Assembly (NCBI GenBank): GCA_902783575.1
Contig: CACZRP010000022.1
Coordinates: 1 to 57,725, forward strand
DNA length: 57,725 bases
Reading direction: 5' to 3'
Source: an uncultured Eubacteriales bacterium
Lineage (GTDB): Bacteria > Bacillota > Clostridia > Lachnospirales > Bianqueaceae
This document shows positions 1-57,725 of the stretch, in pieces (the stretch's first letter is position 1; each line of letters opens with the position of its first letter). The position numbers and the translations under genes were made by a program. Below the pieces are notes generated by a model. That model ran no database searches. It worked only from the letters and a program-made list of their open reading frames with translations, and was not told the DNA's origin.

Positions 1-118
1 GAGGTCACTTCATTTTTGAACACTTCTCCTCCCCGCAGGGGAGGAGGTCACTTCATTTTTGAACACTTCTCCTCCCCGCAGGGGAGGCAGTCACGTCCTT
101 TTTGAACACTTCTCCTCC
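1..118. repeat. Array D: palindrome-ended repeat units, 43-bp period, cut by the window edge
   Basis: Two identical 43-bp direct repeats (1-43 and 44-86) are followed by a diverged third copy. Read as palindrome-ended units they are 36 bp long at 40-75 and 83-118, with a first copy at 1-32 missing its first four bases. Each has arm GGAGGAG (GGAGGCA in the last), a 22-bp core containing TTTTTGAACA, and arm CTCCTCC. The 7-bp gaps (ccgcagg, ccgaagg) join neighbouring arms into a GC-rich hairpin, CTCCTCCCC-GCA-GGGGAGGAG. The array probably continues to the left of the window. No reading frame here looks like a gene. Confidence 0.75.
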
Positions 119-158
119 CCGAAGGGGAGTCCCCGAGGCCAAGCTTGCCTGTTTTGTG

Positions 159-532
159 GTAGGAAGTAATCAAGAAAACGACGCCACTTCCTACTTCATG
201 GTAGGAAGTGTGCCTCAAAAGCTGTGAACTTCCTACCCAACAAATTTCTGATGGTAGGAAGTGAACTGGAATTCAATCAATCTTCCTACTGCCAAGTAGG
301 AAAAGTGTTAAAAAATCTGCGGACTTCCTACCAGCAAGCCTTCTCAAAAAGATCCTGTGGTAGGAACTCATCAAAAAGACGGCAATACTTCCTATCAAGA
401 AGTAGGAAGAGTGTGCCAAAATCTATGGACTTCCTACCAGCTGGCGGCGAGCTGGTAGGAAGTCAAGTCGTCCTGCTGATAACTTCCTACCGGCAAGTAG
501 CAAGTCGTATCATTTTTCTGCGAACTTCCTAC
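159..532. repeat. Array C: eight 36-bp palindrome-ended units in four pairs
   Basis: Eight units of exactly 36 bp lie at 159-194, 201-236, 254-289, 296-331, 360-395, 402-437, 455-490 and 497-532. Each begins with GTAGGAA and ends with TTCCTAC (one mismatch in the right arm of unit 5 and in the left arm of unit 8); the 22-bp cores vary. Start-to-start distances are 42, 53, 42, 64, 42, 53, 42, which is symmetric about the centre and steps by 11 bp, close to one helical turn. Even-numbered units 2, 4 and 6 share a core beginning near GTG with a central AAAA. Units 1 and 5 share ATCAA-AA-ACG. Open frames across the array have repetitive, low-complexity products and are not credible genes. Confidence 0.85.
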
Positions 533-602
533 TCTCAGAGAGACAGCGGCACGAAGCCAGCTCAACAGTTTAGGCATCGCCACACCCCCCGCACAAAAAA
601 GC

Positions 603-634
603 AGGGGCGAAGTTCATGGACTTCGCCCGGTTTT
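603..634. terminator. Bidirectional terminator after the sugar symporter gene
   Basis: The stem GGGCGAAGT / ACTTCGCCC (605-613 and 620-628) has a short loop and is flanked by GGTTTTTATT on the plus side and by a run of A (T on the minus strand) at about 596-601. It ends the long minus-strand gene run that finishes with the transporter at 707 and separates it from array C. Confidence 0.8.
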
Positions 635-706
635 TATTGATAGCGTTACTGGTTCCAGCTGCCCTTGGATCCTGAAAACTGGATCCTGGCTCTTGAATCC
701 CGAAAA

Positions 707-2191
707 TTACTTCTGCTCTGCTTTCTTCTTGGCGATTTCTGCGCAGATGCGGTCGTATTCCTGCTCGTCCAGCTTGTATTTTTTCTGGTACAGCACGTAG
801 GAGATCAGCATCAGGATGCAGGGCAGCACCGTCATGGCGATCAGCAGACCGCGGCTCTGGCCGGCGGTGACACCGGAAAGGACCTGAGCAATCTGGCTGA
901 CCTTCTCCGCGTCGGCGATGTCGCCGGCGGCCGCCTTGTTCTCCAGCTCGGAAATCTGGTTGGAGTAGCTGGTGACCCGGAAAATCAGGTAGGTCACGGT
1001 GGTGATCACCACCGTCAGGGCCGAAGCCAGCTTGGTCAGGAAGGGACGCAGGGAGCTGATGATGGCCTCATCCCGGGCACCGAACTTGTACTCGCTGTAT
1101 TCCACGGTATTCATGATGGAAATCATCATGATGAGGTAGAAGCCGTACTGACCGAAGTTGGCCAGCATATAGCCCACAGTCACAATGTAGAACTTCAGCA
1201 TGTTGCCCTGGGGCATCACCAGACCGGGCAGGAGCATGAGCGCATAGCCCACGGTGGCGATGGCCGCCAGCACGCTCATGAGCTTCTTTCTGGGAAGCTT
1301 GCGGGAGATGGCGGGATAGAAAATCATCAGCAAGGCGGTGACGGACATGCCCACGGTGGTGAACAGGGAATACAGGCCGCCCTCGTAGCCGAATTCAAAG
1401 TAGATATAGGTAGAGCCGATGCCGCCCAGTACGATGCCGTTGCCAATCTGCTGAATCAGGAAGCAGATGGCGATCCACACCAGCTGGTCGTTGCCGGCGA
1501 TGGTCTGCACAATCTTCTTCAGGCTGACCTTGGTGGCGGAGGCGGTGGAATAGTCACGGTTCTCCTTGACACCGAAAATGGTGAAGAACAGGAACAGGGG
1601 ACCCAGCAGGGCAATCACCAGGGCGATGCGGCCATAGGCTATGGTGGCGGAAGAGCCGATGGCCATGGAACCGGTGGTCAGCATGGGAATCAGCACAGAA
1701 GCCAGGGTACCGCCGATGCCGGCAAACAGGGTGGCCCGGGAAGTGAACTGGTTACGGGCGTCCGCATCGGAAGAAAGGGCGGGCACCATGCCCCAGTAGG
1801 AAATATCATGCATGGTATAGGTAATGCTGTAGGCAAAGTAGAAGAAGCCGAACAGCCAGATGAAGCTCCATCCCTGCAGATTCGTGTTGAATACGATATA
1901 GACCACCACCGAGGTGGAAAGAATACCGATCAGCAGCCAGGGCTTGAACTTGCCCCAGCGGCTCCGGGTCCGTTCGATGATGTTGCCCATGATGGGGTCA
2001 TTCAGCGCGTCAAAGACACGGGATGCCACCATGATGGCGGTAATGGCGCCCAGCTGGGCCGGTGTCAGCTGCCGGGTAAAGAGGATGAAGGTCATCAGAA
2101 AGTTGGTGACCAGGTTGTAGATCATGTCCCGCCCAATGGTACCGATGGGGAACAGAATCAGATTTTTCTTGCGCTGTTTCAGATCTTCCAT
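707..2191 (-). CDS. GPH-family sugar:cation symporter (MelB-like MFS transporter)
   Basis: This 494-residue membrane protein belongs to the glycoside-pentoside-hexuronide:cation symporter family, which imports sugars or glycosides with H+ or Na+. Visible marks are the N-terminal LILFPIGTIGRDM segment, the cation-site motif DALNDPIMG (residues 61-69) and the RSRWGKFKPWLL loop (about 76-87), followed by about twelve hydrophobic helices and a charged tail rich in lysine. The start has RBS gaggtaaactgca just upstream and the length is normal. It lies 49 bp downstream of an Idh/MocA oxidoreductase gene in the same orientation, which suggests joint use in uptake and oxidation of a sugar or its derivative. 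The substrate cannot be read from the sequence. Confidence 0.9.
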   Translation of the reverse strand: MEDLKQRKKNLILFPIGTIGRDMIYNLVTNFLMTFILFTRQLTPAQLGAITAIMVASRVFDALNDPIMGNIIERTRSRWGKFKPWLLIGILSTSVVVYIVFNTNLQGWSFIWLFGFFYFAYSITYTMHDISYWGMVPALSSDADARNQFTSRATLFAGIGGTLASVLIPMLTTGSMAIGSSATIAYGRIALVIALLGPLFLFFTIFGVKENRDYSTASATKVSLKKIVQTIAGNDQLVWIAICFLIQQIGNGIVLGGIGSTYIYFEFGYEGGLYSLFTTVGMSVTALLMIFYPAISRKLPRKKLMSVLAAIATVGYALMLLPGLVMPQGNMLKFYIVTVGYMLANFGQYGFYLIMMISIMNTVEYSEYKFGARDEAIISSLRPFLTKLASALTVVITTVTYLIFRVTSYSNQISELENKAAAGDIADAEKVSQIAQVLSGVTAGQSRGLLIAMTVLPCILMLISYVLYQKKYKLDEQEYDRICAEIAKKKAEQK

Positions 2192-2240
2192 TGCAGTTTA
2201 CCTCATGATATATGAATTTTGCCGTGCTGCCGTTCTTTTC

Positions 2241-3446
2241 TTATCGTTTGTAAGTATCGAACCAGGCTCCGTTGGTGAAGTCCGGAATCATCACCGGGGC
2301 GCCGCCCTGGAGGATGGATTCCTCCGCCAGCACGCCGATGCTCATCCAGGCTGCCATGTCATAGACATCAATGGGGGGATTCGTCTGATCCCTGACGCTG
2401 TCAAAGAAAGCGCGGTCCACCAGATAATCCATGCCGCCATGGCCGCCCCGGACTCCATCATTCAGAAATTCCACCCAGGTGGGGGATTCATATTTTTCGC
2501 GGTAATCATCCGCGCAGCCCCAGTGCTTTCTCCAGTAGAAGGCTTCCATTTCGTCGTACTGGCCGTCCAGCCAGATGGACTGGTTATCTTCCTGGTAGAT
2601 GCCCCTGGTACCCTGTACCACCAGGCCGCGGCTGTAGAACCGGGGCAGGCTGGTATCCAGGGTCAGGGTAATGGTCTCGCCGTGGGCGCAGGTGATGATG
2701 GTGGTCACCACATCACCCTGGGCAAAGGGATAATGGGTCTGATCCCCTTCCGGGCCCTGGTCCTTCTGATTGTAGGCATTGAGACCCCGGGCGCAGGAAG
2801 CCTGGGCCACCAGCTTGACCATCCGGTTGCCGTGGCCAATGCCCAGCATCTGGGCGATGGGTCCCAGCTCATGGGTGGGATAGTTCTCGGTGTTTCTGTG
2901 GCGGTAGTTGGCGTTGCGGTAGTGACGGTTTTCCCGGCCGCGGCTGATCTCTTCTCTCAGGTCGTGGCGGTAGCCGCCCTCCAGATGCACCAGATCGCCG
3001 AAGACGCCCTGAGAAATCATGTTCATGATCATCATCTCATAGCGGCCGTAGCAGCAGTTTTCCAGAAGCATGCAGGGGACCTTTGTTTCCTCGTAGGTAT
3101 GCACCAGATCCCAGAGCTGCTGGATGCTGTAGGCGGCGCCTACCTCCACTCCCGGCCGGACGCCGGCCTTCATGGCCTCTATGGCCATGGGAATATGGGT
3201 TTCCCAGGAGGTGGTGATCATCACCGAGTCCAGGCCCGGCATGGCCAGAATCTCCCGGTAATCCAGGGTCTTCAGAGGTTCCCTGCCTTCCTTTTCCCGG
3301 ACGGCATCGGCCGCCCGCTGTACTCTGTCTTCAAACAGATCGCAGACGCCGATGACCTTCACATCCTCCATGGTGAGTACAACATCCCTCAGGAGGCTGT
3401 ATCCTCTGGAGCCCAGTCCAATGATGGCTGTGGTAATTGTTTTCAT
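2241..3446 (-). CDS. Gfo/Idh/MocA family oxidoreductase
   Basis: A 401-residue NAD(P)-dependent oxidoreductase of the glucose-fructose oxidoreductase / inositol dehydrogenase / MocA family. The N-terminus carries the Rossmann nucleotide-binding motif GLGSRG (residues 10-15) after a beta strand. It is followed by the dimerisation-type alpha/beta domain with HELGPIAQMLGI (about 192-203), resembling the family's HYIDLL-type substrate-site segment. Such enzymes oxidise sugars, inositols or amino-sugars, and some act as glycosidases of the GH109 type. It sits between an ABC exporter and a sugar symporter, so a role in sugar catabolism is likely, but the substrate is unknown. No signal peptide is visible. 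Confidence 0.88.
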   Translation of the reverse strand: MKTITTAIIGLGSRGYSLLRDVVLTMEDVKVIGVCDLFEDRVQRAADAVREKEGREPLKTLDYREILAMPGLDSVMITTSWETHIPMAIEAMKAGVRPGVEVGAAYSIQQLWDLVHTYEETKVPCMLLENCCYGRYEMMIMNMISQGVFGDLVHLEGGYRHDLREEISRGRENRHYRNANYRHRNTENYPTHELGPIAQMLGIGHGNRMVKLVAQASCARGLNAYNQKDQGPEGDQTHYPFAQGDVVTTIITCAHGETITLTLDTSLPRFYSRGLVVQGTRGIYQEDNQSIWLDGQYDEMEAFYWRKHWGCADDYREKYESPTWVEFLNDGVRGGHGGMDYLVDRAFFDSVRDQTNPPIDVYDMAAWMSIGVLAEESILQGGAPVMIPDFTNGAWFDTYKR

Positions 3447-3466
3447 GTCTTCACTCCCGTACAGTT

Positions 3467-5239
3467 TTATTCATTGCTCAGCTGTGAAGTATAGAGCTCG
3501 TAGTACAGTCCCTTCTTCTCCATGAGCTCGTCATGGCTGCCGCTCTCCACGATCCGGCCTTCGCTGATATACAGGATCCGGTCGCAGTCCTTGATGGTGG
3601 AAAGACGGTGGGCCACCACGAAGGAGGTCCGGGCCTTCAGCAGCTGTTTGATGCCTTCCTGCACCAGCAGCTCGGTGTTGGTATCGATGGAGGAGGTGGC
3701 CTCATCCAGGATCAGAATTCTCGGATCCGATAGCAGGGTCCGGGCGAAGGACAGCAGCTGCCGCTGACCGGCGGAAAGCATGTCGCCCCTCTCGTTGATC
3801 TCGGTGTAGTAGCCGTTGGGCATCCGGGAGATGAAGTCATCGGCGTATACCTGCTTGGCAGCGGCGATGCACTCCTCATCCGTGGCGTCCAGGCGGCCGT
3901 AGCGGATGTTGTCCATAATGGTGCCGGAGAAGATGAAGGTATCCTGCAGCATGATGCCCATCTGGGAACGGATGGATCGGAGGGTCGCCTTGGAAATGTC
4001 ATGGCCGTCAATCCTCACCTCGCCGCTTTTCAGGTTATAGAAGCGGGACACCAGGTTGATGATGGTGGACTTGCCGGCACCGGTGGGACCCACCAGGGCA
4101 ATGCTCTCTCCGGCGGGCACGTGGAAGCTGACATCCTTCAGAATGGGACGGTCCTTCTCATATTCAAAGACCACATGTTCGAAATCCACTTCACCCTTCA
4201 TGGGAGGCAGGTCCTCGGCGCCCTCCACATCGGTGACCGTCACAGGCTCGTCCATCAGCTGGAAAATACGTTCCAGATAGGAGACGGTATTGATCATCTG
4301 ATTGTAATAGTTGGACAGCTGCTGAATGGGACCCCAGAAGCGGTTGGCGTAGCTGGTCATGGCCACCAGCAGACCCACGGCGATGTAGTCCCTCAGGTAG
4401 ATGACGCCTACCAGATAGATGGCGTAAAAAACAGCCTTGGAAATAATCATGGTGAGGGGCCAGATGCTGTGGTTGATGGTCACGGCCTTCAGGTAGGCGC
4501 TGCGGGCATCCTGAGCCAGCTGCCGGTTAATGTTGCCGTTGAACTCTTCCCGGGCAAAGCTCTGGGTGACTCGCTCACCGTTGATGCTCTCCGCCAGATA
4601 GGCAGTGAAGTTGCTGTGCTTGTTGGCCTGCAGCTGCCAGGCGCGGCGCTGCTGGCGCTTGATGGAAAAGATATACAGAATGAATACCGGAAGACCCGCC
4701 AGCACCACCAGGGAAAGCCTGGGGGAAAGGATCACCATGAACACCGCGATCAGAATCAGTGAGAGGAACTGAAGGATGATGTTCACGATACCATTGGTCA
4801 GAAAGTCCGATACGGAGTTGACGTAGTTGACCACCCTTACCAGGATTTTGCCGTGGGGACGGGAGTCAAAGTAGTCAAAGGGAAGCTCCTGCAGATGAAC
4901 ATAGAGGTCCCGGCGGATATCCCGGATGATGGCCTGACCGGCCTGGGCGCTGCAGCGGGAACGGAATTTGTTGCAGAAGGCCTGGATAATGACAATGGCC
5001 ACAATGGCCAGACCCGCGATAATCAGTCCCTTCACGTCTCCGGCGGGGATCTGCTCATCAATGGCGTTGGCCGTGAACAGCGGCATCAGCAGGCCGCAGA
5101 GGATGGATACCGCGCTGAAGAAGAAGGCTCCGAAGAACCATTTCTTATAGCGCTTGATATAGACGAAGCTTCGTTTCAGGTGCGCGAAATTAAACTCGGT
5201 CTCCAGATTTTCATCGACATTGTATTTATTTCTGGCCAT
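3467..5239 (-). CDS. ABC exporter half-transporter, subunit with non-canonical LSAGQ signature
   Basis: A 590-residue half-transporter with an N-terminal six-helix transmembrane domain and a C-terminal ATPase domain. The ATPase has Walker A GPTGAGKST (about 383-391), the signature LSAGQRQLL (about 488) and Walker B ILILDEATSSID with the catalytic Glu present. The signature departs from LSGGQ. The start codon overlaps the stop of the upstream half-transporter by one base (TAATG), so the two are translationally coupled and almost certainly form a heterodimer. In such pairs (BmrC/BmrD, TM287/288) an altered signature in one subunit faces the degenerate Walker B of the other. The role is probably drug, lipid or peptide export; the substrate is unknown. 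Confidence 0.9.
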   Translation of the reverse strand: MARNKYNVDENLETEFNFAHLKRSFVYIKRYKKWFFGAFFFSAVSILCGLLMPLFTANAIDEQIPAGDVKGLIIAGLAIVAIVIIQAFCNKFRSRCSAQAGQAIIRDIRRDLYVHLQELPFDYFDSRPHGKILVRVVNYVNSVSDFLTNGIVNIILQFLSLILIAVFMVILSPRLSLVVLAGLPVFILYIFSIKRQQRRAWQLQANKHSNFTAYLAESINGERVTQSFAREEFNGNINRQLAQDARSAYLKAVTINHSIWPLTMIISKAVFYAIYLVGVIYLRDYIAVGLLVAMTSYANRFWGPIQQLSNYYNQMINTVSYLERIFQLMDEPVTVTDVEGAEDLPPMKGEVDFEHVVFEYEKDRPILKDVSFHVPAGESIALVGPTGAGKSTIINLVSRFYNLKSGEVRIDGHDISKATLRSIRSQMGIMLQDTFIFSGTIMDNIRYGRLDATDEECIAAAKQVYADDFISRMPNGYYTEINERGDMLSAGQRQLLSFARTLLSDPRILILDEATSSIDTNTELLVQEGIKQLLKARTSFVVAHRLSTIKDCDRILYISEGRIVESGSHDELMEKKGLYYELYTSQLSNE

Positions 5240-7098
5240 TAACGCACACCCCCTTTCGCCGGCGCATATTCCGGTTTCTGGGAAGCAAAGGCGCTGGAGG
5301 CGGTCTGGCGGGCGATGGCATCCCGGGCAGCCTTCAGGTCATCTTCGGTGGCAATGCCCTGCTGGATCCGGTAGATATTGTAATAATATCCCTTCTTTTC
5401 CAGCAGCTCCTTATGGGAGCCGTACTCGGTGATGCGGCCGTCCTGGAGAATGAAGATGATATCCGCGTTTTTGACAGAGCTGATTCTCTGGGCCACAATC
5501 AGCGTGGTGGCCTTCTTTTCCCGGGCCGCCAGATGCTGCTGGATATACTGCTCGGTTTCCATATCCACGGCGGAGGTGGTATCATCCAGCACCAGGATGG
5601 GGGCGTTCATGGCCAGGGCTCTGGCCAGGGCGAGACGCTGCTTCTGTCCGCCGGACAGACCCATGCCCCGCTCACCCACGATGGTATCGTAGCCGTCGGG
5701 CAGCTTGGAGATAAACTCATCCGCGGCGGCGTCCACAGCAGAACGGTAGACCACTTCGTTGTCCACATCCGGCACGCCGTAGGCGATGTTGGATTCCACG
5801 GTATCGGAGAACAGGAACACATCCTGCAGGGCGATACCGATATTTCTTCTCAGATGCTGCAGGTTGTAGCGCTGCACATCGATGCCGTCCACCTTGACAT
5901 GGCCGCTCTGGGGATCCACGAAACGGGTAATCAGGTTGAAGATCGAGGACTTGCCGGAGCCGGTGGGACCCATGATGCCCACGGTGGAGCCGGCGGGAAT
6001 ATGCATGTTGATGTCCTTCAGGATGGTGTTGCCGTCAAAGGTCAGGGAAACATGCTCCAGATCGATGTCGCCCCGGATCTCCTTGTCGGGAACGGGATTC
6101 GCGGGAGACTGGATATCGGGCTCCGACTGATAGAGCTCCTGAACCCGCTCGCAGCTCACCAGGAACCGCTGGGTATCGTTGATCAGGAAGCCCATCATCA
6201 GGAAGGGCTCGTTCATCATCCAGGAGAGGGAGGTGAACACCAAAAGGTCACCCACGGTGATCTGCTTCCAGATGACCAGCAGGGATCCCACGATGATGGC
6301 AGTACCGTTCATGATGTTGCCCACGGTCTCCATAACGGGAGAATAGGTGGTCCAGGCCTTGTTGGCCCGAAGGTTCATCTCATAGTACTTGTTGTTTTCC
6401 TTGTCGAACTTTTCAATTTCGAATTTCTCCCGGCAGAAGGCTCTGACCACCCGGTTGCCGGAGATGTTTTCGGTAACTACGGTATTGAGCTTGGAGAGCT
6501 GCTGTCTGGCCTCGCCGAAAATGGGCCGGACCTTCTTGCCCAGGGTGATGGCCGCCCAGAAGGCAAAGGGGGCCAGGGCCAGCTGCAGCAGGGTGAATTT
6601 CCAGCTGATGGCGAAGAAAACCACCAGCACCACCGTCAGCATGACGACGGAATCGAAAATCGAGTAGGAAACAAAGCAGATAAAGTGGTTGATGGCTTCC
6701 ACATCGCCGGTGCATTTGTTGATCAGATCACCGGACCGGTTGGCCATCAGGAAGCTGCGGCTCTGCTCCGAAAGCTTTTTGTACAGAGCCTGGCGGATTT
6801 CAAAGGTGGCCCGCTGGGAAGCCTGCTCCCGGAAAAGGTTCGAGAGAAAACGAACCACGGAACGGGCCAGCAGCAGTCCGAAGCCCAGCAGCACCAGAGG
6901 AATCAGCTGGGAGACAACGGTGGATGTGGGGATCGAGGGATCCTCAAACATGGGGTACAGCACATCGTTGACGATCTTTTTCACAATGTGAGGGTCGATG
7001 GCCATCAGCACCGTGGACAGGACCATAAAAAGGTAGGCGGTATAAAGCTTATACCTGGACTTTCCCAGAAAGGAAAAGGCCCATTTGATTTGATTCAA
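5239..7098 (-). CDS. ABC exporter half-transporter, subunit with degenerate catalytic site
   Basis: A 619-residue half-transporter, membrane domain first, then an ATPase domain. Walker A is GPTGSGKSS (about residue 378), the signature is the consensus LSGGQKQRL (about 481), and Walker B reads ILVLDDTTSAVD, with Asp in place of the catalytic Glu. The usual switch His is also replaced: the sequence after the D-loop is IVAQRISS rather than IVAHRLST. These changes mark a degenerate ATP site, and the partner encoded just downstream supplies the complementary altered signature. A 40-residue tail after the ATPase core is rich in alanine. It is transcribed 18 bp downstream of the M42 peptidase gene. 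Confidence 0.9.
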   Translation of the reverse strand: MNQIKWAFSFLGKSRYKLYTAYLFMVLSTVLMAIDPHIVKKIVNDVLYPMFEDPSIPTSTVVSQLIPLVLLGFGLLLARSVVRFLSNLFREQASQRATFEIRQALYKKLSEQSRSFLMANRSGDLINKCTGDVEAINHFICFVSYSIFDSVVMLTVVLVVFFAISWKFTLLQLALAPFAFWAAITLGKKVRPIFGEARQQLSKLNTVVTENISGNRVVRAFCREKFEIEKFDKENNKYYEMNLRANKAWTTYSPVMETVGNIMNGTAIIVGSLLVIWKQITVGDLLVFTSLSWMMNEPFLMMGFLINDTQRFLVSCERVQELYQSEPDIQSPANPVPDKEIRGDIDLEHVSLTFDGNTILKDINMHIPAGSTVGIMGPTGSGKSSIFNLITRFVDPQSGHVKVDGIDVQRYNLQHLRRNIGIALQDVFLFSDTVESNIAYGVPDVDNEVVYRSAVDAAADEFISKLPDGYDTIVGERGMGLSGGQKQRLALARALAMNAPILVLDDTTSAVDMETEQYIQQHLAAREKKATTLIVAQRISSVKNADIIFILQDGRITEYGSHKELLEKKGYYYNIYRIQQGIATEDDLKAARDAIARQTASSAFASQKPEYAPAKGGVR

Positions 7099-7116
7099 GT
7101 TAATACCTCAGAACTT

Positions 7117-8181
7117 TCAGCTTAAGGGGTCGAAATCGAAGTCCTCATCCATGCGGAGCAGGAACTCGCTTATCAGGTCAATGCACATCTGAAGGTCCTT
7201 CCAGTTTCCCACCTCCACGGAGCTGTGCATATAGCGCAGGGGAATGGACACCAGCGCCATGGGCACGCCCCGGCCGGTCATCAGGGTGGTGTCGCCGTCG
7301 GTGTAGGTACGGCCGCCGGCCACTTCGTACTGGATCGGAATCTCCAGATCCTTGGCACACGCCTCCAGGAGGCGGTTCATTTTTTTGTTTACCATGCCGC
7401 TCTTGCAGAGCACCGGTCCGCCGCCCAGCTTGATATAGCCGCTGGATGCGGGATCCGTGCCGGGGCAGTCGCTGGCCCAGGTCACATCCACCACAATGGC
7501 GCAGGTGGGCTCGATGTTGGCCGCGGCAAAGTAGGCGCCCCGGCCGGTGGTCTCTTCGCCCACCACGGTGTTGGCGTAGATGCCGATGTCGGCCCCCGCC
7601 TCCACTGCCTTCTTGGCAGCCTCCAGGATTACAAAGGCGCCGGTCTTGTCGTCCAGGGCACGGCAGGTGAAGTTATCGTTCAGAAGTTCTCTGACGCAGG
7701 TATCGGCACAGACACTGTCACCCACGGATACCAGCTTTTCGGCTTCCTCTTTGCTGGCGGCGCCGATATCGATCAGAAGGTCGGTATCCTCGATGTCCGT
7801 CTTTTTGATGAGGTCGGAGCTGACGACGCCCACGCCGTTCACCTTGGTGCGGATCGTCTCGCCGTCCCGGATCTCCTCGTGAATGATCTGCATGGGGGCT
7901 CCGATATACAGCCGTGGCCGCACTCCGCCGGCCCGCTGCACATGGATCATGCCGTCGCCGCTGATGTAGGTCACCCGGAAGCCGATCTCATCCATGTGGC
8001 CCTGCAGCAGCACCCGTACCGGGCTCTCCAGATTGCAGGCGGCGATGACGCTGCCCACGGGGTCCACGATCTGAGCCTCGGCAAAGCCGTCGGAAAAGGC
8101 CAGGGCGTTTTCCTGATTGGGCTCTTCGTTGCCGCTGACGGAAACCGTCTCCAGCAGCTTTTTCAGAAATTCTTTATTCAT
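7117..8181 (-). CDS. M42 family metallopeptidase (glutamyl/aminopeptidase type)
   Basis: This cytosolic di-metal aminopeptidase of family M42 trims N-terminal residues from short peptides in a large tetrahedral complex. Metal ligands and catalytic residues are in the expected order: His in GHMDEIG, Asp in ALDDKTG, the Glu pair in VGEETTGRGA, Asp in VVDVTWA and His in RYMHSSVE near the C-terminus. Internal ATG at 8181 is preferred because GGAG sits six bases upstream; the frame also extends to a TTG at 8193. It follows the ThuA-like gene closely. Some M42 members were annotated as endoglucanases, but the motif set fits a peptidase. Confidence 0.9.
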   Translation of the reverse strand: MNKEFLKKLLETVSVSGNEEPNQENALAFSDGFAEAQIVDPVGSVIAACNLESPVRVLLQGHMDEIGFRVTYISGDGMIHVQRAGGVRPRLYIGAPMQIIHEEIRDGETIRTKVNGVGVVSSDLIKKTDIEDTDLLIDIGAASKEEAEKLVSVGDSVCADTCVRELLNDNFTCRALDDKTGAFVILEAAKKAVEAGADIGIYANTVVGEETTGRGAYFAAANIEPTCAIVVDVTWASDCPGTDPASSGYIKLGGGPVLCKSGMVNKKMNRLLEACAKDLEIPIQYEVAGGRTYTDGDTTLMTGRGVPMALVSIPLRYMHSSVEVGNWKDLQMCIDLISEFLLRMDEDFDFDPLS

Positions 8182-8201
8182 CTCTTTCTCCAAAGGGATT
8201 A

Positions 8202-8918
8202 TCAGGGCTCGTGGGGCTCGATGTGATGGGAGGTCACTTCGTCCACTCTCACCCGGGGAGCGACATAATGAATGCCGTTGTCAATGGCCTTCACAATGCC
8301 GGAGTTATAGTAGCTGGGCAGGGTCTCGTGGCCGGGATGGAAATAGAAAATCTTTCCGTAGCCCCGGTGATAGACACTCATGCCGCGGAAAATCTCTCCG
8401 CCCTTCCACCAGGTCACGCCGATGAGCTCATCGGGAACGGGCACGGTGAAGGGCTCCGCATAGGTCTCTTCTGCTTCAATTTCCAGGGGATTGGGAACGC
8501 CCTGGACGATGGGATGGGTCTGATCCAGCAGCCAGATGCGGCCGTGATCCTGTCTTTCGTACCATTCCACGCCGCAGCGGGTGCCCATCAGGCGGCGGAA
8601 AACCTTGGACTCGTGGCCGGAATGCAGCACCACCAGGCCCATGCCTTCGTTCACCGCCTCACAAATCATGGTGACGACATCATCATCCACCTTGTGGTGA
8701 TACATATGGCCCCACCAGATGAGAACGTCGGTTTCCTTCAGCTTTTCTCTGGTAATGACCTGCTGATGATCCTGAAGTGTCGCAAAGGAAAACTCCAGAG
8801 TATCGTCGATTTTCTTCAGCTGCTCGGAGAGAACGGTATGAATTCCGCCGGGATACATCTCCCTGGCCGGTCCTTCCTTGCGCTCATGCTCATATTCGTT
8901 GTAAAACAGAACCTTCAT
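8202..8918 (-). CDS. ThuA-like domain protein
   Basis: A 238-residue protein with the class I glutamine-amidotransferase-like fold of the ThuA family, named from trehalose utilisation in rhizobia. Recognisable segments are KVLFYNEYEHER at the start, DVLIWWGHMYHHKV (about 64-77), the conserved GLVVLHSGHES (about 93-103), and YGKIFYFHPGHE near the C-terminus. The exact reaction of ThuA proteins is not established; some bind or modify 3-keto sugars. Its position in the same run as a Gfo/Idh/MocA oxidoreductase and a sugar symporter fits a sugar-oxidation role, because ThuA and MocA genes often travel together. The start has AAGGAGATTTCTT upstream. Confidence 0.85.
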   Translation of the reverse strand: MKVLFYNEYEHERKEGPAREMYPGGIHTVLSEQLKKIDDTLEFSFATLQDHQQVITREKLKETDVLIWWGHMYHHKVDDDVVTMICEAVNEGMGLVVLHSGHESKVFRRLMGTRCGVEWYERQDHGRIWLLDQTHPIVQGVPNPLEIEAEETYAEPFTVPVPDELIGVTWWKGGEIFRGMSVYHRGYGKIFYFHPGHETLPSYYNSGIVKAIDNGIHYVAPRVRVDEVTSHHIEPHEP

Positions 8919-8939
8919 AAGAAATCTCCTTCCTTGTTT

Positions 8940-9509
8940 TTAAACGGATCTGCTCAACCAGAGGATGTTGGCATCCTCCTTTGGATTTGAATAGTAACCG
9001 GGCCGGATACCCGCGGAGGTAAAACCGGTCTTTTCGTAGAGGTGAAGGGCGGGAGCGTTGGAAACCCGGACCTCCAGGGTCCAGTACAGGATGCCCAGGC
9101 TGTCGCCTTCCTTGAGCATGGCCTCCATCAGGGCCCGGCCGATGCCCCGGGAGCGCAGGTCCTCCCGCACCGCAATGTTCATAATATGGCCCTCGTCCAT
9201 GACCTGCCAGTAGCCGGCGTAACCGGCCACCTCGCCCATGTCAACGGGATCCGCACCGGCGCCGGCCACCTCGCCAGTTTCAGTGGATGTCTCGCCGGAG
9301 CCGCCGGTCTGGTCTCCGGGACCGTCTTCCCTTCCGTCAGTGCACAGCACCGCCGTCAGGTAATGGGCCTGGGGGTTCACCAGTTCTTTTTCCATGGATT
9401 CCCGGCTCCAGGGATTGCCCGGGGCCGAAGCCTCGATGACCATAATCTCATCCAGATCCTCTTCCCTCATGGGCCTGAGAATCACGGATTGTTCCGGGAA
9501 GTCCGCCAT
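8940..9509 (-). CDS. rimI: Ribosomal-protein-alanine N-acetyltransferase RimI, with a low-complexity insertion
   Basis: A GNAT-fold acetyltransferase expected to acetylate the N-terminal alanine of ribosomal protein S18. The acetyl-CoA loop RSRGIGRALM and the C-terminal segment ALHLYEKTGF are characteristic. At 189 residues it is about 40 longer than typical RimI; the excess is a Gly/Glu/Thr-rich stretch at about residues 57-92, between beta strands of the GNAT core, with no recognisable domain. The start ATG overlaps the tsaB stop (TGATG). The tsaE-tsaB-rimI order is the common Firmicute arrangement and supports the call. Confidence 0.9.
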   Translation of the reverse strand: MADFPEQSVILRPMREEDLDEIMVIEASAPGNPWSRESMEKELVNPQAHYLTAVLCTDGREDGPGDQTGGSGETSTETGEVAGAGADPVDMGEVAGYAGYWQVMDEGHIMNIAVREDLRSRGIGRALMEAMLKEGDSLGILYWTLEVRVSNAPALHLYEKTGFTSAGIRPGYYSNPKEDANILWLSRSV

Positions 9510-10399
9510 CAGCAGCCCTCCCCGGCGGGATTCTGTTCTGCCGCAGCATTTTCCCGGGCCAGCCGCTCTTCCCGCTCTCTTTCGGCCTGGGGCTTTCTGA
9601 GATAATCAATCTCCAGTTCCCAGCCGTGGATGGCGGGCAAGGGCAGTCCCTGCTCTTTCGCCTGCCGGATTTTCCGCAGGGCCAGCAGGCAGGAGGTGCC
9701 TGCCCTCAAACCCCGGACAGACTCCGGTGCCTTATGGTATAACTCTCCCAGTTCCTGAGAGAAGAATGTTTCGTAAAGATCCGCCGCGTCTCCCATAAAC
9801 AGGCAGGGGCGGCCCAAGGCCTTCAGCTTCTCCGCCAGAGCAGCCGGAGGCATGGCCTCGGGACTGATGAGGGGATTCAGCGCCCCGTCATAGCAGGCGG
9901 CATAGACCTGGGAGCGCCGGGCATCCATGGTACCCACATAAACAAGGTCCCCTGCCGGCAGTTCCTCTTTTCCTGCCCGACCCAGCACCGGACCGGCGCA
10001 CAGGGATTCCAGGGTGCCCAGGGGCAGGATGGGAATGCCTCCCGCCATATGTCCGTTCTCGTCCACCCGGGCTCGCCCCAGGGCCAGCCCCTTGGCGGTG
10101 GCGGCGCCGATGCGCAGGCCGGTAAAGGATCCGGGACCGGCAGTAAGGGTGATGAGATCCACCTGATCCAGGCTGATGCCGGCCTTTTCCAGCACCCGGT
10201 GGATCATGGGCATCAGGGTCTGGGAATGGGTAAGATTCCCATCGGTGAATTCCTCCGCCAGGATACCAGCCTGAAGGCCGGACCCGGCCTGGCTGCTGAG
10301 TTCAGCCGGAAGATTCTCCTCAGCCGTAAGGCTGGTCTCAGCCTTTAATACCGCGGCGCCGGCCACCTTGGCCGCGGCTTCAATTCCTAAAATAACCAT
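9509..10399 (-). CDS. tsaB: tRNA threonylcarbamoyladenosine biosynthesis protein TsaB
   Basis: TsaB is the inactive Kae1-like partner that, with TsaD and TsaE, transfers threonylcarbamoyl to A37 of ANN-decoding tRNAs. The sequence starts MVILGIEAAAKVAG (ILxIDT-type strand) and contains LITLTAGPGSFTGLRIGAATAKGLAL, read here in two parts, the TAGPGSFTGLR motif being diagnostic. The open frame extends 21 codons upstream, but ATG at 10399 lies one base after the tsaE stop and gives the normal N-terminus. A short alanine-rich insertion follows the first strands (about residues 18-50). The C-terminal extension is charged and includes an EREREER-type stretch. Confidence 0.92.
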   Translation of the reverse strand: MVILGIEAAAKVAGAAVLKAETSLTAEENLPAELSSQAGSGLQAGILAEEFTDGNLTHSQTLMPMIHRVLEKAGISLDQVDLITLTAGPGSFTGLRIGAATAKGLALGRARVDENGHMAGGIPILPLGTLESLCAGPVLGRAGKEELPAGDLVYVGTMDARRSQVYAACYDGALNPLISPEAMPPAALAEKLKALGRPCLFMGDAADLYETFFSQELGELYHKAPESVRGLRAGTSCLLALRKIRQAKEQGLPLPAIHGWELEIDYLRKPQAEREREERLARENAAAEQNPAGEGC

Positions 10400-10400
10400 A

Positions 10401-10895
10401 TCAAATTGCTCCGTCCAGTATTTCCCCGGCTGTGCCGACGCTGATTTTCCGATAAGCGGCACTCTTCGAGAGGTCCTTTTCCACCTTCATCCAGATGGTT
10501 TCCTCGGGCATGGCCTCCCGGACCAGATCCGCCCATTCCACCAGGCAGACGCCGTTCTGATTGATGTAGTCTTCCCAGCCGATGGCATAAAGCTCGTCCT
10601 CATCTTCCAGGCGGTAGATGTCAAAGTGGAAAAAAGGCAGCCGCCCGCTGTATTCGTCCCTGGAGGCATCGTCGTCCCGATGATAGTCAGGGCGGTACTC
10701 CCGGAGAATCATAAAAGTGGGGCTCACAATGGGAGCCTGGATGCCCAGGCCCCGGGCCATGCCCCTGGCAATGACGGTTTTCCCGGTGCCCAGATCCCCC
10801 ACCAGCGCGAAAACACTGCCGCCGGGCGCGGTTTCACCCAGCCTGAAGCCAAAGTCAAAGGTCTCCTGTTCGGAGGTTGTTTCATAAACCTGCAT
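10401..10895 (-). CDS. tsaE: tRNA threonylcarbamoyladenosine biosynthesis ATPase TsaE
   Basis: A 164-residue P-loop ATPase that drives the TsaB-TsaD complex in t6A37 formation. Visible are the Walker A motif GDLGTGKT (about residues 38-45), SPTFMILREY (about 60), and LVEWADLV (about 125), the typical TsaE signature where most homologues have LIEWPE. RBS ggagtaagct precedes the ATG. It is the first gene of a minus-strand run that continues through tsaB and rimI and perhaps down to 707, since every following gap is under 50 bp. Confidence 0.93.
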   Translation of the reverse strand: MQVYETTSEQETFDFGFRLGETAPGGSVFALVGDLGTGKTVIARGMARGLGIQAPIVSPTFMILREYRPDYHRDDDASRDEYSGRLPFFHFDIYRLEDEDELYAIGWEDYINQNGVCLVEWADLVREAMPEETIWMKVEKDLSKSAAYRKISVGTAGEILDGAI

Positions 10896-10917
10896 AGCTT
10901 ACTCCATCTCGCAACAT

Positions 10918-10952
10918 AAAAATCACTGCCCATCCAAGTCAGTGGGCAGTGA
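10918..10952 (-). terminator. Terminator after the gene at 10959
   Basis: Perfect 10-bp stem TCACTGCCCA / TGGGCAGTGA (10922-10931 and 10942-10951) with a 10-base loop. On the minus strand it is followed by TTTTTATG. It separates the MecA operon from tsaE. Confidence 0.85.
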
Positions 10953-10958
10953 CTCATT

Positions 10959-11483
10959 TTATTGATCAGCCTTCATGCGGATGAGGCTCATTTTCAGAAG
11001 ATCCCGGGTGCTGTAGTCACGGTAAACCTCAGCCACCGCCTGCTCGTAGGAGGCAGGATCAAATTCCTTCGCCATATCATCCAGCAGAAGATTTCTGAAC
11101 TTTCTGGAAAAATCAGGGGTCAGCCGGACCAGCCGGTGGGCCTTCAGGGTGTTGTCGCTGATGTCCACCAGAAAGGTGTCCAGGGCATATCCCCGGTTCT
11201 TCTCGGAAAGCTCGGGCAGTTCTTTTCGCCGCTCGGAAAGCTGGGTGCTGTAGGGCACATCCGACCAGCCCAGACGTCCGAACTGGGTTTCGATAAATAA
11301 AGTTTTTCTCAGTTCTGTCACCGCCATCTGGAAGGTGCCCGTGGTAAACTCATCGATTTCTTCCTGAGTGGGCTTCTGGTAGCGGTAGACAAGCATTAAA
11401 GTAAAGGGCTCCACCGAGAAGGAAGCCCCTTCGTTTTTGGGCAAGGGCAGCGGGAAAGGCTTGCCTGTTTCAAATTGTACCAT
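10959..11483 (-). CDS. Uncharacterised 174-residue protein in the MecA-like operon
   Basis: I do not recognise this protein. It is soluble, acidic-basic mixed, with no signal peptide, membrane helix or known catalytic motif. The N-terminus is proline-rich (PFPLPLPKNEG), then predicted beta strands (FTLMLVYRY) and long helical segments (PTQEEIDEF, ELSERRKELPELSEKNRG). The C-terminal third has DFSRKFRNLLLDDMAKEFDP and ends STRDLLKMSLIRMKADQ. GAAGGAG lies nine bases before the ATG. It is 23 bp downstream of the MecA-like gene and ends at a strong terminator, so it is probably co-expressed with the adaptor. Confidence 0.75.
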   Translation of the reverse strand: MVQFETGKPFPLPLPKNEGASFSVEPFTLMLVYRYQKPTQEEIDEFTTGTFQMAVTELRKTLFIETQFGRLGWSDVPYSTQLSERRKELPELSEKNRGYALDTFLVDISDNTLKAHRLVRLTPDFSRKFRNLLLDDMAKEFDPASYEQAVAEVYRDYSTRDLLKMSLIRMKADQ

Positions 11484-11505
11484 TTCCGGTATACTCCTTC
11501 AAAGA

Positions 11506-12237
11506 TTAGTCATCCAGTCGTTCGATGGCGCCCAGCTTCTGCAGGGCTCTGGCCTTGATGGATACTTTCGCGTGCTCCCTGACAATGAGTTCCGCGTGAC
11601 GTCCCCAGAACCATTCAGAGGCAAAATGCGAAAGGAGCGAGACCACATAACGGATCTCGGGATCGATTTTCTTGTAATTGACCACCAGATAGAAGACACC
11701 CTTGCCTTCATCGCTGTAGAGAGCGTTTTTCAGCTTCAGGCCGGAGGAGATTCTGGATGCCACCAGAAGAAGGTCCTCCATGCGGTCGAAAAGATAGATA
11801 ACGCCGTCGGTGGTGTCGGGCATTTCCGGGAAAATCCGGTTATCGTCCTGTTCCTTTAGGCCGCTGCCGGAAGGTCCCTGGAAGGAGGGATCATTCCATA
11901 CGGGTCCCCAGGGGCTGGCGCTGCCGTCGGGGGAGCGCATCTCGCCTTTTTCGCCAAAGTTGGCGCCGAACAAAGACCCCAGCTCCGCCGCGCCGGTGAC
12001 TCTGGTCACCGTGATGGTCAGGGAGCGTTCGGACAGGGGAATCGCTTCAATCATCAGCGGTTTCTGTGAAAAATCCACGCCGAACTGCTCATAAGCCGCA
12101 CGCATCATATCGTCAAACAGGGCTTTTGTCTTCTCAGAACCATAGGACAGTTCGGACATTTGGAGATTTCGGGAAGTAAGATCAGCCTCGCTCAGGGTAA
12201 AGCGGATCTGATCCTGATTAATTCTTTCAGCTTTCAT
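11506..12237 (-). CDS. MecA-like adaptor protein
   Basis: MecA adaptors bind substrates through the N-terminal part and deliver them to ClpC-ClpP through the C-terminal part. Here the N-terminus reads MKAERINQDQIRFTLSEADL, close to the MecA pattern, with SQKPLMIEAIPLSERSLTITVTR (about 58-80, read as one strand-rich block) next. The C-terminal ferredoxin-like lobe is visible as DGVIYLFDRMEDLLLVA and FYLVVNYKK. A 40-residue Gly/Ser/Pro/Asp-rich linker (about 98-140) joins the two halves and is longer than usual. The gene follows the DUF1858 gene by 60 bp. Confidence 0.82.
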   Translation of the reverse strand: MKAERINQDQIRFTLSEADLTSRNLQMSELSYGSEKTKALFDDMMRAAYEQFGVDFSQKPLMIEAIPLSERSLTITVTRVTGAAELGSLFGANFGEKGEMRSPDGSASPWGPVWNDPSFQGPSGSGLKEQDDNRIFPEMPDTTDGVIYLFDRMEDLLLVASRISSGLKLKNALYSDEGKGVFYLVVNYKKIDPEIRYVVSLLSHFASEWFWGRHAELIVREHAKVSIKARALQKLGAIERLDD

Positions 12238-12297
12238 AAAATATCACTCCATTCGTCCTTCCGGACTGGCCGGAACGCGGAGAAAGGGAGCAGGGAA

Positions 12298-12549
12298 TTA
12301 TTCCTCTGTGATGATCTGGCTCTCATCGGGAGCCATATCCTCCGCCTTCTGCGCGAGATAATCGTTGATGTCTTCCATTATTTCATCGGGGTTCATGCCG
12401 TGCACGAAGCAGGCCTCCTCCAGGGATTCACCCTGGGAAGCGGGGCAGAAAATGCATCCCATGCCGTTCTGGATCAGAATGGCGGCAATCTCCTCATCAA
12501 CCTTTAACAGATCTGCGATAATCATATCCTTGGTCACTTGCTGAATCAT
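12298..12549 (-). CDS. DUF1858 domain protein
   Basis: An 83-residue small protein with the DUF1858 fold. The N-terminus (KDMIIADLLKVDEEIAAIL) gives the family's helix, and the conserved motif GMGCIFCPASQGESLEEAC contains the CxxC-like Cys pair near residues 32-35. The C-terminus is acidic. Members are thought to act in redox or metal-related roles, sometimes fused to other domains, but no activity is established. Start ATG follows AAGGAGG by eight bases, and a good promoter lies upstream. Confidence 0.85.
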   Translation of the reverse strand: MIQQVTKDMIIADLLKVDEEIAAILIQNGMGCIFCPASQGESLEEACFVHGMNPDEIMEDINDYLAQKAEDMAPDESQIITEE

Positions 12550-12615
12550 CGGACCGGTCCTCCTTAAAACAATCTATGTAAAAAAAAATAGTTTACCCAT
12601 TAAGAGTTTCAATCT

Positions 12616-12644
12616 ATTATACACCACTGCGAACCTTTTTGCAA
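12616..12644 (-). promoter_or_regulatory. Promoter for the DUF1858-MecA operon
   Basis: On the minus strand, -35 TTGCAA (12639-12644) and -10 TATAAT (12616-12621) are separated by 17 bp. The 66-base leader to the ATG at 12549 is A/T-rich. Confidence 0.75.
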
Positions 12645-12650
12645 TACAAG

Positions 12651-12680
12651 AAAAAAGACCCGGAACAAATCCGGATCTTC
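12651..12680 (-). terminator. Terminator after the ferredoxin gene
   Basis: On the minus strand the stem AGATCCGGA / TTCCGGGTCT with a TTTG loop is followed by TTTTTT. It ends the ferredoxin transcript just before the next promoter. Confidence 0.85.
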
Positions 12681-12716
12681 GCTTTTGTGTTAAACTGCCA
12701 TTCAGGTTAAGCCTGA

Positions 12717-12887
12717 TTATGCCTGAGCGGGAGCTCCGACAGGGCAAGCAGCTGCGCATGCACCACACTCGATGCAGGCATCAGCGTCGATTTCGTATTT
12801 AGCGTCGCCTTCGCTGATAGCGCCAACGGGGCACTCTGCTGCGCAAGCACCACATTTGATGCAGTCATCAGAAATTACATATGCCAT
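12717..12887 (-). CDS. Two-[4Fe-4S] ferredoxin
   Basis: A 56-residue clostridial-type electron carrier. Two clusters are bound by CIKCGACAAECP and CIECGACAAACP, each with the CxxCxxCxxxCP pattern, in the usual pseudo-twofold arrangement. GGGAGG lies upstream of the ATG at 12887 with normal spacing; the frame extends six codons further but without support. Flanked by its own promoter and terminator, it is a single-gene unit. Such ferredoxins serve pyruvate oxidoreductase, hydrogenase or Rnf in anaerobes. Confidence 0.96.
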   Translation of the reverse strand: MAYVISDDCIKCGACAAECPVGAISEGDAKYEIDADACIECGACAAACPVGAPAQA

Positions 12888-12941
12888 AACTAAGATACCT
12901 CCCAAATTTCTCAGACGGTGGACTGCCGCCTGGACTTTCTA

Positions 12942-12970
12942 ATCATACTACAAAAAATCTTTCCATGCAA
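12942..12970 (-). promoter_or_regulatory. Promoter for the ferredoxin gene
   Basis: Minus-strand -35 TTGCAT (12965-12970) and -10 TATGAT (12942-12947) with 17-bp spacing, 55 bp before the ferredoxin start. Confidence 0.7.
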
Positions 12971-12978
12971 GGATAAAT

Positions 12979-14322
12979 TTAATAGGAACGGATTAAATTG
13001 CTGAACCGGGTAAACTGGCCGTCGTAGCGCAGCTTTTCGGTGCCCACCGGGCCGTTTCTCTGCTTGGCCACGATGATTTCCGCCACGTTCTTCTCCTCGG
13101 TGGTGTCCGGATGATAATAATCATCCCGGTAGATGAACATGATAACGTCCGCGTCCTGCTCGATGGCGCCGGACTCACGCAGATCACTCATCATGGGCCG
13201 GTGATCCGCCCGGGACTCCAGGCCGCGGCCCAGCTGGGACAGGGCAATGACAGGCACATCCAGCTCTCTGGCCAGCAGCTTCAGGTTACGGCTGATTTCG
13301 GAAATCTCCTGCTGACGGTTCTCACTGGATCTGCCGGAGCCGGTCATCAGCTGGAGGTAGTCGATCATAATCAGATCCAGCCCCTGCTCGATTTTCAGCT
13401 TGCGGCATTTGGAGCGGACCTCCGATATGGTGATGCCGCCGGTGTCGTCGATGAAGATCTTCGCCTGGGACAGGGGCCCCATGGCCTCCACCAGGTTTTC
13501 CCAGTCGGTATCGTTCAGCTCGCCGGTACGGAATTTGTTCAGCTCCACCCCGGACTGGACGGACAGGAAACGGTTCACCACCTGCACGGCGGACATCTCC
13601 AGGCTGAAGACCGCGCAGCTTTTGCCGGCCTTGACGGCGGCATTCTGCACGATGTTCAGTCCGAAGGCGGATTTACCCATGGCGGGACGGGCGCCCACGA
13701 TGACCAGATCCGACGGATGCAGACCCGTCAGCTTGGCGTCCAGATCGGCGAAGCCGGTGGGAATACCCGAAATCTGACCTCCGTTCTTGGCCGTGACTTC
13801 AATGGCGTCAAAGGATTCCAGCAGCACATCCCGGATCAGCTTGAAGTCCTGGGATCCCTGCTTCTGCAGGATCTGGTAGACTTCCTTCTCCACGTCCTCG
13901 GACAGAACGTCGATGGACTCCTGGGTGCCAAAGCTCTTGGTCAGAATCCGGTTGCCCAGGGAGATGAATCTCCGGTACAGAGCCCGGTCCTTCACAATCT
14001 TGACATACTGCTGTATATATACGGAACTGTTGACAGCCGCCGCAATCTGAGACAGGTACTTCAGCCCGCCGGCGGCCTCCAGGGTGCCGCGGTTTTCCAG
14101 CTGAGTTTTCACGGTAACCACATCCACGGGCAGCTTCTGGTGATACAGGTCCAGAATGGCCTCGAAGATTTCCTTATGTCTCGGATTATAGAAATCTTCC
14201 GCCTGCAATTTCTCGCAGGCGGATTCCAATGCGTCCTGATCGATCAGGACCGCTCCTATGGTAGATTGTTCAGCTTCTTCTGAATGCGGCGGGATTCGGG
14301 GAACCAGGGTCTCCTCAGGCAT
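12979..14322 (-). CDS. dnaB: Replicative DNA helicase DnaB
   Basis: The hexameric 5'-3' helicase of the replication fork, 447 residues, a normal length. The N-terminal domain begins PRIPPHSEEAEQSTIGAVLI, the classic DnaB start after the first strands. The RecA-like C-terminal domain has Walker A GARPAMGKSA (about residue 211), the FSLEMS segment, Walker B LIMIDYLQLM and the arginine-bearing SQLGRGLESR. The gene overlaps the end of rplI by 8 bp. The rplI-dnaB linkage is widely conserved in Firmicutes. Confidence 0.97.
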   Translation of the reverse strand: MPEETLVPRIPPHSEEAEQSTIGAVLIDQDALESACEKLQAEDFYNPRHKEIFEAILDLYHQKLPVDVVTVKTQLENRGTLEAAGGLKYLSQIAAAVNSSVYIQQYVKIVKDRALYRRFISLGNRILTKSFGTQESIDVLSEDVEKEVYQILQKQGSQDFKLIRDVLLESFDAIEVTAKNGGQISGIPTGFADLDAKLTGLHPSDLVIVGARPAMGKSAFGLNIVQNAAVKAGKSCAVFSLEMSAVQVVNRFLSVQSGVELNKFRTGELNDTDWENLVEAMGPLSQAKIFIDDTGGITISEVRSKCRKLKIEQGLDLIMIDYLQLMTGSGRSSENRQQEISEISRNLKLLARELDVPVIALSQLGRGLESRADHRPMMSDLRESGAIEQDADVIMFIYRDDYYHPDTTEEKNVAEIIVAKQRNGPVGTEKLRYDGQFTRFSNLIRSY

Positions 14323-14764
14323 CGGCCACCACCGACATACGGATCTCTGCCACCGCGTTGGCCATCAGCTTGACCTGTACGGTATATTCGCCAAGGTTCT
14401 TGATGTCCTCGGGGATAACGATTTTCTTCTTGTCAATATCCAGATCGAACTGGGCCTTCAGGGCATCAGCCACATCCTGAGTGGTAACGGCGCCGAACAG
14501 CCTGCCGCCCTCACCGGCCTTTTCAGACAGGGTAAAGGTTTTCTTGGAAAGCTCCTTGGCCAGAGCGGCCGCTTCCTCTTCAGCCTTCGCCTGACGGATT
14601 TCCTGAGACTTCTTCTGGACTTCCCACTGAGCCAGGACCTGCTTGGTGGCTTCCACGCCCATCTTCTTGGGGATCAGGAAGTTCTTGGCATATCCGTCGC
14701 TCACATTGACAATTTCACCGGCTTTGCCGAGCTTTGCAACATTCTGTTTAAGTAAGACTTTCAT
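14315..14764 (-). CDS. rplI: 50S ribosomal protein L9
   Basis: A 149-residue protein of the large ribosomal subunit. The N-terminal domain carries the signature GYAKNFLIPKKMGVEAT (about 24-40), followed by the long connecting helix (EIRQAKAEEEAAALAKEL) and the C-terminal rRNA-binding domain with GGRLFGAVT. ATG follows AAGGAGG. It has its own promoter upstream and is translationally overlapped with dnaB. Confidence 0.98.
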   Translation of the reverse strand: MKVLLKQNVAKLGKAGEIVNVSDGYAKNFLIPKKMGVEATKQVLAQWEVQKKSQEIRQAKAEEEAAALAKELSKKTFTLSEKAGEGGRLFGAVTTQDVADALKAQFDLDIDKKKIVIPEDIKNLGEYTVQVKLMANAVAEIRMSVVADA

Positions 14765-14805
14765 AAGATGCCTCCTTATATCTTTATTGGAGTATTTCTG
14801 TTTCT

Positions 14806-14834
14806 ATTGTAACACGATCAGCGGAAAATCACAA
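14806..14834 (-). promoter_or_regulatory. Promoter for rplI-dnaB
   Basis: Minus-strand -35 TTGTGA (14829-14834) and -10 TACAAT (14806-14811), 17 bp apart. It lies between the PAP2 gene and rplI, so the helicase transcript can start independently of gdpP. Confidence 0.65.
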
Positions 14835-14838
14835 CTGT

Positions 14839-15771
14839 TTAGGGCAACCTTTTCAGTGCGGAGATTCGCCCGAAAATCATGGGGTAAAGTCCCATCAGCA
14901 CGAAGCCCACCACCAGGTACCGGAGGGCTCTGACCAGGTAGGCGGCCATGGTGGCGGACTCCAGAAACTCGCTGGAGAAGGGCAGCTTCAGGAGAGTGTT
15001 AATCCCGAAATACAGCGCCGCTCCCACCAGCACCCGCAGAATGGAACCCAGGATGCTCCGGGTATTCTCGAAGCGGACAAACTTCTCCTCAAAGGGCGCC
15101 GCCAAGAAAAAGCCTCCCATGAGGCCCAGCCCCGTAAAGTAGTCCGTGGTCTGGCAGTAGAAAAGACCGCTCAGACTGACAAGGAAAATGATCGCGTGCA
15201 GCAGATGAATATTCTTCACCTTCCGCTGCAGGAAGCTGAACACCAGCACCAGGCCGGCGCCCAGAGCCCAGCCCATGAGCACGTCGGTGACGTAGTGGAC
15301 GCCCAGGGCCACCCGGGACAGACCCACCAGAAAAGGCATCAGGAAGGCGAGGATCCGCAGCACTCGGGATTTCTTCTTGTACATGGGCAGGGAGCCGTAG
15401 ATCACCGCGGAATTCATGCTGTGGCCGCTGGGGAAGGAATATCCCTGGGCGGCGATATCGTAAATATCCGCGTCGGCGTGCACCGGCTTCAGACACTTAA
15501 TATTCGGATGATCAAAGTAGGGCCGCCGGCGCAGGGCCAGGTTTTTCAGCAGCGGGTTGAGCACGATGCCCACCACCACATTGTTGCCGATGAACTTGCC
15601 GAACTCCTTGTCATAGCACCAGTAGATGTAGCCCAGAATACCGATCAGCATCACCTCTTCCCCGAAGAGGGTCAGAAAACTCATTACCGCGGTGCCGAAG
15701 CTGCCCATGAAGCTCTGAATCCAGGCCTGCAGGGCCACCTCCCATTCAAAATAAAAACTGATACTTTCCAT
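14839..15771 (-). CDS. PAP2-family membrane phosphatase
   Basis: A 310-residue integral membrane phosphatase of the PAP2/type 2 phosphatidic acid phosphatase superfamily, acting on lipid or isoprenoid phosphates. The three catalytic motifs are visible: KNLALRRRPYF (motif 1), FPSGHSMNS (motif 2, general acid His) and SRVALGVHYVTDVLMG (motif 3, nucleophile His and Asp). Several hydrophobic helices follow. It lies between gdpP and rplI, which are usually direct neighbours, so it appears inserted in a conserved block. Candidate substrates include undecaprenyl pyrophosphate, but this cannot be decided here. Confidence 0.92.
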   Translation of the reverse strand: MESISFYFEWEVALQAWIQSFMGSFGTAVMSFLTLFGEEVMLIGILGYIYWCYDKEFGKFIGNNVVVGIVLNPLLKNLALRRRPYFDHPNIKCLKPVHADADIYDIAAQGYSFPSGHSMNSAVIYGSLPMYKKKSRVLRILAFLMPFLVGLSRVALGVHYVTDVLMGWALGAGLVLVFSFLQRKVKNIHLLHAIIFLVSLSGLFYCQTTDYFTGLGLMGGFFLAAPFEEKFVRFENTRSILGSILRVLVGAALYFGINTLLKLPFSSEFLESATMAAYLVRALRYLVVGFVLMGLYPMIFGRISALKRLP

Positions 15772-15784
15772 ATTTCAATCCTTT

Positions 15785-17794
15785 TTATTTGCCAGTGACG
15801 GTGTGAATAGCCTTCAGCACCATCTCCTTGGCCTCCTCCAGGCTCACGCCCTTCAGCTGGGCGCCTGCCATGGACAGGTGGCCGCCGCCGCCCAGTTCCT
15901 CCATAATCAGCTGGACGTTCACCTCGCCCAGAGAACGGGCGCTGATGTTGATCTGCTGATGATCCATCTCGGTGATGACAAAGGAAGCCAGGATGCCGTG
16001 GATATCCAGCAGCTCATCCGCTGCCTGGGCCGCCACAGTGGAAGCGTTGGGCAGCTGGGAGGACCAGGTGGCGATGGCGATCTCATCCTTCCACACCTCG
16101 GCTCCCGCCACCACCTCGGCCTTGGCCTTGTAGTCACCCATATCGTTCTTGAACATCTTTCGTACGCGAACGCTGTCGGCACCCTTGCGTCGCAGGTAGG
16201 CGGCGGCCTCAAAGGTCCGAACGCCTGTCTTGACGGTAAAGTTCTTGGTATCCAGCGCGATTCCCGCGAAGAGGCCGTCAGCCTCCAGGGAAGAGAGCTG
16301 GGGATTTTCAATCATATACTGCAGCAGCTCCGTTACCATTTCGCTGGCGGAGGAAGCAAAGGGCTCCACATAGGAGATGGCTGCGCCGCTCACGGCGTCC
16401 GCGGCGGCCCGATGATGGTCAATGACCGCCAGGGAACCCACCTGGGTCAGCAGATCTCCATACTGGGCAATGACAGCCCGGTTCACATCCACCAGGATCA
16501 GCAGAGTGTTGGGGCCGCAGTAACGCTGGGCCTCTTCCCTGTCGATGAGCAGACCCTGATACTGCCGGTTCTCGCTCACCTGACGATAGAGATAATCCAC
16601 CGCCGCGTGCTTTTCGGCACTCATGACAATGTTCACGGGCTTCTTCATTTCATAGACAGCCCGGTACATACCCAGGGCGGAGCCGAAGGCATCCAGATCG
16701 GGGTTGGCGTGTCCCATGATCAGCACATGGTCGGATGCTTCGATGAGCTCCTTCAGGGCATAGGCAGTCAGCCTTGCCCGGACACGGGTGGTGTTTTCCA
16801 CGCTGGTGGACATGCCGCCGAAGAACTTCTGCTCGTCCTTGGTTTTCACCACGGCCTGATCGCCGCCGCGGCCCAGGGCCAGATCCACGCCCATGCGGGC
16901 ATAGCGTCTCGCCTTGTCAATGCTGGGGTCCACGCCCACGCCCATGGAAATGGTGGTCTGATAACGGCCGCTGCCCAGCTCCTTCACCTGCTCCAGAATA
17001 TGGAAATGATCCTCATAGAGAATATCCAGGCTCTTTCTCGGGAAGATGATCTGGAAACGGTCCCTTTCCAGTCTGGTCATAATACCGCTCAGAGAGGCGG
17101 AAAGATCGCTGAGGCTCCGGTAGATGTTCGCCTCCAGCAGGGGCCGGAGATTCTCATCCATGGAGTTCAGAATCTGATCATAGTTGTCCACATAAATCAG
17201 CGAGACGACGCTCTGCTGATCCCGGTTTTCCCTTTCCAGGGTCAGCTCCCGGGTGATATCCTGAAGGCTCAGGGAGAACACCTGGGTATAGCTGCCCTCG
17301 GTGGGGTTCTCCGCCTCGTCCCGCAGCCGGATCCGGGTCATGATGGCCCGATAGTCCAGCTCCTCCAGATGGATCTGCTTGCTGATGGGATCCCAGTCGG
17401 GCTTGTCGGTGCCCCACTCGATGCCCAGCTCCTCGATGGACTTTCCCTTCACATCCTGATATTTCATCAGCCGGCGGAAAGCCTCGTTAAACCAGATGAC
17501 CCGCATGTTGGAGGACAGCAGGGCAAAGGGATATTCCCACTGGCTCATGTACTGCTGGTATTCGGTGGAAAGCCCCACCGCCTGATCCAGCACTCTGTCC
17601 CGGAATTTGAGGCTGCTGCTCCGGATCAGATAGACGCTGATGGCCGCAGAGGAAAGCACAATCAGCGTCCCGATGATGGCTGCCATCAGTCCCTCAAAAA
17701 TCATTCCTGCAAGAATTCCCAGTACAAGAAGTACATTGATAATGATGATCAGTATCGGAAAACGCCGGTTCCCGGTCATGTTTTTATCATTCAT
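15785..17794 (-). CDS. gdpP: Cyclic-di-AMP phosphodiesterase GdpP
   Basis: A 669-residue membrane-bound phosphodiesterase that hydrolyses c-di-AMP, controlling potassium and cell-wall homeostasis. Order of parts: two N-terminal membrane helices, a PAS-like domain, a degenerate GGDEF domain (about 170-300), a DHH domain with GHANPDLDAFGSA and DHHRAA, and a DHHA1 domain with GGGGHLSMAG. The internal ATG at 17794 is chosen because it overlaps the DUF951 stop (ATGA); the open frame continues 51 codons upstream inside the DUF951 gene. A pair of N-terminal charged segments precedes the first helix. Confidence 0.95.
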   Translation of the reverse strand: MNDKNMTGNRRFPILIIIINVLLVLGILAGMIFEGLMAAIIGTLIVLSSAAISVYLIRSSSLKFRDRVLDQAVGLSTEYQQYMSQWEYPFALLSSNMRVIWFNEAFRRLMKYQDVKGKSIEELGIEWGTDKPDWDPISKQIHLEELDYRAIMTRIRLRDEAENPTEGSYTQVFSLSLQDITRELTLERENRDQQSVVSLIYVDNYDQILNSMDENLRPLLEANIYRSLSDLSASLSGIMTRLERDRFQIIFPRKSLDILYEDHFHILEQVKELGSGRYQTTISMGVGVDPSIDKARRYARMGVDLALGRGGDQAVVKTKDEQKFFGGMSTSVENTTRVRARLTAYALKELIEASDHVLIMGHANPDLDAFGSALGMYRAVYEMKKPVNIVMSAEKHAAVDYLYRQVSENRQYQGLLIDREEAQRYCGPNTLLILVDVNRAVIAQYGDLLTQVGSLAVIDHHRAAADAVSGAAISYVEPFASSASEMVTELLQYMIENPQLSSLEADGLFAGIALDTKNFTVKTGVRTFEAAAYLRRKGADSVRVRKMFKNDMGDYKAKAEVVAGAEVWKDEIAIATWSSQLPNASTVAAQAADELLDIHGILASFVITEMDHQQINISARSLGEVNVQLIMEELGGGGHLSMAGAQLKGVSLEEAKEMVLKAIHTVTGK

Positions 17795-18009
17795 GCCTGA
17801 TTTCCTCCCTGGTTTGGATTGATCTCCGTATCGCCGCGCAGAATCCGGCGTACTCTTTTCTCTATTTTTTCCCGGGGGATCATGATCTCCCGTCCGCAGG
17901 CGCGGCACCGAAGCTTCAGATCCGCGCCGATTCTCAGCACGTCCCACTCTCTGCTGCCGCAGGGATGTTCCTTCTTCAGTCTGAGGCCGTCGCCCACTCG
18001 AATGTCCAT
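17791..18009 (-). CDS. DUF951 domain protein
   Basis: A 72-residue basic protein with the DUF951 pattern: the start MDIRVGDGLRLKKEHPCGS, the central EWDVLRIGADLKLRCRACG and the closing arginine-rich helix. A CxxC pair (CRAC) with an upstream Cys in HPCGS suggests a zinc or rubredoxin-like site. The family is widespread in Firmicutes next to chromosome partition or gdpP-type genes, and its function is unknown. The stop overlaps the gdpP start. Confidence 0.9.
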   Translation of the reverse strand: MDIRVGDGLRLKKEHPCGSREWDVLRIGADLKLRCRACGREIMIPREKIEKRVRRILRGDTEINPNQGGNQA

Positions 18010-18012
18010 GTT

Positions 18013-18774
18013 TTACTCCCTGTTTTCCGCGGCCGCCTGCACAAAGTGCTCAAACAGCCCTCTCATCTTCGGATCCGTAATCATCCGTTCCGGATGCCAC
18101 TGCACCCCCACAAAATAGGTAAGCTCCGGCTTTTCAATACCTTCAATGAGTCCGTCCTGGGACCAGGCGGTAATGGTGAAGGGATAGGATTCCTGATCCT
18201 TTTTGATGCACTGATGATGGAAGGAATTAACCCAGGCCTCTTCCCCGATCATCTCCTCCAGGCGGCTGCCCTTCAGGGTTCTGACTTTGTGGGTGGGATA
18301 CCAGTTCACCGCCCGCTGGCCGTGCTGGCGGTCCGTCTCTTCCGTATAAACGTCCTGGGTCAGGGGCGCGCCAAGGGCCACCGCCAGGGACTGGATGCCC
18401 CGGCAGATGCCGAAGACCGGAATATCCCGGCGGATGCATTCGCGGGCCAGATTGATTTCGAAGGCGTCCCGGAAGGGGAAGATGCCACCGCAGTCCTTGG
18501 AGGGCTGCTCTCCGTAGAAATTCGGATCCACGTCGGCGCCGCCGGTGAACAGCACGCCGTCCAGCAGCTCCAGCATTTCCTCTTCAATGGGGCACAGGGA
18601 AAGAAATTCATCCCGGTCGCCGCTGAAGTTTTCGGGCACCCGCACCGTGGGGGTGATCAGCAGCGGCACGCCGCCGGCCTTGCGGATGGATTCGACATAG
18701 GAGTTATATAAGTAATGAGCCTGGCGGTCCTGGTCAAAATCGGTGGTCAGGCCAATGATGGGTTTGCGTTTCAT
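18013..18774 (-). CDS. Class I glutamine amidotransferase-like gamma-glutamyl hydrolase (PuuD type)
   Basis: A 253-residue hydrolase of the gamma-glutamyl-gamma-aminobutyrate hydrolase family. The nucleophile Cys is in VFGICRGIQS (about residue 122) and the His-Glu pair in VGVQWHPERM. The start MKRKPIIGLTTDFD is typical. It overlaps the end of argH by four bases (ATGA), so the two are translationally coupled. Most members release a gamma-glutamyl group from polyamine-derived or peptide substrates; the real substrate here is unknown. Confidence 0.88.
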   Translation of the reverse strand: MKRKPIIGLTTDFDQDRQAHYLYNSYVESIRKAGGVPLLITPTVRVPENFSGDRDEFLSLCPIEEEMLELLDGVLFTGGADVDPNFYGEQPSKDCGGIFPFRDAFEINLARECIRRDIPVFGICRGIQSLAVALGAPLTQDVYTEETDRQHGQRAVNWYPTHKVRTLKGSRLEEMIGEEAWVNSFHHQCIKKDQESYPFTITAWSQDGLIEGIEKPELTYFVGVQWHPERMITDPKMRGLFEHFVQAAAENRE

Positions 18775-20102
18775 AAGAGTATTTCCTTCTTTATACCTTT
18801 ATTTAATATATTCTGATAATCCAGATATTCGTAGATGCTGTCATCGAAAGCCGGGCTGAAGGTCTGAAGCTCTTCCAGAGAAAGATCTTCGATGGCGCAG
18901 CCCTTGTCTTCGCAGGCGATGACAATCCGACCCACGATGCCGTGGGCATCCCGGAAGGGAACGCCCCGGGCCACCAGGAAATCCGCCACCTCCGTGGCGT
19001 TCAGGAATCCCTGGCGCACGCTCTTTTTCATGACCTCCGCGTTCACGGTCATGGTGCGGATGACCTCCCGCATGATCTCCAGGCAGGATTTCACCGTATC
19101 CACGGCGTCGAAGAAGCCCTGCTTGTCCTCCTGCATGTCCTTGTCGTAGGCCATGGGAAGGCCCTTCATAACCGTCAGCAGGCCCATGAGGGAGCCGTAG
19201 ACCCGGCCGGTTTTGCCGCGGATCAGCTCGCAGGCATCGGGATTTTTCTTCTGGGGCATGATGGAGGAACCGGTGGCATAGCCGTCGCCGATGGTGACAA
19301 ACCTAAATTCCTGGCTGCTCCAGAGAATCAGCTCCTCGCTGAGTCTGGAAAGATGCATCATAATGAGGGAAAAATCGGAGCAAAGCTCAATCAGATAGTC
19401 CCGGTCGCTGACGCCGTCCAGGAAATTGTCCGCAGGCTTGTTAAAGCCCAGGGCCTCGGCGGTCTGACCCCGGTCCAGCTGATGGGTGGTGCCTGCCAGG
19501 GCGCCGCAGCCCAGGGGGCTTTCATTCATCAGCTCCCGGCTGTTTTCGAGACGCTTCGCATCCCGGAGGAACATCTGCCGGTAGGCATCCATATAGTAGG
19601 CAAAGGTGACCACCTGAGCCCGCTGCAGATGAGTATAGCCGGGCATCAGCACGGGATGATTCTCCCTGCCCTTCTGCTGCAGCATCTCAGCAAGCTGAAG
19701 CACCAGTTCCCTGGTCTCCTCCGCCTGCCGGCGGGCGTACATCCGCATATCCACCGCCACCTGGTCGTTGCGGGAGCGGCCGGTATGGAGCTTTTTGCCC
19801 ACATCGCCGATGCGGCGGGTGAGCTCCGCCTCCACGAAGGTATGAATATCCTCCGCATCCTCCGCCAGTCCGGACAGCACCAGGTCACCCTTTTCTATGT
19901 CTTCCTTCATCTGTCGGAGGGTTTCGCAGATCAGCTCCGCTTCCTCCGGAGGAATGATATTCTGTTTGCCCAGCATGGCGGCGTGGGCCAGGCTGCCGTT
20001 GATGTCTTCTTCCCAAAGCCGCATATCAAAGGGAAAAGAGGAATTGAAGTCTTCCATCAGGCGGTTCTCCGCCTCCCGGAATCGACCTCCCCAAAGCTTC
20101 AT
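18771..20102 (-). CDS. argH: Argininosuccinate lyase
   Basis: Splits argininosuccinate to arginine and fumarate, the last step of arginine synthesis. The 443-residue chain starts MKLWGGRF, and carries HTGRSRNDQVA (about residue 106), GYTHLQRAQ (about 155) and the fumarase/aspartase-superfamily loop GSSIMPQKKNPD (about 275). No argG lies in the window, so the gene is detached from the rest of the pathway. It sits between a metallophosphoesterase and a glutamine-amidotransferase-like gene on the minus strand. Confidence 0.96.
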   Translation of the reverse strand: MKLWGGRFREAENRLMEDFNSSFPFDMRLWEEDINGSLAHAAMLGKQNIIPPEEAELICETLRQMKEDIEKGDLVLSGLAEDAEDIHTFVEAELTRRIGDVGKKLHTGRSRNDQVAVDMRMYARRQAEETRELVLQLAEMLQQKGRENHPVLMPGYTHLQRAQVVTFAYYMDAYRQMFLRDAKRLENSRELMNESPLGCGALAGTTHQLDRGQTAEALGFNKPADNFLDGVSDRDYLIELCSDFSLIMMHLSRLSEELILWSSQEFRFVTIGDGYATGSSIMPQKKNPDACELIRGKTGRVYGSLMGLLTVMKGLPMAYDKDMQEDKQGFFDAVDTVKSCLEIMREVIRTMTVNAEVMKKSVRQGFLNATEVADFLVARGVPFRDAHGIVGRIVIACEDKGCAIEDLSLEELQTFSPAFDDSIYEYLDYQNILNKGIKKEILL

Positions 20103-20112
20103 ATAACTACCT

Positions 20113-20994
20113 TTATCCTTTCTGTTTGCTGATCAGCGTGACGTCGATGAGTTCCGGACGGATGCCGATTCTCGGGCCGCCCAGCCCTTCGGACACCACC
20201 ATGGTGGTGCCTTCGCTGCTGTAGGTTCCATGGGTATAAACGGGAAACAGTCCCTGATCCGGCGCCAGCAGCCGCCGGCCTCCCGGCAGTCTCAAAAGGC
20301 CGCCGTGGGCATGGCCGGAAAAGACCAGATCCATTCCCAGCTCCGCATACAAGGGAAAGAGCTCCGGCCGGTGGGCCAGAACAATCTGAAAAGACTGCCT
20401 GTCCGGCAGATCCTCCATCACCTTTCCGTACTCGCCCCGAAGCTTGTCTCCGATGCCGCTGTCCCTCAGGCTTCCGTAAAAGTCGTTTTCATAGGCGGGA
20501 TACAGTCCCGTCAGCACCAGCTGATCCCCGGTGCCTTCCCGTCCCAGAAGGATGCTTTCGTCCTGAAGCACCCGGATTCCAGCTTTCTCCAGATCCTTCA
20601 CCAGCTCGTCCATTTGATCCAGCCGGGGTTCATGATTGCCCAGAATACTGTAAGTAGGCGCGATTTTCACCAGCTCCGCGGCGAGATGGCGGATGGTGTC
20701 CGCGTCCCGGCCTTCATAGTTTTCCCGGACCCAGTCTCCCGCGCAGAGGATCACCTCCGGCGACAGGGCGCGGATCTTTTCGAGGAGGGGCTCCTGATGG
20801 GGCTTGAAGCGGTGGGCGTGGATGTCCGACAGCACCACAAAGCGGAACGAGTCAAAGCCCTGGGGGATTTTTTCGCTGGAGAGCCTGTAATGATGCACCC
20901 TCAGCCAGTCGGCGCCGGGGGTCAGCTCCAGAATGCGCTCCCCGATGGCCAGCACCGCCCGGATCAGGCGGATTTTCAATGATAGTCTCTCCAT
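20113..20994 (-). CDS. Metallophosphoesterase (YaeI/YkuE-like)
   Basis: A 293-residue calcineurin-like phosphoesterase. The di-metal motifs are FVVLSDIHAHRF (D-x-H), LCAGDWV (GD), ILGNHEPR (GNHE), VLAHRPEL (H) and VFSGHAHGG (GHxH). The N-terminal 35 residues contain a basic amphipathic segment that may associate with the membrane. It starts the minus-strand run leading to argH and gdpP. Homologues include UDP-diacylglucosamine-hydrolase-like and lipid-related phosphoesterases; the substrate is unknown. Confidence 0.9.
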   Translation of the reverse strand: MERLSLKIRLIRAVLAIGERILELTPGADWLRVHHYRLSSEKIPQGFDSFRFVVLSDIHAHRFKPHQEPLLEKIRALSPEVILCAGDWVRENYEGRDADTIRHLAAELVKIAPTYSILGNHEPRLDQMDELVKDLEKAGIRVLQDESILLGREGTGDQLVLTGLYPAYENDFYGSLRDSGIGDKLRGEYGKVMEDLPDRQSFQIVLAHRPELFPLYAELGMDLVFSGHAHGGLLRLPGGRRLLAPDQGLFPVYTHGTYSSEGTTMVVSEGLGGPRIGIRPELIDVTLISKQKG

Positions 20995-21103
20995 AGGGAC
21001 AATTCCTTCAAAAAATCAGCATTTGATTAATGGCGACAATACGTCTTTATAATTATAGCCCCGCAGGGAGTCTTTGTCAATTTTCATCAGCCTCCGCTGA
21101 GCC

Positions 21104-21132
21104 TTGACTTTTAACACCCCTTGTGATAGGAT
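21104..21132 (+). promoter_or_regulatory. Promoter for ssrA
   Basis: -35 TTGACT (21104-21109) and -10 TAGGAT (21127-21132), spaced 17 bp, end 12 bases before the mature 5' end of tmRNA. Confidence 0.75.
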
Positions 21133-21144
21133 AAATCTGTATTC

Positions 21145-21494
21145 GGGGATGTCCGGTTTCGACGGGGGCTGTAGACATCTCGGGAGCCATCCGCAGGCTG
21201 GACTGCGTCATCAACCGGACCTAAATATAAACGCTAAAAATAACAACGCTTACGCGTTCGCAGCCTGATGGCTGTCATCCGACCTGAGGTTCCTGCGCCT
21301 CGGCCACCGGGTGTCATAGTAAGGCAGGGAACTTTCCGTCCTAAGCTTTGCGGGCGGATCAGATTCATGAAGCTACCGGAGCGTCTATCCTGTCGACGGG
21401 AGAGCGCCGAGGGAAACACAAAACATCGACTATGATGGTAGCTGGCCTGGGATCGAAGGGCTTTCGGACAGGAGTTCGATTCTCCTCATCTCCA
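21145..21494 (+). ncRNA. ssrA: Transfer-messenger RNA (tmRNA)
   Basis: The trans-translation RNA that rescues stalled ribosomes. The 5' end GGGGATGTCCGGTTTCGACG and the 3' T-arm AGGAG-TTCGATT-CTCCT followed by CATCTCC plus A pair to make the alanyl tRNA-like domain; CCA is not encoded. The tag frame begins at GCT (21233) and runs to TGA (21266-21268): AKNNNAYAFAA. The hydrophobic FAA end differs from the common LAA but keeps the protease-recognised alanine pair. A U-tract terminator follows at 21500-21533. Confidence 0.97.
21233..21268 (+). other. tmRNA proteolysis tag reading frame
   Basis: Resume codon GCT at 21233 then AAA AAT AAC AAC GCT TAC GCG TTC GCA GCC and TGA stop, giving AKNNNAYAFAA. 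A second sense codon context, with TAA at 21228-21230 just before the resume site, fits the usual tmRNA layout. Confidence 0.9.
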
Positions 21495-21499
21495 TTTCG

Positions 21500-21533
21500 A
21501 GAAGACGAATCACCGGAATTCGTCTTCTTTTTG
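21500..21533 (+). terminator. Terminator of ssrA
   Basis: Stem AGAAGACGAAT / ATTCGTCTTCT with a short loop, followed by TTTTTG. Confidence 0.85.
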
Positions 21534-21581
21534 TATATCAAGCGTTTTCATCCGTACCTCAGGGTCAGAGAGGAGGAATTT

Positions 21582-22166
21582 ATGGCTGATACGACAAAAA
21601 GACTTCTGGTTCAATCACTGAAGAACCAGCTGAAGAAGAAATCACTGGGCAAGATCACCATCAGCGATATCACCTCCGGAGCGGGGGTCAACCGCATGAC
21701 CTTCTACTACCATTTCCACGATATCTACGAGCTGGTGGAATGGGCCTTCCGGGATGAGATCTTCAATATCTCCACTCTGAAAAACTCTCCCATCACCAAC
21801 TGGCGGGAAGGTGTGCTGGATGTTTTCCGGCTGCTGCAGAAAAACAAGGTCTTTATTCTGAATGTTTACCGCAGCATCAGCCGGGAGCAGGTGGAAACCC
21901 ACCTGCTGCGGGCCCTGGACGAGGTGGTGGGACATGCCCTGACGGAGCAGCTGGAAAGGGCCGGCATTCCTCCCACGGAGCAGCCCTTTATCCTCCGGTT
22001 CTACGTTTACGGCAGCACCGGAATTATCCTGGCCTGGATGGAACACGGCATGAAAGAGGATCCCACGGTGATCGTGGACCGCTACTCCCGGCTGGTCCGC
22101 AGCACCCTGCGGGGCATCTTTGAAACCTATCCGGATCTCAGCACAGAAGATAAACCTGACGCATGA
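21582..22166 (+). CDS. TetR/AcrR family transcriptional regulator
   Basis: A 194-residue repressor-type protein. The N-terminal helix-turn-helix segment is KITISDITSGAGVNRMTFYY with FHDIYELVEW next, the typical TetR core. The C-terminal ligand domain, ending with HGMKEDP and TLRGIF, is of the DhaS-like TetR_C type. AGGAGG lies seven bases before ATG 21582; the frame extends far upstream through tmRNA, but that part is not coding. It faces the MATE pump gene across a shared terminator. A role in regulating a pump is possible, but the genes are convergent rather than divergent. Confidence 0.9.
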   Translation: MADTTKRLLVQSLKNQLKKKSLGKITISDITSGAGVNRMTFYYHFHDIYELVEWAFRDEIFNISTLKNSPITNWREGVLDVFRLLQKNKVFILNVYRSISREQVETHLLRALDEVVGHALTEQLERAGIPPTEQPFILRFYVYGSTGIILAWMEHGMKEDPTVIVDRYSRLVRSTLRGIFETYPDLSTEDKPDA

Positions 22167-22170
22167 AAAT

Positions 22171-22212
22171 AAGCCTGACAGCAGGTCCGTTCCTGACTGT
22201 CAGGCTTTTCTT
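22171..22212. terminator. Bidirectional terminator between tetR and MATE genes
   Basis: Stem AAGCCTGACAG / CTGTCAGGCTT with T tracts on both sides, centred between two convergent genes. Confidence 0.85.
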
Positions 22213-22229
22213 CTTTAGTGAGACTGGCT

Positions 22230-23609
22230 TTAGCTGATAACGGCTTTCTTCTTCCATACGCCTCTCTGATAGGCGATCCAGGTGATCACTCCGCCGATGA
22301 TCCAGGACACCAGCAGGGAGATGAACAGGCAGTAGTAGCTGCCGTTGGGGGCTTCGGGACTGCGGGTCAGATAGGCAATACCGTAGGCGATGGGCACGCG
22401 GACCACAACGGTGGTGATCAGAGAAATCCACATGGGAGTCATGGTATCTCCGGCGCCGCGCATCACGCCCGACAGGCACTGGGTAATGGCCATAACCACA
22501 TAACCGAAGGCCAGGATCAGCATCATCCGGCGGGCCATGTCAATGAGGGCTTCTGTGGTGGTGAATAGACCCATGATGTTATGTCCGAAGAGCAGTACCA
22601 GGCCGGTGATCACAAAGGAAGTGGCCAGGGCCAGCAGGGTACCCTGCTTCGCGCCTTCGGTGACGCGGTCCAGCTGTCTGGCGCCCACGTTCTGTCCGGC
22701 ATAGGTGGTCAGGGCCATACCGAAGGAGAAGTTGGGCAGCATGACAAAGCCATCCACACGCATGATGATAACATTGGCGGCAATAACGGTCTCGCCGAAG
22801 CTGTTGGTCAGGGACTGAACCACGATCATGGCAGCGGAGAAAATCATCTGGGTCAGACCGGAGGGCAGGCCCAGCTTCAGGGTCAGGCCGGCGAACTGTT
22901 TTTCCGGCTTCAGGTATTTCAGCTTCAGGTCAAAAACCTGACGCATGCGCATCAGCTTGATGAAGCTGAGAATAGCGGAGGTAATCTGGGCGATGATGGT
23001 AGCCAGGGCTACGCCGAAAACCCCCAGGCCGAGGCCCGCCACGAACCAGATATCCAGAACAATGTTCATCGCCGTGGCCACCAGCAGATACACCAGAGCG
23101 GAGACGCTGTCGCCCATACCACGAAGGATACCGGTGAAGATGAAGTAATAAGACGTTCCGGCAATACCCATGACCAGCACCATCAGGTAGGAGTAGCACC
23201 AGTCAATAATACTGGCGGGGGTACCCAGCATCTTCAGCAGGGGCCGGATGGTCACGGCTCCCACCACCATAATAATCAGTGAAGCCAGGGCGGTCAGGGT
23301 GATGGCGTTGCCGATGCTCTTGGAAAGTCCTTCCCGGTCTTTAGCGCCGAAATACTGGGCTACCATAACGCTGGCACCGGCGGAAACGCCCATAAAAAGT
23401 ACCAGCAGAAGGTTATAAATAGGGGCGGCGCTGCCTACGGCAGCCAGGGCGTTGTCACCCACATAACGTCCTACGATAATGCTGTCTACCGTGCTGTAAA
23501 GTTGCTGCGCGATGTTTCCCAGCAGCATGGGAACTGTGAAAAGAACAATCTTCTTCCACGGGGTTCCGGTGGTCATATCGGAGGGCGCGAACAATTCTTT
23601 GATGGTCAT
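22230..23609 (-). CDS. MATE-family multidrug/sodium antiporter
   Basis: A 459-residue, twelve-helix efflux protein of the MATE family (NorM/DinF-like clade), exporting cationic compounds in exchange for H+ or Na+. It starts MTIKELFAPSDMTTGTPWKK, with PMLLGNIAQQLYSTVDSIIVGRYVG in the first helices (shown in part), the standard MATE pattern around residues 32-56, and a pseudo-symmetric second half around residue 240. No ligand can be assigned. It has its own promoter and is followed by a strong terminator. Confidence 0.92.
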   Translation of the reverse strand: MTIKELFAPSDMTTGTPWKKIVLFTVPMLLGNIAQQLYSTVDSIIVGRYVGDNALAAVGSAAPIYNLLLVLFMGVSAGASVMVAQYFGAKDREGLSKSIGNAITLTALASLIIMVVGAVTIRPLLKMLGTPASIIDWCYSYLMVLVMGIAGTSYYFIFTGILRGMGDSVSALVYLLVATAMNIVLDIWFVAGLGLGVFGVALATIIAQITSAILSFIKLMRMRQVFDLKLKYLKPEKQFAGLTLKLGLPSGLTQMIFSAAMIVVQSLTNSFGETVIAANVIIMRVDGFVMLPNFSFGMALTTYAGQNVGARQLDRVTEGAKQGTLLALATSFVITGLVLLFGHNIMGLFTTTEALIDMARRMMLILAFGYVVMAITQCLSGVMRGAGDTMTPMWISLITTVVVRVPIAYGIAYLTRSPEAPNGSYYCLFISLLVSWIIGGVITWIAYQRGVWKKKAVIS

Positions 23610-23644
23610 ATTCTTGTCACCTCTGTTTTTCAGGTATTACTGCT

Positions 23645-23673
23645 ATTATACTATGATAAAAATGAGGACGCAA
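23645..23673 (-). promoter_or_regulatory. Promoter for the MATE gene
   Basis: Minus-strand -35 TTGCGT (23668-23673) and -10 TATAAT (23645-23650), 17 bp apart, 36 bp before the ATG. Confidence 0.7.
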
Positions 23674-23747
23674 GATGGCTTATTAAAACATTGATAATAA
23701 AGATTTTAATCATTTTCCGTCGATTTGCCGAAGACACCCGGCGGAGA

Positions 23748-23802
23748 AGGCCGCCCAGGTGGCAGCCCTGAAGCAGTCCTCTTCGGGATCCGGCCTTTTT
23801 TC
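23748..23802 (+). terminator. Orphan plus-strand hairpin with T run
   Basis: Outer stem AAGGCCG / CGGCCTT encloses an inner stem CCCTGAAG / CTTCGGG and is followed by TTTTTT. In the 315-bp gap between the divergent MATE and peroxidase genes no gene ends on this side, so it may terminate a short transcript or be a relic. The rest of the gap holds the two promoters. Confidence 0.45.
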
Positions 23803-23854
23803 CACATCTACCGCATACCACGCCGCTTCCCATTCTTTCCCTGCAAAATGCATA

Positions 23855-23884
23855 TTGACAAATTATATTTGATGCAATATAATT
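23855..23884 (+). promoter_or_regulatory. Promoter with OhrR-type operator upstream of the peroxidase operon
   Basis: Consensus -35 TTGACA (23855-23860) and -10 TATAAT (23878-23883), spaced exactly 17 bp. Between and over them lies a perfect inverted repeat AATTATATT-tgatgc-AATATAATT (23861-23869, 23876-23884), which resembles the AT-rich operators bound by OhrR-family MarR repressors. The third gene of the operon encodes such a repressor, so autoregulation by peroxide is a straightforward inference. Confidence 0.75.
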
Positions 23885-23924
23885 GGATATAGTTCAATAC
23901 TTAATCATTGAGAGGAGATTCCTC

Positions 23925-24464
23925 ATGAGTTTTTATGATTATACTGCACCGGGCAAAAACGGTGATGTTTCTATGAAAGATTTCGAAGGCAAGGTAGTTC
24001 TGGTGGTTAATACCGCCACCGGCTGCGGCTTCACCCCCCACTACAAGGACCTGGAAGAAATGTATGAGAAGTACCATGATCAGGGATTCGAGATCGTGGA
24101 TGTACCCTGCAACCAGTTTGCCGGCCAGACTCCCGGCACCGACGAGGAGATTCATGAGTTCTGCACTCTGAAGTACAAGACCCAGTTCCCCCAGATGAAG
24201 AAATCCGATGTCAACGGTGAGAACGCCCTGCCCCTGTTCACTTATCTGAAATCCCAGAAGGGCTTCGAAGGCTTTGGCAAAGGCCCCGCCGCTATGATGA
24301 TGGGTGCCATGCTGAAGAAGATCGACAAGGACTACAAGAATAATCCCGATATCAAATGGAACTTCACCAAATTTGTGGTTGACCGTCAGGGCAACGTGGT
24401 AGCCCGCTTCGAGCCCACTGCCAAGATGGAAGATGTCGCTGCCTGCGTTGCCAGCCTCATCTGA
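23925..24464 (+). CDS. Glutathione peroxidase-family thiol peroxidase
   Basis: A 180-residue peroxidase of the GPx family, most likely reducing organic hydroperoxides with thioredoxin in this type of organism. Catalytic positions are visible: Cys34 in ATGCGFTPHY, Gln68 in FAGQTPG, and Trp-Asn in the KWNFTKFVVD block near residue 150. The selenocysteine of some relatives is a Cys here. ATG 23925 follows GAGGAG; the frame extends 14 codons upstream into the promoter, which rules that out as start. It heads an operon with a PNPOx-like protein and OhrR-type regulator. Confidence 0.93.
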   Translation: MSFYDYTAPGKNGDVSMKDFEGKVVLVVNTATGCGFTPHYKDLEEMYEKYHDQGFEIVDVPCNQFAGQTPGTDEEIHEFCTLKYKTQFPQMKKSDVNGENALPLFTYLKSQKGFEGFGKGPAAMMMGAMLKKIDKDYKNNPDIKWNFTKFVVDRQGNVVARFEPTAKMEDVAACVASLI

Positions 24465-24521
24465 TCCCATTTTCAGCCCGTGTGTCATGATCGAGAATAT
24501 TATTGAAAAGGAGAATTCAAA

Positions 24522-24914
24522 ATGAAAACCGCTTATGAATTTTTAAAGAATGCCGGTACCTACTATCTGGCCACCGTCGAGGGTGATCAGCCCAGAGTCC
24601 GTCCCTTCGGCACCATCCATATCTTCGAGGACAAGCTGTACATCCAGACCGGCAAGGTCAAGGATGTTTCCAAACAGCTCCACGCCAATCCCAAGGCTGA
24701 GATCTGCGCCTTCGCAGGCGGCAAGTGGATCCGCGTAGCCGGCGAGCTCATCGCTGACGAGCGCCGCGAGGCCAAGGCCAGCATGCTGGAGGCTTATCCC
24801 TCCCTGCAGGCCATGTACTCCGCCGATGACGACAATACCGAAGTTTTCTATTTCAAAAACGCGACCTATACCATCTCCTCCTTCACCGAAGCTCCGGTAA
24901 GCGGCAGTTTCTGA
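24522..24914 (+). CDS. Pyridoxamine 5'-phosphate oxidase family protein
   Basis: A 130-residue split-barrel flavin-binding protein. The pattern GTYYLATVEGDQPRVRPFG (residues 11-29), with IQTGKVKDVSKQL and ICAFAGGKWIRVAG following, is typical of small PNPOx-like proteins that bind FMN or F420-type cofactors. These act as reductases or flavin-dependent stress proteins rather than making PLP. AAAGGAG precedes the ATG. The stop overlaps the next start (TGATG), so the regulator is translated together with it. Confidence 0.87.
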   Translation: MKTAYEFLKNAGTYYLATVEGDQPRVRPFGTIHIFEDKLYIQTGKVKDVSKQLHANPKAEICAFAGGKWIRVAGELIADERREAKASMLEAYPSLQAMYSADDDNTEVFYFKNATYTISSFTEAPVSGSF

Positions 24915-25330
24915 TGAATCCTCAGTTCAAGCTGGAAAACCAGCTCTGCTTCCCTCTTTACGCCGCCGCCCGGAAGGTTACGGGACTCTATACTCCCTAC
25001 TTTCAGGAAATCGGCATCACCTATACCCAGTATGTGGTATTTCTGGTGCTGTGGGAGCAGGACGGCCTGACCATGGGAGAGCTGGGAAAAAGGCTTTATC
25101 TGGACAACGGCACCCTGACGCCTCTTCTGAAGAAGATGGAAGAAAAGGGTTACGTCAACCGCCGCCGCTGCGAGCAGGACGAGCGGGTTGTCCGGGTGTA
25201 TCTGACGGAGCAGGGTCGCGAGCTCCAAAACAAAGTTCTCGATATTCCGGAAAAGGTAGGGGGCTGTGTCCCCCTCTCTGCGGAGGAATCGGGAACCCTC
25301 TATCAGCTCTTATACAAAATCCTGGCATGA
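24914..25330 (+). CDS. OhrR-type MarR family peroxide sensor
   Basis: A 138-residue winged-helix repressor of the OhrR branch. The N-terminus has the sensing Cys12 in LENQLCFPLYA, matching the reactive Cys of OhrR, and the DNA-recognition segment LDNGTLTPLLKKMEEKGYV with RRRCEQDERVVRV behind it is family-typical. A further Cys near residue 118 (GGCVPLS) may form a disulphide as in two-Cys OhrR. Expected behaviour: oxidation by organic hydroperoxide releases DNA and induces the operon. Its own operon promoter carries a fitting palindrome. Confidence 0.88.
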   Translation: MNPQFKLENQLCFPLYAAARKVTGLYTPYFQEIGITYTQYVVFLVLWEQDGLTMGELGKRLYLDNGTLTPLLKKMEEKGYVNRRRCEQDERVVRVYLTEQGRELQNKVLDIPEKVGGCVPLSAEESGTLYQLLYKILA

Positions 25331-25353
25331 TCTTCATGCCAGGATTTTTTTGC
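25316..25353. terminator. Bidirectional terminator between ohrR-like and ftsH genes
   Basis: Stem AATCCTGGCATGA / TCATGCCAGGATT with a 3-base loop and a T run after it on the plus strand; convergent gene ends on both sides. Confidence 0.85.
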
Positions 25354-25354
25354 T

Positions 25355-27277
25355 TTATTCAGTTTTGCTTTCTGTCTGCTCGGCCGGAGCGGTTGTTTCA
25401 GCCGCAGCCGATGTGGGCTCTGCCGCTGCCGCCGGCTCCGCAGGTACCTTCATCTGCTCCAGCAGACCCATGAACTCGTCGCCGGTAATGGTCTCGTGAT
25501 CGTACAGATAGTTGGCCAGGCCGTTCAGTTCCTTCATATGAGTTTTCAGAAGATTCTCTGCCTTCTCATACTGAGTCCGGACCACTTCAATAACCTTCTT
25601 ATCAATGGCGGTGGAAGTATCCGGCGAGCAGGCCAGAGAAGCGTCGCCGCCCAGATACTGATTGCTGACGGTTTCCAGCGCCACCATACCAAACTCTTCC
25701 GTCATACCGAACCGGGTAACCATGGCCCGGGCCAGCTTGGTGGCCTGCTCAATATCATTGGAAGCACCAGTGGTGATGGAATGGAAGATCAGATCCTCGG
25801 CAATACGGCCGCCGGTAAGGGTGGCAATCTTGTTCTCGATCTCTTCCTTGCTCATCAGGTTATGCTCATCCTCGTCCACCTGCATGGTGTAACCCAGGGC
25901 ACCGGAGGTACGGGGAATAATGGTGATCTTGGTAACAGGAGCGGAATGGGACTGAAGAGCCGCCACCAGGGCATGGCCGATTTCATGATAGGCCACGATC
26001 CGCTTCTCCTTGTCGGAGAGAATGGCGTTTTTCTTCTGATAGCCGGCAATGACCACCTCCACGCTCTCCTCCAGGTCAGCCTGAGTGACAAACCTGCGTC
26101 CGGCGCGGACAGCCCGCAGGGCCGCCTCATTGATCATGTTGGCCAGCTCGGCGCCGGAAGCGCCCACCGCCATCCGGGCGATGGCATCGAAGTCCACATT
26201 GTCGCCCATCTTGACCTTCTTGGCATGAACCTTCAGGATATCCACACGGCCCTGAAGATCCGGCAGCTCCACGGGAATCCGGCGGTCAAAACGGCCGGGA
26301 CGCAGCAGCGCGGGGTCCAGGCTGTCGGGACGGTTGGTGGCGCCCAGGATGATGACACCCTTGCTGGCGTTGAAGCCATCCATCTCGGAAAGCAGCTGGT
26401 TCAGGGTCTGTTCCCGCTCGTCGTTGCCGCCGATGCCGGAAAGGCCGTCACGTTTTTTACCAATGGTATCGATCTCATCAATGAAGATGATACAGGGAGC
26501 CTTCTCGTTGGCCTGCTTGAACAGGTCACGGACCTTGGCGGCGCCCATACCTACGAACATTTCCACGAAATCCGAACCGGAAATAGAGAAGAAAGGCACG
26601 TTGGCCTCGCCGGCCACAGCCTTGGCCAGCAGAGTTTTACCGGTTCCGGGAGGGCCCACCAGCAGCGCGCCCTTGGGGATATTCGCGCCGATCTCGGCGT
26701 AGCGGCCGGGATTGTGCAGATAGTCAACGATTTCTGACAGCAGCTCCTTGGCTTCATCCTCGCCGGCCACATCGGAGAAACGGATGCCGTCGGTGGACTG
26801 AACGTAGATCTTGGCGTTGGATTTGCCGAAGGTCAACATATTGCCGCCCAGGCCCTCGCCGCCCATGCGCTTCATCAGCGAGTTCATGAGAAGCCGGCCC
26901 ACCACCATAAAGATCAGCAGCGGCACCACATAACCCAGCAGCAGGGTCATCCAGGGCGAGGCTTCCTGCTCGATGGTGGCGGTAAAGGTAACCCCCGCCG
27001 CATCCAGCCGGTTGATGAGATCCGGATCATCCATGATACCGGTCACATAATACCGGGCGGGGTCGGATTTATCCATGAAAAGGATCTGCTTTTCCTGGAT
27101 CTCAACTTCTTTGATTTTCCCATTCTCCAGCATGTCCAGGAATTCGGAGTAGGATGTCTCCTCAAACTGCCGGTTCATCAGCCTGGGCATGACGAAAAGG
27201 TTCAGTATCAGCATCGCCACTACAACGATGAGCATATAGTAGATAATTGGTCTTTTAGGGGTTTTGATTTCTTCCAC
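25355..27277 (-). CDS. ftsH: ATP-dependent zinc metalloprotease FtsH
   Basis: A 640-residue membrane-anchored AAA+ protease that degrades unassembled or damaged membrane proteins. Order: N-terminal helix ([17 protein letters not shown]), periplasmic-side domain, second helix, AAA+ domain with Walker A GPPGTGKT (about 208) and Walker [12 protein letters not shown], then the M41 zinc site HEIGH (about residue 430). The start is read as GTG at 27277: its G is the last base of the upstream MarR stop (TAGTG), with AGGAAGG upstream; a TTG at 27301 would lack a proper site. The C-terminus is alanine/glutamate-rich. Confidence 0.95.
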
Positions 27278-27714
27278 TAATCTGTCCTTCCTTTCGAGCA
27301 AAGATTGCGGTTGATCTTGCGGGCGATGTCCTCCAGCGTCCGGAGCTCCTCTTCGGAAATGCCGTTAAAAATGCATTTCATCAGCTCCGTCTGCCGCTTG
27401 CAGGCCACCAGCAGCACTTCATCCGCTTTTTCTTCGATCATCAAATGGACGACCCGGCGGTCGTCCGGGTCGGGATGACCGGAGATGTATTGCTTCTGAT
27501 ACAGGGAATCCACCGCTTTGGAAACACTGGCCTTGGACATATGTCTGGACTCGGCGATTTCCCGGGCGGTATCCCTGGCTTCATTTTCCAAAAACAGGAG
27601 CACCGAAAGCTCTGCGGCAGTCAGCTGACACTCGTCGGCGATGTCCACCAGCATCTGCTTGTAGTTTTTAGCGATTCCGCGCCCGGTGCATATCAATTCC
27701 ATTGAAAAATTCAT
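27277..27714 (-). CDS. MarR family regulator upstream of ftsH
   Basis: A 145-residue winged-helix regulator. The recognition region is ELSVLLFLENEARDTAREIA, then ESRHMSKASVSKAVDSLYQK and the wing GHPDPDDRRVVHL. No sensing Cys is near the N-terminus, unlike the OhrR-type gene at 24914. ATG 27714 has GGAGG five bases upstream; the open frame extends 36 codons but across the promoter. It overlaps ftsH (TAGTG), so repressor and protease are translationally coupled. What it senses is unknown. Confidence 0.87.
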   Translation of the reverse strand: MNFSMELICTGRGIAKNYKQMLVDIADECQLTAAELSVLLFLENEARDTAREIAESRHMSKASVSKAVDSLYQKQYISGHPDPDDRRVVHLMIEEKADEVLLVACKRQTELMKCIFNGISEEELRTLEDIARKINRNLCSKGRTD

Positions 27715-27736
27715 GGGAACCTCCACTAAGGGAAAC

Positions 27737-27779
27737 TGTTTACTGTGAAACATTCTACCCCAGAATTGTAGAAAGTCAA
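27737..27779 (-). promoter_or_regulatory. Promoter and candidate operator for MarR-ftsH
   Basis: Minus-strand -35 TTGACT (27774-27779) and -10 TAGAAT (27752-27757), 16 bp apart. Just downstream, TGTTT-6-AAACA (27737-27752) is an imperfect palindrome that could be the site for the MarR product. Confidence 0.55.
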
Positions 27780-27838
27780 TGTCATAAATATGAATAAATC
27801 GTAAAATCCCAAAAGTCCACAATCAAATTACGCAATTG

Positions 27839-28172
27839 TCGAGGAAATTTCCTGCATTTTGCAGTTCTCCTCGAAACGCCATTTTTTGTCGAGGATATTT
27901 CTCGCAGGAGGCAGTCTTCCTCGACGTGATTGTTGTGGTTCGAGGAAATTTCAGCTGAGAGGCTATTTTCCTCGAACACGAATCCGCGGCACCTGACTAC
28001 TTTCGAGGATATTTCCTGTATAGCTGAAAAATCCTCGAAATCAGAAAGGCGTCGTCCAGCTGATAAAAAGCCGATCGAGGAAAAGTGCAAATACAAAGAA
28101 ATCTCCTCGACAAAAAACAGGCTAACTTCGAAGAATTCGAGGAGATCTGCTTATTTCAGGAAATCTCCTCGA
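27839..28172. repeat. Array A: six 36-bp units with arms TCGAGGA/TCCTCGA
   Basis: Six units of exactly 36 bp at 27839-27874, 27889-27924, 27940-27975, 28003-28038, 28075-28110 and 28137-28172. All twelve arms are perfect copies of TCGAGGA or its complement TCCTCGA. The 22-bp cores vary around ATTTCCTGTAT..GCAGTTT; units 1-4 read this on the plus strand, units 5 and 6 on the minus strand. Start-to-start spacing is 50, 51, 63, 72, 62 bp. Each unit could form a 7-bp stem with a 22-base loop or bind a dimer. Long frames across the array translate into repetitive charged peptides and are artefacts. Confidence 0.88.
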
Positions 28173-28281
28173 TGGCATCTGTTTTTGGTGTGGCGTCGCC
28201 TCTTTAAAAATCTTGTATCGCTTCAAAAAAATCAGGCGTCGCTTCTTCACGAATGACAGCCTTCTTGGCAGCTGATGCACG

Positions 28282-28615
28282 TAGTGATAAATTCCTGTAT
28301 TTTGCAGTTTCTCATGAAACGCTATTTTTTGTCATGAAGATTTCTCTGTACTGGCAGTATTTCATTACAGGATTTTTCTGAATAATGAAGATTTCAGGTA
28401 TATGGCAGTTTTTCATTATCATCAATCGGACCCGACTTGATTTTATCATGAAAAATTCCTGTATCGGTGAAAAGTTCATGACGCCAGGGCGGCCGCTCCC
28501 GGCTCTGAAAGAGAAGATAATGAGAAACTGCCAATATCAGGAAATCTTCATTACGAAAAATAAGCTGAAAAAGGAAAAGTGATGAAAAAGTGCATATATC
28601 AGGAAATATTCATTA
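28282..28615. repeat. Array B: six 36-bp units with arms TAATGAA/TCATGAA, same geometry as array A
   Basis: Six 36-bp units at 28282-28317, 28332-28367, 28383-28418, 28446-28481, 28518-28553 and 28580-28615. Arms are T(A/C)ATGAA and complement TTCAT(T/G)A, with a weaker first unit. Spacing is again 50, 51, 63, 72, 62 bp, so the array is array A shifted by 443 bp. Core identities unit by unit are 19, 14, 14, 17, 17 and 16 of 22 by hand count, and unit orientations match. The first gap differs by one base (aacgcCattttttg against aacgcTattttttg). Array B is thus a paralogue of A in which the arms alone changed together. Confidence 0.88.
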
Positions 28616-28777
28616 CACATCATAAAAGATCTTATCAGGGATTCTCCCTTCTTCCTGATAAAGCTCAAAGACATTGTAAAGAAGATGGTCTGCCATGATA
28701 TCCAAATGAAGTTCATCCTTTGTTTCCTGCCAGCAATTAGAGCAGTTCTTCACCTTGATAAGACCAGTTTTGATCAT
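28613..28777 (-). CDS. Possible 54-residue small protein or gene remnant
   Basis: An open frame from ATG 28777 to TAA at 28613 encodes MIKTGLIKVKNCSNCWQ and then an acidic helical part ending RIPDKIFYDV. A CSNC pair suggests a metal knuckle. No clear ribosome binding site precedes it, and the last codons overlap the final base of array B. The codon pattern looks protein-like, but no family is recognised; it may be the tail of a decayed gene. The remaining bases up to 28841 show nothing definite. Confidence 0.25.
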   Translation of the reverse strand: MIKTGLIKVKNCSNCWQETKDELHLDIMADHLLYNVFELYQEEGRIPDKIFYDV

Positions 28778-28841
28778 CGGTCTATAATTTACTGAAACTG
28801 GTATCTGTTAAGTAATTTCTTATATAGCCTGTTAAAAAAGA

Positions 28842-28863
28842 ACTGCCGCATGCCCAGCGGCAG
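28842..28863. other. GC-rich hairpin downstream of the GH3 terminator
   Basis: CTGCCGC-atgccca-GCGGCAG stem with a preceding A run; it may be a terminator on the minus strand or a decayed one. No gene ends here. Confidence 0.4.
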
Positions 28864-28892
28864 GCCTATCCTTTGCTTGGCTTATATACATA

Positions 28893-28949
28893 AAAAATAC
28901 CTGATAAGCAGCCACCGGATTTCCCGCAGTTTCGCTTATCAGGTATTTT
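28893..28949 (-). terminator. Terminator of the GH3 gene
   Basis: Long stem AAAATACCTGATAAGC / GCTTATCAGGTATTTT (28894-28909 and 28934-28949) immediately after the GH3 stop, followed on the minus strand by a T run. Confidence 0.8.
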
Positions 28950-28955
28950 CTTAAA

Positions 28956-31379
28956 TTAGCGGACCAGCTTCTTCGCCATGCGAAGTACACGGGTGGCGTT
29001 GATTTCCACCTGTTTTCTGGGCAGCTCGCCGCTCTTCATGGCAGCCAGCACGGCCTTGTAGTCGTTCATTCCACCGGGCATGAACAGGTCGCCGCCCGCG
29101 GCAGCCACCTTCTGGGCCTTGGCGATCTCATACTTGGTATTCTTTTCGAAGGTGAAGTTGACCACCCAGTCGGTCATGACGATGCCCTGGTAGCCCCACT
29201 CGGCCCGCAGCACATCCTCGGTGAGGTCGCGGCGCTCGCTGGTATGGGTGCCATTCAGCAGGTTGTAGGAGGTCATCAGTGCATGGGGCTGGGAATCCTT
29301 GACGCAGATTTCAAAGCCCTTCAGGTAGATCTCTCTCATGGCGCGTTCGCTGACCAGTGAGTTGTTGGTATAACGGGAGGTTTCCTGGTTGTTGGCGGCA
29401 AAATGCTTGATGGTGGTGCCGCAGCCGGGATGCTTTTGCACGCCCTTTGTAATGCCGGCGGCGAAGATACCGCTGACCAGGGGATCCTCGGAGTAATACT
29501 CGAAGTTACGGCCGCAAAGAATGCTGCGGTGAATATTCAGGGCAGGAGCCAGCCACAGATGAACGCCAAACATTACCATCTCTTCGCCCACCACGTCGCC
29601 GCAGACCTCGGCCACCACAGGGTTGAAGCTCTGGGCAATGGCAGTGCCGATGGGAATGGCGGTGCAGTAATGCTCCACCGTCTGAGCATCCTTCGGAGGC
29701 TTCTTGCTAAAGAGCTTCATGCCGGCGGTGAGAACCTTGGGCATGAAGACTGCCATGCTTTCCGGAATCATGCTGCCTTCGGTGTAGACCTTCTTGCCAT
29801 CGGTCTTGTAGGTTTTCTGAATACGGATGCCGGCAGGGCCATCAGCCATAACCATCACCGGGAAGCCCTTGTCCTTCAGCATGGAGGTGGTTTCACCGGC
29901 GGCGCCGGGTACTGACTGAGAAGCGTTGCCGATAACATTCAGCATACCGCCTTTGGGATTGAAGCCACCCACATTCATGTAGGCCAGCTCTTCATCGGAC
30001 AGGGCAGCCACTTCCGGATCCACAGGAAGCTCGGGATCATAAGCAATGGTTTCAGTCTCGATGACGGAAGGATCCATGGACAGGATGGGGGTGTTCACGG
30101 GAACAGCCTCTTCCCAGGTCTTCTCAGGACGCCAGTCTTCGAAATCAGGGGTGCCCAGGCTGTTTCTGACCTTGCGGACAATGACAGTCTCGGGAAGCTC
30201 TACGGTAGCGGCCACTTCCGTGGCTCGGCTGCAGCTGCCCACCCGGAGAATATAGTTTCCGGCTTCCAGCACATAGGCGGCGGAAGCGGGATTGTAGGAG
30301 CAGATATCGGACATCTTGAAGCAGGCTGTCACTTCCTTGCATTCTCCGGGAAGAAGCTCCGGAGATTTCTCGAAGGCAGAGAGCACCTGATAGGGCTGAT
30401 CCAGCTCACCCTGGGGCTTGGTCACATAAACCTGCACCGTTTCCTTGCCGGCGAAGCTGCCGATATTCTTTACGGGAACGGTAACAGAGACGGTTTCACC
30501 GTCCAGAGAAGCCTTGGCATCGCCCAGCTCGAACTCGGTATAGGAAAGACCGAAGCCGAAGGGGAATTCGGGCTCGACGCCCACGGAATCAAAGTAACGG
30601 TAGCCCACATAGATACCTTCGTTGTAGCGGGTATCCTGGCGGTCGCCGAAGGAACCGATCTTCGCGTACTGATCCCAGGCGGTCCAGGTGGTGGTCAGCT
30701 TGCCGGAGGGATAAGCTTTGCCCAGCAGCAGCTGTCCCAGAATATAGCCGGTTTCCACGCCCAGCTGGGAAAGAATCAGGATATTGCCAACCTCCAGCAC
30801 CGGGGTCAGGTCCACGGGGCCGCCCACATTTAGCACCAGAATAAAGTTCTCATATTTTTTGTTGAGCTTCAGAATATCGCGGACTTCCGTCTCGGTAAGG
30901 AGCACGTCACCTTCCACCGCCTGACGGTCGTTGCCCTCGCCGCAGATGCGGGACAGCACATAAACCGCGGTATCGCCCTCGCCTTCCAGCGGCAGATAAT
31001 ACTCAGGCTCAGGCATTACGGCGCCCATGCCCTCCACAATGGGATTGGTATGTTTGGCTTTGGCCCGATCGCGGATATCCTGAACGAACTGGATCTGAGC
31101 CTGCTTACGCACTTCGTCGTAGGCATCCAGCCAGTCGCCGGAGGTAATTTCAAAACCGCATCTCTTCAGGCCTTTCTCCACGTTGATGGAGAAACGGGAG
31201 TTCACCTCGCCGGAGCCGGTGCCGCCCTTCAGGGTATAGCGGGCGCCGCTGCCGAACAAAGCCAGGTTTCCTGCTTCCTTCAGGGGAAAGCGGCCGTTCT
31301 TTTTCAGCAGCACGGTGCATTCGGGCAGATACTGACGAAGTCTTTTCAGATGTTCACGTTCGTAAGCATAAAGTTCCAT
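28956..31379 (-). CDS. Glycoside hydrolase family 3 beta-glucosidase with inverted domain order
   Basis: An 807-residue GH3 enzyme lacking a signal peptide, so acting inside the cell on short glycosides. Normally GH3 runs TIM barrel, then alpha/beta sandwich, then fibronectin III-like domain. Here the sandwich comes first (about 1-250), then the FnIII-like part with SYTEFELGDA and the VKNIGSFAGKETVQVYV stretch (about 265-340), and the (beta/alpha)8 domain last. The nucleophile Asp737 is in GIVMTDWV. This permuted order is known for Ruminococcus albus and Butyrivibrio fibrisolvens enzymes. RBS taggaggcaaat precedes ATG. Confidence 0.93.
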   Translation of the reverse strand: MELYAYEREHLKRLRQYLPECTVLLKKNGRFPLKEAGNLALFGSGARYTLKGGTGSGEVNSRFSINVEKGLKRCGFEITSGDWLDAYDEVRKQAQIQFVQDIRDRAKAKHTNPIVEGMGAVMPEPEYYLPLEGEGDTAVYVLSRICGEGNDRQAVEGDVLLTETEVRDILKLNKKYENFILVLNVGGPVDLTPVLEVGNILILSQLGVETGYILGQLLLGKAYPSGKLTTTWTAWDQYAKIGSFGDRQDTRYNEGIYVGYRYFDSVGVEPEFPFGFGLSYTEFELGDAKASLDGETVSVTVPVKNIGSFAGKETVQVYVTKPQGELDQPYQVLSAFEKSPELLPGECKEVTACFKMSDICSYNPASAAYVLEAGNYILRVGSCSRATEVAATVELPETVIVRKVRNSLGTPDFEDWRPEKTWEEAVPVNTPILSMDPSVIETETIAYDPELPVDPEVAALSDEELAYMNVGGFNPKGGMLNVIGNASQSVPGAAGETTSMLKDKGFPVMVMADGPAGIRIQKTYKTDGKKVYTEGSMIPESMAVFMPKVLTAGMKLFSKKPPKDAQTVEHYCTAIPIGTAIAQSFNPVVAEVCGDVVGEEMVMFGVHLWLAPALNIHRSILCGRNFEYYSEDPLVSGIFAAGITKGVQKHPGCGTTIKHFAANNQETSRYTNNSLVSERAMREIYLKGFEICVKDSQPHALMTSYNLLNGTHTSERRDLTEDVLRAEWGYQGIVMTDWVVNFTFEKNTKYEIAKAQKVAAAGGDLFMPGGMNDYKAVLAAMKSGELPRKQVEINATRVLRMAKKLVR

Positions 31380-31460
31380 ATTTGCCTCCTATGTAAAAGT
31401 TTCACATTAATTAACAAAGTCCGCGTCCCGCAGCCTACGGGTCCGCTATCAGCGGGTTTC

Positions 31461-31787
31461 TCAGTCCTCGAAGCTGAAGAACTCCTCGCTGCGCTTTTTG
31501 AATTCCTGATAGACCTGATCCACCTCTTCCGCGCTCTTCAGGCCCACATAGGTTTCGGTGTCTTCTTCCTCATCGGGAACGATTTCGTAGATTTCCACTT
31601 CCTCCACGGCGTCGGACTCGCCCTCTACGTAGGGAACCACCACAATGTATTCCTTCTCATTCAGGGGCACCACATCCAGCAGCTCGTAAAGCACCTCATT
31701 GCCATCCATATCGGTGAGTTCCAGGAGGGTCGGCTCCTCCAGAGCGTCGTCCTGCTGATCCGGAACAAAGTTTTTATTTTTAGCCAT
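31461..31787 (-). CDS. DUF1292 domain protein
   Basis: A 108-residue, strongly acidic protein. After a lysine-containing start (MAKNKNFVPDQQDDALEEPT) comes the DUF1292 beta-sheet pattern TLLELTDMDGNEVLYELLDVV (residues split for brevity) with EKEYIVVVPYVE and VEIYEIVPDEEE. The family is abundant in Firmicutes, often beside yrzL/ruvX genes, and has no known function. ATG 31787 follows AAGGAG; the frame extends upstream without a site. Confidence 0.9.
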   Translation of the reverse strand: MAKNKNFVPDQQDDALEEPTLLELTDMDGNEVLYELLDVVPLNEKEYIVVVPYVEGESDAVEEVEIYEIVPDEEEDTETYVGLKSAEEVDQVYQEFKKRSEEFFSFED

Positions 31788-31886
31788 TTCAATCTCCTTT
31801 GATTGTTTTTCCAGGGGACATGTTTTACAATATAACTGTCTAATCAGTAATTTTACCATAATTATTCTTCAAAGAAAAGTAATTCA

Positions 31887-33122
31887 ATGAAAAACTCTGT
31901 TTCCTATCAGGGGGACGTGTGGTCCCTCATGGGCTCCTGTCCGGAGCCCCTTTACCTGTACGGCACCGGCGACGGCGCCGACAAGATTCTGGATGAGATG
32001 CTGCGGCGCGATATCCGGCCCGCAGGGATTTTTGTCAGTGAGGATTTCTACCGGGGTCAGGTTTTCCGCGGCTTTTCCGTGACCACCCTGTCTCGGCTGG
32101 AGGCGGATGGCGCCCCCTTTGCCGTGGTGATCGCCTTTGGCTCCCATCTGCCGGAGCTCATCCGGCGGGTCAAAGACATCGCTTTCCGCCACCGGGTGTT
32201 CATTCCGGATGTGCCGGTGGCCGGAGATCAGCTCTTCGACGCATCCTTCTATCAGGCCCACAAGAAAGAGCTTCAAGAAGTCCGCGGCCTCTGGGCGGAT
32301 GATCTCTCCCGGGATGTTTTCGACAGCGTCCTTTGGTACAAGCTCTCCGGCAGTCCAAAGCATCTGTTTGACTGTGTTTCTCCTAAAGAAGAAGCCCTGG
32401 CCCTGCTGTATCCGGAAGCGCCGGCAGAGCCCCAGTCCTATGTGGATCTGGGGGCCTATCGGGGCGATACGGTGCAGGAATTTCTTTCTCTGATGACATC
32501 ATTTCAGGACAGCCAGGTTTCTCCGGATGCCCACTATGTGACCGCCCTGGAGCCGGATCCCAAAACCTTTCGAAAGCTGAAGGAAGCCTTTGGATCCCGT
32601 CCCCATACCCGGCTTCTTAACGGCGCTGCCGGAGAATCTTCCGGCGAGGAGCCCATGGTTTTCGGCCGGGGCCGGGGAAGCCATGCGGGGCAAAGCCCTG
32701 TCGACCAGAATCGGGGCAGCCGTGCGGGCGCCGGCCTGCAGACTCCGGGCAGCAGGGGCAGTCATGTGGGCAGTTCGCAAATCCCGGGCAGCCGGGGCAG
32801 TCATGTAGGGCAGACGCCCGATCCTTCCGCCCCCGGGGTTAAGGTAGTGCCTGTGTATTCTCTGGATGATCTCGAATGGCCTCTGCCCCCTTCCTATATT
32901 AAAATCGATGTGGAAGGGGCTGAGAAGGAAGCTCTGCTGGGGGCCCGGCGGCTGATCCAAAACTGCCATCCCCGCCTGAATCTGGCTCTGTATCATCGCA
33001 GCGAGGATCTTTTTGTCCTCCCCCTGCTGATTCATAAGATGGCTCCGGAGCTTAAACTGTATCTGCGGCGCCACGACTGCTTCCCCTGCTGGGATCTGAA
33101 TCTCTACGCTGTTCCGGAATAA
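31887..33122 (+). CDS. FkbM-family methyltransferase with an inserted repetitive segment
   Basis: A 411-residue S-adenosylmethionine-dependent methyltransferase of the FkbM family. Motif I is SYVDLGAYRGDTVQEFL (about 188-204), then VTALEPDPKTFRKL (about 220), and the C-terminal signature SYIKIDVEGAEKEALLGA. Between them, about residues 255-312, is a Gly/Ser/Arg-rich insertion with repeated GSHVG and GSRGSH words that breaks the Rossmann fold's sheet order at a loop. The substrate is not known; FkbM enzymes methylate sugars, lipids or macrolides. The ATG has only a weak AAAG upstream. A promoter is not evident. Confidence 0.88.
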   Translation: MKNSVSYQGDVWSLMGSCPEPLYLYGTGDGADKILDEMLRRDIRPAGIFVSEDFYRGQVFRGFSVTTLSRLEADGAPFAVVIAFGSHLPELIRRVKDIAFRHRVFIPDVPVAGDQLFDASFYQAHKKELQEVRGLWADDLSRDVFDSVLWYKLSGSPKHLFDCVSPKEEALALLYPEAPAEPQSYVDLGAYRGDTVQEFLSLMTSFQDSQVSPDAHYVTALEPDPKTFRKLKEAFGSRPHTRLLNGAAGESSGEEPMVFGRGRGSHAGQSPVDQNRGSRAGAGLQTPGSRGSHVGSSQIPGSRGSHVGQTPDPSAPGVKVVPVYSLDDLEWPLPPSYIKIDVEGAEKEALLGARRLIQNCHPRLNLALYHRSEDLFVLPLLIHKMAPELKLYLRRHDCFPCWDLNLYAVPE

Positions 33123-33129
33123 GAGCAAG

Positions 33130-33164
33130 ACTTTGAATTTCTCGAAAATGCTAATATTCAAAGT
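33130..33164. terminator. Possible terminator after fkbM-like gene
   Basis: Stem ACTTTGAAT / ATTCAAAGT with a 17-base loop. No T run follows, so termination efficiency is doubtful. Confidence 0.35.
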
Positions 33165-33300
33165 TCTGGGGCTTTGGCAGAGTTCCTCTGTCCACATATA
33201 CAAAAAAGGGGCTGCGGCAAGTGGTGTGCTACCCGTCAAGAGGACAGTGAAAAATTAAAAAGTTTTGTGCCGCCAGTCGAGCAATCGGCTGGCGGTATTC

Positions 33301-34134
33301 TTATGCTGCCGCTGTATAGCTTTCATGGTATTCAACTGGAGTCATTAAATGAAGTTTTCTCTGAATCCGCTCTGTATTGTAATAAGTGATATAGTCTTCA
33401 ATCGTTTTGACTAGAGTTGCTTTTTCTGTGAACCGCTTTCCATAGTAGGTTTCCCGCTTCAGGATTCCCCAGAACCCCTCCATGGGACCATTGTCGATAC
33501 AGTGGGCTACCCTGGACATGCTCTGTTTCATATGGTGTTTCTTAAGCTTTGTACAGAATTGCTTGCTTGTGTACTGAAACCCTCTATCACTATGGAACAA
33601 TGGATGTGCATCTGGTTCAACAGCAACGGCTTCATCGAAAGTGTTCATGACAAGAGGATTGTCATTGTGATCACCGATTTTAAAGGCAACGATCCTCCGG
33701 TCATAAAGATCCAGAATGGCGCTCAAGTATACCTTATGGACCTCGATGCCGATGTAATACTTGAACTCTGTCACATCGGTCAACCACTTCTCATTCGGTG
33801 CATCTGCATGAAAGTCACGATTCAGATAGTTCCTGGCGATGTGCGCCGGATCGTAACTGCTTTTGGTGCAGCTTTTCGGCTTCCACTTGATTACAGACTG
33901 GATTCGTTCCTTGCGGCAGATTCTCAAAACCCTCTTGTCATTCACTGTGATGCCATGCTTTTTGTCCAGTTCATCCCTAATCCGTCGATATCCCATATCC
34001 GGATGCTTTTCATGAATGGCTTTGATCTTCTCAGCGATTTCTTTGTTGTACCTCTCACTAAAACTGACAGGATCCTTCAACCAGCGATAGTAAGCACTGC
34101 GCGAGAGGTGCAGGTACCCACAAAGTCTTTTCAC
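33301..34134 (-). CDS. IS3-family transposase OrfB (DDE integrase)
   Basis: The catalytic half of the transposase. The HTH_21 segment DMGYRRIRDELDKKHGI leads to the rve integrase fold with Asp in WLTDVTEFKY, Asp in FHSDRGFQYTS and Glu in GPMEGFWGILKRE, the DDE triad; the C-terminal TERIQRKLHLMTPVEYH is typical. It is 277 residues from the listed GTG/ATG start, but the frame is open back to the slippery run at 34230-34236. The product is expected as an OrfA-OrfB fusion after -1 frameshifting rather than as a separate start. Confidence 0.93.
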   Translation of the reverse strand: MKRLCGYLHLSRSAYYRWLKDPVSFSERYNKEIAEKIKAIHEKHPDMGYRRIRDELDKKHGITVNDKRVLRICRKERIQSVIKWKPKSCTKSSYDPAHIARNYLNRDFHADAPNEKWLTDVTEFKYYIGIEVHKVYLSAILDLYDRRIVAFKIGDHNDNPLVMNTFDEAVAVEPDAHPLFHSDRGFQYTSKQFCTKLKKHHMKQSMSRVAHCIDNGPMEGFWGILKRETYYGKRFTEKATLVKTIEDYITYYNTERIQRKLHLMTPVEYHESYTAAA

Positions 34135-34193
34135 GGGATAGATTTTTTCTTCAGACAGCTCTTTGATCGCCTGATATTTGTATAGATGTCGAG

Positions 34194-34895
34194 TCAGAGA
34201 TAGCGATCTTTCATCTCTAACTCTCTGACTTTTTTTAGCAAGTCATTCTCCATCTGTAAATTCCGGTTCTTTCGTTCTAACTCTGCAATCCTATCCCGGA
34301 GTTCCTCCTCGGGTGTTCTGAACGGCTGCGTGCCTGCACGTCGTCCACGCCGATCTTCCAGACCGGCGGTTCCCATCTTTTCATACCGCAATACCCAGTT
34401 ACGGACCTGTTGGTAAGAGCAGTTATATTTCAGAGCCATTTCTCCATAGTTTTTATCATGGGAAAGACAGTCCTGTACGATTTCTAAACGTTCTTCCGGC
34501 GTCGTTTGTCGGGCTTTTCTCATGTAGCTCCCCCCTCCGCTTCCGCGTGATTTGATCTCTCCATGAGTATTATACCGTTTTATCCACTTTTGAAGAATAC
34601 TTTTGCTTCTGATTCCGTACTTTTCACATATGTTCTGCTGACTGCCTTTTCCATCAAGATAATCATTTACGGCGTTGATCATTATCTCATTAGAATAGGT
34701 CTTGTTTGATTTCTGATCTAAAAGCCCCGATGGGCCTTCGTTTTTATAGATGCTGACCCATTTCATGAATGTATCTGTGCCATTTCCTGAAAGCCCCGCA
34801 ATTCTCCCGGCTTCAAAAACACCTATCTCATTACACAGATACCTTTCGACCAACTCAACCTTAAGAACTGGATCGATCTGACTTTTCCTAGACAT
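34194..34895 (-). CDS. IS3-family transposase OrfA (double HTH)
   Basis: The DNA-binding half, 233 residues, with two helix-turn-helix regions: YLCNEIGVFEAGRIAGLSGN near the start, and MALKYNCSYQQVRNWVLRYE (about 150). A leucine-zipper-like helix at the C-terminus (ELERKNRNLQMENDLLKK) is typical of IS3 OrfA. At the end the codons run CTA AAA AAA GTC: a run of seven A (34230-34236) before G matches the A_AAA_AAG heptamer of IS3 -1 frameshifting. OrfB's frame is offset by -1, which agrees. Confidence 0.9.
   Translation of the reverse strand: MSRKSQIDPVLKVELVERYLCNEIGVFEAGRIAGLSGNGTDTFMKWVSIYKNEGPSGLLDQKSNKTYSNEIMINAVNDYLDGKGSQQNICEKYGIRSKSILQKWIKRYNTHGEIKSRGSGGGSYMRKARQTTPEERLEIVQDCLSHDKNYGEMALKYNCSYQQVRNWVLRYEKMGTAGLEDRRGRRAGTQPFRTPEEELRDRIAELERKNRNLQMENDLLKKVRELEMKDRYL
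34229..34236 (-). promoter_or_regulatory. Programmed -1 frameshift site of the IS element
   Basis: Seven A followed by G on the minus strand (A AAA AAG), near the end of OrfA, in the correct phase to fuse OrfA to OrfB. Confidence 0.75.
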
Positions 34896-34984
34896 AGAAA
34901 TACCCCCAAGTAGGTTTTATATTTCAGTGTCCTACTTGGGGGTAGCATATCAAGCCGCTATTTCTATCCGCATTCTTATTCTGT

Positions 34985-36085
34985 TTACTTTCCGAAGTAC
35001 TCTGCGATCTCCTGCATGCGGGCGCTCTGATGGACCGAGAAGGGACAACGGCTGTCGCAGTGGCCGCAGCTGACGCAGTCAGAGGCGGTCAGCTCCAGGG
35101 AACGGTAATGCTCCGCCGCCAGGTCGTCGCCCAGTCGGGCCAGATCGTAATACTTATTGATCAGGCCGATGTCCAGTCCCACGGGACAGGGTTTGCAGTG
35201 ATTGCAGTAGACGCACTTGCCGCTGGCCTCGGGAGGCGCGAAGGTGCCGACCACGGAATAATCGGTTTCCTCCTCAGAAGCATCGAAGTAAGTCAGCAGC
35301 GCTTTGACATCCTCCTTGCTGCGGACACCGGGCAGCACCGTCAGTACGCCGGGCTTGTCCAGGCAATAGCGGATGCACTGGTTCCGGGTCATGGCCACGC
35401 CGAAGGGAGAACGGCCGGCATCCAGCATCTGTCCGCCGGAGAAGGGCTTCATGACCGTGATCCCCACGCCATCCCTCTGGGCCCGGCGGAAAAGCTCCGT
35501 GCGTTCATCCACGCCGCCCCGAGCATAATCGCCATGATGGAAATCATAACCGGGATTGATGGAGAACATCATCATATCGACGAGGCCAGTATCCAGGATC
35601 TTCTGTGCCACCGAGGGGGTATGGCTGCTCATGCCGATGTGGTGCACCACCCCGGACTGTTTCAGTCCCAACAGATAGTCCAGCACGCCATTGCGCTGAT
35701 AGGTTTCCCAGTCGGAAAGCTCATCCTGACAGTGGATGAAGCCATAGTCGATGTAGTCTGTTTTCAGATGCTCCAGCTGCCAGCTGATGGATCGCTTGAC
35801 CTTTTCCAGATCCAGGGTCCAGCCATAGGTAACTTTGCTGTAGTCGGCGCCGAAGTGAATCTGGTAGAGCACCTGGTTTCTCACATCGCTCAGGGCTTCC
35901 CTGAACTGATCAAAGGCTTTTCCATCCGCGGCCGCCAGATCAAAGTAGTTGATTCCGTTTTCTGCCGCATACTGAAGGGCATCTACCGCTTCCTTCATGC
36001 CGGCTTCCGGCAGGTAGGCGGTGCCCAGACCGATCACACTGATCTGGTCTTTAGTTCGCTGGTTCATCCGATACTGCATTTTCAT
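34985..36085 (-). CDS. Aldo/keto reductase with C-terminal ferredoxin-like domain
   Basis: A 366-residue protein: an aldo/keto reductase barrel (SVIGLGTAYLPEAG at the start, GVVHHIGMSSHTPSVAQ in the middle, ITVMKPFSGGQMLDAG) followed by a cysteine-rich tail. The tail has CVYCNHCKPCP and CVSCGHCDSRCP, enough Cys for two [4Fe-4S] clusters. Such fusions are common in anaerobes and probably couple a ferredoxin-type electron source to carbonyl reduction. ATG 36085 follows GAAGGA with eight-base spacing. It lies 14 bp after truA. The IS element ends 37 bp beyond its stop. Confidence 0.9.
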   Translation of the reverse strand: MKMQYRMNQRTKDQISVIGLGTAYLPEAGMKEAVDALQYAAENGINYFDLAAADGKAFDQFREALSDVRNQVLYQIHFGADYSKVTYGWTLDLEKVKRSISWQLEHLKTDYIDYGFIHCQDELSDWETYQRNGVLDYLLGLKQSGVVHHIGMSSHTPSVAQKILDTGLVDMMMFSINPGYDFHHGDYARGGVDERTELFRRAQRDGVGITVMKPFSGGQMLDAGRSPFGVAMTRNQCIRYCLDKPGVLTVLPGVRSKEDVKALLTYFDASEEETDYSVVGTFAPPEASGKCVYCNHCKPCPVGLDIGLINKYYDLARLGDDLAAEHYRSLELTASDCVSCGHCDSRCPFSVHQSARMQEIAEYFGK

Positions 36086-36099
36086 AAGACAGGTTCCTT

Positions 36100-37038
36100 C
36101 TACTCGTATTCCACTGTTTCCTTGTTCTCGTATTCCACCCGGACCAGGCACAGGCCTTTGGCCGGGGCCGTATAGCCAGCCTTTTCACGGTTTAGGGCCG
36201 CCAGAAGCTCTGGCATGCTCTCGGCAGGCCGGACGCCTTTTCCCACTTCAATCAGGGTTCCGGTGAGAATCCGTACCATCTGCTGCAGAAACCCATCGCC
36301 GGTGAAGTCGATTTCAATCCTCCGAGAGCCCCGCACGACGGCGGTGCCACAGGCAGCGTTGCCAGGCACTTCCCGGATCTCGATGGCCTGCAGATGGCGG
36401 ACGGTGGATTTCTTCATATGCTTATTAGCACAGAAGCTGCCGAAATCATGCTCTCCCAGCAGCAGGCCGGCGGCTTGCCTCATAGCGGAAAGATCCAGCT
36501 TTTCCTCCACCCGGTACTCGTACTTCTGCCGGAACACATCAGGCACTGTCCCCTCCAGGATGGTATAGCGGTAGGTTTTGCTGATGGCATTATACCGGGC
36601 GTGAAAACGGTCCGATACCGGTTCACAGCTTAATACAGCGATATCCTCCGGGAGATAACGGTTCATGTAGTCCGTCAGAAAAGTTCCGTAATCTTCGGAA
36701 GCGGCCTGCCCCATGGCTTTTCTCAGCCTCTCTTCAGGAAGATGCACGCTGATCACCTGACCCAGGGCGTGAACGCCGGCATCGGTGCGGCCAGAGCCAG
36801 TCACCTGAACCGCCGGCCAGCCGGCCGCGGCAGCTGTGTGCTGGCCCTGTGCTGTGGGCTGACCCGGTGCCTGCTTCGCAGGCACGCCCGGCTTATCCGC
36901 TGAACTTTCCAGAAGGCGGGACAGCACCGTTTCCAGCTTGTACTGGATGGTGCGCTCATTGCCGGGATCCGATGGACCCAGCCGCTGAAAGCCCAGATAC
37001 CGGGTGCCGTCATAGGCGATGGTCATTCGAAAATTCAT
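36100..37038 (-). CDS. truA: tRNA pseudouridine synthase A, with an internal insertion
   Basis: Makes pseudouridine at tRNA positions 38-40. The chain starts MNFRMTIAYDGTRYLGFQ, and the catalytic Asp is in GSGRTDAGVHALGQV (about residue 88). RFHARYNAISKTYRY and GDGFLQQMVRILTGTL confirm the family. At 312 residues it is longer than usual: about residues 45-78, rich in Pro, Gln and Ala, form an unstructured insertion before the catalytic motif. The last codons of the gene are 14 bp from the aldo/keto reductase start. Confidence 0.95.
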   Translation of the reverse strand: MNFRMTIAYDGTRYLGFQRLGPSDPGNERTIQYKLETVLSRLLESSADKPGVPAKQAPGQPTAQGQHTAAAAGWPAVQVTGSGRTDAGVHALGQVISVHLPEERLRKAMGQAASEDYGTFLTDYMNRYLPEDIAVLSCEPVSDRFHARYNAISKTYRYTILEGTVPDVFRQKYEYRVEEKLDLSAMRQAAGLLLGEHDFGSFCANKHMKKSTVRHLQAIEIREVPGNAACGTAVVRGSRRIEIDFTGDGFLQQMVRILTGTLIEVGKGVRPAESMPELLAALNREKAGYTAPAKGLCLVRVEYENKETVEYE

Positions 37039-37053
37039 GCACGCCTCCGTGCC

Positions 37054-38196
37054 TTATCCGATTTTCTTCACAAAGCAGCGGCGCCGCTTGTGCTCGATAA
37101 CCTTCAGCCTCTTCCACTGGGCAAGAATTTTTTCATTCTTTTCCAGCATGGGGCCGGTTTCCGCCTGGGTAATGCCTCTTCTCATGGCACCCTGCCAGAG
37201 AGAATTCATAATCACACCATTCAGACCGGTGCCCTGGAGGGAGGGCTTCACGGCAATGAGGAACATGTCAATGGCGTTGTTCTTGCGGAGAGATCCCAGC
37301 ACGTTAATCCATCCGGTGGGCATCAGGTGTCCGTGACATTTTCTCATGGCCTCGGCCATGGACATACCGCAGACGCCGAAGGCCACCAGCTGATCCTGCT
37401 CATCCGCAATCAGGCAGCAGAAGTCCGGCTCGATCAGCGGGATGAACTTAGTGGCATATTTTTCAATCTGCTTTTCATTCAGATCTACCGTGCCGTAGAG
37501 GGCGCCGTAAGCCTCGTTCACCAGCAGAAACGCCTGCTTGATCCAGGGCTTGTAGGCCAGGCGGTTTTTCACCTGCACCTCGTGGAAGCGGCCCTTCTTC
37601 AGCAGATGTTCCGCCACCCGCTTGATACGCAGGGCGTTGGGATCGTCCGGCGCCGGCACCGGGACAAAGTATTCAACCCAGTCGGCATCCTTGACATAAC
37701 CCAGCCGGGTCATATGGTCGATATAGTAGGGATGGTTGTAATAGGTGATAAACATGCTGCGGCGGTCAAATCCCTCCACCAGCATGCCTTCCCGATCCAG
37801 GTCACAGAAGCCCAGGGGCCCGTGAACCTCTTCCATGCCTTTTTCTTTAGCCCAGTTTTCCACTGCGGCAAACAGGGCATCGGAGACGGCAGGATCGTCG
37901 ATAAAATCTACCTGGGAGAAGCGCATACGCTTGGTGCCCCATTTTTCATTGGAGCGGTGGGAAAGGATCGCGCCGATGCGCCCCACCACCTGGCCGTCAC
38001 GATAGGCCAGCCAGGCCCTTGCTTCACAGTATTCGAAAGCCGGATTCTTTTTTGGGTTCCAGTCCGCCAGATCGTCGCCATAGAAGGCGGGAACAAAATG
38101 GGGATCATTTTTATACAGCTGATTGGGGTAGTCCACAAAGATCCGGCGCTGAGCCTGGGTCTTAACTTCTTCCAGGGTAATTGCTGAGACAGACAT
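37054..38196 (-). CDS. GNAT-fold acyltransferase-like protein (YghO type)
   Basis: A 380-residue protein resembling bacterial YghO-like N-acyltransferases. Visible segments are YPNQLYKNDPHFVPAFYGDD (about 23-42), ARAWLAYRDGQVVGRIGAI (about 61), EEVHGPLGFCDLDREGMLVEG (split), and a second acyl-CoA-like half ending KRLKVIEHKRRRCFVKKIG. GNAT-type substrate loops are recognisable, but no acetyl acceptor is known. It follows a TPM-type gene at 39111 and precedes truA by 15 bp. The start has AAGGAG upstream. Confidence 0.75.
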   Translation of the reverse strand: MSVSAITLEEVKTQAQRRIFVDYPNQLYKNDPHFVPAFYGDDLADWNPKKNPAFEYCEARAWLAYRDGQVVGRIGAILSHRSNEKWGTKRMRFSQVDFIDDPAVSDALFAAVENWAKEKGMEEVHGPLGFCDLDREGMLVEGFDRRSMFITYYNHPYYIDHMTRLGYVKDADWVEYFVPVPAPDDPNALRIKRVAEHLLKKGRFHEVQVKNRLAYKPWIKQAFLLVNEAYGALYGTVDLNEKQIEKYATKFIPLIEPDFCCLIADEQDQLVAFGVCGMSMAEAMRKCHGHLMPTGWINVLGSLRKNNAIDMFLIAVKPSLQGTGLNGVIMNSLWQGAMRRGITQAETGPMLEKNEKILAQWKRLKVIEHKRRRCFVKKIG

Positions 38197-38301
38197 AAAA
38201 TGTCTCCTTTGTATTTAAGAGTAAAGAAACAAATGGATGTGCTAACCGGCAGACCCGTAAAGAGCCTTCAGCTCTGCCTGAAGCCGCGACAGGAGGGCGG
38301 T

Positions 38302-39111
38302 TTAGAAGCTGTGGCCGCCGCCACCGCCTCCGCCACCGCCGCCTCCGCCGCCGCCACCTCCACCGCCTCCGCCGCCTCCGCCAGAGGAGGAAGAATCGGA
38401 TTTGGTATAGATGTGGCTTTCAAGGACCATGCGGTTTAAAATCTGAACAGACACATGCTGAGGATTTTTAGTATTTCCTTTGGTTCTGCCCCGGTCAATC
38501 CTCATCACAATGAAAATAATCAGAGCACTCAGGACCATGGCCAGCATGGCGTTGGAAATATATTTCATGGGCTGGCCGATGCGTCCGCCGTCCAGAATCA
38601 CGGCTTCCTGCTCGAAAGCCTTCGCGGCGCAGCTGTAATAGTCCTGGGCCGAAGCGTAAGTATAAATATTATCCGTGATGGTGTTGGCGTAGGCCTTGGT
38701 CACCGTACGGTAGATGGCGCCGTTGGAGTGGATCCAGATATTCCGGTTGTACATATCAATCAGGAAAATCGTACCGCTGTCCCCGTAGAAATACTGCTCG
38801 TAAATCTCCTTGGCGTAGCTCTGGCTGTTGGAATTATAATCCACGGTGGAGAGGAACATGACATGCCCGTATTCAGTGATGGGCTTCATAGAATCCACCA
38901 GCTTCGCTTCCTCTTCCGCCGTCAGCAGATCCGCAAAATCCAGAATATAGGCCCGGTAACCGGTGGACTCGTTGGTATAGACAGCGCTTTCCATGGCCAG
39001 GGCGCCGAAAAAGTTCATCAGAGTAAAGCTGACCATCATCAGGACGAGGGCCAGGGTCCTGACCCATATCTTCCGCTGCCGCGGGATAGAGGTGTTAATC
39101 CTTAAGTCCAT
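38302..39111 (-). CDS. TPM-domain membrane protein with poly-glycine tail
   Basis: A 269-residue membrane protein of the TPM (TLP18.3/Psb32/MOLO-1) type. After an N-terminal hydrophobic helix (LALVLMMVSFTLMNFFGAL) lies the TPM domain with ILDFADLLTAEEEAKLVDSM (residues split) and NRNIWIHSNG. A second membrane helix (MLAMVLSALIIFIVMRI) follows. The C-terminus is a run of about two dozen glycines closed by HSF, a pattern common in YgcG-like members. It overlaps the zinc-ribbon gene by 17 bp. A role in membrane quality control is often suggested but unproven. Confidence 0.85.
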   Translation of the reverse strand: MDLRINTSIPRQRKIWVRTLALVLMMVSFTLMNFFGALAMESAVYTNESTGYRAYILDFADLLTAEEEAKLVDSMKPITEYGHVMFLSTVDYNSNSQSYAKEIYEQYFYGDSGTIFLIDMYNRNIWIHSNGAIYRTVTKAYANTITDNIYTYASAQDYYSCAAKAFEQEAVILDGGRIGQPMKYISNAMLAMVLSALIIFIVMRIDRGRTKGNTKNPQHVSVQILNRMVLESHIYTKSDSSSSGGGGGGGGGGGGGGGGGGGGGGGHSF

Positions 39112-40729
39112 GGTTCGCTCCTTCCCTTCCGAAGAACGACGGCAGAGGCCGGGTGGCCATCAGGTTGAAGATATCAATGAGCTTCAGGGCCGGAATCAGG
39201 GTCGCTGCCAGGCAGATGGCGGAGCCCGCATAATACCACCAGTCCTGAACAGGCCGGATTACCGCAATGGCGGTACAGGCAAAGATGGCCGCCGCGTTCA
39301 GGATCACCCATACAAGCATGCTCTTCTCCTTCAGCCGGGCCGCGTCAATGCTTCCCCGGATCACAAAAATCAGAGCAAAAATGGTAGCCGGGAAAACCGT
39401 GAGGTTCATGAAGGTATACTGGGTGGTTTCGATCTCATCGCCAAAGTACAGGAAGAACAGGCCGATCAGCACCAGCGCCGTGACAGGCACCCCGATGCCC
39501 AGGGTATAGCGTTTCTTCACTTTCTTCCGGAGCTGATCCCGTTTGGGGTCGTATTCTTTAGAGCCTATGTCGCGCAGGTGCAGCTCCTTCTCCATGAGAT
39601 GCTGAATCTCACCCTTGAAAAGGTACAGATTGATCAGGGCCACCAGAGCGGAAATTCCCATGGTGGTGGGGGGGACGGTGGTCAGAAACAGGGACAGCAC
39701 CGCAAAGAGCACCACCGCCAGAATTCCGGCAGCCAGAAGATATGTCTTCTTTTCCACCGGGAGCTCCGTGTACATGGTGCCGGTTTCGCCGTTCATTACC
39801 ACATAGGAAACCCGGTCCTTCTTGCGCCAGGTCAGGAACCATACCGGAAGCAGTCTTCCATAGAAGTCCTTGCAAAGGGGAAGGAAGGTATCATTCAGAA
39901 GCGGTGATACCTTAAAGTGGGTCGTATCTATGCCCCCCTTGCGGAGAATGGAGGGAGAAACCTTGGGTAAATGGTGCATGTTGTTGCGGCTCAGCTCAGC
40001 CTTTAAAGCATCTCCTGCCTCTTCCTTTGCCTCGTCCAGCACATCCATCCGGTACTGCTCGGCGGGAACATCCGCCCGGTCCGCATAGAAGCCGGCCAGG
40101 TAGGCGCTGTTGAAGGGAACGATCTTGTCTGAATAATCATCAATGGCATCGGAAATGGCATCATCCAGGGAGGAAGATCCGTCTCTCATGAAACGGCTTT
40201 TATTGTGGTAGGCCTGGACGTTCAGCAGATAAGTGGTGTGCTTATACTGGTTGCCATGCAGATGTGTATCGGAATACGCGGTCTGCGTCGCTCCCTTCGG
40301 GAAGTCCACCTTAATGGACCAGAAGGGAATGAAAATACCCCGGAACTGCTGCAGGAACTGTTCATCCTTCAGCTCCTTGGGCAGGAAAAGGGCTTTTTTA
40401 ATCTTATCCCGATAAATATTCTGACACTGCTGTTTGGATATCCGGAAGGGAATCAGCTCCTGAGGCTTGTTCTCAGAAGTGACTTTCCCCGCGAGAACCG
40501 CCTCCGCGCCGCAGTAGCTGCAGAAGCTGACCATCTGTTCGTCCGGGCTGGTAAGCTCGGCTCCGCAGTTGCGGCACACATAGACATTGGTCTCGTAGGT
40601 AGATTCCTTCACTTCATTATTCACATTGTACTGCTGAGGTGGGGTCAGGGTTCCGCAGTAGAGACATTTCATCTGCTGGGAAGGAATATCAAAAATCACC
40701 TGGCCGCCGCAGTTGGGACAGTGAAACAT
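39095..40729 (-). CDS. Zinc-ribbon membrane protein
   Basis: A 544-residue protein with two N-terminal zinc ribbons: CPNCGG..CLYCGT (residues 4-27) and CRNCGAELT..CSYCGAEAV (about 52-78). A central domain of about 250 residues, with PQELIPFRISKQQC and GIFIPFWSI, resembles the extra part seen in TFIIB-type-zinc-ribbon membrane proteins; its role is unknown. Four hydrophobic helices occupy the C-terminal third. The downstream TPM gene overlaps its end, and this pairing recurs in Clostridia. It starts close to a GGAA-containing site after CTTTCC. Confidence 0.8.
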   Translation of the reverse strand: MFHCPNCGGQVIFDIPSQQMKCLYCGTLTPPQQYNVNNEVKESTYETNVYVCRNCGAELTSPDEQMVSFCSYCGAEAVLAGKVTSENKPQELIPFRISKQQCQNIYRDKIKKALFLPKELKDEQFLQQFRGIFIPFWSIKVDFPKGATQTAYSDTHLHGNQYKHTTYLLNVQAYHNKSRFMRDGSSSLDDAISDAIDDYSDKIVPFNSAYLAGFYADRADVPAEQYRMDVLDEAKEEAGDALKAELSRNNMHHLPKVSPSILRKGGIDTTHFKVSPLLNDTFLPLCKDFYGRLLPVWFLTWRKKDRVSYVVMNGETGTMYTELPVEKKTYLLAAGILAVVLFAVLSLFLTTVPPTTMGISALVALINLYLFKGEIQHLMEKELHLRDIGSKEYDPKRDQLRKKVKKRYTLGIGVPVTALVLIGLFFLYFGDEIETTQYTFMNLTVFPATIFALIFVIRGSIDAARLKEKSMLVWVILNAAAIFACTAIAVIRPVQDWWYYAGSAICLAATLIPALKLIDIFNLMATRPLPSFFGREGANHGLKD

Positions 40730-40868
40730 AGCGAACCTTCCTTTCCTGAAATCTTAAGTCTGCCAAAGACAGGCTATCAGAAAGATTATATCCCATTCCA
40801 CTGCCAAGGTCAACCATGTGCCTGATGAGTCCAGAAGGGAAAAACTGTGGAAAACACCCATATTTTCC

Positions 40869-40897
40869 TTGCAAGCTGCCTGCCGTGATGATACAAT
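40869..40897 (+). promoter_or_regulatory. Promoter for the ECF transporter operon
   Basis: -35 TTGCAA (40869-40874) and -10 TACAAT (40892-40897), spaced 17 bp. About 70 bases of leader precede the start at 40973; I saw no recognisable riboswitch in it. Confidence 0.75.
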
Positions 40898-40972
40898 GAG
40901 ATCATGTTTCCGCATCGAATTTCTCGAACACGGCGGATACAAATCATATTTATATTTTCAGGAGGAAATACA

Positions 40973-41554
40973 ATGGCAGAAAAAAGCTTGGGCCAGAAAC
41001 TGCTTGGTGTATGGAACACCAAGACAATCGTAGCCGTGGCCATTGGCGCCGCTCTGTTCGGCGTGCTTATGTGTTATGGCGGAATCCCCGTCACCACCAA
41101 CACTAACCTGACGACCGCAATGATCATTCCTGTTGTCGTTGGCGCATTCTTCGGTCCTCTTCCCGCTCTGGTCGCTGCCGGTGTCGGCAACGTCATCGCA
41201 GACCTGATCGGCGGATGGGGCATGTGGTTTGACTGGTCCATCGGCAACGGTGTCGCCGCTTTCTTTGTGGGCCTGCTGCCTGTTTACGGCGCTTATGTTA
41301 CTGAAGGCGTTTTCAACTGGAAGCATGCCATCATTTACGCCATCTGCGTAGTCGTGGGCAACGGTCTTGCCTTCGGTGTCATCACTCCCCTCTTCACCAC
41401 CCTGTTCTATGGCGGAGATCTGAATGTGACCTTCATCCAGGCCATTGCCGGCTCCATTTCCAATATCGCAGTGGAACTGGTGGTAGGCATCCCGCTGATG
41501 TTCATCCTGGCTGCCCGTTCCAAGAGCCGCACCAATCTGAAAGAAGAAGAATAA
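40973..41554 (+). CDS. ECF transporter S component (UPF0397-like)
   Basis: A 193-residue membrane protein with five or six helices. IVAVAIGAALFGVLM, PVVVGAFFGPLPALVAAGVGN and WFDWSIGNGVAAFFVGLLP (parts) are typical of the S components grouped as UPF0397, which some databases describe as riboflavin-type. The S component fixes substrate specificity and binds the shared A-A'-T module. The ATG at 40973 follows CAGGAGG; the frame extends 23 codons upstream without a site. It is followed by a hairpin and the ATPase gene, then the T component and DUF62 genes, suggesting uptake of a purine-like or adenosine-related vitamin or metabolite. Confidence 0.85.
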   Translation: MAEKSLGQKLLGVWNTKTIVAVAIGAALFGVLMCYGGIPVTTNTNLTTAMIIPVVVGAFFGPLPALVAAGVGNVIADLIGGWGMWFDWSIGNGVAAFFVGLLPVYGAYVTEGVFNWKHAIIYAICVVVGNGLAFGVITPLFTTLFYGGDLNVTFIQAIAGSISNIAVELVVGIPLMFILAARSKSRTNLKEEE

Positions 41555-41567
41555 TTCCTTCCAGCCG

Positions 41568-41606
41568 AGGCCGTGCCCCGAATCTTCGGGCTGCACGGCC
41601 TTTCTT
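41568..41606 (+). terminator. Attenuator-like hairpin between S component and ATPase genes
   Basis: Outer stem AGGCCGTGC / GCACGGCCT encloses an inner CCCGAA / TTCGGG stem, followed by TTCTTCATTT. A leaky terminator here would leave more S component than ATPase. Confidence 0.6.
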
Positions 41607-41636
41607 CATTTGAACCCCAATTTACAAGGAGAACCC

Positions 41637-43343
41637 ATGGAACCGATCATCAGCTTCCAAAACTTCGGCTTCAAATACAAGACCCAGTCATCCCCGACCC
41701 TCGTGGATATCAACCTGGATATCTACCCCGGCCAGAAGGTTCTGATTCTGGGCGCCTCCGGCAGCGGCAAGTCCACCCTGTGCAACTGCATCAACGGCCT
41801 GATTCCCTTTTCCTTTGAGGGAGAAATCAGCGGGACGCTGACGGTCTGCGGCCGGGAAACCAAAAAAGCTTCTATTTTCGAACTGTCCCAGTCGGTGGGC
41901 ACGGTGCTGCAGGACTCCGACGCCCAGTTTGTGGGTCTGTCCGTGGGGGAGGATATTGCTTTCGCCATGGAAAACATCTGCATGCCCCGATCCGAAATGG
42001 TGCCCCTGGTGGAAAAGAACGCTTCCATCGTGGGCATGAAAGATTTTATTGACCACGTTCCCTTCGAGCTTTCCGGCGGCCAGAAGCAGAAGGTCGCCAT
42101 TGCCGGCGTCTTCGCCAACGACGTGAAGATTCTGATTTTCGACGAGCCCCTGGCGGCCCTGGATCCCCAGATGGGCATGACCGCCGTCAGCCTGATTGAC
42201 GATCTGGCTAAGGACAAGGACCGCACCATACTGATTATTGAGCACCGTCTGGAGGACGTGCTGTACCGGCCTGTGGATCGGATTATCCTCATGGGCGGCG
42301 GCCGCATTGTGGCGGATATGACTCCGGATGAGCTGTTAAAATCCACCCTGCTGAAGGAGCACGGCATCCGGGAGCCTCTCTATATTACCGCCATGAAGTA
42401 CGCCGGCTGTTCTCTGGAGGGCAACAAGAACCTCTGCTCCCTGGAGGATCTGGCCTTTACCCCTGAAAACGAAACCAAGCTGAAGACATTCTTCACTTCC
42501 CAATATACCCCTCTGAAGGAGAGCGAGGCCGAGCCCGTCATTGAGTTCGATCACGTTTCCTTCTCCTATGATCATCAGAAAAACGTGCTGACGGACATCA
42601 ACTTCCAGATCCGCAAGGGCGAGCGGATTGCCATCATCGGCAAGAACGGCGCCGGCAAATCCACCGCCGCCAAGCTGCTGTGCGGCCTGATCCGCCCCAG
42701 CCAGGGCCAGATCCGCCTGAAGGGCGGAGACATCCGGGATCTCTCCATCAAGGAGATAGGCGAGATCGTCAGCTATGTCATGCAGAATCCCAACCAGATG
42801 CTGGTAAAGGATATCATCAAAGACGAAGTGGGCCTGGCCCTGAAAATCCGGGGCCGCAGCGAAGAGGCCATCACCGCCATGACGGAAAAGGTGCTGAAAG
42901 CCTGCAACCTTTATAAAATGCGGAACTGGCCGGTGGACTCCATCAGCTATGGCCAGAAAAAACGCGTGACCGTCGCCTCCATGATGGCGCTGGAGCCGGA
43001 GGTGCTGGTGCTGGACGAGCCCACGGCGGGGCAGGATTTCAGAAGCTATACCGACATTATGGACTTCGTCAATACCCTGAACCGGGAATTCGGCATCACC
43101 ATATTGTTCATCACCCACGACATGCATCTGGCCATTGAGAATACCGAACGGGCCATCGTCTTTTCCGACGGCGAGCTCATTGCGGCGGACCGGGTCTGCT
43201 CCGTGCTGGCTAACGAGAAAATCATCGAAAGGGCTTCCCTGAAGCAGACCAGTCTGTATCGGCTGGCCGTGAAGCTGGGTCTGGATCCGGAAAGTGTCAT
43301 CGAACACTTCATCAGCTACGAAAGGAGTGCTGCCCGTGAATAA
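41637..43343 (+). CDS. Fused ECF transporter ATPase (A-A' tandem)
   Basis: A 568-residue protein with two complete ABC ATPase cassettes. First half: Walker A GASGSGKST (about residue 40), signature LSGGQKQKV, Walker B ILIFDEPLAALDP. Second half: GKNGAGKST (about 340), signature ISYGQKKRV (degenerate), Walker B VLVLDEPTAGQD. Most ECF systems encode these as two genes (ecfA1, ecfA2). ATG 41637 follows AAGGAGAACCC; the frame begins nine codons earlier. It overlaps ecfT by 8 bp. Confidence 0.9.
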   Translation: MEPIISFQNFGFKYKTQSSPTLVDINLDIYPGQKVLILGASGSGKSTLCNCINGLIPFSFEGEISGTLTVCGRETKKASIFELSQSVGTVLQDSDAQFVGLSVGEDIAFAMENICMPRSEMVPLVEKNASIVGMKDFIDHVPFELSGGQKQKVAIAGVFANDVKILIFDEPLAALDPQMGMTAVSLIDDLAKDKDRTILIIEHRLEDVLYRPVDRIILMGGGRIVADMTPDELLKSTLLKEHGIREPLYITAMKYAGCSLEGNKNLCSLEDLAFTPENETKLKTFFTSQYTPLKESEAEPVIEFDHVSFSYDHQKNVLTDINFQIRKGERIAIIGKNGAGKSTAAKLLCGLIRPSQGQIRLKGGDIRDLSIKEIGEIVSYVMQNPNQMLVKDIIKDEVGLALKIRGRSEEAITAMTEKVLKACNLYKMRNWPVDSISYGQKKRVTVASMMALEPEVLVLDEPTAGQDFRSYTDIMDFVNTLNREFGITILFITHDMHLAIENTERAIVFSDGELIAADRVCSVLANEKIIERASLKQTSLYRLAVKLGLDPESVIEHFISYERSAARE

Positions 43344-44271
43344 CCGTTTTGTCATCAACTACACGCCGGGCCCCACGTATCTGCACCAGCTTTCCGGCTT
43401 TACCAAGGTTTTTCTATTCATCATCATGACGGTGGCCATCATTGCCACCTATGATGTGCGGATCCTGATTCCCTTAGGGCTCATCAACCTGGCGGAGATC
43501 ATCTCCATGAAGCCCAACTGGAAGCCCATCATTTTTATGTTCCTGTTTACCTTTTTCACGGTGACGGTCATCGGCAATATTATGCTGTTTGTGGTGAGCC
43601 CCGACGCGGGCCTGAACAACTGCGGCACCGAAACCATCATCTGGGCCTCCGCCTCCGGACGCTTCTATATTTCCAAGGAATGGCTCTGGTACGTATTTGC
43701 GGTTTTCATCAAGCGCACTGTTTCCTTCTTTTCCGTCATGGCCTTTGCCCTGGCCACCACCCCCTCCGAATTTGCCTCCGGCCTGAACAAATGCGGCCTT
43801 CCCTACAAGGTATGCACCATCATTTCTCTGGCCTACCGCACCATCCCGGATATCGCCAACGATTTTGTGGATATCCGCAACAGCATGATGATGCGCGGTG
43901 TGGAGCTGGGCAAGAAGGCTTCCCTGGGCAAGCGGCTGAAAAACAACGTGACCCTGCTGGTGCCCCTGATTATGTCCTCCTTTGGCAAGGTTACCAACAT
44001 AGCCAACGCCATGGATCTAAGAGGCTATGGCAAGAACAAAAAACGCACCTGGTATGCGGAAAAGGAACCCACCAGAGCCGATCAGCTGGTGCGGGGCCTG
44101 ACCATCGCCCTGGGTGTTTTGACCATAGGCTACCTGATCTGGTCCAAGGTGATCGACCCCTGGCCGGCCAAGATCTGGTGTCCCTTCTCCGATCCCTCTC
44201 TCATCCGTCAGGTATCTCTGGAAGAATCCTTCTTCCTCTTCCGGTGGCTAAAACAATTGTTCAATCATTAA
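43336..44271 (+). CDS. ecfT: ECF transporter T component
   Basis: A 311-residue membrane coupling protein linking S component and ATPases. The conserved C-terminal signature is present as AMDLRGYGKNKKRT, and an earlier MMMRGVELGKK segment (about 188) provides a second coupling-helix-like element. Four or five membrane helices precede it. GTG 43336 is chosen because AAAGGAG lies eight bases upstream and it overlaps the ATPase stop; the frame extends to 43294. The amino-terminus begins NNRFVINYTPGPTYLHQL. Confidence 0.9.
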   Translation: MNNRFVINYTPGPTYLHQLSGFTKVFLFIIMTVAIIATYDVRILIPLGLINLAEIISMKPNWKPIIFMFLFTFFTVTVIGNIMLFVVSPDAGLNNCGTETIIWASASGRFYISKEWLWYVFAVFIKRTVSFFSVMAFALATTPSEFASGLNKCGLPYKVCTIISLAYRTIPDIANDFVDIRNSMMMRGVELGKKASLGKRLKNNVTLLVPLIMSSFGKVTNIANAMDLRGYGKNKKRTWYAEKEPTRADQLVRGLTIALGVLTIGYLIWSKVIDPWPAKIWCPFSDPSLIRQVSLEESFFLFRWLKQLFNH

Positions 44272-44304
44272 GACGAAAAAACTTGAAAAAACTGGAGGCA
44301 GCTC

Positions 44305-45114
44305 TTGACTAAAGCATTAATCATTCACCTGGACTGCGGCCCTGCCGGCCTTGAATGGGCCAAAGTCTGCGGTTTATCTCAGCGAGTCTCTCCCGGGATA
44401 CAGGTTTCCGCGGGAAATCTGACCATTGATAATCCACTCTCTCTTAGTGCCTATCTCTACACCACCGTCCCCTACTGGCCCGATGGCTCGGTCTTTTTAT
44501 CCATGCCGAAAAATCCGTCCGCCAGCCGGATTGTGGCAGTGAGGCTCAGAAGCGGCAGCATTATTTTAAGTCCGGACGACGGCACCTCTACCCTGTGCGC
44601 AGCCAGGATAGGCATCCGGGACGCCTATGAGATCGATCCCGATCAATTTGGCGCTGACAGCTACGCCATCATCCGCTGCGGCGCCATGCTCGCTGCAGGT
44701 CTTCCTCTGGAGAAGGCAGGCGCTGCCCTCAGCCCCGAAGACGTGTTCCAGTTTACCATTCCCCAGGCCGTGACCGGCAACGGTGTCGCGGAAGGCCAGG
44801 TATTCATGCTGCTGAAAACCTTCGGCAATCTGACCTTCACCATCAGCATTGAAGACTTCGAGAAGGCGGGATTCAGAACCGGAGACGCCCTGAGGGTTAC
44901 CTTTACCCGCGGCGGGAGGATCGAATATCAAAAAGAGATGACCTTCCAGCCCTCCTTCGGCTATGTTCCGGAGGGCGAACCGGTGGTTTTCAACGGCAGC
45001 TCCGGTTACCTGGACATCGGCCTCAATAAAAAAAGCTTCATTGATGAAGCCATGCCTCAGATACTGAAGGCTGAAAATCCCCTGGACTTTTATGTCCGTA
45101 TAGAAAAGCTTTGA
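44305..45114 (+). CDS. Degenerate DUF62 (SAM hydroxide adenosyltransferase-like) paralogue
   Basis: A 269-residue, two-domain protein related to the SAM hydroxide adenosyltransferase / chlorinase family, but with key residues missing. Where active members have QTDFG it reads HLDCG; the DPGVGT motif is replaced by KNPSASR; TPDNG becomes SPDDG; FHGRD becomes FGADSYA. The C-terminal barrel still shows FNGSSGYLDIGLNKKSF. It is probably not a hydrolase and may be structural or regulatory. TTG start at 44305 follows GGAGG. It is the first of four tandem paralogues. Confidence 0.85.
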   Translation: MTKALIIHLDCGPAGLEWAKVCGLSQRVSPGIQVSAGNLTIDNPLSLSAYLYTTVPYWPDGSVFLSMPKNPSASRIVAVRLRSGSIILSPDDGTSTLCAARIGIRDAYEIDPDQFGADSYAIIRCGAMLAAGLPLEKAGAALSPEDVFQFTIPQAVTGNGVAEGQVFMLLKTFGNLTFTISIEDFEKAGFRTGDALRVTFTRGGRIEYQKEMTFQPSFGYVPEGEPVVFNGSSGYLDIGLNKKSFIDEAMPQILKAENPLDFYVRIEKL

Positions 45115-45137
45115 ACTTTCAGGGAAGGAGCAACCCC

Positions 45138-45992
45138 ATGAACAAATCTTGCCTTGTTTTCCAGACCGACTTCGGTATTTCCACAGGCCTTCCCGCCTCC
45201 ATGAGCGCGGTGGCGGTGAAGATTGATCCCGAGCTTAGAATCTTCGATCTGTGCCATGAGATCCGGCAGTTTGATATCCGGATGGGATCCCAGGTCCTGG
45301 CCGGGACCTTCCCCTACTGGCCGGACGGCACCGTATTCGTATCCGTGGTGGATCCCGGCGTAGGAACCAACCGTAAAAGCGTGGTCTGCCGGATGGAAAA
45401 CGGAAGCTATGTCATCACCCCCGACAACGGCAGCATCAGCGATTTATTTGAGGAAGTCGAAATTGTACGGGAAATTGATGAAACCGTCAACCGTCTCCCC
45501 GGATCCGACAACCATCACACCTTCCACGGCCGTGATGTCTATGCCTACACCGCTGCCAGACTGGCCAGCGGTCAGATCACCTTTGAGCAGGTGGGCCCCC
45601 TTTACAAAAAAGAGGCCCTGATCCGCTTCGCGAAACCCGAGGCCTATGTGAAGGATGGCGTTTGTTATGGAGAAATCACAGGCGCCCATGACCATTTCGG
45701 CAATGTGGGAATTTCCATTCCCAATGAGATGATCTGGTCCATCGGCATTCACGCCGGCGACCGGTGCCGCCTGACAATCCGCAAGGAGGATCAGGTGCTC
45801 TACGACCAGGAGATGATGTTTCATCATTCCTTCGGCTGGGTTGGCATTGGCGAACCTATCCTGAATGAGTGCTCCAACGACTATGTGGAGCTGTCCCTGA
45901 ACCAGGACAGCTTTTGTGAAAAGGTCATGCCCGAGCTGCTGACCGCTTACGATCTTTCCGCCTATAAGGTGACCGTAGCTCCCGTCCGATAA
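45138..45992 (+). CDS. SAM hydroxide adenosyltransferase (DUF62), intact paralogue 1
   Basis: An 284-residue enzyme expected to split S-adenosylmethionine to adenosine and methionine with water. The N-terminal domain has VFQTDFG, SVVDPGVGTNR, ITPDNGSIS and TFHGRDVYAY; the C-terminal barrel has HDHFGNVGISI and MFHHSFGWVGIGEP. The Asp-Arg-His set of the family is kept. ATG 45138 follows GAAGGAG; the frame begins nine codons earlier. It lies 23 bp after the degenerate paralogue's stop, and the same pattern repeats downstream. Confidence 0.93.
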   Translation: MNKSCLVFQTDFGISTGLPASMSAVAVKIDPELRIFDLCHEIRQFDIRMGSQVLAGTFPYWPDGTVFVSVVDPGVGTNRKSVVCRMENGSYVITPDNGSISDLFEEVEIVREIDETVNRLPGSDNHHTFHGRDVYAYTAARLASGQITFEQVGPLYKKEALIRFAKPEAYVKDGVCYGEITGAHDHFGNVGISIPNEMIWSIGIHAGDRCRLTIRKEDQVLYDQEMMFHHSFGWVGIGEPILNECSNDYVELSLNQDSFCEKVMPELLTAYDLSAYKVTVAPVR

Positions 45993-46020
45993 ATCTTTTG
46001 TATTCAAAGGAAAAACACTT

Positions 46021-46893
46021 ATGAAGTCCATGATCGTTATGCAGACCGATTTCGGCTTTGGCGGCGGCTGCGCCATGCGGGGCACCTGCCTGAAGGTCGA
46101 TCCCGAGCTGGAAGTCTTCGATGGAAATCACCAGATTCCCAAGTTTAATGTCGCCTCTGCTGCCAGAAACCTCATTATGATGGTTCCCTACTGGCCCCAG
46201 GGTACCGTTTTTGTATCGGTGGTGGATCCGGGTGTGGGTACCTCCCGCCGGGCCAGCGTTGCCAAACTGAAGAATGGCAGCTATGTGGTCAGCCCGGACA
46301 ATGGTTCCTTCTCCCGTCTTCTGTCCATGCCCGGCATCGAAGAGATCCGTGTCATTGACGAGACCCGCAACCGTCTGAAGGGCACCGAGAAAACCAGCAT
46401 CTTCCACGGCCGCGATCTGTTCGCCTACTGCGGGGCCAAGCTGGCCTCGGGCATCATCAGTTTTGAAGAAGTCGGAGAGGCCTATCCTGTGTCTGAAGTC
46501 GTCAGGCTAAAGTCTGATACCTATGAAGTGGGGCCCGGTTTTGTCTCGGGGTACTTTTTCGACTGGATGTCGACTTTCGGCAATATGGAGACCAATATTC
46601 CCATCGAGGCCGGCGAGCAGGCAGGCTTCAGGGAAGGGGAATCCCTGCGGGTCACGGTTACCGAAAAGGAAAGCGGCAAAGTCTGTTTTGACGATCTGGC
46701 CGGCTTCTATCCTTCTTTCGGCTGGGTGCCGGAGGGTGCCCCGGTGGTCTACAACTCCAGTGACGGCGTCCTGGGCGTGGGCCTGAACAAGGCTGACTTT
46801 GCCCGAACCTACGGTGTGGGCGTGGGGGAGAACTGGCTGGTTGAAATCCGGAAAGACTCTCCCGATGTTTCGCAAAAAGAGGAGGTGCTGTAA
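46021..46893 (+). CDS. SAM hydroxide adenosyltransferase (DUF62), intact paralogue 2
   Basis: A 290-residue DUF62 enzyme with MQTDFGFGGG, SVVDPGVGTSRR, VSPDNGSFS and IFHGRDLFAYCG in the N-terminal domain, and a complete C-terminal barrel with SFGWVPEGAPV. It keeps the catalytic motifs and differs from the first intact copy mainly in the linker (SFEEVGEAYPVSEVVR). Its stop overlaps the next start (TAATG). An additional acidic tail follows the barrel. Confidence 0.93.
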   Translation: MKSMIVMQTDFGFGGGCAMRGTCLKVDPELEVFDGNHQIPKFNVASAARNLIMMVPYWPQGTVFVSVVDPGVGTSRRASVAKLKNGSYVVSPDNGSFSRLLSMPGIEEIRVIDETRNRLKGTEKTSIFHGRDLFAYCGAKLASGIISFEEVGEAYPVSEVVRLKSDTYEVGPGFVSGYFFDWMSTFGNMETNIPIEAGEQAGFREGESLRVTVTEKESGKVCFDDLAGFYPSFGWVPEGAPVVYNSSDGVLGVGLNKADFARTYGVGVGENWLVEIRKDSPDVSQKEEVL

Positions 46894-47384
46894 TGGGCTA
46901 TGTGGTACTTCAGACCGATTTCGGCGGCACCAGTGCTGTCATGAGCGGCATGTGCAAGCTGGTGGATCGGAGCCTTCAGGTCTATGACCTGACTCATCAG
47001 GTCCCCAAATTTAATGTCCGGGCAGCCGGAGAAAATCTGGTGGAGGTGATGCCCTTCTGGCCGGAAGGCACGGTTTTCGTCTCCGTATGCGATCCCGGCG
47101 TCGGCACACCCAGAAAAGCCTCCGTTGCCAAAACCTCCAACGGCTATTACATTGTAACGCCGGACAACGGCACTCTGGCTCCCGTGATGGATTCCTGCGG
47201 CATTGACGAAATCCGCGAGATTGATCAGACCATCAACCGGTATCATGGCAACGAATGGTCCGACAAATCCAACATTTTCCACGGCCGCGATATCTTTGCC
47301 TACTGCGGCGCCCGGGTGGCCGCCGGGGTAATCAGTTTCGAAGAGGTAGGGAAAGCCTACCCCGTCAGCGAGATCGTCCGCTAA
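46893..47384 (+). CDS. Truncated DUF62 paralogue (N-terminal domain only)
   Basis: A 163-residue protein containing all N-terminal motifs (VLQTDFGG, SVCDPGVGTPRK, VTPDNGTLA, NIFHGRDIFAYCG) and ending at SFEEVGKAYPVSEIVR, exactly where paralogue 2 continues into its C-terminal domain. The stop is followed by a terminator, so this is a single-domain version rather than a frameshift within view. In DUF62 trimers the active site lies between the N-domain of one subunit and the C-domain of the next, so this subunit may work only with a partner. Confidence 0.9.
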   Translation: MGYVVLQTDFGGTSAVMSGMCKLVDRSLQVYDLTHQVPKFNVRAAGENLVEVMPFWPEGTVFVSVCDPGVGTPRKASVAKTSNGYYIVTPDNGTLAPVMDSCGIDEIREIDQTINRYHGNEWSDKSNIFHGRDIFAYCGARVAAGVISFEEVGKAYPVSEIVR

Positions 47385-47398
47385 ACAGGTGAAACCTC

Positions 47399-47440
47399 AG
47401 GGCCTGTGTCAGGCTGCTGCCTGTATCAGGCCTTCTTCTT
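47399..47440 (+). terminator. Terminator of the ECF-DUF62 operon
   Basis: Stem GGGCCTG / CAGGCCT with a paired interior (AGGC / GCCT), followed by TCTTCTTAT; it also stands near the end of the convergent WYL gene. Confidence 0.75.
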
Positions 47441-48425
47441 ATGCCCTGTATAAGTCCCGGATCGCCGTGAGCTTTTCCGCAAATTCCTGGGCCACGGAGG
47501 CCGGGCTGATCAGCCGGATGCCCTGCCCCAGAGACACCAGCCATCCATAGAACTGATCCGAGATAACCACATCCACATGGGCTTCGAAATGGCCGTCCCC
47601 CGAGGGATAAATATCCACATCGGTACCGAACCGGTCAATGATAATTCCTGCAAAGGAATTCTCGCACCGGAGAATCACCCGGCGCTTCTGCCCGCCGTAC
47701 ATGCCGAAATGCTGTTTGGAATACCCGGATGGATCAAATTGAGTGAGCGCTTCTTTTCCGGTCCGCCTGTCTTCAGTAATGGACAGGCGGATCATTTTGT
47801 CCAGCCGGAAATGCTTGATTTTCTGATCCAGGGTATCGTAGGCCACCAGATAATAATACTCGTCATCCCAGATGAGATACCAGGGACTGACCTGATAGAA
47901 CCGGCCGTTATGTCTCGGCACGAGCTTCTTAGAAAGATCCCACTGGGTATACTGAAACCGGATCTGCCTGTCCTTTCCGATGGCGGTATGCAGAAGATCC
48001 ACGCTGTAATAGACGCTTTCATTCATGGTTTTGACCCGTCCGGAAAGCAGCACCTGGCGGGAAAGCTCCCTGGCCTCGGGCTGGGACATGAGGGCCGTCA
48101 GCTTTTTGATGAGCTGCCGGGATTTCCTGGCGGAGATAAATTTAGCCGCCTGAACGGAATCGATGACCAGCTTCAGCTCCGCGGTTTCAAAGGGCCGGCT
48201 GCCCAGATAGTAGCAGGTCTGCCTGCCCCGTTTTTCCGAAATAATATCCATTCCAAAGCGTCCGAGCTCTTCGATGTCCTCGTAGATCATTTTCCGCTCG
48301 GCGCTGATGTCATTTTCCTGCAGATAGGCCAGAATCCAGGGCATGGTTACCGGATGCTCCTCGTCGGTTTCCTCTTCAAACAGTTTTTTCAGATAAAGCA
48401 TTTTCAGCCGCTGATTTTCTTTCAT
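47439..48425 (-). CDS. WYL-domain transcriptional regulator
   Basis: A 328-residue YafY-type regulator. The N-terminal winged helix (LAYLQENDISAERKMIYED) is followed by the WYL domain with the key segment SPWYLIWDDEYYYLVAYD and the WCX C-terminal domain (VILRCENSFAGIIIDRFG). WYL proteins bind nucleic-acid-type ligands and often control phage-defence or DNA-damage genes, but neighbours here do not show such a cluster. It has its own promoter with a perfect palindrome over the start region, implying autoregulation. Confidence 0.9.
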   Translation of the reverse strand: MKENQRLKMLYLKKLFEEETDEEHPVTMPWILAYLQENDISAERKMIYEDIEELGRFGMDIISEKRGRQTCYYLGSRPFETAELKLVIDSVQAAKFISARKSRQLIKKLTALMSQPEARELSRQVLLSGRVKTMNESVYYSVDLLHTAIGKDRQIRFQYTQWDLSKKLVPRHNGRFYQVSPWYLIWDDEYYYLVAYDTLDQKIKHFRLDKMIRLSITEDRRTGKEALTQFDPSGYSKQHFGMYGGQKRRVILRCENSFAGIIIDRFGTDVDIYPSGDGHFEAHVDVVISDQFYGWLVSLGQGIRLISPASVAQEFAEKLTAIRDLYRA

Positions 48426-48439
48426 TTTTCCACCTCACT

Positions 48440-48486
48440 GTCCAGTATACTGGACACATTATATAGTATCCTTTAGTCACGGTCAA
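48440..48486 (-). promoter_or_regulatory. Promoter and palindromic operator of the WYL gene
   Basis: Minus-strand -35 TTGACC (48481-48486) and -10 TATAAT (48458-48463), spaced 17 bp. A perfect 16-bp palindrome GTCCAGTATACTGGAC (48440-48455) covers the expected transcription start, 15 bp before the ATG. This suits an autorepression site. Confidence 0.75.
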
Positions 48487-48535
48487 CAAAGAAATAAAGA
48501 GCATAGGCCGAATTAAAATCCCCGAGGTGACAAAA

Positions 48536-48775
48536 ATGAGCGCAGTATGTATTTCCCTTTCCTCCGCAAAAGCAGTCCAGACGGCGGGCTATGCCGCTAG
48601 CCGTCCTTCATCGGACAAGCTGTTTACCATTTCATATATGAATCCCGAAACAAAAAAGCAGGAAGAAGAACTCCAGATGAGTTTTTCTTCCCGCTATGAG
48701 GCATTTTTGTGGGCATGGGATTTCGCTGACGGCCGGATCTTTACGGTCCGTCCGTCCCGGGAGATTCCAGCCTGA
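48536..48775 (+). CDS. Possible small unknown protein
   Basis: A 79-residue frame starting MSAVCISLSSAKAVQ and ending VRPSREIPA, with a central FSSRYEAFLWAWDF. A GAGGTG site precedes ATG 48536. Its last 35 bases overlap the convergent DUF2974 gene. The composition is plausible, but no family is recognised and there is no promoter of note, so it may be a chance frame. Confidence 0.4.
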   Translation: MSAVCISLSSAKAVQTAGYAASRPSSDKLFTISYMNPETKKQEEELQMSFSSRYEAFLWAWDFADGRIFTVRPSREIPA

Positions 48776-49964
48776 GGGCATCCTCACCCTCCGCAGCCGA
48801 ATCGGTAAGCTCCGGCGCCTGCCCCCCGTTCCCGGGCGCCGGCTCTTCGGCTGTACCGGAAGCTTTGCGATAACTAAGCAGCGCTTCCGCATAGGTCCTT
48901 CCGAAGAGCTGAATCATATCTATCATGATTTTTCTGTCTTCCTCCGGCAGGGCTTTATACCGCCTGAATACCCCCTGAAAGTTCCGTAAAAGTCCCGTTC
49001 CCAGCTCCCGCATGGTTCTGGCATTGGTGGATGTCATCACATCGTAAATGCCTTCCACAAATACCTGCCTCTGCTCCGGCGTGGAATGCTGCAGCCACTG
49101 CTTCAGCGAATCATCCATGATTTCGCTTCCGCCTGTGAGGCTTTGGGCCCGGACCAGACGATCCTTCATGGCCTGCCAGTTGTAAACATTATGCTGGTGA
49201 ACATTGCTGCTTTCACTGAGCACCACCACCGGCTCCACATTCATTTCCAGCAGCCGTCCCACCACGGACTCCTGGGGGATAAACCGGTGAATCCTTCCAA
49301 GGACGGGATCCTCCTTCTTCTCTTCCAGAATCTCCGGCATAAAGCCGGGAGCATCGAAGGTGGATACCAGAAGCAGCCGGGTCTTGATCCTGTCCGGCAT
49401 ATACAAAGCCGCGTAGGCCGCAATGTTTCCTCCTTTGGAATGCCCTCCCAGCCGCAGCATTTCGTGGGGATATTGTTCCGCCACCCACTGGGCATAGGAA
49501 AGGGCTTCCTTCTGGGCGGGAATATGGCTCTGAAACGCCATGTTAAAATCTTCCTTCCATCCCACCAGGGTATCGTCGGTGCCCCGGAAGGACAGATACA
49601 TTTCCCTGTTCGGAAGATGAATCGTCACTGCCGCGAACTGTTCCTGCTGGACCCCATTCTCCTCCACCACCTCCCGGTGATGCTCGGCAAAATCGGAAAG
49701 TGTCAGCTTCTCATAGCGGGGACAGGCGGCCAGCGCCTGAGCCAGCTTCGGATCCTCCCGGAAGTGAAAGACCTCCCGCCCCATGCCGCTCATGACGGCC
49801 GCCGCCTCCGGAAGGGTCATGGATCCCGTCTGAAGTCCCGGAAGCTGCTCCAGCGGCAGATACGAGATTCTGGCCATCACCAGATCATCCAGTTCGTTCC
49901 AGGGAAAACCGGCGCTGATGGGCAGATCCCCGCGCCAGAAAATATAATCAATGATATTTGCCAT
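48741..49964 (-). CDS. DUF2974 alpha/beta hydrolase (Mbeg1-like)
   Basis: A 407-residue protein starting MANIIDYIFWRGDLPI, the standard DUF2974 opening. The nucleophile elbow is GGHSKGGNIAAYAAL (GxSxG), followed by a STFDAPGFM segment; a lipase-type catalytic set of Ser, Asp and His is likely. The C-terminal 60 residues are proline/glycine-rich and probably disordered. ATG 49964 follows AAGGAGG; the frame extends 19 codons more. No substrate is established for the family. Confidence 0.88.
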   Translation of the reverse strand: MANIIDYIFWRGDLPISAGFPWNELDDLVMARISYLPLEQLPGLQTGSMTLPEAAAVMSGMGREVFHFREDPKLAQALAACPRYEKLTLSDFAEHHREVVEENGVQQEQFAAVTIHLPNREMYLSFRGTDDTLVGWKEDFNMAFQSHIPAQKEALSYAQWVAEQYPHEMLRLGGHSKGGNIAAYAALYMPDRIKTRLLLVSTFDAPGFMPEILEEKKEDPVLGRIHRFIPQESVVGRLLEMNVEPVVVLSESSNVHQHNVYNWQAMKDRLVRAQSLTGGSEIMDDSLKQWLQHSTPEQRQVFVEGIYDVMTSTNARTMRELGTGLLRNFQGVFRRYKALPEEDRKIMIDMIQLFGRTYAEALLSYRKASGTAEEPAPGNGGQAPELTDSAAEGEDALRLESPGTDGP

Positions 49965-50049
49965 GAATTCCTCCTTACCATCCTGTCCCCTTATTATAGA
50001 GTTCTGTATTCCGGATGGCAAGGAGGAATTCTATGGTAATAACCGGTTC

Positions 50050-51351
50050 TTACTTGACGGAGAAGGATTTGGTGACCACATTGCTGGCTACGCCATTGGC
50101 GTCGACCACGGTGACACGGTAGATGTACTTGCCGGCTCCGAGCTTTCTGAAGGTCATCTGGGCATCCAGCTTGTGCAGGTCATAGGATTTGGTTCCGGGT
50201 TCTGCACTGGCTTCAAACTGTTTGACGCCATCCACGGAGTAAACTGACATGGTCACTTTCTGGATCTTGTTGGAGGAGGATACGGTGCCCTTGCAGGAGA
50301 AGGTCTTGCCCTTGGTCAGAGTGCCGCTGGGGCAGGTGATGCCGCTGGTCTTGATATCCGAGGACTTCACGGTGAAGCTTCCATCCCAACAGTCGCAGAG
50401 CAGTCCATTGTCTGCCATCAGCATCCAGGTGTAGCTGCCTTCAGGGAGCTTGGAGAAGGTCAGTTCAGAATCGAGGTTATACAGGGAGAAGGTTTTATCA
50501 ACGGCTCTCGCATCGGACATGAACATGGTTTCTCCGTCCTCGTTCATGACGACCAGTGCCAGATACTCGATATTCATATCCGAGGCAACGATGCCGCTCA
50601 CGGTGAAGGCGCTTCCTTTGGCAAGGATTCCGGAGGGAAGAATGTCATTCTTCAGTTCCATGGCTGCGGTGGGTTCCTGGGCTTCCGGAGTCTCCTGCAC
50701 GGGTTCAGAGGATGCCGTCTGATACATAATGGCGGTTTTCACGGCCTTAAAGGCGTTATAGGGATCCTTGTTCAGGTTGTAGCTTTCCCAGAGGTCCTTA
50801 CTGGCGCTGACCCCTTTCACACTGTTCCAGATCACCGGCTTGCCGGCCTTGCTGCTGGCGTCGTTGGCCACCACCACAAAGTGGGTGCCGCCATTTTTCA
50901 GCGTTACGTTCAGGATGATATAATAGCCTTTGCTGACAGCATTCATCAGATCTGCAGCGGATGGCTTGCTTTTTGTATTGACGAAGCTGAGTTCAGAGGA
51001 GATGCTGGCCATTCCTTTCCAGCTGGCAATCTGTGCCCTTTTCCCCTTGGTGGTGCAGAACTGATCATTCTTCTTCATCCAGGAGACCAGCTGATCGGGA
51101 GTGAAGGAGTCGTCTTTGATTCCCGCCTGGATGAGCAGTTTGGTGAAGGAGACCACAGCGCATCCGGCATCTTCAATGGTGAGACCTGAGTTTCCGAGTT
51201 CTACATTTGCCCAGCGGGGATCATCCTGAGCCCAGCAGCGGTAATCGGAGATCTGTTTGGCGTTTCCTTTGGCATAGGCGGGCATCACCGCGCTGATGGC
51301 AAGAAGGAAGCAGATGAGGGCAGCAGCTGATTTTTTGAATTTCTTAAACAT
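50050..51351 (-). CDS. Secreted C39-like protein with C-terminal repeat domains
   Basis: A 433-residue exported protein. Signal peptide: KKFKKSAAALICFLLAISAVMPAYA, shown in part, with cleavage after AYA (residue 27). Residues about 35-180 resemble the papain-like peptidase C39 fold: Cys64 in DAGCAVVSFTKLL, His157 in GGTHFVVVAN, and an Asn (IWNSV) at the usual third position. The C-terminal half holds two related beta-rich repeats, beginning LPSGILAKGSAFTVSG and CPSGTLTKGKTFSCKG. Such proteins act in cell-surface or bacteriocin-type processing, but the role is uncertain. ATG follows AAAGGAG. Confidence 0.83.
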   Translation of the reverse strand: MFKKFKKSAAALICFLLAISAVMPAYAKGNAKQISDYRCWAQDDPRWANVELGNSGLTIEDAGCAVVSFTKLLIQAGIKDDSFTPDQLVSWMKKNDQFCTTKGKRAQIASWKGMASISSELSFVNTKSKPSAADLMNAVSKGYYIILNVTLKNGGTHFVVVANDASSKAGKPVIWNSVKGVSASKDLWESYNLNKDPYNAFKAVKTAIMYQTASSEPVQETPEAQEPTAAMELKNDILPSGILAKGSAFTVSGIVASDMNIEYLALVVMNEDGETMFMSDARAVDKTFSLYNLDSELTFSKLPEGSYTWMLMADNGLLCDCWDGSFTVKSSDIKTSGITCPSGTLTKGKTFSCKGTVSSSNKIQKVTMSVYSVDGVKQFEASAEPGTKSYDLHKLDAQMTFRKLGAGKYIYRVTVVDANGVASNVVTKSFSVK

Positions 51352-51547
51352 GGTATTTTCTCCTTTATTCTCTGAACAGGTTTCCCTGTCGGTTTTTCTG
51401 ATGCAATCATACCATGAGCTCCCACCCTCCCTGTAAAGTTCACTTTCCCTCCCTGGCCAAAGACAAAAGCCAAGAATATCTGGCATTCCGGGTGCACATA
51501 TGTTAAGATAAATCATCCTTTATCGCTGTCTGGAGGAAAACCATATT

Positions 51548-53278
51548 ATGGAAGAATCGATCCGTCTCCCCGCAGAATGGGCTGGCTGGAGGATTACCGA
51601 ATGGATTGGCGGCGGTTCCTATGGTGATGTCTACGAAGCGGAATTCCATCAGCAGGACGACTTCGATCCCGGAAGAAAAGCTGCCATCAAGATCATCCGT
51701 ATCCCCAGAGATGATGCGGAAGCGGCTGTCCTGGCCCATGAGATACCTGATCCATCAGCCCGTTCCCGGTACCTGGAAGATCTGGCCGACCATCTGCTGA
51801 TGGAAATCCGAACCATGGATTTACTGAAGGACCACCCCCATGCTGTTGCTTATCAGGATTCCTATGTGGATCACACGGAAGATGGCCTCTCCTGGACCAT
51901 CTATCTTCGCATGGAACTGCTGACCCCTTTTGAGGAATACCGCATCGATCATGAAATGAAGGAAGCAGATGTGATCCGTCTGGGCACGGAAATGTGCGGC
52001 ATCCTCAGCCTTTGTGAGAATAATCAGATTCTGCACCGGGACATTAAACCGGAGAATATTATGGTCTCCCCGGACGGGACCTTTAAACTGGGGGATTTTG
52101 GTCTTGCTCGTCAGCTCTCCGAAGGCTCCGGCAGTCTTTCGATCAAAGGCAGCTTCACCTATATGTCTCCCGAGGTCTATCACGGCCGTCCTTATGATGC
52201 CCGGGCTGATCAGTATTCCCTTGGCCTTGTGCTGTACCGGCTGCTGAATAAAAACCGGGATCCCTTTACGGATCCTGCCGCTGAACTTGTCTACTACCGT
52301 GATCGGGAAGAATCCCTTCAGAAGAGAATGAGCGGGGAATCCCTCCCTCTTCCCAGCGACGCTTCTCCCAATCTGGCACGGGTGATTGCGAAAGCCTGCG
52401 CTTTTCGGCCGGAAGATCGATATAAAAACTTTTCCGACCTGCAGCATGATCTTCTCATATGTGCCGGAGTTCTCCCCAAAGAAAAACTTCTTTTAGATAA
52501 GGGTGTCCGCCGCCATAAACGCTGGCCCCTGTTCGCTGCCGCGGGAATTCTTCTGCCCCTGATTCTTTTGTTCTTTGTTCTGCCGGGTTCTCCTGGTTTT
52601 TCCTTTGGTGAAAAGCCGGTCCTCCAGGGAGACTGCGGCGATAAACTGACCTATGAGCTTTCCTCAGAGGGCGTACTGACAATTCAGGGAACCGGCATGA
52701 TGCAGCCCTATGAGCTTCTCCATCCTGCTCCGTGGCGCAATCACGATGTGACCGCTGTGGTGATTGAAGAGGGCGTCACCGGTATCGGTTCCTATGCCTT
52801 CCGTATGAATACGACATTAACCCGGATTTCCATGCCGGGCACCATGGAATACATTGGGGATCATGCTTTTGATCAGTGCTGGACTCTTCCCTCTGTCACC
52901 ATCCCTTCCTCTGTCAATTATATCGGTGACGGTATTTTCTCCGCCTGTCCTGACCTTGACATGGTAATTGTGGACAACGGCAATTCTGTTTATGACAGCC
53001 GGAATTACTGCAATGCTGTTATTGAAACAGCCACCGACACACTGATTGCCGGCTGCAAAGCCACGGTAATTCCTGATTCCGTCAAAGCCATTGGAGCCCA
53101 GGCTTTCTCCACCTGTGTCGGGCTTCAGGAAATCAGGATTCCGGACAGTGTCCTCTTTATCGATGATACCGCCTTCGACTACTGCAGCGAACTGACCATC
53201 GTTGGTTCTCCCGGTTCCTGCGCGGAGACCTTTGCCCTCTCCAAGGGATTTACTTTCCGTGCAGAAGAGCAACCCTAG
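51548..53278 (+). CDS. Membrane Ser/Thr protein kinase with leucine-rich repeats
   Basis: A 576-residue Hanks-type kinase. Glycine loop IGGGSYGDVYEA (residues 20-31), Lys48 in AAIKIIRI, HRDIKPENIMV (about 163), DFGLAR (about 182) and SPEVYHGR are present, all needed for activity. A single membrane helix (PLFAAAGILLPLILLFFVL, about 326-345) leads to an extracellular part with BspA-type leucine-rich repeats: IGSYAFRMNTTLTRISMP, then IGDHAFDQCWTLPSVTIP and so on. TGGAGG precedes ATG 51548. Downstream are a PP2C phosphatase and an unknown protein, so this is a kinase-phosphatase module. Confidence 0.92.
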   Translation: MEESIRLPAEWAGWRITEWIGGGSYGDVYEAEFHQQDDFDPGRKAAIKIIRIPRDDAEAAVLAHEIPDPSARSRYLEDLADHLLMEIRTMDLLKDHPHAVAYQDSYVDHTEDGLSWTIYLRMELLTPFEEYRIDHEMKEADVIRLGTEMCGILSLCENNQILHRDIKPENIMVSPDGTFKLGDFGLARQLSEGSGSLSIKGSFTYMSPEVYHGRPYDARADQYSLGLVLYRLLNKNRDPFTDPAAELVYYRDREESLQKRMSGESLPLPSDASPNLARVIAKACAFRPEDRYKNFSDLQHDLLICAGVLPKEKLLLDKGVRRHKRWPLFAAAGILLPLILLFFVLPGSPGFSFGEKPVLQGDCGDKLTYELSSEGVLTIQGTGMMQPYELLHPAPWRNHDVTAVVIEEGVTGIGSYAFRMNTTLTRISMPGTMEYIGDHAFDQCWTLPSVTIPSSVNYIGDGIFSACPDLDMVIVDNGNSVYDSRNYCNAVIETATDTLIAGCKATVIPDSVKAIGAQAFSTCVGLQEIRIPDSVLFIDDTAFDYCSELTIVGSPGSCAETFALSKGFTFRAEEQP

Positions 53279-53310
53279 AAAAGCAGGAATTACAAACTCC
53301 TCCCCCGGCT

Positions 53311-54111
53311 GTGATATTCTCACAGAGAAAAATCATCGCTGAGGGAGGGATTACTATCAATTTAATACTTCAATACGCAGGGATCTGCCTCAAAGGACAC
53401 CGCTCAGCAGCATGTGAAGACAATCTGTTTTGCCAGGGAGCACTCCGGCCTTTACATGAGCCTGAATCTCCACTGTTTACTGGCATGGTATCCGCAGAAT
53501 CAGGTGCTGGCTTCGCTGTTTTTGATGGCTCCGGCAGACATTCTTCAGGGCAGTATGCTTCCCATATGGCAGCGCAGTTCTTTGGTCAGCAGCATCCGAT
53601 GGATGATGACCGGCTGTCCGTCCGGTTTTGTCAGCAGTACGGACAGATGATTGATCAATATGCAGTCAGACATCACATCAGTTCCATGGGCACAACCATG
53701 GCCGCCCTGTGGACAACGGCCAGGGGACTGCGGGGCATGAATGTGGGCGACAGCCGGTGCTATCAGATGAGACAAGGAGAGCTTTTTCTTCTCTCCCAGG
53801 ATCATACCCTCCGCAGATCTTTCTCTCACAGAGATGTTCTGACTCAATATCTGGGGATGCCGGAGAAAGATTATATAATGGAGCCCTGGCACTTTCATTC
53901 TGATCCGGCGCCGGGAGACCGGTTTCTGCTCTGCACCAGGGGCCTTACCCAGGCCCTGAGCCTCAGAGAAATATCTTCGATTTTGCGGATGAGCAGGGAC
54001 CCTTCGGTTCTGATTAAAAAATTCATGGAAAGTATCGATCGTCACGGCCGAGAAAATGATACCACCCTCATTGTCCTCTGTGTTCGTGACATCGCAGAAG
54101 GAGGCACTTGA
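53311..54111 (+). CDS. PP2C-like protein phosphatase
   Basis: A Mn/Mg-dependent phosphatase acting with the upstream kinase. Motifs are GHRSAACEDNLF, FAVFDGSGRHSSG, SSMGTTMAALW, NVGDSRCYQM and LLSQDHTLRR, the usual PP2C order; several Asp positions are retained. The start is uncertain: GTG 53311 has no ribosome binding site, while a strong GAGGGAGGG at 53341-53349 stands before a frame with no ATG, GTG or TTG nearby, only ATC (53356). The stop overlaps the next gene (TGATG). The coordinates given use GTG. Confidence 0.85.
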   Translation: MIFSQRKIIAEGGITINLILQYAGICLKGHRSAACEDNLFCQGALRPLHEPESPLFTGMVSAESGAGFAVFDGSGRHSSGQYASHMAAQFFGQQHPMDDDRLSVRFCQQYGQMIDQYAVRHHISSMGTTMAALWTTARGLRGMNVGDSRCYQMRQGELFLLSQDHTLRRSFSHRDVLTQYLGMPEKDYIMEPWHFHSDPAPGDRFLLCTRGLTQALSLREISSILRMSRDPSVLIKKFMESIDRHGRENDTTLIVLCVRDIAEGGT

Positions 54112-55310
54112 TGAGCCACTGGCTGGATTTTGATCTGGACGCAACTGTCCATGACTTTGAGTACACCCGCCGGGCTGCTGTGAAGATGAACCGTATTATT
54201 GATTCGTCCGATTTTGAGCAGATGGATGCCGATATGATTTTTGATTATCTCTCCAAAGAAATGGAGATCGTCGTGTTTCCTGATTATCTCAGGCGCTATA
54301 TCTATTCCCGGATCAATACCAGGGTACCCTTCTCTGAAGTTCCCAGGGAAGAGTATCTGCGGATCCTCACAGATTCTTTTACGGATAACAGCGCCCCCTG
54401 GTCGCTGACTCCCACTTCCACCAAACGCTCCGCCATGTTCAAGCTGTGGCTTTCGCAGCCCGGCGCCAGTAGGAACACCGTGTTTGCGCTGGGCTTCGGC
54501 CTTCGGATGAACGCAGCGGATGTCAGTGAATTTCTGACCAAGGTTCTGAAAGAGGAAGATTTTAACTTTAACAGTCCGGAGGAGACCATTTACTGGTTCT
54601 GCTATCAGAACAATCTGCCCTATGCCTCTGCCCTCCGGCTGATGCGTACCTTTGAAGACCTGCCTGCCGTCCCTTTTTCCGATAAAAAATGGAAGACCCT
54701 TGCCAGTGTCCCCCGGCTTTATCTGCTGACCGAAGAAAATCTTCTTCAGTATCTGTCGATGCTGAAAGCGGGTGAAATCTGGAAAAAGACAAGCAATGCG
54801 GCTTTGAATGAGTTCGAAAATCTCTATCGGCGCTGTCAGAAGATCATTTGTGATATCTATGAAAAAGAACAGCTGATCGATAGCGGAAGCCGTCAGTGGA
54901 CGCCGGATATGATCCGTCCGGCAGATCTTGAAAAAGTCCTGTGCAGCGGGATTCCCGTCAACAGCAAAAACAATCTGGAATCCATGTCTGCCAGTCTTTT
55001 CAGCGGCCTTTTTCAGAACAAGCGGATGTCCCGTCAGCGAATCAGCTCCATCCTTGCAAAAAAACATCAGGTCGAAAGGTTCGACCTGATCACCCTGCTT
55101 TTCTTCATTTATGCCGAAACAGTAGAACCTGACTGGCCTGCCGAACGATATCTTCAGTATATCGATGAAATCAGCGAAATTCTGGAACGCTGCCATATGC
55201 TGGGTATCTACCCCGCCAATCCCTATGAAGCCTTTATCCTCATGTGCATCGTCACTGACGATCCCATGGATGTTTACGCAGAGGTCTGGGAAAAGTCCTA
55301 CGAAGCCTAG
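54111..55310 (+). CDS. Unknown protein in the kinase-phosphatase operon
   Basis: A 399-residue soluble, helix-rich protein. It has no signal peptide, membrane helix or catalytic motif I can name. The segment SRNTVFALGFGLRMNAADVS (about 121-140) with EFLTKVLKEED resembles the ALGLxxxxxxxLL pattern of XRE-type DNA-binding proteins, and PEETIYWFCYQNN follows it. The start ATG 54111 overlaps the phosphatase stop (TGATG), with GGAGG upstream. Its tight coupling to a kinase and phosphatase makes it a candidate substrate or target of reversible phosphorylation. Confidence 0.8.
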   Translation: MSHWLDFDLDATVHDFEYTRRAAVKMNRIIDSSDFEQMDADMIFDYLSKEMEIVVFPDYLRRYIYSRINTRVPFSEVPREEYLRILTDSFTDNSAPWSLTPTSTKRSAMFKLWLSQPGASRNTVFALGFGLRMNAADVSEFLTKVLKEEDFNFNSPEETIYWFCYQNNLPYASALRLMRTFEDLPAVPFSDKKWKTLASVPRLYLLTEENLLQYLSMLKAGEIWKKTSNAALNEFENLYRRCQKIICDIYEKEQLIDSGSRQWTPDMIRPADLEKVLCSGIPVNSKNNLESMSASLFSGLFQNKRMSRQRISSILAKKHQVERFDLITLLFFIYAETVEPDWPAERYLQYIDEISEILERCHMLGIYPANPYEAFILMCIVTDDPMDVYAEVWEKSYEA

Positions 55311-55446
55311 GATACCGCCCGATGGGAGGATATCTCAGCCATAATAATACTTTTGAGGGCTATCTTTCCGCCGCTCCCTATGATAGAATCAAAGTATCCA
55401 GGTGCCCGTGCTGGCTGACAGTGACAAATACATACAGGAGGTTTTT

Positions 55447-57009
55447 ATGAAACAGGTTATTATATCCATAATGCTGGCTGTAACCCTGTTGCTGAGCTCC
55501 TGCACCAGCTGTATTCCATCAGGCATCGGAGGAGACAATTCCTCCAAAAACCCCAAGGAAATCAGTTCGGAAGGAGAAAGCTCCGACAAGTTTACTGCCC
55601 AGACAAATTCAAGTGAAAGCTCTGACAGTTCCCGGGATCCCCGGGACACCGATCCCCTCCGGGGTAAAAACGGGAGCCAGTCCGGTTCCGTAACCGGAGA
55701 AAACCACGAGGCTTCGAAACCGGAAGAATCGTCCAAGCCGGAAGACTCCTCCGGAAAAACGGAAAGCAGCAAGGCCGAGTCTTCCTCCAAAGCGGAGTCT
55801 TCATCCAAGGCAGAATCATCTTCCAAAGCCGAGGAATCCTCCAAAGCTCCCTCCGAAAAGGAAAAAGCCCTGGCCCGGGCCAAAAAGCTGTTGGAAGAAG
55901 CCTGGTGGTCCTATGAGGAACTGCTGACCAAGCTTCAGTCTTCCGACGAAGGCTTTTCCTATGATGCTTCCAAATATGCCGTGGACAACTGCGGCGCCGA
56001 CTGGAAAGCTCAGGCCGTCCGGGCCGCCAACTGGTTTGGCACGGACAATATCATCAGTCCCAATGAGCTGAGGGACGAGCTGGCTGCTGTACCCTTCAAA
56101 TCCGATGAGGTGGATTATGCCATGGCCAACAACTCCATTGACTGGACAAAAATGGCCAAGGACTATGCCGCCAATGAGCTGGCCAACGACTTCTACAACT
56201 ATATTTCCCTGGGCAATTACATTTTTGGCAAGGGTTTCTCGAACGACGATGTAAATGCCGCCATGGCCTCCATCACCTATGATCAGTGGACGGATGAAGC
56301 CTGTGAGTATGCCATGCTGAATTACACCGGACAAAAGTTCAATGCCTTTGTCAGTGAGATCGAGCTGGCAGGTTTCGACAACGCTCAGGCCGTGAAAGCA
56401 GCCTACTTTGTCAACGACTGGGATGTCCTGGCCCTTTCCGACGCGGAACAGTTCATAACCGATAACCCCACCGTCTCCTATGCCCAGCTGTTTGATTATC
56501 TGATCAACGATTATTCCGGCTGCGGATATTCATCCAGCCAGGCCACCTATGCTGCTTCTGGCTGCAGCGCCGACTGGTATCAGCATGCGGTGAATCTGGC
56601 CAACGATCTGCTGATCAATCATTCCCTGTGGGTCTCTGAAATCGAAATGGTGTCCGAGCTGGAGGCCCGCGGCTTCGATACCGCCCAGTCCCAGTATGGA
56701 GCCGCCAACTGCGTAGGCAATACGGAGTCAGCTTACTGGGAAATCGCCGTTCTGATGGCCAGGGATTATGTTTTCAACACCGGCATAGTTCCGGGAATTT
56801 ACGCCCACCTTTACTATACTCACAAGTTTACCTCCGACCAGGTAGCTTATGCCGAAAGCCATTGGAACGCGTCCTGCTGCTTCAGCTGCGCCATCTATCT
56901 TTCCGACGATCCAAGCCTCACCAGGGCGGATATGATCGCCAAGCTGAAGGCCGATGGCTTCAACGATATCGAAGCGGAAGACGCCTGCGACGAAAACGGT
57001 CTCTACTAA
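55447..57009 (+). CDS. Ltp-repeat surface lipoprotein
   Basis: A 520-residue lipoprotein. The signal peptide ends LLLSSC, a lipobox; after it comes a Ser/Glu/Lys-rich low-complexity stretch with repeated SSKAES words (about residues 100-150). The rest is about eight repeats of 43-54 residues of the Ltp type (pfam07553), the helix-turn-helix fold named after a Streptococcus thermophilus phage superinfection-exclusion lipoprotein. Each ends in a W or C-containing motif such as YAVDNCGADW, YAMANNSIDW and YAASGCSADW. Functions in bacteria are mostly unknown. CAGGAGG precedes ATG 55447. Confidence 0.88.
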   Translation: MKQVIISIMLAVTLLLSSCTSCIPSGIGGDNSSKNPKEISSEGESSDKFTAQTNSSESSDSSRDPRDTDPLRGKNGSQSGSVTGENHEASKPEESSKPEDSSGKTESSKAESSSKAESSSKAESSSKAEESSKAPSEKEKALARAKKLLEEAWWSYEELLTKLQSSDEGFSYDASKYAVDNCGADWKAQAVRAANWFGTDNIISPNELRDELAAVPFKSDEVDYAMANNSIDWTKMAKDYAANELANDFYNYISLGNYIFGKGFSNDDVNAAMASITYDQWTDEACEYAMLNYTGQKFNAFVSEIELAGFDNAQAVKAAYFVNDWDVLALSDAEQFITDNPTVSYAQLFDYLINDYSGCGYSSSQATYAASGCSADWYQHAVNLANDLLINHSLWVSEIEMVSELEARGFDTAQSQYGAANCVGNTESAYWEIAVLMARDYVFNTGIVPGIYAHLYYTHKFTSDQVAYAESHWNASCCFSCAIYLSDDPSLTRADMIAKLKADGFNDIEAEDACDENGLY

Positions 57010-57061
57010 TGATCTTTCTTTTGGACCTTCCCCTCATTCACTGATTGGTATATCGAATAGC

Positions 57062-57093
57062 AAAAAGCCTGTTCCAAAGGGGAACAGGCTTTT
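57062..57093 (+). terminator. Terminator after the Ltp lipoprotein gene
   Basis: Perfect stem AAAGCCTGTTCC / GGAACAGGCTTT with an AAAGG loop and T run. Confidence 0.85.
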
Positions 57094-57120
57094 ATGTTTG
57101 CTGCACGAACAATCAAAAAA

Positions 57121-57170
57121 GCGCGTGACGGGAATCGAACCCGAACAAAAAGGTCGTCAAACGCGCTTAA
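57121..57170 (-). other. tRNA 3'-end-like attachment sequence at the edge of an integrated element
   Basis: On the minus strand CGGGTTCGATTCCCG (57129-57143) matches a tRNA T-arm, followed by TCACGCGC like an acceptor strand. No D-arm or anticodon arm precedes it, so this is a fragment, the usual left-over of integration into a tRNA gene. An upstream GCGCGTT could pair with the acceptor part. The element extends rightward beyond the window. Confidence 0.65.
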
Positions 57171-57210
57171 ATAAAGGATTTCTTAAGAATCTGGTCATTT
57201 TTCTGGTCAT
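57157..57210 (-). CDS. Short integrase-tail-like reading frame
   Basis: MTRKMTRFLRNPLFKRV then TGA at 57157; the sequence resembles the closing residues of tyrosine integrases from clostridial elements that end at the att site. It directly follows a TAG in the same frame and lacks a start signal, so it is more likely a relic than a gene. Confidence 0.25.
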   Translation of the reverse strand: MTRKMTRFLRNPLFKRV

Positions 57211-57324
57211 CTATTCTTGATTTATATATCTATACAGGGCATCTACTCCCTCATCAAGTTCTATATCACAGGCTTTGCAAAGATACTGATTTGTTTCAAG
57301 AAACAAGTTTGTCTCAGGATCCAA
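57211..57324 (-). CDS. Possible 37-residue protein on the integrated element
   Basis: From TTG 57324 (GGAG eight bases upstream) to TAG at 57211: starts MDPETNLFLETNQYLCKACD and ends DALYRYINQE. It lies just after the DUF3791-like gene, as do small partners in this gene pair elsewhere, but I cannot name a family. Confidence 0.35.
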   Translation of the reverse strand: MDPETNLFLETNQYLCKACDIELDEGVDALYRYINQE

Positions 57325-57345
57325 TCTAAGTTCTCCGGTTCCAGA

Positions 57346-57558
57346 TTAAACACTTGAGACATAGTTTGCGATCTCCTCGGCCATTTCATGACCTGTCATA
57401 CTATCAAAAATATCCGGACATTCTGATATATAATTTAGAATGGCAAATTGCGAATCAAGACGAAGAAATTCTTCATTGGACAGACCTTTTTCTCTTTTAT
57501 AATTCTCTGTAGCAAGAAACATCAAAAAAATCGTATTATTTAATCTTTTGTCTGTCAT
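57346..57558 (-). CDS. DUF3791-like small protein
   Basis: A 70-residue helical protein matching the DUF3791 pattern: IFLMFLATENYKREKGLSNE, then FLRLDSQFAILNYISECPDI and a closing amphipathic helix. Members occur in pairs with DUF3990 or similar genes on mobile elements and are suspected antitoxin-like parts, but function is not established. AAGGAGG is close to the ATG. It belongs to the integrated element at the right edge. Confidence 0.65.
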   Translation of the reverse strand: MTDKRLNNTIFLMFLATENYKREKGLSNEEFLRLDSQFAILNYISECPDIFDSMTGHEMAEEIANYVSSV

Positions 57559-57616
57559 TTATACATTTCCTCCTTCCATTAGTCTAAATTCATTGTATAC
57601 TGAGTCGGTTGGAAAA

Positions 57617-57725
57617 TCAAGTTTCATCAGCTATTGAAGCCCATTTCATCTTTCTTAGTTTCTCAGTAATCAATGCAGCAGCTGCATCTTCAGAAGAAAT
57701 AGTAGAATGCTGATAGATTCTCTGC
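57617..57725 (-). CDS. C-terminal end of a probable tyrosine integrase (partial)
   Basis: The frame entering from the right edge reads QRIYQHSTISSEDAAAALIT and ends ASIADET with TGA at 57617. The YQHST context resembles the catalytic Tyr region of tyrosine recombinases (MRYQHA-type). Only 35 residues are visible, so the call rests on this motif and on the neighbouring att-like sequence. Confidence 0.45.
   Translation of the reverse strand, partial: QRIYQHSTISSEDAAAALITEKLRKMKWASIADET

Follow-up and report, generated by a model that had tools for sequence, protein, structure and literature searches.

Results

Two arrays with one geometry at an intergenic locus

The window, that is, the whole stretch of 57,725 nucleotides analysed here, belongs to a draft metagenome-assembled clostridial genome (the home genome, G000; 2.5 Mb, 126 contigs, 86% complete). 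Two repeat arrays lie in it just upstream of a MarR-type regulator gene (27277..27714, minus strand; Pfam MarR_2, 5.9e-13) and 3' of a long ORF (an ORF call at 28956..31379, minus strand), which we read as a putative glycoside hydrolase family 3 (beta-glucosidase-like) gene. Array A occupies positions 27839-28172 and array B positions 28282-28615, each with six 36-bp units in which 7-bp arms surround a 22-bp core. The units of array A at 27839..27874 (arms TCGAGGA/TCCTCGA, 22-bp core), 27889..27924, 27940..27975 and 28003..28038, the last with a near-symmetric core, are in plus orientation, and those at 28075..28110 and 28137..28172 are in minus orientation, with reversed cores; at the sixth unit the homology with most other copies of the array stops at about the outer arms. 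Array B has plus units at 28282..28317 (arms of the T(A/C/G)(A/G)TGA class), 28332..28367, 28383..28418 and 28446..28481, and minus units at 28518..28553 and 28580..28615. Elsewhere in the window there are a tmRNA gene (21145-21497; Rfam RF00023, 150 bits) and two ORFs (33301-34895) that, by translation alone, presumably resemble an IS3-type transposase pair.

The sequence-only reading of this DNA had described two arrays of identical geometry, and the unit spacings of 50, 51, 63, 72 and 62 bp, the offset of 443 bp and the common unit orientations all proved exact. So did the likeness of the cores (19, 14, 14, 17, 17 and 16 of 22 bases identical between A and B) and the perfection of the arms in A (12/12), and just 5-8 of the 14 arm bases per unit match between the arrays. 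The arm switch itself had been described as concerted, from TCGAGGA in A to T(A/C)ATGAA in B; the A word stands as given, whereas the B word is looser than claimed, T(A/C/G)(A/G)TGA(A/G/T), with frequent mismatches between paired arms inside units.

Dispersed copies keep their arms

In the home genome class A has about 19 arrays, some of them truncated where a contig ends, and class B has 11; since several contigs (C97, C107, C108, C22 and C92) break inside arrays, these copy numbers are probably underestimates. Unit spacing is identical in nearly every copy of A or B, apart from differences of a single base and one deletion of 11 bp, roughly a helix turn. Homology between copies stops at about the outer arms, and some pairs have longer duplicated flanks in common. 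The pattern TCGAGGA-N22-TCCTCGA, with up to two mismatches, occurs at 110 sites of the genome vs 11 for a reversed control pattern. Within class A, 202/210 arms are perfect, no indel occurs inside the units of the 16 full arrays, and copies compared in pairs differ by 1.5% in their arms, by 31% in cores and by 42% in spacers, a contrast that suggests constraint on the boxes of every copy. Arms diverge by 2.7% in class C (27% and 31% elsewhere in the arrays) and by 12% in class B (25% and 31% elsewhere). The idea of a duplicated array in which only the recognition ends diverged is not supported: within a class the ends are conserved, and it is cores and spacers that diverge, by 31-42%. Arrays A and B are two dispersed families with one geometry, not one local arm-switched duplication.

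Several arrays are found on the 3' side of genes. In the closest relative, no array occupies the orthologous position behind tex. Compared with the closest congener (L012 vs L159, G003:C82), the home genome carries the gene that follows tex in inverted orientation, and A and B arrays stand at the junction, a possible array-associated rearrangement. Two other repeats adjoin the arrays. One is a terminator-like hairpin, GGGGCGAAG...CTTCGCCCC followed by T-runs, next to arrays of classes C, D and A/B (window ~630-680; L135 ~6430; L012 ~2510). The other is a long nested palindromic repeat with inverted GCCTTGACAG and CTTGTGGC segments, next to arrays and to the nuclease-like genes described below (L012 ~3510-3690; L014 ~2150-2330; L332 ~3340-3500; L329 ~3420-3570), and it looks like another dispersed repeat family.

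The same plan with other words

Near its start the window holds two further classes: a class E array at 1..135 (boxes GGGGAGG/CCTCCCC at a 43-bp period, cut by the contig end) and a class C array at 159..532 (eight units GTAGGAA-N22-TTCCTAC, spaced 42, 53, 42, 64, 42, 53 and 42 bp). The two form one joined E-C unit at most copies (window 1-532; L138-L140; L091). The home genome also has words D (TGTCACA), F (TGGTGCTA), G (CGAAGA) and H (TGTACACA), class G being off-plan in that each half-array holds direct repeats of the box, and only boxes of opposite halves face each other. Congeners use GGATCA, TGATGCC and CCCCAA (G003), TAGCAAG, TATACA and AAAGCA (G005) and GAGATA (G006). The dispersed arrays of G003 carry GGATCA and TGATGCC, words that also stand beside readers, the nuclease-like proteins described below, elsewhere in that genome. 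A genome of another genus of the same family (G012) has TCAAGGA arrays at 43-bp spacing. Our generic array scanner returned no array in shuffled sequence (3 x 1.25 Mb).

Recurrence of the exact A/B spacing in related genomes, as the sequence-only reading anticipated, was not observed; what recurs there is the 7-22-7 plan and the helical spacing, with other words. A covariance model of the unit, run on 19 genomes of the family and 392 of the order, recovered the home genome and one related array only, the TCAAGGA array of G012. The class A pattern is absent from a set of 84,980 genomes, from which the home genome or very near records may be left out, and from IMG/VR, and a DNA search of a phage collection with the arrays gave no match. 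Every copy of a class keeps one word, and different classes and species use different words. The proposal that the arms act as an identity code holds in this form: the word is constant per class and differs between classes and species, each with its own protein gene.

Arms are conserved as words on phased DNA

Two ways of reading the arms had been proposed, by base pairing or by a protein dimer. In class B, where arms vary most, the paired arms of 64 units form 351/448 Watson-Crick pairs vs 352.5 with partners dealt randomly; without covariation between paired arms, each box is conserved as a word, and pairing is refuted. Protein recognition of the boxes on double-stranded DNA is the half of the proposal that we favour, on the helical phasing found in two data sets. 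The two boxes of a unit are mostly 28-30 bp apart (33 in class E), and from unit to unit the distances are about 41-43, 50-53, 61-65, 72-73, 83 and 91 bp. In the home family, 16 classes gave a best R of 0.81 at 10.1 bp (p<5e-5 vs uniform distances), and 19 intervals from a second family (f6) gave R=0.87-0.88 at 10.3-10.5 bp (p<5e-5), the intervals being taken by hand from the output of the scanner, which leaves unit-to-unit distance unconstrained. Proteins lined up along one face of B-DNA would need just such a quantisation, in steps of about 10.3 bp.

No Rfam family was matched at gathering score by the arrays. A coding explanation was rejected because unit spacings are not multiples of 3, and CRISPR arrays because units stand in both orientations, cores are diverged and spacers are homologous between copies.

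A gene family linked to the arrays

Four arrays with four words in four genomes all adjoin one protein family, which supplied the starting profile for the putative readers of the words, called readers below. That four-protein profile found seven members in the home genome and was present in 13/13 home-family genomes tested; outside the home family, 1/8 genomes had members. In a wider search 21/146 genomes had the family, all of them in the home family (f1) or in f6. Six of the seven home paralogs stand beside an array, with six different words (C66-A, C85-E, C21-H, C84-F, C90-D and C83-G); the candidate class A reader (G000:C66:6496-7284) is 86 bp from a class A array. Across the home family and one outside genome, 21/41 genes lie within 800 bp of an array that passes strict scoring, where 0.68 would be expected from the background, and four further gene-array pairs were recognised by eye in the home-family set. 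The linkage was replicated in f6 at loci chosen by protein match alone, 17/30 genes having an array within 800 bp vs 0.96 expected from a background of 99 kb lying more than 1.5 kb away with two arrays, one of which carries TAGTCA, a word that also accompanies a different reader in that genome. The named genomes searched (1.33 Mb, mostly Lachnospiraceae) contain one family gene and one array that is not low-complexity, and the two are neighbours (Candidatus Mediterraneibacter guildfordensis, L284). A co-occurring DNA-binding or recombinase gene had been suggested earlier; the linked family is PD-(D/E)XK nuclease-like, and Y1 transposase genes stand without A-F arrays.

An array that passes the strict scan is missing at half of the reader genes and, in two genera (g2, g5), at most genes of distant subfamilies. 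Readers for words B and C were not found in the 86%-complete home genome. At three loci (L387, L359 and L332) the reader gene stands between arrays that share one word, a transposon-like outline. Three genomes (G009, G010 and G011) have distant nuclease-family members, 11-21 matches per genome, mostly without clear arrays among the few flanks examined.

The candidate reader protein

Readers have about 265 amino acids and a C-terminal PD-(D/E)XK/Vsr-like domain. The model of the class A reader (mean pLDDT 87) shows a helix, a three-strand sheet, a long helix, a linker and the PD-(D/E)XK domain. Profiles of the PADLOC phage-defence candidate PDC-S68 match the nuclease domain in 27/27 members (1.4e-28 for the class A reader), covering only the last ~130 positions of a model of ~1,220 residues. 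The nearest solved structures are the catalytic domain of I-Bth0305I (3r3p; Z 8.4, at the edge of the comparison tool's own caution limit, over 89 residues with rmsd 2.7), Bax1 (8.0) and Vsr (6.9). Invariant residues are RSKSE (E161), PD (D191), E206 and H207; the usual catalytic lysine position does not hold a lysine, which makes nuclease activity uncertain. Modelled by itself, the N-terminal domain (pLDDT 95) matched no known fold convincingly, and an arm-type integrase domain (3jtz) was rejected as a weak match (E 0.43). Searches of Pfam, NCBIfam and PADLOC gave no ParB match for the family. Plasmid and phage records hold the nuclease domain alone and no full-length members, and this domain is also found in AAA-ATPase- and RecQ-annotated proteins.

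The word follows the protein

Among 31 readers with arrays, 6/7 same-word pairs are 86-99% identical in protein sequence, and no different-word pair exceeds 54%, the range from 55% to 85% being empty. Mean protein identity is 83% for same-word pairs vs 29% for the others (permutation p=2e-4). The one exception is TACGGA, beside proteins that are 34% identical. Since orthologous loci inherit their flanks, word sharing alone is not proof. Between orthologs in two species, boxes of the word TAGCAAG changed at 1/66 positions vs 64/201 in the remainder, and those of CACGTA at 1/48 vs 45/197; for ATACCA the contrast is weak (3/62 vs 23/280). Diverged readers showed a gradient of word similarity (Mantel r=0.15, p=0.01), which was set aside as probably driven by one close pair.

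Discussion

The explanation that we favour, and consider likely as a whole, is that the arrays are double-stranded DNA platforms for paralogous, word-specific reader dimers that are helically aligned. It builds on computed observations, namely the words, their geometry and phasing, the conservation of the boxes, the gene-array linkage, the co-inheritance of word and protein and the probable fold class of the nuclease domain. From these we infer that the reader binds the boxes, with dimers occupying a unit and lining up along the array, and that its N-terminal domain reads the word and dimerises. Each 7-bp arm would be a half-site, and two inverted half-sites about 29 bp apart would form the unit for one dimer; with units whole helix turns apart (4, 5, 6, 7 and so on), the dimers would be aligned on one face of the DNA. 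Several paralogs per genome, usually one per word, would serve such platforms, commonly from beside an array of the same word, with further arrays of each word scattered in intergenic DNA. Arrays A and B may then be seen as two word classes with a common geometry, and their apparent concerted switch would be the expected outcome if the two arrays answer to two readers. The C66 gene is the probable class A reader, and class B may be a class whose reader is lost, which would fit its boxes, the loosest of all, and the fact that no reader was found for it in the incomplete genome.

What the nuclease does is less certain. The lineage-specific scatter of the arrays and the array-less tex site in the closest relative suggest that arrays spread. 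We regard it as about evenly balanced whether the nuclease lets them do so by cutting and copying, as the RAYT protein does for REPINs; spreading of this kind would explain the lineage-specific dispersed copies, and in RAYT-REPIN systems a single-copy protein can sustain such repeat populations (PMC8049555, PMC2817692). The fuller proposal, which we hold tentatively and put a little below an even chance, is an address system in which PD-(D/E)XK paralogs recognise private 7-bp words as phased dimers and their nuclease spreads or maintains the arrays, so that word and protein would switch together and word populations would turn over between species.

Among the alternatives, the one that survives best is a chromosome-organising, partition-like or regulatory platform, in which the reader would be static, its nuclease inactive or secondary, and the arrays kept by host selection. 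The boxes of fixed, orthologous arrays are under purifying selection, and this conservation is equally compatible with a static platform; the usual catalytic position has no lysine, and the phasing and the 43-bp periods recall the F-plasmid centromere, with its twelve 43-bp repeats holding ParB sites (PMC8465637). However, words differ between congeners and between classes, copies are lineage-specific, the closest relative lacks the array after tex, and many words per genome are hard to square with one architectural role, so that we find this reading possible but rather unlikely. Like sopC/parS-type centromeres of ParABS systems, the arrays combine short inverted boxes, whole-turn periods (42-43 bp among them) and a neighbouring gene for the presumed binder; unlike those centromeres, they are chromosomal, with many copies and many words per genome, and no ParB or ParA homology was seen.

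A role in defence, or a toxin-like one, in which the nuclease would attack invading DNA or be restrained by binding its own arrays, seems improbable to us. It would draw on the resemblance of the nuclease domain to PDC-S68 and on the occurrence of this domain in AAA-ATPase- and RecQ-annotated proteins. Against this, the likeness to PDC-S68 (1.4e-28) is limited to the homologous C-terminal nuclease domain, the PDC-S68 models having ~1,220 residues vs ~265 in a reader family that is linked to box arrays; moreover, these words are host motifs of 7 bp, and none of the flanks examined showed a recognisable partner gene or defence island. The solved structures that come closest, those of the EDxHD homing endonuclease I-Bth0305I and of Vsr/Bax1, concern the C-terminal domain. 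I-Bth0305I dimerises on a very long DNA target of nearly 60 bp (PMC3943268). The readers differ from it in having no intron host and another N-terminal domain, and they would target arrays instead of a single site in a gene.

Ordinary REP/BIME palindromes, that is, hairpins mobilised as single-stranded DNA by a RAYT (Y1 HuH) protein, are a very unlikely account of these arrays. The outward picture is certainly that of RAYT-REP, REPIN and BIME systems: palindromes dispersed in intergenic DNA in alternating orientation, with one partner gene family (PMC2817692, PMC8049555). The likeness goes further, since in both cases a chromosomal gene is flanked by its own word, several gene-word pairs occur per genome, and gene and word are co-inherited; one RAYT-like Y1 gene is present in the home genome (G000:C32). 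Nevertheless, the arms do not covary, in contrast to the complementary changes reported for REPs (PMC2817692), none of the four Y1 genes is accompanied by an array of words A-F, and helical phasing would be left unexplained. The linked reader is a PD-(D/E)XK protein and not a Y1 HuH transposase, and the units are not hairpins selected for pairing but parts of multi-unit arrays with fixed geometry and whole-turn spacing. A non-coding RNA, transcribed from the arrays and folded into hairpins, is scarcely credible: whole arrays have strong predicted folding and several lie 3' of genes, but there is no covariation and no Rfam match, the units are helically phased, and the boxes are conserved in sequence rather than in pairing.

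Since the hallmarks of RAYT-REP systems (a Y1 partner and a hairpin maintained by pairing) were not found and no ParB-type reader was seen, the platform of paralogous reader dimers that we favour would be a categorically new system. No published description of such arrays or readers was found in the open-licence literature, against which the arrays are apparently a large, undescribed kind of bacterial repeat. The gene-plus-address system, replicated in two families, connects small orphan nucleases with dispersed palindromic repeats, until now known separately, and an uncharacterised, multi-copy protein family gains a testable function. With its many natural protein-word pairs of one geometry, the system offers a series in which to follow how small DNA-binding domains change specificity. 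It also adds an independent test case to RAYT-REPIN, the one studied so far, for the persistence of sequence populations within a bacterial genome. Many private address codes of this kind, between protein and DNA, seem to exist in bacteria.
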